In this document: piece after piece, positions 1-21,574 of the stretch
Layout: every line of letters begins with the position of its first letter
Position numbering within the stretch: the stretch's first letter is position 1
IMG/VR virus record: IMGVR_UViG_3300048930_000056
Location: 1 to 21,574 of that record
Length of the DNA: 21,574 nt
Source: a virus
Direction: 5' to 3' (one strand)
Made by a program: the position numbers and the translations under genes
Notes under the pieces: generated by a model
Database searches by the model: none
What the model saw: the letters and a program-made list of their open reading frames with translations, nothing else
Told to the model about the DNA's origin: nothing

Positions 1-416
1 TATGGATGCGGCGGCGCCGGCACTTCGGTCAGACCGCTGCGCTCGTAGTACGGCGAGCCGTTCGTTTGCGCGAGCGTGCTCGGCGTTCCTGTCTCCGTGA
101 CGCCCGGCACCCCTCGCCAGAACCATGCGCGCGTCGTGAAGTCGAACCCGGCCGCGCCGAGGATCTCGTAGTGATCGTGGCCGCCCGAGGACGCCACGAT
201 GAACGCGCCATCGGTCGAATAGTCGCGGTTGAAGTACCCCGACCCATACGCCTCGAACAGCGCCTTCGTGAATCGGCCCGTGTCCATGCCGTTGGGCGCC
301 ACTGCGGTGTGCGCGCCGGCCGCACCGACCAGCTTGGCCGCGCCGAGCGCCGGCAGACTTCCGCTTGACGGTGCTGCCGTCACGTTGATCCTGAGCGTTG
401 CGGTCGCGCGCGTCAT
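1..416 (-). CDS. Kelch/galactose-oxidase-like phage protein, 3' end missing
   Basis: This reading frame starts at ATG 416-414 and stays open for 138 codons to the left edge, so the C-terminus is outside the window. The ATG overlaps the TGA of the upstream tailspike gene (ATGA), which argues for translational coupling and fixes the start. After a short Ala/Gly-rich N-terminus (about residues 15-40), the segment at about residues 60-100 contains SSGGHDHYEILGAAGFDF followed by TTRAWFWRG. This resembles one blade of a kelch or galactose-oxidase-type beta propeller (GGH-(D/N)xY...F(D/N)...tW.R). Inference: a virion surface or receptor-associated protein at the tail tip, grouped with the fibre and spike genes upstream. 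Only one blade-like unit is visible, so the fold is uncertain. Confidence 0.6.
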   Translation of the reverse strand, partial: MTRATATLRINVTAAPSSGSLPALGAAKLVGAAGAHTAVAPNGMDTGRFTKALFEAYGSGYFNRDYSTDGAFIVASSGGHDHYEILGAAGFDFTTRAWFWRGVPGVTETGTPSTLAQTNGSPYYERSGLTEVPAPPHP

Positions 417-3400
417 AGCGTCACCAGCGTCGGTCGGTTGGCGTTCCCTGCCGGCCACGCCGGGTGATGGCCCTTGCCGCTCTTGTCTGATACGTCGCTC
501 GGCGTCGGGTTGATGCACGAGTACCAGCGATCCGGGTCGGTCGTGTCGTCTGCCGTCAGCGCGAGCTTGGCGTGGATCTCCGCGAGACTCATCGCGCGGT
601 CGTAGAGCATCAGGTGCCGCAGCGTGCCGCTCGGCGTCTCGCTGTTCGCGCTACCGCTCGCGGTCCACGGCGACGCGCCAAACCGGAACTTGAGCGCCGC
701 ACCGGACAGCGCGCAGTCGCCCGCATTGAACGTCTGCTCGATCACGAACGCCGGGTTGTTCTCGATGTCCGGCCAGAACCGGAACCGCACCTGCGCACCG
801 CCGTTGATGACTTCGACTGTGCGCGCCTGCGAGTACCAGACGCCCTTGGTCACGGCCAGCGCCGACCCGCCCGGCGAGGCGATGTAGTCGCTGCCGCCGA
901 TCGGCACCAGCTCGTGGTAGTGGGTCGTGAAACCCGCGCCGTAGTTGAGCGCCTGCCCGTTGCCGTTCACGGTCCCGTCGCACGGGTAGGGCGACGACCC
1001 GATGTAGTCGCCGCCGCCCGCGAATGTGTCATCCGCCCGACAGTGCCACGCCACCGCGTAGTACCCGGTCTGCTGGACGTAGCGGGCCTTCCAGATCACG
1101 GTATGGCTGTGCGCCGGCACCATGTCGGCCCCCGTCCAGTCGAGCCCGATGTTGCCGCCCGCGACGTTGTTGCTCGGGAACAGCAGGCCGGTCTGTGGCT
1201 GGACGGAGGATCGTGGCGTGATTCCGTACTCCGGATTGTCATTGAAGTAGTTCGCCGCAACGCTCGCGTAGTTGCTCGCCCCGGTCACGCGGCCCCATCC
1301 TTGCGATGCTCCCGTCACGCCGTTGTCTACAGCAGCAGCAAGCGACGCGAGTTGCATCCCGAACCACGGCAGCGACGATGAACCGTCGGCGAGGTCCGTG
1401 TTCGACGTGTGCTCCTTGAGCGTGAGGCCAGGCGTCGCGGCCAGGCTCCCGAGTCCGTTTGCCGACTCCATCTCTGCCAGCGCAGCGCCGAAAGTCGCGT
1501 ACCAGTTCTCGGGCGGCAGCCCGGTGCCGTCCGTTCCAAGCGGGAACGAGTACAGCGTGAATCGCCGCCAGTTCCAGTTGCCGGCCGCGCCATCCCCTGC
1601 GAGCCCGGCAGCGAATTTCAGTGCGTGACCAACCACCGCAGACAGCGACGACTGCGCAGCCGACGCGATCGGCAACGCAAGGTCTTTTGCCCACGCCATG
1701 ACGTGCTGCACCATCCCGTGCTGCCACCCAGCGCCCCACCATGCGCTCGATCCGCCCGGAGAGCCGTACAGCGACGTGCCCATCGACGAGTATTCGCCCA
1801 TCGTCCCAAGCGGATTGACCCATCCTGACGAGAACGTGCCGTTCACATAGGCCGACTGATAGAACGCCGCGTTGGCCTCGACCGCCGCCTTGAGAGACGC
1901 AAAAGCCGGGTGTGTGGTGGGCACTATCGCGGCAGACTGCGCGAGCGTGCGCAGCGACCAGGCTGCGCCGCGCACCGTATACGACCCGTTCCTTGTGTCG
2001 ATGACCCCCGCCGACCCGGACGCATAGAGATACGGCGCGGTTTCGTAGCTCGTCTCTCCACGGCGTCCATTCACCCTCGATTGAAGGTAGTTCCACCCCG
2101 CCCAGAACAGGCTTTCCTCCAGGAACCACCAGCGTCCGGTGATGAGCCACGGCAAATATCCGTAGCTCGGCTGGTGCGTCGTCACGGCCGTGCCGTTTTC
2201 ACCACCGCTGCCTGCGGGGATTGTCGGCGTGTCCTGTATCTGCAACGACGCACTCGGATAGTCCGCGAAGCGCATCGGCTCGTTCGGGGCACCTGCCGCA
2301 CCTTGCGTACTCGCCGCTTCGGCGCGAAAGTGCGTCGACCACGACCCGCCCGACAGCCCGAATGCGATCGACGCCCTAAACGCTCGTGCATCTCCGCTCG
2401 TGGCGTACAGCGCATGAGGAAGATTGAGGATGGCCGCGGAACTGCCGGCCGTTCCCATGTTTGCGTTGATGCCCGCCAGCGTGTTTGGCGAGTACGTCTG
2501 CTGGAGCGAATTGAGCTTCGTCGTGCTCGGGTTCGTCCATCCGAAGTTCGGCACCATCTTGGTCGCGCGCAGGTACGCGACATCGTGCCGGGGCACGATC
2601 TGCGGATCGGTTCCCACCCAGTACGAGAACGTCGAGCCCGAGAGCAGCGGAATGCGCGTGTGGTGCTTGATGTCGATGGACTGGCTGAACCGCTGCACGC
2701 CGCCGATCGTGAGCACCCAGGTGCGCACGTCGTTGACCGGGTTCGCTACCGTCAGGTAGCCGTTCTCGGCCCACGGGAAGATTTCGACCGCGCCGCCCTT
2801 GTAGAGCCGCACGTCGAACCACGCGACCAGGTGACTCGATCCTGCAATCGCCCGCCGATAGAGCCAGTTCGACATGACCGGCCCGGTGCAGACCGTGCGA
2901 TGCCGCGCGGCGGTGCCGATGAGCGAATTGAGCGTGAACGAGTCGCCGCCTGCGACCAGCGTCACGGTCGGCATCGCCGCGGCCAGGTCCGTCTCGGTCA
3001 GCGCCGTGCCGCTGCGGTTGGTCGCGGACACCGAGAGGGCGATGTTCTTGAGCACGGCCGCCGAGCACGTCGCGCGCCCGGCGATGATCGCGTGCCTGAG
3101 CGATCCATCCGGCCAGTAGGTGGTCGGCACCGCCTGCCAGTCGGTCAGGTCGGAGTTGACGAACTGGCCCGCCGGCACGTCGCCCTGCTTGAAGGCGTGG
3201 CCGAAGGCAAACGGAAGGTTCGTGCCGCCGACCGCGCTCGTCACGCCGAACGTCGGCAGGATGCCCGGCGTCACCGGCGCCGCGTCGATGTTCCAGCCGA
3301 TCAGCACATCCTTGGTGATCGAGGTCAGCGCGGAATCGCTCACACCGAAGTCCACGCTCCAGCCCGACGTGATCGTCGCGGTCGGCGACGACGTGATGAG

Positions 3401-4045
3401 CCCGGTTGCGAAGTTCAGCGTCGTGCCGGCGGGCAGCGAGAACGTCGCGTGGTCGTAGGTGTAGGGCGGCACACCCCCGGTCACATGCTGCGAGAGGTCG
3501 TAGGTGCCGCCTTGCGTGAGGTCGATCTGCGCGGGCGGCGTGAACGAGAGCGGCGACGACCCGGCCGCCGCCACCGTCCACCCGAGCACGATGTCCTTCG
3601 TGACCGGCGCGCCCACCGACCAGCTCGGCGAGTAATCGGCCTGCACCGGCACGTTGCCCTGCGGGATGAACTCCACCGTCCCGAGATACCCGCCCTGGCC
3701 GGTCTCGAAGGTCGGCAGGCTCCAGGTGAAGTCGGTTCCCGCGTGGCCGAACGAGCCTGAGCACGAGCGCGCGCCGGACTCGAAGCGCAGCGTCCAGCCC
3801 GCGGGGATCGCGCCGCCCGCACCGCTCGTCACAGCAAACGACGTCACCTCTCCGATGACGATCCGCCCGCCGGCCACCGTCGCCCACGGCGTGCCCATCG
3901 TCCCGCTGGCGCGCGCGGCGTCCGTCTCGTCGTAGACCGTGACCGAGACCGGATCGACGATCGCATCCACGACCGCCTGCCCCTTGTCGGCGGCCAGCGA
4001 TTGCGCGTCGTACTCGGCGCGAGTGGCGGCGTCGAGAGTGAGCAT
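413..4045 (-). CDS. Tailspike-like protein with Ig-like, PcRGLX/YetA-type lyase-like and LamG-like regions
   Basis: A 1210-aa protein, the largest in the window. Residues 1-150 are an unrecognised N-terminus, possibly the virion anchor. Residues about 165-255 look like a putative-Ig (He_PIG) module, with GGVPPYTYDHATFSLPAGTT and then TGLITSSPT. Residues about 263-330 match the N-terminal RIFT-barrel signature of PcRGLX/YetA-type exo-rhamnogalacturonan lyases: TFGVTS...LPFAFGHAFKQGDVPAG, then WPDGSLRHAII. Residues about 500-940 are Trp/Tyr/Ala-rich and helical-looking, consistent with the alpha/alpha toroid of that family. Residues about 955-1160 look like a concanavalin/LamG-type beta sandwich ending in LMLYDRAMSLAEI. 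Inference: a host-polysaccharide-binding and probably polysaccharide-degrading tailspike. Catalytic residues were not identified. The ATG at 4045 follows an in-frame TAG directly. Annotation as a generic Ig-domain phage protein would be the conservative alternative. Confidence 0.85.
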   Translation of the reverse strand: MLTLDAATRAEYDAQSLAADKGQAVVDAIVDPVSVTVYDETDAARASGTMGTPWATVAGGRIVIGEVTSFAVTSGAGGAIPAGWTLRFESGARSCSGSFGHAGTDFTWSLPTFETGQGGYLGTVEFIPQGNVPVQADYSPSWSVGAPVTKDIVLGWTVAAAGSSPLSFTPPAQIDLTQGGTYDLSQHVTGGVPPYTYDHATFSLPAGTTLNFATGLITSSPTATITSGWSVDFGVSDSALTSITKDVLIGWNIDAAPVTPGILPTFGVTSAVGGTNLPFAFGHAFKQGDVPAGQFVNSDLTDWQAVPTTYWPDGSLRHAIIAGRATCSAAVLKNIALSVSATNRSGTALTETDLAAAMPTVTLVAGGDSFTLNSLIGTAARHRTVCTGPVMSNWLYRRAIAGSSHLVAWFDVRLYKGGAVEIFPWAENGYLTVANPVNDVRTWVLTIGGVQRFSQSIDIKHHTRIPLLSGSTFSYWVGTDPQIVPRHDVAYLRATKMVPNFGWTNPSTTKLNSLQQTYSPNTLAGINANMGTAGSSAAILNLPHALYATSGDARAFRASIAFGLSGGSWSTHFRAEAASTQGAAGAPNEPMRFADYPSASLQIQDTPTIPAGSGGENGTAVTTHQPSYGYLPWLITGRWWFLEESLFWAGWNYLQSRVNGRRGETSYETAPYLYASGSAGVIDTRNGSYTVRGAAWSLRTLAQSAAIVPTTHPAFASLKAAVEANAAFYQSAYVNGTFSSGWVNPLGTMGEYSSMGTSLYGSPGGSSAWWGAGWQHGMVQHVMAWAKDLALPIASAAQSSLSAVVGHALKFAAGLAGDGAAGNWNWRRFTLYSFPLGTDGTGLPPENWYATFGAALAEMESANGLGSLAATPGLTLKEHTSNTDLADGSSSLPWFGMQLASLAAAVDNGVTGASQGWGRVTGASNYASVAANYFNDNPEYGITPRSSVQPQTGLLFPSNNVAGGNIGLDWTGADMVPAHSHTVIWKARYVQQTGYYAVAWHCRADDTFAGGGDYIGSSPYPCDGTVNGNGQALNYGAGFTTHYHELVPIGGSDYIASPGGSALAVTKGVWYSQARTVEVINGGAQVRFRFWPDIENNPAFVIEQTFNAGDCALSGAALKFRFGASPWTASGSANSETPSGTLRHLMLYDRAMSLAEIHAKLALTADDTTDPDRWYSCINPTPSDVSDKSGKGHHPAWPAGNANRPTLVTL

Positions 4046-4129
4046 CTACGCCACCGCGCCGATCAGGTACGCGAGTTCGCGCGACCACCCATCGAACAGG
4101 CTGGCATCGAAGGTGCCCGGCTTTTTCAC
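4046..4129 (-). CDS. Possible small leader ORF ahead of the tailspike gene
   Basis: Between the upstream structural gene and the tailspike there is a 27-codon frame from GTG 4129-4127 to TAG 4048-4046, with an AAAGGG Shine-Dalgarno-like stretch about 8 nt upstream. It reads (M)KKPGTFDASLFDGWSREL followed by AYLIGAVA. The frame is open further upstream, and TTG at 4150 would add seven residues (ILKGFQV) but has no ribosome site. The TAG is immediately followed, in the same frame, by the tailspike ATG. The composition is protein-like (few Arg, mixed hydrophobic and acidic residues) and GC3 is high. It may be a true small virion peptide, a translational coupling leader, or the old N-terminus of the tailspike cut off by an amber codon. 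Confidence 0.4.
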   Translation of the reverse strand: MKKPGTFDASLFDGWSRELAYLIGAVA

Positions 4130-4154
4130 TTGAAAGCCCTTTAAAATCAAGGAC

Positions 4155-4652
4155 TTATGCCGAAGTGTCCCCTTTGACTCGGAACGTCGCGCCGTCGCCG
4201 GTGTAGGCCGCGGCGCCCGCATTCACGACGCGCTTGACCCAGATCGCCTGGTACTGCCCCGGCGGGATGTTGCCGATCGAGAGCGCGGCGCCCTCGGTGG
4301 CGGCGGCCGAGAACGACTCGCCCACCGGTGCGGTCGTCTCGTTGGCGACCGTCTCGGCGGTTCCGTTCACGCCTTCGCCCGCGAGCGCGATCGTCACGGC
4401 GGTGTCGGCGCTAGGCGTGTTCGACTGAATCCAGATCTTCGCCGACTGCAGGGTGAGCGTCGCGTGCGTGTTCTTCACGTAGTAGCAGCGATAGTCGGTC
4501 GTGCCGGCCGAGGCTTCCGCGCTCGACACGTTGTCGAACAGGTTCGCGGGCGCGAGCGTCGAGCTGATCGCACCGCCGAGGGAGAGGTTCGGATCGGTAT
4601 TGGCGGCACCCCCGGAGAGGTACACCTTGATGTCGGCCGCAACGATGGGCAT
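4155..4652 (-). CDS. Conserved phage virion structural protein (165 aa)
   Basis: A 165-aa protein with a strongly beta-type composition (Thr/Ala/Gly-rich, no membrane segment, no signal peptide). It contains DIKVYLSGGAANTDPNLSLG, then YRCYYVKNTHATLTLQSAKI and IPPGQYQAIWVKR. I recognise this as a type of small structural protein seen beside tail-fibre genes in many phages of Proteobacteria; its exact role in the virion is not known to me. The start ATG 4652 is supported by AGGAG at 4663-4659, which overlaps the TAG stop of the collagen-like fibre gene (4664-4662), so the two are translationally linked. It sits between the fibre and the tailspike, which suggests a tail or fibre-associated role. 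An alternative ATG at 4657 lies in another frame and is not used. Confidence 0.85.
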   Translation of the reverse strand: MPIVAADIKVYLSGGAANTDPNLSLGGAISSTLAPANLFDNVSSAEASAGTTDYRCYYVKNTHATLTLQSAKIWIQSNTPSADTAVTIALAGEGVNGTAETVANETTAPVGESFSAAATEGAALSIGNIPPGQYQAIWVKRVVNAGAAAYTGDGATFRVKGDTSA

Positions 4653-4658
4653 GGCAAG

Positions 4659-4663
4659 CTCCT
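4659..4663 (-). promoter_or_regulatory. Ribosome binding site overlapping the fibre stop codon
   Basis: AGGAG on the minus strand, 6 nt before ATG 4652. It shares bases with the TAG that ends the collagen-like fibre gene, which decides the start of the 165-aa protein and indicates coupled translation. Confidence 0.7.
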
Positions 4664-5843
4664 AGAGTTTCATGACGTAGGCCAGCGCGTAGAACAGGGG
4701 TCGGATATCGACAGACGCGCCACTGCCGGCCGCTTGGGTTTGACCGCTCACCGAGTGCGCGTGCGCGCCGCCGGTCGTGGTACTGATGGAGTGCGAGTGA
4801 TCGCCAGCCGAAGCGGTCAGCGATGTGGTTGCGTATTCGTTTGCGGAAACGCGGGTCTCGACCTTTACGGACGTAACACCGCCGCTCGTGTTCGATCCGT
4901 TCACTGTGTGCGTGTGCGCACCGTTGCTCGAGGTCGAGCCCGAATGCGCGTGCGAGCCCTGCGAGTCGGTGGCGAGCGACACCGCGTGCTGATGCACCGG
5001 CATCTGCGCCTGGGTGAGCGTCACGCTGTTCGCGCCGCCCACCGCGCCCGGCGCATAGCTGTTGCCCGCGCCGACGATGAACCGATCGCGCAGGTCGGGC
5101 GTGCCGCCCGTGCCATCGCATAGATGCCAGCCGCTCGGCACTGAGGCGGTCGAGCCCGACCACATGCAGATGATCCCGGCGACCAGCCCCTCACCTGCCG
5201 GCCCCGGCACGCCCTGCGGCCCCTGCGGGCCGGTGGCGCCCTGCGGACCGGCCGGACCCTGCGGACCTTCCGGCCCCGTGGCGCCGGTCGGCCCCGCCGG
5301 CCCTTGCGGCCCTTGCCCCCAGGCGATGCCCGCCGTCCAGTTGCCAGCCGGGCCGTTGCGGAAGTAGATCGCGCCAGCGTCGAGCGCCAGGAATGAGAAC
5401 CCCTCCGGCTCGTTGTCGTAGGCCGAGCGGTCGGAGAGCAGGAGCGCCGTCACGTCCGGCTCGAACGAGTAGCCCTGCGGGCCTTGAGCGCCAGTGGGTC
5501 CGGCCGGACCCGTGGGACCGGTCATCCCGATCGGGCCCTGCACGCCCTGCGGACCGGTCGGCCCCACCGGACCCTGCGGACCGATCGGCCCGGGTACCGG
5601 CGTCATCTCGGCGGCAATGAGCGCCGCCGCATCGCCCGAGAGCGCGGCAGCCGTCACCACGCCGTCGCGCAGCGTGCCGTCGTCGTTCTGGATGAGCGCG
5701 AGGTTCTCGCGGATCGCGTCGGTCGTTTCCCCGATCGCTGCGAACTCGACGTCGAGCGCCGGCAGCGATACCAGGTCACGCCCGGCGGTGCCGGCGGACT
5801 CGCTGAAATTCGTCTGCGGGGTGTACGATGGGGGCTGCGGCAT
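4662..5843 (-). CDS. Collagen-like tail fibre with tail-collar-type C-terminal domain
   Basis: A 393-aa fibre protein. Residues 1-80 are helical and probably attach to the virion. Two collagen-type Gly-X-Y blocks (about 83-124 and 177-219) flank a small globular part (about 125-175) with [14 protein letters not shown]. The C-terminal third is tail-collar-like: [20 protein letters not shown], then [14 protein letters not shown], and a series of HxH pairs (HQH, HAH, HTH, HSH, HAH between residues 284 and 363). These resemble the metal-binding His pairs of trimeric phage fibre tips. It ends with [15 protein letters not shown]. Collagen blocks imply a trimeric fibre that contacts the host surface. 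The gene follows a copy of the 16-bp conserved element, 21 nt upstream of the ATG. GC-rich Gly-Pro repeats make the DNA itself repetitive. Confidence 0.9.
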
Positions 5844-5864
5844 TTCGCAACCCTGCCAACCCGC

Positions 5865-5880
5865 GATTGGCTTAATCCAC
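5865..5880 (-). promoter_or_regulatory. Conserved 16-bp element, copy A (upstream of fibre gene)
   Basis: GTGGATTAAGCCAATC on the minus strand, identical to the copies at 15814-15829 and 19785-19800. It lies 21 nt before the fibre ATG at 5843 and is followed by GCGGGTTGGCAG. It also sits one base before the GTG start of the plus-strand membrane gene, so this copy is in a divergent control region. Flanking it, ATCCAC-T-GTGGAT forms an inverted repeat. There is no recognisable sigma-70 -35/-10 pair, so a phage-specific promoter or operator is inferred. Confidence 0.65.
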
Positions 5881-5881
5881 T

Positions 5882-6094
5882 GTGGATAGCGACCTGAAGC
5901 TTTTCCTCGTCACCTTCTTGTGGAAGGTGATCCCGGTCGCCTTCTGGGTCGTCTACATCCTGCTCTGGAACGACTGGCTATCGCCCAAGTGGCGCCGCTT
6001 CGTGGACCGCCAATGGGATCGGCTCTACGTCGCCTACTGGCGACGGCAGGGGATGGCGGTCACTGCGCCAGCACCGCGGAGAGCGCAGGACTGA
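5882..6094 (+). CDS. Small single-pass membrane protein, opposite strand to all neighbours
   Basis: A 70-aa plus-strand frame starting at GTG 5882; an in-frame TAA in the 16-bp element just upstream rules out a longer form. Residues about 7-28 form one hydrophobic, Trp-rich membrane segment ([20 protein letters not shown]), followed by a basic aromatic tail with [15 protein letters not shown]. The positive tail suggests the C-terminus faces the cytoplasm. I counted 60 of 70 codons ending in G or C, a strong coding signal in this genome, and the minus strand here is broken by stops in all frames. No Shine-Dalgarno sequence is visible. Its last 35 bases overlap the 3' end of the transglycosylase gene (convergent). 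Function unknown; a moron-like, superinfection-exclusion or lysis-accessory protein is possible, but there is no family match. Confidence 0.65.
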
Positions 6095-8549
6095 GCAGCA
6101 GCGGACCGGCGGCCGGCGCCGCCGCCCTCGACCCGGTGATCTGCGCGTAGGTGCGCATCGCGTTCGCAGCCGCTGCCGGGTCCATGATGACGGCGGCGAG
6201 CTCCTCGGCCGCACGCCGCCGCAGCGCCTCCGACATTCCGCCCTGGACGCCGCGCGCCGCAGTCGCCGCGATGTTGCCCACCACGGGGATGCGTCGCACG
6301 ATGTTCTCGATCGCGCCGGTGAGCACGGGCGAGTCGATGGCCGTGTTCGACAGGATGCGGTTCATCTCCGTGTCAGACCCGCCCTTCGCCGCGGCCAGCG
6401 CGATCGCGCGCTCGGCACGCGACAGGTCGGCGCCCACGTTGCCCAGCGTGCCGAGCTGGTCAGGCGTGAAAACGCCGGGGAGCGCCTCGCCGCGCCCGGT
6501 CAACCAGTTGTTGAACTTCGATGCGCTGTACTCGCCGCTCGAGCCCTTCGTGGCGAAGTTGTCCAGGTCCGTCACCGCCGCGCGGCGCACCATGTCGATC
6601 GCATTCTGATTGTCCGGAAGCATCGCGTGCAACCCGGCGATGTCCGTGCCCTGCGTCGGCCCCGAGTTAAAGAACCCGCGGTAGACCTCGGCGCCCTGGC
6701 GCTGCGGCAGCTTGTCGGCGCCGCGCTTCCACATGCCGGCGGCGGGCCCGGTCTCGAAACGCGTCCCGAGCTCGCGGCGCAGCCCTTTGGCGGTCTCGAA
6801 CGCCTTCGCCGACTTCGGCATGAGGTTGCCGGCAGCGATCGCCCGATCGGGCAGCCCGTCGAGGATGTCGCGGATTGCGCCGTATGCCGCCGCTGCGGTC
6901 GGGTCGGTGTTCGCCAGCCCCCACGCCTGATCCGAGGCGAGCTTGCGGAACTTCTGCAACTCGGGAAAGCCAATCGGGATGCCTTCCGAGAGGTTCTGCA
7001 CGAGGCTCTTGACCGCCGCTTCGTTGGGCGTGCCGCTCGGGATCTTGCCCGGGTAGAACTGGCGCAGCACCTGGCGCACTTCGTCGCGCGGCGGCGTCAG
7101 GTACATGCCCTGCAGCTCGGGCACGTTGTAGGCGCCGCGGATGGCGTCCTTCAGCGCGGCGCGCACCGCCGTTGCCTCGCGCGTGATCGTGTCGCCCGCT
7201 GCGGTAGCCGCCTCGATCGGCGTGCCCGTCACCGGCGCCACCGACTCGACGGCCGCGCGGCGCGCAGCGTCCTGCTGCACCTCGCGTGCCGGGATCTGGG
7301 CGCTGTAGTTGCGCACCGTCTTGGCCAGGCGCGCGACCCCGGGATCTTCGGCGACCTGGTGCGCCATCGGCTGCGAGCCGGGCACGAGCGTCTGTGCGCT
7401 ACCCAGGCGCTGCTCGACGGCGGCCGGGTCGACGGCGGCGCGCGTGATCCGCTCGCCCGCCCGAAACGGCGCACCGGCGCGCATCTCGCGCACCTTGTTC
7501 ACGATCCCGGCACCCGCGCCGGCCACCAGCTGCCCCGCCGCGCCACCCGCGCCACCCACCAGCGCATTCTTCACCGGCGAATCGGCGTTCGTTTGCGTAC
7601 CGAGCACGACGCCTTGCCCGGCGCCGACGCCTGTGGCCGCTAGCAGCGACTTGAGCCGGTTCGCCCACCCGCCGGCCTGCCAGAGCGCGGACGCGCCCTC
7701 TGCGCCGCGAACGAACGGCAGCGCCGACGCGCCGACGATGTTCCCGCCGATCTCGCCGGCAGTCGCCAGCGCGCTGTCGCCGTGCGCAGCCTTGAACGCG
7801 TCGTTCACCGACTTGTTGACGCCGCTCATCGTGTCGGCCGACGTGCCGAAAAAGCGCGACACCGGGTTGTCCGCGAGGCCGCCCAGGCTCGTCGAGAACT
7901 CCAGTGCCTTCGGCAGCAGGTAGCCCACCGACTGCGGCAGGCTCAACATGCCCTTGAGCAGCCCGGCTCCTGGCGCCTCCAGCGCGGTCCACGGGTTGTC
8001 GATGATCTGCTGCACGGGCGAGCGTTCGTCGGCGGCCGTGCCGTTGATCGTCACCTTCATGGGCTCGGGCGCCGGCTCGTCCCATTTGACCTGCGCCGGG
8101 TCGATCTTCGGCGCGTCCCACTTGATGGTGTTCGGGTCGATCTTCATGGGCAGCCTCGCGGCGACCTGTTCGCCGTACTGGATGGTGTTCGGGGCGTTCG
8201 GGTTGACCGGATCACGCACCGCGACCCCCGCGCGCGCCTTCGGGATCGCCCCCTCCCCGCCGTAGTAGCCGGCCGCCGTGAGCTTCGGATCGCCGCCGGC
8301 CTGCTCGTGCAGCATCCGCAGGTAGCGCACGCCAGCGCGCGCGTTCTGCACCGGATCGGCGATGTTCCAGCCCGGGTCGGCCACGCGCTGGAAGGTGGCG
8401 GGGATCACCTGCATGCCGCCGACCGCGCCGCGGTTCGACGTTTTCGCGTTCCGCCCGGAGGATGACTCCTGCTGGTAGATCGAGCGCGCAAGGTCGGCCA
8501 GCGTGCCGGTCACGCCTTCAGCCTGCAATGCGCGCTCGAGCGGGTTCAT
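6060..8549 (-). CDS. Internal virion protein with N-terminal lytic transglycosylase domain
   Basis: An 829-aa protein. Residues 1-130 form a soluble lytic transglycosylase (SLT/lysozyme-like) domain: the likely catalytic Glu is E28 in IYQQESSSGRN, followed by GAVGGMQVIPATF (41-53) and YYGGEGAIPKA. Residues 137-159 hold two adjacent copies of IDPxxxKWDxP. The rest is Ala/Gly-rich and helical, with hydrophobic stretches at about 240-350. In T7 the comparable protein is gp16 (longer, same N-terminal enzyme), which is ejected into the cell envelope and opens peptidoglycan during DNA entry; that role is inferred here. The start overlaps the stop of the upstream 487-aa gene (ATGA). Residue E28 and the GxMQ motif make the enzyme call strong; the internal-virion role rests on gene order. 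Confidence 0.88.
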   Translation of the reverse strand: MNPLERALQAEGVTGTLADLARSIYQQESSSGRNAKTSNRGAVGGMQVIPATFQRVADPGWNIADPVQNARAGVRYLRMLHEQAGGDPKLTAAGYYGGEGAIPKARAGVAVRDPVNPNAPNTIQYGEQVAARLPMKIDPNTIKWDAPKIDPAQVKWDEPAPEPMKVTINGTAADERSPVQQIIDNPWTALEAPGAGLLKGMLSLPQSVGYLLPKALEFSTSLGGLADNPVSRFFGTSADTMSGVNKSVNDAFKAAHGDSALATAGEIGGNIVGASALPFVRGAEGASALWQAGGWANRLKSLLAATGVGAGQGVVLGTQTNADSPVKNALVGGAGGAAGQLVAGAGAGIVNKVREMRAGAPFRAGERITRAAVDPAAVEQRLGSAQTLVPGSQPMAHQVAEDPGVARLAKTVRNYSAQIPAREVQQDAARRAAVESVAPVTGTPIEAATAAGDTITREATAVRAALKDAIRGAYNVPELQGMYLTPPRDEVRQVLRQFYPGKIPSGTPNEAAVKSLVQNLSEGIPIGFPELQKFRKLASDQAWGLANTDPTAAAAYGAIRDILDGLPDRAIAAGNLMPKSAKAFETAKGLRRELGTRFETGPAAGMWKRGADKLPQRQGAEVYRGFFNSGPTQGTDIAGLHAMLPDNQNAIDMVRRAAVTDLDNFATKGSSGEYSASKFNNWLTGRGEALPGVFTPDQLGTLGNVGADLSRAERAIALAAAKGGSDTEMNRILSNTAIDSPVLTGAIENIVRRIPVVGNIAATAARGVQGGMSEALRRRAAEELAAVIMDPAAAANAMRTYAQITGSRAAAPAAGPLLLSPALSAVLAQ

Positions 8550-10009
8550 TGCGCGTACTCGATCGAGCCGTCCGTGTACTCGATGACCTTGCGGCCATCC
8601 GGCGCCGTGCCGGTGCGACGCACCGCGCGGGCCGCGCCGGCTGCCGGCTCCTGCTGCCCATCGACGCCGCTGTACGTGTCGCGGTAGGCGCCCTCGAGCC
8701 GCGCCACCGTGTCGTCCACGAACGCGATGATCTCGTTCAGCGACTTCTGAAACTCCTCGAAGCTCTGCGCCTTCGCCAGCGCCGCGAGGTTGTTCTGGAG
8801 CATGACGTTCTCGCGGTCGGACACCTGGCCCAGCGCGCCACCCGTCTTGCTTAGATCGCGCATCTTCTGCAGCACGGAAAAGCCCACCTGGCTCTTGAGC
8901 GTTTCCAGCTTCGCCTCGGCGTTGGCCGCGTCACCCCCGGGGTAGTTCGGGAACACGCCGCGCACGCCCGTGATCCCTTTCAGGCCCGGGTGGTCGCGCA
9001 CCTCGGCTGCGATCTTCTTCAGCCGTTGCAGGTCGGCCGTTGCGCCCTCCATCGACGTGCGCGCCGCCACCGCCTCGCGCCGCTGCTTCTCCTGCCGCGC
9101 CTTGTCCGCGGGCGAGAGCACCTTGTCGGGCAGCGGGGCGCCGCCTTCCATCGTAACGGGGCGCGCAGTGCCGTCCGCCGGATTGACCACGACGCCGCGC
9201 GTCGCATCGTAGGTGGGCTTCGGCCCGGCCGCCGCTGCCGTGGGCTTCGGCCCGATCGGAGCGCCGTCCGGCGTCGTGAGCGGCCGAGACTGCCCGTTCG
9301 TCCAGTCTACGATCCCGCCGCGCTCCGCGTCGTAGCTGTTCTTGCCGGCGGTGGCCGAGGCCGTCGCCAGCGCGGACTGCTTCATTTGCGGGTCGTAGGC
9401 GAGCGCGCCGGTTAGCGGGCTGAACGTCCCGAGCCCCCCGGGCAGCGCTGCCGCCTGCGCGGGCGCCTGGTGCCCGGTGCCGGCGTTGAGCATGAACGCC
9501 GCCGTGATCGGGTCGCTCGCTGCGATCGACGGCGCCTGCAGCCGCTGCGCGCTCGACCCGGCGCCGCTCACGACCTTCGCCATCTGCTCGGCGTTCGTCG
9601 GCGCATCGGCCGCACCGCCCGCAAACAGCCCGGCCAGCGTCTCGCCGATCAGCCGACGCTGCATCGGGTCGATCTGCGGCATCTCGAACGGCCCGCCCTG
9701 CCCGCGGCGCACGATCGCATTGATGTCGGTCGGCGCGACCTCCGGCACCCGCATCCCGACGACTTGCGCGAGGAAGTTCGGGTCCATCCGCAGGTTGCGC
9801 GCGCGCTGGTTCGCATCGAACTCGGCCTGCTTCCTCTGCGCGTCCGCCCGTTCGGCCTCGGCGCGCGCATCGTACAGGCCAATCTGCGAGCGCTGCAGGT
9901 CCAGCTTGGAGAGCCGGTCCAGCTCGGCGTTCCTCGCCTGTTCGGCAGTCTGCCCGCCGAGCGCCCCAAAGAGCGCCGAGGCCCCCGGCATCTGGTAGCG
10001 GTTGCGCAT
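8546..10009 (-). CDS. Putative internal virion/ejection protein with tandem repeat (487 aa)
   Basis: A 487-aa protein with no membrane segment. Residues 20-75 are a charged helix. Two copies of a 30-residue unit occur 41 residues apart (226-255 and 267-296): YDxxRGxxVD/N...G..RP(L/V)T...GAP(I/L). The C-terminal half (about 300-450) is a long helical region including PGLKGITGVRGVFPNYPGG and a segment with QVSDRENVMLQNNLAALAKA; this type of helix-rich region is common in podophage structural proteins of unknown function. Position between the 198-aa and the transglycosylase proteins matches T7 gp15, but no sequence-level similarity to gp15 is claimed. The start at ATG 10009 has a GAGGGGG ribosome site overlapping the upstream stop. 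Confidence 0.75.
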   Translation of the reverse strand: MRNRYQMPGASALFGALGGQTAEQARNAELDRLSKLDLQRSQIGLYDARAEAERADAQRKQAEFDANQRARNLRMDPNFLAQVVGMRVPEVAPTDINAIVRRGQGGPFEMPQIDPMQRRLIGETLAGLFAGGAADAPTNAEQMAKVVSGAGSSAQRLQAPSIAASDPITAAFMLNAGTGHQAPAQAAALPGGLGTFSPLTGALAYDPQMKQSALATASATAGKNSYDAERGGIVDWTNGQSRPLTTPDGAPIGPKPTAAAAGPKPTYDATRGVVVNPADGTARPVTMEGGAPLPDKVLSPADKARQEKQRREAVAARTSMEGATADLQRLKKIAAEVRDHPGLKGITGVRGVFPNYPGGDAANAEAKLETLKSQVGFSVLQKMRDLSKTGGALGQVSDRENVMLQNNLAALAKAQSFEEFQKSLNEIIAFVDDTVARLEGAYRDTYSGVDGQQEPAAGAARAVRRTGTAPDGRKVIEYTDGSIEYAQ

Positions 10010-10020
10010 CTCGATCCCCC

Positions 10021-10617
10021 TCAGAACAGCCCCGTGAGCCCGCGCGCGAGCGGAATCGACCCGGCTTGCAACAGGCCGCCCGTGAACATCCGCCGCGGAT
10101 CGACCGCCCCGGCGCGATTGATGCGGTTCTCCGACTGCCGCGCGGCCTGACGCATCGCCGAGGTGATGTTGTCGAGGTCGCTCGCGCCCTGAGCCTGCGT
10201 CAAGCCCTGCTCGAACATCAGCCGCTGGCCGCCACCGGCGCGCGCCGTCATGCCGGCTTCGGCGATCGCCCGCTGCAGCTCGGCCGCCGCCCGATCACCC
10301 ATCGCCGACGTGTAGCGCGACGACGAGCCGGGAGGTGGCTGCACCGCGCTTTGCGTCGCCGCCTGCTGCGCAACCCCTTCGAGCCGCTGCTGCTGGGGGG
10401 CGATCGTCTGCTCGAGCTGCGCGGTCGTCGCCTCGGGCGTCATGCGCCTCGCCATGTCCACCACCTGGGCTTGCCGCTGCTGCTGCATTTGCGCCTGCTC
10501 GGCTTGTGCGGCGGCGATCGCGGCCTGCTGACGCTTGATCGCGTCGCGCTGCGCGTCGTACTGCATCTTGGCGCCGCCGATCGAGAGCATCGCCGAGAGA
10601 ATATCTTCCCACCCCAT
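10021..10617 (-). CDS. Putative internal virion protein, Gln/Ala-rich helical (198 aa)
   Basis: A 198-aa protein starting at ATG 10617, one base pair group after the TGA of the upstream gene (GTGAGTCATG). Residues about 18-55 and 60-95 are Gln/Ala/Arg-rich and likely coiled-coil (QRDAIKRQQAAIAAAQAEQA). The C-terminal part has RRMFTGGLLQAGSIPLARGL, weakly hydrophobic. T7 gp14, the outer-membrane channel member of the ejection set, is of nearly the same length and gene position, so an analogous role is a reasonable inference, but there is no recognisable motif to prove it. The alternative is a scaffold or assembly chaperone. Confidence 0.7.
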   Translation of the reverse strand: MGWEDILSAMLSIGGAKMQYDAQRDAIKRQQAAIAAAQAEQAQMQQQRQAQVVDMARRMTPEATTAQLEQTIAPQQQRLEGVAQQAATQSAVQPPPGSSSRYTSAMGDRAAAELQRAIAEAGMTARAGGGQRLMFEQGLTQAQGASDLDNITSAMRQAARQSENRINRAGAVDPRRMFTGGLLQAGSIPLARGLTGLF

Positions 10618-10620
10618 GAC

Positions 10621-11979
10621 TCACCCCACGATGGTGCCGCTGCGGCCCGAGAGCGAAATGCGGTTCTGCGGGAAGCGCGTGTTGTAGAGCTGCTGCGCCG
10701 CCTGCTGGCCGCTGCGGACCTGAAAGTTGTTGATGGTCGGCGCCACCGCGCCCATGTAACTGTCGAGCGCGTCGTACCTCGTCTGGGCCCGCGCCGCGTT
10801 CGCGTTGTCGGCCATCTGCGCGAGGGCCGATTGCGTGGCGTCGGCCGAGTCCAGCCCCGCGCGCATCTGCGCGATGAGGTTCAGCCGCGTCTTTTCGTCG
10901 TTCGCCCGCACCTCGTCGGCCTGCCCCTGGGCGGCGCTCGACGCATCGGCCAGCGCCCGGCCGAATGCGCGCTGCTCAAGCCCCTGCGCATCGACCTGCG
11001 CCGAACCGCCCGTGAGCCCGGAGCGCGCGAGCCCGAACCGGAGCTTGCGCAGCGTGTCCTGCCGGTTTTCGTCCAGCCGGGACGATTGCAGGCCATACGA
11101 GTTGTCGTAGATCGACTTGTAGATGGGGTCGCGCTTGTCGGTGGCGAACAGGTCGTTGATCTTGGCGACGTTCGCGTCGATGTTGGCCTGCGGGTCGGTG
11201 GTCGGGACGGCCGGAAGCGACGGATTGCCGCCGAGCGCGAGTCCCGCGGCCGGCGCGAGCTGCAGCAGTGGCTTGAGCCAACTCGACCCGCCCGACCCTG
11301 CTGCGGCTGCGCCGCCCAGCCCTTGCGTCAGGTAGCCAAGCTTGTCGCCCCAGGTGGCGGCGGGCCCGAGCGACGAGACTTGCGAGGCGGTGATCGGCGC
11401 AGCCCAGCCCGCGCCGCCGGTTTGCGCGGCCAGCCCAAGCTCGGGCATCCCGGCCGCCCCCGCAATCTCGCCAGCGCTCACGCCACCGGCCGCGCCGGCC
11501 GCGGCTCCGGGCGTCGCGCCGCTGAATCCGCCGAGCGGCCCGAACCCGGCGGCGCCGCCCAGCGCCAGCGCACCGCCGATATACGGCAGCGCTTGTCCGA
11601 CCCGATCTAGGAATGTCGTGTTCGTACTGTCGTTTATCCATCGCAGCCCGCTCACCGAGCCGTCCGCCCCGATATTCCCGGTCCAGCGGCCAACGTGGTT
11701 ATTCGTCTGGTACGGGTCGTACATCGTCGGGCCGGTAAAGTAATAACCGGGCTTGGACCATCCCGGCCCTACGAACGACCCTGCGCCGCCGAAAAACGCA
11801 TCCAGCGCCGCAGACGAGTAGGTGGGGCTAGCTACCGATCCCTCACCAGCGAGCCGAATGTCTTCCTCGGTTGGTGGCGCCATCTGAATGTCATTCACCC
11901 GAAGCGCCTGCATCAACTGCTGCGCGAACGCATCACGCGAGTCGGGTCGCTGTGCGAAAAGGTCTGCAAAAGTCGCCAT
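10621..11979 (-). CDS. Putative internal virion/ejection protein, Gly/Ala-rich (452 aa)
   Basis: A 452-aa protein; its ATG at 11979 overlaps the stop of the nozzle gene by one base (TGATG). Residues 1-50 are helical and acidic, about 55-125 are aromatic/Gly-rich, and 127-178 form a long Gly/Ala-rich, mildly hydrophobic stretch (ALPYIGGALALGGAAGFGPL and onwards). Residues about 265-420 are a charged, Ala/Gln-rich helical region with likely coiled coils, which includes RLDENRQDTLRKLRFGLARS. This combination (hydrophobic glycine zipper-like patch plus long helices) is typical of proteins ejected from podophage heads. Function is inferred from composition and from neighbours; no family was recognised. 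Confidence 0.7.
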   Translation of the reverse strand: MATFADLFAQRPDSRDAFAQQLMQALRVNDIQMAPPTEEDIRLAGEGSVASPTYSSAALDAFFGGAGSFVGPGWSKPGYYFTGPTMYDPYQTNNHVGRWTGNIGADGSVSGLRWINDSTNTTFLDRVGQALPYIGGALALGGAAGFGPLGGFSGATPGAAAGAAGGVSAGEIAGAAGMPELGLAAQTGGAGWAAPITASQVSSLGPAATWGDKLGYLTQGLGGAAAAGSGGSSWLKPLLQLAPAAGLALGGNPSLPAVPTTDPQANIDANVAKINDLFATDKRDPIYKSIYDNSYGLQSSRLDENRQDTLRKLRFGLARSGLTGGSAQVDAQGLEQRAFGRALADASSAAQGQADEVRANDEKTRLNLIAQMRAGLDSADATQSALAQMADNANAARAQTRYDALDSYMGAVAPTINNFQVRSGQQAAQQLYNTRFPQNRISLSGRSGTIVG

Positions 11980-13529
11980 CACGTCACCCCGAGATTGTCG
12001 AAGTGGTAGACGAGCGCGCTCAACTCGAAGCGCTCGCCCGCCTGGTGCTCGAGCCGCGCAGCAATGGACGGCGCCATGAGGCCCACGGGAATCGCGCCGC
12101 CCGGCCGACTGTCGTCCGGATGGTCGGTGAGCACGATCGGCCCCGCCTCGTATAGCCCGCCGCCCGAGTCCGAGCGGAACAGGTGCGTGAGACTGAAGTC
12201 CCGCGCGAGCCCCGCGATCACCGGGTCGGCGTCGCGCGTCGTTACCACGTCCATCGCGTGAATCTGCTTGAGGCTCGCGGGCGACTTGAAGTCGTAGAAC
12301 GGCGACTCGACCAGCACCGTCGGCACCGTGAGCCCGGCGGTCGGCATCGACGCCGCCCACGTCTCAGGGTCGCGCGCGCCGAGCGCAGCCACCGCCGCCC
12401 CCGCGTCGTCGTCATACGGATAGTCGGCGTCGAGCGTGTAGATGTCGCCGGCATCGGATCGCAGGTACGCCGCCCCGGCGAAGTCAGCGAGCCCCGCGAT
12501 CGACCACGGAAACTCGTACTCGCTCCACGCGTAGACCTTCGCCGTGCGGCTGAAGCTGTACACCAGCGCGCGCGCGCCGCGCACGAGCCAGAATTGCCCG
12601 AGCGACGGCAGGTAGCGGGCGAACAGTTGGCCGGAGCCGCTCGCCGTCATCTCCAGCACGAGCCGGTCGATCGGCACGCCCACGTCCAGGTCCATCGCGT
12701 TGCCGGACTGCGAATTGAGCACGATGCTCCGCACGCCCGGCTGCGACAGGAAGAAGAAGTCCGCGCCGACGTTCGCGCCCGTGTCGCCAGCGACCTGACC
12801 GACCGCGAGCGTCTTGGAGAAGCGCATCGCCGACGGGTCCGGGTCCACCTCCCACAGTTGCGCGGCGTCGCCCGTGGAGACGACCAGCAGCCCATTGAAC
12901 TCGCCCAGGGCGGCCACCGCCGACAAGCTGCGCGTCTTGCGGTTCGTCGGCAGGAAGCCCGCGTCGCTCGTCTCCGTCCAGTTGGTCGGGTCGTCGGTCT
13001 TGCTGAAGCGCACGACGCCCTCGGCATCGCCCCCGAACACCTTCGACGCGATCGGGATCGCCGTCGCCCCGTGCGGGCAGTTGTCGTCGATGATCTGCGT
13101 GTCACCGGCCCGGACGTAGTGGTGCCGCACGCCGAGGTCGGTCGTCGCCACCGCGTACATGGCGCCAGCCACCAGAAACGCCGTCTCGATCGAAGCGATC
13201 GTGTTGCCGGGCGCCGCGCCGCCGCCTGCCGCGCGCAGCCGGGTCGTGCGGTACTGGCCGGCATCCTGCACGAAGGGCACCGCCGTCGGATGCTGCACGT
13301 CCGCGTTGCCGTCGCCCCAGAAGCCCGTGAGGTAGCCAGGCCCCGGATACAGGCCCTTGACGCCCGGCCCCCACGACCAGCGGTACCGAGCACCGGGGCG
13401 CTTCCTGACCGCCTTGCCCGGCGTCACGTAGGCGTTCTTGAGCCGGCGGAAGCGGTTCGCGTCCTGGATGTTCGACGGCCGAGACAAGTCGATTCCACCG
13501 TCGAACGCCGAATAGATGATGGAGCTCAT
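11979..13529 (-). CDS. Tail nozzle-like protein (T7 gp12 / P22 gp10 role)
   Basis: A 516-aa beta-rich protein. ATG 13529 lies 2 bases after the TAG of the adaptor gene. An upstream extension in this frame is only a shadow of that gene and is Arg-rich. The N-terminus, YSAFDGGIDLSRPSNIQDAN then NAYVTPGKAVRKRPGARY, matches the pattern seen in podophage tail tube/nozzle proteins: an opening strand, then N.yv...G....RPG. Repeated beta elements follow, with FLVAGAMYAVATTDLG and GEFNGLLVVSTGDAAQLWEV resembling propeller blades. No signal peptide or membrane segment. Role: lower part of the short tail through which DNA passes, sitting below the adaptor ring. The call rests on the N-terminal pattern, the fold-like composition and the position directly after the adaptor. 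Confidence 0.75.
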   Translation of the reverse strand: MSSIIYSAFDGGIDLSRPSNIQDANRFRRLKNAYVTPGKAVRKRPGARYRWSWGPGVKGLYPGPGYLTGFWGDGNADVQHPTAVPFVQDAGQYRTTRLRAAGGGAAPGNTIASIETAFLVAGAMYAVATTDLGVRHHYVRAGDTQIIDDNCPHGATAIPIASKVFGGDAEGVVRFSKTDDPTNWTETSDAGFLPTNRKTRSLSAVAALGEFNGLLVVSTGDAAQLWEVDPDPSAMRFSKTLAVGQVAGDTGANVGADFFFLSQPGVRSIVLNSQSGNAMDLDVGVPIDRLVLEMTASGSGQLFARYLPSLGQFWLVRGARALVYSFSRTAKVYAWSEYEFPWSIAGLADFAGAAYLRSDAGDIYTLDADYPYDDDAGAAVAALGARDPETWAASMPTAGLTVPTVLVESPFYDFKSPASLKQIHAMDVVTTRDADPVIAGLARDFSLTHLFRSDSGGGLYEAGPIVLTDHPDDSRPGGAIPVGLMAPSIAARLEHQAGERFELSALVYHFDNLGVT

Positions 13530-13531
13530 GA

Positions 13532-14236
13532 CTACCCCGCCGGATAGTCGGTCGGCGGGAAGTTGTAGACCGCATCCTCGTCGAGCATCGGTCGCACGCG
13601 CCGCGGCGACACGACGGTGGCGCGACGATGCCGGCCCTTGAGCTCCGTCAGCATGGCTTCCAGCTGCTTCGCATACGCCGGGCCGTCCGGCTGCCGGTAG
13701 TGCAGCTTGGCGTTCGTGAGCGCGTGCAGGAACAGCGGCCCCGTCGGGATCGACGCCACGTCGTTGTCGGCGACGAACGGCAGGCACGTCCGCTGATACT
13801 CGACGCGCAGCGTCCCGTCCTGCGACGGCTCCGGGTGGATCTCCAGCTGGACTTTCCAGCCGCTCGCCGCCGACGCGTTCCAGCGCACGTCGTAGCGGCT
13901 GGGCGTGCCCGGCGTCGAAAAATTCCGATGCCGAAGCTCGATCCCCTGCACCAGCGGCAGCCACGACCCGCCGTAGAGGATCGACACCGACTCGATGCGC
14001 TCCAGGTCGCAGTCCGCAGGAAGGTCGTACCAGATCGAGCCATTCGCCACCGTGATCGTGGCCGACGCTCGCAGGTGCTTCCACGGCACGAGTTCGTACA
14101 GGGCTTCCTGCGCGCCTTGCAGGAACGAGTCGAGCAGCGGCTTGGCGAACGCGATCCCGGCGGCAGCGCCGATGCGGGCCTGCAATTCGGTGCGCAGGCT
14201 CTCCAGCGTTCGGAACGGGTTCGCCGAGCGGGTCAT
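13532..14236 (-). CDS. Head-tail adaptor protein (P22 gp4 / T7 gp11-like role)
   Basis: A 234-aa protein with its ATG overlapping the stop of the upstream 109-aa gene (ATGA). The N-terminal 50 residues are helical (LRTELQARIGAAAG...FLQGAQEALYELVPW). The centre has SIWYDLPADCDLERIESVSI, then YGGSWLPL and a beta segment LEIHPEP...LRVEYQRTCLPF. This order (helical start, DLPADC..I..V, then GG..LP and a P.P strand) is the one found in phage adaptor / tail tubular protein A-like families. It would form the ring between portal and nozzle. The C-terminus is basic (GRHRRATVVSPRRVRP). Gene order portal/capsid - adaptor - nozzle supports the call. Confidence 0.75.
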   Translation of the reverse strand: MTRSANPFRTLESLRTELQARIGAAAGIAFAKPLLDSFLQGAQEALYELVPWKHLRASATITVANGSIWYDLPADCDLERIESVSILYGGSWLPLVQGIELRHRNFSTPGTPSRYDVRWNASAASGWKVQLEIHPEPSQDGTLRVEYQRTCLPFVADNDVASIPTGPLFLHALTNAKLHYRQPDGPAYAKQLEAMLTELKGRHRRATVVSPRRVRPMLDEDAVYNFPPTDYPAG

Positions 14237-14562
14237 GCGTCAGCCGCGACCTTGCGGCGCTTCGGCACCCCGGCGAACGCCTGCAAGTCCTCGAGGAATC
14301 GCCTGAAGTCCGAATACGCGATGTCCACGAACCGGCGGCCGGTTTGCGCGTCCACGCCGTAGAGCCGCCCGAGCCGCTCGTACTCGATCTTCGGGTCGTC
14401 GATCGTCGCCACGTCGTCGGTGGCGCAGATCAGCTCCGTCTGCACCTTGCCCTCGCCGTGAACCGCGATGAGCACGGGAATCTCGTGCTCGCCGACGTCC
14501 ACCAGCAGGGTCTCGGCCATGTCGCGCCGGATCGGGACTCGCTTCAGGGGTACTTGCAGCAT
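14233..14562 (-). CDS. Small phage protein of unknown function (109 aa)
   Basis: A 109-aa soluble protein between the major capsid gene and the adaptor. The start at ATG 14562 is preceded by GGAGAG. The N-terminus is predicted beta-rich (LLVDVGEHEIPVLIAVHGEG), followed by an acidic middle and a basic tail ending KRRKVAADA. No catalytic motif or family was recognised. The position immediately after the capsid gene and the ATGA overlap with the adaptor suggest a head-completion or assembly role; this is inference only. Confidence 0.7.
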   Translation of the reverse strand: MLQVPLKRVPIRRDMAETLLVDVGEHEIPVLIAVHGEGKVQTELICATDDVATIDDPKIEYERLGRLYGVDAQTGRRFVDIAYSDFRRFLEDLQAFAGVPKRRKVAADA

Positions 14563-14583
14563 CGGGCTCTCTCCATCGAAGGT

Positions 14584-14601
14584 GCGGGGCCGAAGCCCCG
14601 C
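14584..14601 (-). other. GC stem with UUCG loop just after the major capsid gene
   Basis: On the minus strand GCGGGGC-TTCG-GCCCCGC forms a 7-bp perfect stem with a UUCG tetraloop, 9 nt after the capsid stop codon and about 20 nt before the next start. No U-tract follows, so it is not a classical intrinsic terminator. It could slow polymerase, protect the capsid message 3' end or reduce read-through into the next gene. Confidence 0.6.
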
Positions 14602-14610
14602 GGTTGACGA

Positions 14611-15675
14611 TCAGGTGAGCGCGAGCGCCGCGTGCGCGCTGCGCATGTTGCAGGTCATCGCACCCTTCCAGGTGAGCGCCATGTACACCACGTAGCGGTC
14701 GTGCGGGCGCGGGGGCTTGCGGCTCACCATGTCCTGGCCGGCGAGCGGGCGCAGCTTCAGGTGGCGCAAGTTCAGGATGTACCCGCGCTTGTTCCAGCTC
14801 GTGGCCGGGCTCACGATGCCGCCGAAGTCGTCGTCGAACTCCGGGCACCAGGTCAAATCCACGCCCTTGAACGCCATGCCGGTGAGGCCCGGGTCCATCT
14901 GCGTGCCACCCTTGGCCGGCGTCTGGATGAACCGCTGGATGCCGCCCGACGCGGCGACGGTGGCCGCCTCGAACGCGTCGTAGAACGCGCCGCCGACGAA
15001 GATGTGCGTGGGCCGCCCGCCGTGACGCACGCAGTTGCGCCACTCGGTCTCCATCTTCGTCAGGATGTCCGACGACGACAGGCCGGTCTCGCGGTTCGCC
15101 AGCCACCACGGGTACGTGTACGCGTCCAGCCCGCCCACCACCTCGGTGCCCGCCCCGACCGGAGCCGCGGTGATCGGCACCAGGTGATCCAGCCCCGCGA
15201 TCGCGTCGGCCGAGCTCGACCCGTCGAAGTGCAGCGCCGCCGAGAACTTCTCCTCGAAGCCCAGCCGCAGCACTTCGGACTGCTCGGTGAGCAGGTTGGT
15301 GAGCTGGACCATCTCGGCGTCCGACGCCTTGGCCTGCCGATCGTCGGTCACGATGATGCCGTTCTGGCTCAGGCGATCCTCGTCGATCATCACGCCGTCG
15401 TGCGCGCTGCGCCACGGGTACTTGACCTGCTCGATCGTGTTGCGCTCGTTGTAGGTGACGGCGCCGGCACCGCGGTACCACTGGAAGTTCGAGTCGTAGC
15501 GCGCGCGCAGCTGCTCGACGATGTACTCCTTGGCGCCGGGGAACTCCGACTTGCGCGACTGAAGCGCCTTGAGCAGCGGGCGATCGACCGACACCTGGTC
15601 GACCGGGTTGTTCTTCATGTAGAAGTCGAGGCCGACCTTCGCGGCTTCGGCCAGTTGGTTCACGGTGAACGGCAT
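14611..15675 (-). CDS. Major capsid protein
   Basis: A 354-aa protein starting MPFTVNQLAEAAKVGLDFYM, with the pattern of phage coat proteins: helical N-arm, a mixed alpha/beta core with YIVEQLRARYDSNFQWYRG, NNL-type LTNLLTEQ helix, YTYPWWLANRETG, and a C-terminal strand region (RGYILNLRHLKLRPL). YPWWxN is a recurrent feature of podophage/siphophage coat proteins presumed to have the HK97 fold. Start choice: ATG 15675 has AGGAG 6 nt upstream; an earlier in-frame start at 15753 would add an Arg/His-rich stretch and lacks a site. The gene stands alone between an intrinsic terminator plus 16-bp element (138-nt leader) and a GC hairpin, suggesting separate high expression. The specific coat family was not resolved. 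Confidence 0.85.
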   Translation of the reverse strand: MPFTVNQLAEAAKVGLDFYMKNNPVDQVSVDRPLLKALQSRKSEFPGAKEYIVEQLRARYDSNFQWYRGAGAVTYNERNTIEQVKYPWRSAHDGVMIDEDRLSQNGIIVTDDRQAKASDAEMVQLTNLLTEQSEVLRLGFEEKFSAALHFDGSSSADAIAGLDHLVPITAAPVGAGTEVVGGLDAYTYPWWLANRETGLSSSDILTKMETEWRNCVRHGGRPTHIFVGGAFYDAFEAATVAASGGIQRFIQTPAKGGTQMDPGLTGMAFKGVDLTWCPEFDDDFGGIVSPATSWNKRGYILNLRHLKLRPLAGQDMVSRKPPRPHDRYVVYMALTWKGAMTCNMRSAHAALALT

Positions 15676-15681
15676 GATGGG

Positions 15682-15686
15682 CTCCT
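15682..15686 (-). promoter_or_regulatory. Ribosome binding site fixing the capsid start
   Basis: AGGAG on the minus strand with a 6-nt spacer before ATG 15675. It favours this start over an in-frame codon at 15753 that would add 26 Arg/His-rich residues. Confidence 0.8.
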
Positions 15687-15813
15687 GTGGATGCGAACGA
15701 GTGCGGTGTTGCCGCTCCGATTCGCGGTGGCGAGCCGCAAAACAGCCGATCACGTCGGGCGGTGCCCGGGCGACGAGCCCCGGATACAGTCAGACGCCAC
15801 GCTGCCAAAGGCC

Positions 15814-15829
15814 GATTGGCTTAATCCAC
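15814..15829 (-). promoter_or_regulatory. Conserved 16-bp element, copy B (upstream of capsid gene)
   Basis: GTGGATTAAGCCAATC on the minus strand, identical to the other two copies. It begins directly after the T-run of an intrinsic terminator and is followed by GGCCTTTGGCAG, sharing TTGGCAG at the same offset with copy A. The capsid start is 138 nt downstream. A promoter that restarts transcription after the terminator is the simplest reading. Confidence 0.7.
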
Positions 15830-15859
15830 AAAGAAAACGCCCGCCGACGAGGGCGGGCG
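15830..15859 (-). terminator. Intrinsic terminator after the scaffold-like gene
   Basis: On the minus strand an 8-bp perfect stem CGCCCGCC-CTCGTC-GGCGGGCG (15859-15838) is followed at once by TTTTCTTT (15837-15830). It begins 44 nt after the stop of the scaffold-like gene and ends at the first base before copy B of the 16-bp element. This is the only classical hairpin-plus-U-tract terminator I see in the window. Confidence 0.85.
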
Positions 15860-15903
15860 AAGGGCGCAGCGAAGACGGGACCGCGCCAGGAGGAGAACTC
15901 GTT

Positions 15904-16980
15904 TCAGCCGTTGCCGAGCGCCGCGCTGATCGCCTCGGCCATGTTCGACGGCTCGCGCCGCCCGACACTGGCCGCCGAAGGCCGCAGCGGTTGCGCACCA
16001 GCGGTCGGCGTCGCCCGGGCCGGCGCGTTCGCCTTGAGCGTCTCACCGATGAGCTTGTACGCGGACTGCAGCGCGAACCCCCACTGCTCGGGCGGCAGCG
16101 CCTTGGCAATCTCCACCGCCTGCGCCTGCAACATCGCCTGCTTCTTCGGCCAGTCCAGATCGGTCGCCGACCACTGGCGGACCATCTGGCCGACCTCGGC
16201 GGTGGCGCGCTGCACGCCCGCGATGTACTGCTGCTGCGTCTGCTGCTCAGCCTGCGCGGCTTGCGTGCGGCGCTGCTCGTCGGCGAGCACCCGGCGGGCC
16301 CGCAATACCTCGCGCGCCGCCTCCGCGGTGATCTTGCCCTCCTGCACGGCCTGCGCCAGATCGGGATGCACGCTGAACGGGTCGGCCCCATTCGGGTCGC
16401 GGCCCATCGCCACGCGGTACTGCTGGGTCAGGTGCGCCAGCATGGGCTCTGCGGCCGTCCAGTTGCCGGACTTGATCGCGCGCGCGAAATCGAACAGCGC
16501 GACCAGCTCCTGGTCGTTCGCGCCGCTGTCGACGATCATGCGCTGGAAGCCCTCGACGGCCTGCCGCATCTCGGTCGCCTGCGCCTGCACCTGCTCGAGT
16601 TGCGCGTCGCGCTCGCGCACCATGCTCACGAGCGAGCGGAATCGCTCCTGCGCGCCTTCGGACAGCCCCTCGGGCTCCTTGAAGGCGTCCTCGGTCGGCT
16701 TGGCGGGCTCGGTGGGCTTGACCTCGGCGGGTTTCGCCGAATCGGCGGGCTTTGTGGGGTCCGCGCCGTCTTTCGGCAGGAACCGGCCATCCGGCCCGCG
16801 CGGGCGCTCGTCGCCGGGCTCGGCCGGCGCAGACGGTTCGTCCGGTTTCAGCGCCGCGCCGATCGCGTCGAGCATGGATTGCTCGGGCGCGGCGGCTTCG
16901 GGGGCGCTTCCTTCGGCGATAGGCTGCTCGACCGGCGCGGCTGCGTCGGGGGCGGCTTGCGGATCGACTTCATCGGCCAT
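15904..16980 (-). CDS. Scaffold-like protein upstream of the capsid gene
   Basis: A 358-aa protein. The first 110 residues are acidic and Pro/Ala-rich with low complexity (PAEVKPTEPAKPTEDAFKEP) and include RGPDGRFLPKDG. Residues about 113-165 and 230-260 look like coiled coils (FRSLVSMVRERDAQLEQVQA; ADEQRRTQAAQAEQQTQQQY). The C-terminus RREPSNMAEAISAALGNG is a short helix after a basic patch, the type of region scaffolds use to bind coat protein. Position immediately before the major capsid gene fits scaffolding. The start ATG 16980 has GAGG 7 nt upstream. No protease motif was seen. Confident as a gene, moderate on function. Confidence 0.78.
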   Translation of the reverse strand: MADEVDPQAAPDAAAPVEQPIAEGSAPEAAAPEQSMLDAIGAALKPDEPSAPAEPGDERPRGPDGRFLPKDGADPTKPADSAKPAEVKPTEPAKPTEDAFKEPEGLSEGAQERFRSLVSMVRERDAQLEQVQAQATEMRQAVEGFQRMIVDSGANDQELVALFDFARAIKSGNWTAAEPMLAHLTQQYRVAMGRDPNGADPFSVHPDLAQAVQEGKITAEAAREVLRARRVLADEQRRTQAAQAEQQTQQQYIAGVQRATAEVGQMVRQWSATDLDWPKKQAMLQAQAVEIAKALPPEQWGFALQSAYKLIGETLKANAPARATPTAGAQPLRPSAASVGRREPSNMAEAISAALGNG

Positions 16981-17006
16981 TGGCTACCTCGGTGGGTTGC
17001 AGGACT

Positions 17007-17030
17007 GGCGCGGAGCACGCGCCCCGCGCC
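17007..17030 (-). other. GC-rich hairpin between head protein and scaffold-like gene
   Basis: Minus-strand GGCGCGG and CCGCGCC form a 7-bp stem with a 10-nt loop in the 57-nt gap between the two genes. No U-tract follows, so it is not a clear terminator; it may modulate message stability or be a by-product of GC richness. Confidence 0.4.
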
Positions 17031-17037
17031 GCGCTCA

Positions 17038-17481
17038 TCAGGCGCCGGTGACGGCCAGCCAGCCGCTCGCGTCGGTGCCCGAGCCCTTGATGTAGAGCGT
17101 CGTCGCCGCGCCGCCGCCGATGGCGAGGAACATCGTGCCCGGGGCAGCCGCGACCAGCGATGCCGGCGTGCCCGTGCCGATCATCACCCGCGCGTGCGCC
17201 TCGGTGGACGCCGCCAGATCGGCCTCGAACGTCGCGGTCCCGGTCACGCAGGTCGCCCGCACGAGGCAGCGCTTGAGCAGCACTTCGTTCTTCGTGAGCG
17301 ACTGCGCTTGCGTGCCGAACGCCCAGTTCTTCCACGTCGCGCCCCCGTCGTAGCTGATCTCCAGCTTCGCGGTGGACGACGCGGGCGTGATGACGCGAAT
17401 GGTCTCGCCGGCCTCGATCGGGTACGTCTCGGGCGAGCGAACCGTGGCATCGAGGGCAATGGTGTACTTGGTACCGGACAT
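17038..17481 (-). CDS. Beta-rich head/decoration-like protein (147 aa)
   Basis: A 147-aa protein rich in Thr, Ala and Gly with an alternating beta pattern: LEISYDGGATWKNWAFG (about 41-57), then a C-terminal motif GTMFLAIGGGAATTLYIKGS...GWLAVTGA. The C-terminal motif (gt.f...ggg..ttlyvK.sgt...GW.a) recurs in phage head-fibre and decoration-type proteins and in fibre tips. ATG 17481 lies 2 bases after the portal stop, with GGAG upstream. It sits between portal and scaffold, so a head decoration or head-fibre role is inferred. A tail role is less likely from gene order. No catalytic residues. Confidence 0.72.
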   Translation of the reverse strand: MSGTKYTIALDATVRSPETYPIEAGETIRVITPASSTAKLEISYDGGATWKNWAFGTQAQSLTKNEVLLKRCLVRATCVTGTATFEADLAASTEAHARVMIGTGTPASLVAAAPGTMFLAIGGGAATTLYIKGSGTDASGWLAVTGA

Positions 17482-17483
17482 GA

Positions 17484-19385
17484 CTAGGCTCCTACGGGAA
17501 GTTCAGCGGGCAAGCCCGCAGGGGGTTGAACCGCCATCTCGGGCGGCATCTGGTCGGGCATGGCGCCCGGAATCTGTGGCATCTGCGGATGAAGCGGTGG
17601 CAGCGGCGGGAAGAACTTGCCGATGTCGATGCGCTCGTCGAAGCGCTTGAGCGTCTCGCGCAGCAGCTCGATCACGCCCTCCGCCTGGTCGTTCAGCCCG
17701 GCCTGCCGGAACTGGATCACCTGCTGCATGAAGCTCATCAACTGCGGCGCGAGCTGCACCCACTGCTCGCGCTCCTGCATCCGGTTCGGCTTGCCGGTCG
17801 AGCCGGCGCGAATCTCGACCTTGACCAGATCGAAGATGTCGTCGCGCGGCAGCGTCGGCCACACGTAGCCCGGGCCGGCGATGCGCTCGACCATCGGCTC
17901 CGCGAGTTCCTGCAGCAGAATCTGCGCCGCGTACTCGGCCATCTCGGTGAGATACCCCTCCAGCGTGTCCTGCCGGTAGCTGGTGCGGGACTGCATGCCC
18001 TGCGCCTGGATCTCGGCTTCGGTGGCGGTCTTGGCCTTCTGGATGCTGGCGCGACTCGCATCGGACGCACCCGATGTCTGCTCGAGGTCGCGCAGGATCG
18101 GCGTCGTGTCGTAGCTCACCGGGTCGATCGGCGCCGGCGGGAACCTCACCACTTCGCCGGCCAGCGGGGCCTCGGCGCCGTTGGTGGTAACGCCGATCAT
18201 CTGCCGGCCCTCGCGATTGGCGAGGTTGCCCACGTCCTCGTCGGTGAGCGAACCGCCCTTTCGGTACACGGTCACCGGTCGGTTTTCCTTGCGCGCCTGC
18301 GCGAGCTGCGTGCGCATGCTGTTGTACTCGTCCTGCAACCCCGCCCACTGCTCGACGTCCGCCACCGGGTAGAACTGCCCGTCGACCTCGTTCCAGAAGA
18401 TGGCGAAGAACGGGTAGAAGCGGCGGCCGTTGCGCTCCAGCCGGTACGGCTCGCGCGCCCACTCCTTCGCGCCGAACTCGACCGTGTAGATCGTCTGCGC
18501 GCGCCGGTCCCAGATCTCGAAGACCATCACGAACTGCTGCCGGTCGCGCTTGGACTGGCCCTGCTTGCCGGCCAGCGCGTCGCGCTTGTCCGCGTACTTC
18601 GCGCCCACCGGCTTCTTGCCGAAGCGATCCTCGAAGTCCGAGCAAGTCATGACGATCCGGTGCGCGATCGCCCGGGCCTGCGGGTACTCGCTGAACGTGG
18701 TCAGCGACTCGTCGAGGATGAGGATGTCCGCGTCCGACACGAAGTCGATCACCAGACCTTCCTCGAGCAGCACTTCGACCTGCGATTCGAGCGCCGCGAG
18801 CTGGTCGCGCAGTTCGGCTTCTTTCGCCTCGCGGTCAGTCGCGTCCGGCGACTGCACCTGATCGGTCAGGCTCTGGATGCGCTTCAGGTTGTCCTGCGTG
18901 TCGGCAATCCGGTTCACGATCACCGGATCGCGCGCATAGTCCCGCTGGTAGCTGACCTTGAGCCACGCGACGCCCGCCGTCATCGCCGACGGGATGGCCC
19001 GCGTGATGCGGCGCTTGAGCTTGCCGTCGCGCACGAACAGGCGATTGAGCACGATTTCCATCGTCGCGCAGAACGTGTCGAGCGCCTCGTAGGACGAATC
19101 GACTACTTGTTCCTCTGGAGCTACGTCGATCTCCGGGTCTCGCGCGTAGTACAGCGGGACCAGCGTCTGCATGATCCCGAGGATCAGGTTCGCCCGCACT
19201 TCCTCCGGGTCGCGCACTGCCTCGTCGTCCATGTGCTGGACGCCGCGGACGTACTTTTCCAGCTCGGCGATGCGCTTGCGCCGCGGCTTGTTGTCCTCGA
19301 TCGCCGACTCGATCGCCGCCTGATACCGGCGAATGAGCGCCGCGTCGCGCGGATCGGTCTCAGTCTTGGCCTGGTCGTCGGTCAT
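17484..19385 (-). CDS. Portal protein (P22-like)
   Basis: A 633-aa protein of portal length for podophages. The N-terminal domain has NLILGIMQTLVPLYYARDPE (about 66-85), typical of portal proteins that follow with 'ARDPEIDVAP'. Residues about 167-205 are a charged coiled-coil insertion (IQSLTDQVQSPDATDREAKE...). The middle contains YPFFAIFWNEVDGQFYPVADV and EYNSMRTQLAQARKENR, the classical portal stem/wing region with (GLQDEYN). The C-terminus is Pro/Met-rich (PPLPPLHPQMPQIPGAMP), probably flexible. ATG overlaps the stop of the upstream 126-aa gene (ATGA). Role: dodecameric DNA entry channel, binding the terminase and the adaptor. Confidence 0.88.
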   Translation of the reverse strand: MTDDQAKTETDPRDAALIRRYQAAIESAIEDNKPRRKRIAELEKYVRGVQHMDDEAVRDPEEVRANLILGIMQTLVPLYYARDPEIDVAPEEQVVDSSYEALDTFCATMEIVLNRLFVRDGKLKRRITRAIPSAMTAGVAWLKVSYQRDYARDPVIVNRIADTQDNLKRIQSLTDQVQSPDATDREAKEAELRDQLAALESQVEVLLEEGLVIDFVSDADILILDESLTTFSEYPQARAIAHRIVMTCSDFEDRFGKKPVGAKYADKRDALAGKQGQSKRDRQQFVMVFEIWDRRAQTIYTVEFGAKEWAREPYRLERNGRRFYPFFAIFWNEVDGQFYPVADVEQWAGLQDEYNSMRTQLAQARKENRPVTVYRKGGSLTDEDVGNLANREGRQMIGVTTNGAEAPLAGEVVRFPPAPIDPVSYDTTPILRDLEQTSGASDASRASIQKAKTATEAEIQAQGMQSRTSYRQDTLEGYLTEMAEYAAQILLQELAEPMVERIAGPGYVWPTLPRDDIFDLVKVEIRAGSTGKPNRMQEREQWVQLAPQLMSFMQQVIQFRQAGLNDQAEGVIELLRETLKRFDERIDIGKFFPPLPPLHPQMPQIPGAMPDQMPPEMAVQPPAGLPAELPVGA

Positions 19386-19762
19386 TTGTCGGCGAGCATC
19401 CGTTCGATCTTCACCCGCTGCTCACCCGACAGCCCGGCGGAATCGCTCGGCCGCACGTCCATGTCCCGATCCACCTCGGAGTCGAGCGACGCGAGCGCGA
19501 GCTTGCCGCGCTGGATCGTCGTCATGATCCCGTCGTGCGCGAGCGAGTCGGCAGCAAGTGCGGAGAGCGCCGCGGGCACGATGATCGGCTGGCCGTCGAA
19601 GAGACACCCCTCGACCGAGTAGACGCGGAACCTGCGGAGGTCGCCGCGCTCGTCGCGCAGATCGTCGTATCCCTCGAACCGCGCGCGCGGCGTGTTCATG
19701 GCGATCAGTTCGCCCAGGTCGAGCGAACGGCGCGTCTCGCGCAGGCTGGCGATGAGCTTCAT
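19382..19762 (-). CDS. Small phage protein of unknown function (126 aa)
   Basis: A 126-aa soluble protein, charged and Arg/Asp/Leu-rich: RARFEGYDDLRDERGDLRRF, then VEGCLFDGQPIIVPAALSAL and a C-terminus SGEQRVKIERMLADK. No family recognised. The chosen start ATG 19762 touches a GC hairpin (19763-19784) that follows the 16-bp element, and no Shine-Dalgarno is visible there; ATG 19699-19697 (MNTPRARF) is an alternative that would avoid the hairpin. The longer in-frame form from 19825 would read through the upstream gene end and the element, which makes it unlikely. It overlaps the portal start (ATGA), so it is co-translated with the portal. A packaging or head-assembly accessory role is a guess from position. 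Confidence 0.65.
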   Translation of the reverse strand: MKLIASLRETRRSLDLGELIAMNTPRARFEGYDDLRDERGDLRRFRVYSVEGCLFDGQPIIVPAALSALAADSLAHDGIMTTIQRGKLALASLDSEVDRDMDVRPSDSAGLSGEQRVKIERMLADK

Positions 19763-19784
19763 CGGGGGATGTGTACAACCCCCG
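19763..19784 (-). promoter_or_regulatory. GC hairpin abutting a start codon
   Basis: Minus-strand CGGGGG-TTGTACACAT-CCCCCG, a 6-bp all-GC stem. It starts directly after copy C of the 16-bp element and ends on the base before ATG 19762. If the transcript starts near the element, the hairpin would lie at the very 5' end of the message and could mask initiation at this ATG. Confidence 0.5.
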
Positions 19785-19800
19785 GATTGGCTTAATCCAC
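19785..19800 (-). promoter_or_regulatory. Conserved 16-bp element, copy C (upstream of portal-side genes)
   Basis: GTGGATTAAGCCAATC on the minus strand, identical to copies A and B. It begins two bases after the TGA of the 76-aa gene and is followed by CGGGGGTTGTACA. The next start codon (19762) is 22 nt downstream, the same distance as for copy A, so it is placed to drive or control the 126-aa/portal/head-protein/scaffold unit. Confidence 0.65.
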
Positions 19801-19802
19801 AG

Positions 19803-20033
19803 TCAGCGGTCCTCGGGCCAGCCAAGCGGATGCTTGATCGTCACCGCACCGCGGCGCTTGGCCGAAATATCGACGGTGCAAATCTCTTGGCCCTGCGCAG
19901 TCTCGACCTCCAGATAGCCGTTGCCGCAGTCGTCACGCGTCCCCCATACGTAGACCACTGCGTCAGGCGTCTGTTCGGCAATTCGCTGCAATGCTGAGAT
20001 CAGCTCACCAATCGGAACCGGCTTCGCCTTCAT
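19803..20033 (-). CDS. Small phage protein of unknown function (76 aa)
   Basis: A 76-aa soluble protein between the terminase and the 16-bp element. It has a helical N-terminus (IGELISALQRIAEQTPDAVV) and a beta-rich remainder (YVWGTRDDCGNGYLEVETAQ). The start ATG 20033 has GGGGCGG a few bases upstream and begins 10 nt after the terminase TAG. No family recognised. Its base and codon use look slightly less GC-rich than neighbours (AAA TAT/GAT/ATC mixes are visible near its end), so a late addition to the cluster is possible but not shown. Confidence 0.6.
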   Translation of the reverse strand: MKAKPVPIGELISALQRIAEQTPDAVVYVWGTRDDCGNGYLEVETAQGQEICTVDISAKRRGAVTIKHPLGWPEDR

Positions 20034-20042
20034 GATCCGCCC

Positions 20043-21574
20043 CTATGCCTTGTACCTGCTCCTCGGCCGCTCCACGGGCGCATCGAGCACCCGGGCCGGC
20101 ACGACCCCGAGCGCGGGCGGTGCGGCCCGCTCCTTCGGCTGCACCGGCGCCAGCCCCCGCCCGAACTTCTGCATCCCGCGAGCCGCCAGCGAGAGCACGT
20201 CCACGCCATCGTCGAACGCGCCGGCCGGGAACGCAAGCAACTGGTCCATCAGCACCGGCACCCAAGGTTTGCCCTCGGGCACCGACAGCCAGCCCATTGC
20301 GATCAGCGCCTGCAAGCTGCGCGCGCGCGTCGGCTTGTCGTGGATCGACGCGAGCCACTCGAGCCAGCATGGCACGCCGCGCTGCTGCATGCGCTTGAGC
20401 AGGAACGGCTCCACGGCACGCCGGATCACGCCCGACTCGCCGAACCAGATCGCGGGCCGCCACTTGTCGATCAGGTCGATCTGACGCTCGATCCACACGT
20501 CGGATTGCGCCTGCTCGCGCCACCAGTCGAGCAAATACCAACGGGATTCGTGATCGACGCCAATCACCCCATGCTCGGTGTAGTCGCCGCCGTCCTCGGT
20601 CACGGCATAGTCCGACGCCCCGATCACGACCATGCCGCGCGGCGCGATGCCATATCGGGCGATCTTCGTCGTCTCGAAGTAGCCACCGGAGTCGGGCGCA
20701 GGGCGCTGCTGGTAGAGGGACGACCAGGTGCGCGGGTTGGAGCGGAAGTTCTGCCAGTGCCGCTCGTCGAACCACTCCGGCCAGAGCATTTCGCCGGGCG
20801 CGCGCCCCAGCGGGTCGTCGGCACGTTCGGCCTGCGCCGGCAGGCACAGCACCTCCCACGTCTGTCCGTCGCGGCACTCGATCATGCCCGACCGGCCGTC
20901 GTACTTCTCGGGGAGGATGCCGCCGGCAAGGTCCGCCTCGTGCCAGCGGGTTTGCACCAGCACCACCCAGCCGCCGGGGATCAGGCGCGTCATCAGGTCG
21001 TCGTCGAACGCCTCGCGGGTTTTCTTGCGGATCACCTCGGAGTCGGCGTCCTCGCGCCCCTTCACCGGGTCGTCGATCAGCAGCCCGTTGGCACGGTTGC
21101 CCGTGATGCCCGACAGGATGCCGCCCGCCAGATACTCTGAACCGTTCGTCAGCGCCCATTCGTCAGCCGCGGACGTGTCGGCAGCGATGCCCGCACCGAA
21201 GATTGCCGAGTACCCGGACTGACGGCAGATTTGCCGAGCTCGCCGGCCATGACGCCGCGCCAGGTCCGACCCGTAGGACGCCAGGATGATCCGGTAGCCC
21301 GGGTGCTTGCCCATGAGGTACGTGGGCGCGACGACGCTCGTGTACGTCGATTTGGCGCTGCCCGGCGGCATGAACACCATCAGCCTGCCGTGCCTGCGCG
21401 CTGCGGTGCGCTCGATCGCCTCGAGCAGCAGCCGATGGTGCGCGGTGACGCTGGTCTCGATCGGCTGGAACAGCCATTCGTCGGGCTCGTCGCTGGCCGG
21501 CTTGCCCGGCACTTCGATCGCGTTGGCGTAGGCGACGAGGGATGCGCGGGCACGGCGGCGGCGCAGCAGTTCAG
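20043..21574 (-). CDS. terL: Terminase large subunit, N-terminus outside the window
   Basis: The packaging motor ATPase-nuclease. The frame is open to the right edge; residues before the possible GTG start at 21512 read ELLRRRRARASLVAYANAIE, which looks like a genuine terminase N-terminus, so the true start lies beyond the window. Numbering from that GTG: Walker A PPGSAKST (about 49-56), Walker B GLLIDD (143-148), coupling-type segment VQTRWHEADLAGG (about 186-198). The RNase H-like nuclease carries likely metal-binding acids in GASDYAV (D301), WFGES (E359) and GAFDDGVD (434-438). It ends with a Pro/Arg-rich tail. It packages DNA through the portal encoded downstream. No small terminase gene is seen in the window. 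Confidence 0.93.
   Translation of the reverse strand, partial: ELLRRRRARASLVAYANAIEVPGKPASDEPDEWLFQPIETSVTAHHRLLLEAIERTAARRHGRLMVFMPPGSAKSTYTSVVAPTYLMGKHPGYRIILASYGSDLARRHGRRARQICRQSGYSAIFGAGIAADTSAADEWALTNGSEYLAGGILSGITGNRANGLLIDDPVKGREDADSEVIRKKTREAFDDDLMTRLIPGGWVVLVQTRWHEADLAGGILPEKYDGRSGMIECRDGQTWEVLCLPAQAERADDPLGRAPGEMLWPEWFDERHWQNFRSNPRTWSSLYQQRPAPDSGGYFETTKIARYGIAPRGMVVIGASDYAVTEDGGDYTEHGVIGVDHESRWYLLDWWREQAQSDVWIERQIDLIDKWRPAIWFGESGVIRRAVEPFLLKRMQQRGVPCWLEWLASIHDKPTRARSLQALIAMGWLSVPEGKPWVPVLMDQLLAFPAGAFDDGVDVLSLAARGMQKFGRGLAPVQPKERAAPPALGVVPARVLDAPVERPRSRYKA

Follow-up and report, generated by a model that had tools for sequence, protein, structure and literature searches.

A tailspike-like phage protein with a PcRGLX-like beta region and a toroid-like helical region, encoded next to a kelch-like propeller

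The DNA analyzed here, which we call the window, is a stretch of 21,574 nucleotides (positions 1 to 21,574 of the IMG/VR virus record IMGVR_UViG_3300048930_000056). Close to its beginning it encodes a large tailspike-like protein, P0001 (Table 1). The same virus is also represented by a longer contig, IMGVR_UViG_3300048587_000027 (L002), which encodes an identical P0001 and reaches past window position 1. On the minus strand the genes follow each other in the order terminase, portal, capsid, more structural genes, a tail fibre with collagen repeats and a collar domain, a 165-residue protein and P0001. Downstream of P0001, L002 carries the gene of a kelch-like propeller, an fn3 protein, several others and an amidase-like ORF, the latter being named by reading its sequence, without a profile match. 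The P0001 gene is located in the tail-fibre/spike module, between the collagen/collar tail fibre and the final genes of the contig further downstream, and this part of the tailspike reading put forward in an earlier note on this DNA is supported. When compared with PHROGs and NCBIfam, P0001 gave no match, and a search of PDB sequences with P0001 alone as the query returned nothing.

Table 1. Features at the P0001 locus, in window coordinates.
Feature	Coordinates	Strand	Remarks
Start of the kelch-like beta-propeller gene	3..416	minus	387 aa in full (L002:11630-12790); its ATG overlaps the tailspike stop (ATGA)
Tailspike-like protein P0001	413..4045	minus	1210 aa; ATG at 4045, stop at 413-415
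C-terminal module, residues 946-1210	416..1210	minus	Mobile; LamG-like part of the earlier note
Helical, alpha/alpha-toroid-like region, residues 489-938	1232..2581	minus	About 12 long helices modelled; GH105/GH88 next in Foldseek
PcRGLX-like beta region, residues 265-466	2648..3253	minus	PF19501 match and modelled strands
Putative Ig-like (He_PIG) module, residues 169-244	3314..3541	minus	PF05345 below cut-off
N-terminal beta domain, residues 1-126, putative virion attachment	3668..4045	minus	pLDDT about 70-84 over most of residues 21-100
165-aa phage protein, upstream of P0001	4155..4652	minus	phrog_13135 (function unknown)
Collagen-repeat tail fibre with tail-collar domain	4662..5843	minus	

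The earlier note had taken the pattern TFG..PFAFGHAFKQGDVPAG..WPDGSLRH, which corresponds to residues 265-318 of P0001, for the hallmark of the N-terminal RIFT barrel of PcRGLX proteins. The Pfam model of this barrel, PF19501 (PcRGLX_1st), does match P0001 on the motif, at residues 278-326, with an E-value of 0.0009-0.0018 and a score of 18.5 bits, which is below the curated cut-off of 22.1. As the match falls exactly there and 39 of 44 relatives match the same model (the best of them at 2e-7), the motif is beyond chance. Its residues D313, G314 and S315 are invariant across the 44 sequences. The models of the other two PcRGLX domains, PcRGLX_2nd (PF21345) and PcRGLX_3rd (PF21346), had no match in the window at E<=10, and the control genomes (B. 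subtilis and Bacteroides ihuae for PcRGLX_2nd) were positive. Hence, P0001 is not a member of the rhamnogalacturonan lyase family PL26 as had been proposed, and its core represents an undescribed sister family of PL26. A sequence link to the PcRGLX entries of the PDB, which had an E-value of 0.12 with a profile of 21 sequences, was gone with a profile of 44 sequences and is not relied on.

The conserved module extends over residues ~257-950 and consists of a RIFT-like beta domain followed by about 12 helices. An AlphaFold model of the core computed from 21 sequences had a pLDDT of 79.6 and a pTM of 0.88, and the model computed from 44 sequences had a pLDDT of 90-98 over most of the core. Strands fill residues 265-466 and about 12 long helices residues 489-935, which agrees well with the helical region that had been placed at residues 500-940. 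In the Foldseek comparison of both models with the PDB, ranks 1-11 were all PL26 PcRGLX chains, with best E-values of 2.8e-4 and 6.7e-4, and the next ranks were GH105 and GH88 toroids. The TM-scores were low (0.07-0.26, with PcRGLX at 0.26 or less) and the rmsd was large, and the likeness is best taken as one of shared domain types and their order, or as a local match, and not as a demonstrated global superposition. No beta-helix spike was among the Foldseek matches listed, and in neither model was the RIFT-like domain with its toroid-like part absent or a beta-helix the best match. The PcRGLX-like interpretation holds for the architecture, not for family membership. A Foldseek search of a viral library gave two clear relatives, both without a named function.

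The claims on the parts of P0001 that flank the core are weaker. Residues 1-240 are common to P0001 and the relative L009 (45% identity). Within this part, PF05345 (He_PIG) matches residues 169-244 with an E-value of 0.019 and 15.8 bits at a cut-off of 24, so that the Ig-like module of the earlier note may be retained as a putative one, below the threshold of its own family. The same stretch, which is poorly modelled in P0001, is also present in L007 and L009, and it has a relative in Corynebacterium phage IME1320_01, the ORF concerned being a short distance ahead of the tape measure. The last 265 residues of P0001 are found again in L080 and L082 (31-32%, 3e-22), where they are N-terminal of the core, and thus constitute a mobile module. 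The LamG-like character ascribed to it was not confirmed, as the C-terminus had no Pfam match at E<=0.5 and its pLDDT in the 44-sequence AlphaFold model is mostly <40 from about residue 949 onwards. Neither the N-terminal nor the C-terminal part found anything among annotated phage records.

Relatives of the core occur in both viruses and bacteria. Alignment-based scans of viral sequences gave 22 loci at first and then 46 loci on 45 IMG/VR contigs, including the window's own virus, and a genome scan gave 47 bacterial loci. Nearly all relatives align to the greater part of a single profile of 657 positions. The only relative of the core found among annotated phage records is gp39 of EBPR siphovirus 1 (AEI71203.1), which passes the curated cut-off of PF19501; a search for close viral relatives with gp39 itself found nothing. 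On the bacterial side, the RTX protein WP_203102993 of Skermanella rosea aligns to residues 281-725 of P0001 with an E-value of 3e-10. In the tree, P0001 falls into a clade of ten viral proteins with an SH-aLRT of 100. The tree needs 8 changes between viruses and bacteria, at least 4 of which are forced by supported branches, which shows that the gene crossed between the two repeatedly. A possible diversity-generating retroelement on the contig of the relative L017 was rejected, its 146-nt repeats being upstream of the core gene and outside it.

The 44 sequences contain the conserved His, Arg and Tyr residues that the earlier note had suggested looking for in the toroid. R574, H624, R692 and R699 (P0001 numbering) are the charged residues of the toroid that are invariant in all 44 sequences, and Y491 (43/44), W696 (43/44) and H572 (40/44) are nearly so. 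No Asp or Glu of the toroid is invariant. This pattern of conservation favours His/Tyr/Arg lyase chemistry over that of a hydrolase for the P0001 core. A glycoside hydrolase on the same fold, either GH105/GH88-like or an inverting toroid hydrolase, is unlikely. It would fit the GH105 and GH88 toroids that come next after PcRGLX in Foldseek and the good conservation of D552 (40/44) and E644 (38/44), but these acids vary where His and Arg do not, and another conserved acid, D575 (40/44), is lost in P0001, being an Ala there as in its nearest relative L007. The same replacement could be taken as a sign that P0001 is a catalytically dead carbohydrate-binding spike, in which the fold has been kept for host recognition only, and the divergent toroid and the flanking Ig-like and other modules would suit such a role. 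However, every residue that is invariant in the 44 sequences is kept in P0001, including all four charged residues of the putative site, and we consider a dead spike improbable.

It is similarly rather unlikely that P0001 is no tailspike at all and instead an enzyme, either soluble or displayed on the capsid, whose gene lies near tail genes by chance. The argument for it comes from the relatives: many of those in phages are encoded in the head/packaging region and not with the tail, the siphophage ones directly behind the terminase-portal-protease genes, and some have signal peptides. Hence, not every member of the family is a tailspike. P0001, however, had no signal-peptide match in a heuristic scan, its core is preceded by an N-terminal extension of 262 residues, and its gene comes after that of the tail fibre. 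From this position we infer that the N-terminal domain most likely anchors P0001 to the tail.

The propeller encoded immediately downstream had no Pfam match of its own and found nothing among annotated phage records. Its homologue in L007, which is 70% identical, has a weak kelch match (PF24681, 3.6e-4). A first HMM built from bacterial propellers missed the window propeller. A profile of three sequences aligned to the propeller family in hhalign with a probability of 97.1% and an E-value of 5e-11 over 341 columns; shuffled controls reached 0.1-0.2%. Bacterial members of this family, which match kelch models, are encoded next to the core (L039, L051), and the viral ones of L078 and L079 form one polypeptide with it. 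In the clade of P0001, the propeller is within two genes of the core or fused to it in 9 of the 9 members in which this could be tested; the tenth, L008, is outside the count, because its contig ends inside the core.

Many of the bacterial copies of the core begin with a signal peptide or a lipobox, as judged by a heuristic, and their neighbours include Wzx flippases and the exosortase-A hydrolases TIGR03100 and TIGR03101. Exosortase-A-associated hydrolases were present in 11 of the 47 bacterial loci, a flippase in 12, either of these in 13 and a propeller in 11. In an unbiased scan of 100 neighbours, flippases appeared in 4. The exopolysaccharide context of the bacterial copies is hence a partial pattern (13/47 loci). 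Individual loci have further genes of this kind: the core of L072 adjoins a Wzy-like ligase and a polysaccharide deacetylase, that of L066 adjoins an epimerase, and that of Polyangium has a sugar transporter in its vicinity, along with a protein containing an RG-I-lyase beta domain.

In our opinion, P0001 is probably a tailspike that degrades exopolysaccharide and has a fold uncommon among depolymerases, and it would act as a lyase rather than a hydrolase. The virus would be a podovirus and P0001 its tailspike or the protein at the tip of its tail fibre, with the N-terminal domain serving as the tail anchor. The core, in which the RIFT-like beta domain is followed by a short beta-sheet region and the alpha/alpha-toroid-like part, would be the putative polysaccharide-degrading enzyme. 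Its substrate would be an acidic host exopolysaccharide, cleaved by beta-elimination at a predicted site made up of H624, R574, R692, R699 and perhaps Y491. Cutting the exopolysaccharide would allow the virion to reach the cell surface, and P0001 may act with, or beside, the co-encoded propeller. A broader proposal, which we make tentatively, is that the core represents a new polysaccharide lyase family which has a propeller as its dedicated partner, the two forming a single module for polysaccharide processing. Bacteria might employ this module in the exosortase-A loci for their own exopolysaccharides, and after several transfers between hosts and viruses the latter might use it as a depolymerase, sometimes as a fusion, as in L078 and L079.

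Known and predicted phage depolymerases are overwhelmingly beta-helices (PMC11326577). In the DepoScope survey of INPHARED, the alpha/alpha toroid accounted for 11 of 984 matches to polysaccharide-degrading folds (1.1%), and this class was omitted from the training of the predictor (PMC11326577), so the earlier note was right to call the fold unusual for a phage depolymerase. The phage protein with a rhamnogalacturonan-lyase-like domain described in PMC13243795 is a beta-helix protein. Our literature search found no paper on PcRGLX-like phage proteins, nor was the term PcRGLX met in it. With the present family, about 45 viral contigs and a clear sequence profile become available for the rare toroid class, together with candidate residues for catalysis and a linked partner gene, and proteins that are now called hypothetical could be named by annotators. 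The exosortase-A loci that hold some of the bacterial homologues give a lead to the substrate, namely the exopolysaccharides made there, and it becomes possible to test whether phages and their hosts have a slime-processing enzyme in common.

The characterised PcRGLX of PL26 is an exo-lyase acting on rhamnogalacturonan I, a pectin-cleaving type of enzyme known from fungi and bacteria. P0001 has in common with it (PDB 5XQ3, 5XQG, 5XQJ and 5XQO) and with the bacterial PcRGLX/YetA-like Pfam families the RIFT motif and the order of a beta part and a helical, toroid-like part. However, the beta region of P0001 has about 200 residues in all, whereas PcRGLX_2nd alone has 360 positions, and P0001 is not detectably PL26 by sequence. 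PL26 itself is compact, with 1657 sequences and one characterised enzyme, EC 4.2.2.24 (PMC10461819). The same core as in P0001 is present in gp39 of EBPR siphovirus 1 and in the proteins of some 45 IMG/VR contigs. The annotation of gp39 is 'hypothetical protein'; it consists of little more than the core, and its gene is in the head/packaging region, ahead of that of a protein with fn3 repeats. The secreted homologues encoded in exosortase-A/exopolysaccharide loci of bacteria (Massilia, Noviherbaspirillum and others) and WP_203102993 also have the same core, with the same invariant His and Arg residues, and some bacterial homologues are likewise paired with a kelch-like propeller. They differ from P0001 at the N-terminus, where they often have a signal peptide or a lipobox in place of its phage N-terminal domain.

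In the siphophage-like contigs L010, L013, L027 and others, and in L083, L084 and L090, the gene for the PcRGLX-like core lies near terminase genes, either directly after terminase-portal-protease and the next gene or immediately ahead of the terminase. These placements were derived from profile matches for L010 and L083 and from common gene clusters for the remaining contigs. Such positions suggest that the core proteins of these contigs are capsid-displayed or soluble enzymes. Signal peptides were found at the start of some core relatives. One viral protein (L098:425-5062) carries two copies of the core in tandem.

In the tailspike-like protein P0001, the putative Ig-like module is flanked by short stretches resembling the many short xxDYAxxWxV-type repeats that make up a downstream 483-aa ORF of the same virus (14362-15813, + strand, in its longer contig L002). 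At the DNA level, the window contains three perfect copies of the 16-mer GTGGATTAAGCCAATC, against a chance expectation of 0.02; this sequence is possibly a promoter or another regulatory element.

Repeated elements in P0001 and in the window
Element	Position	Strand	Remark
xxDYAxxWxV-like stretches	P0001 residues about 135-160 and 228-252		ADYSPSWSV, TKDIVLGWTV
GTGGATTAAGCCAATC	5865-5880	-	precedes minus-strand tail fibre gene
GTGGATTAAGCCAATC	15814-15829	-	precedes minus-strand capsid gene
GTGGATTAAGCCAATC	19785-19800	-	precedes minus-strand 19382- ORF

At L017:3104-5486, a reverse transcriptase (phrog_1423) is accompanied by three near-repeats of 146 nt (73-81%) immediately upstream of a core gene, an arrangement that looks like a diversity-generating retroelement.

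The window virus belongs to a poorly sampled podovirus lineage: its capsid protein (14611-15753) shares no more than 24-26% identity with the capsid proteins of Myxococcus phages Mx8 and Mx9, Stenotrophomonas phage BUCT555, Rhizobium phage RHph_N65 and Microcystis phage Mae-Yong1326-1.
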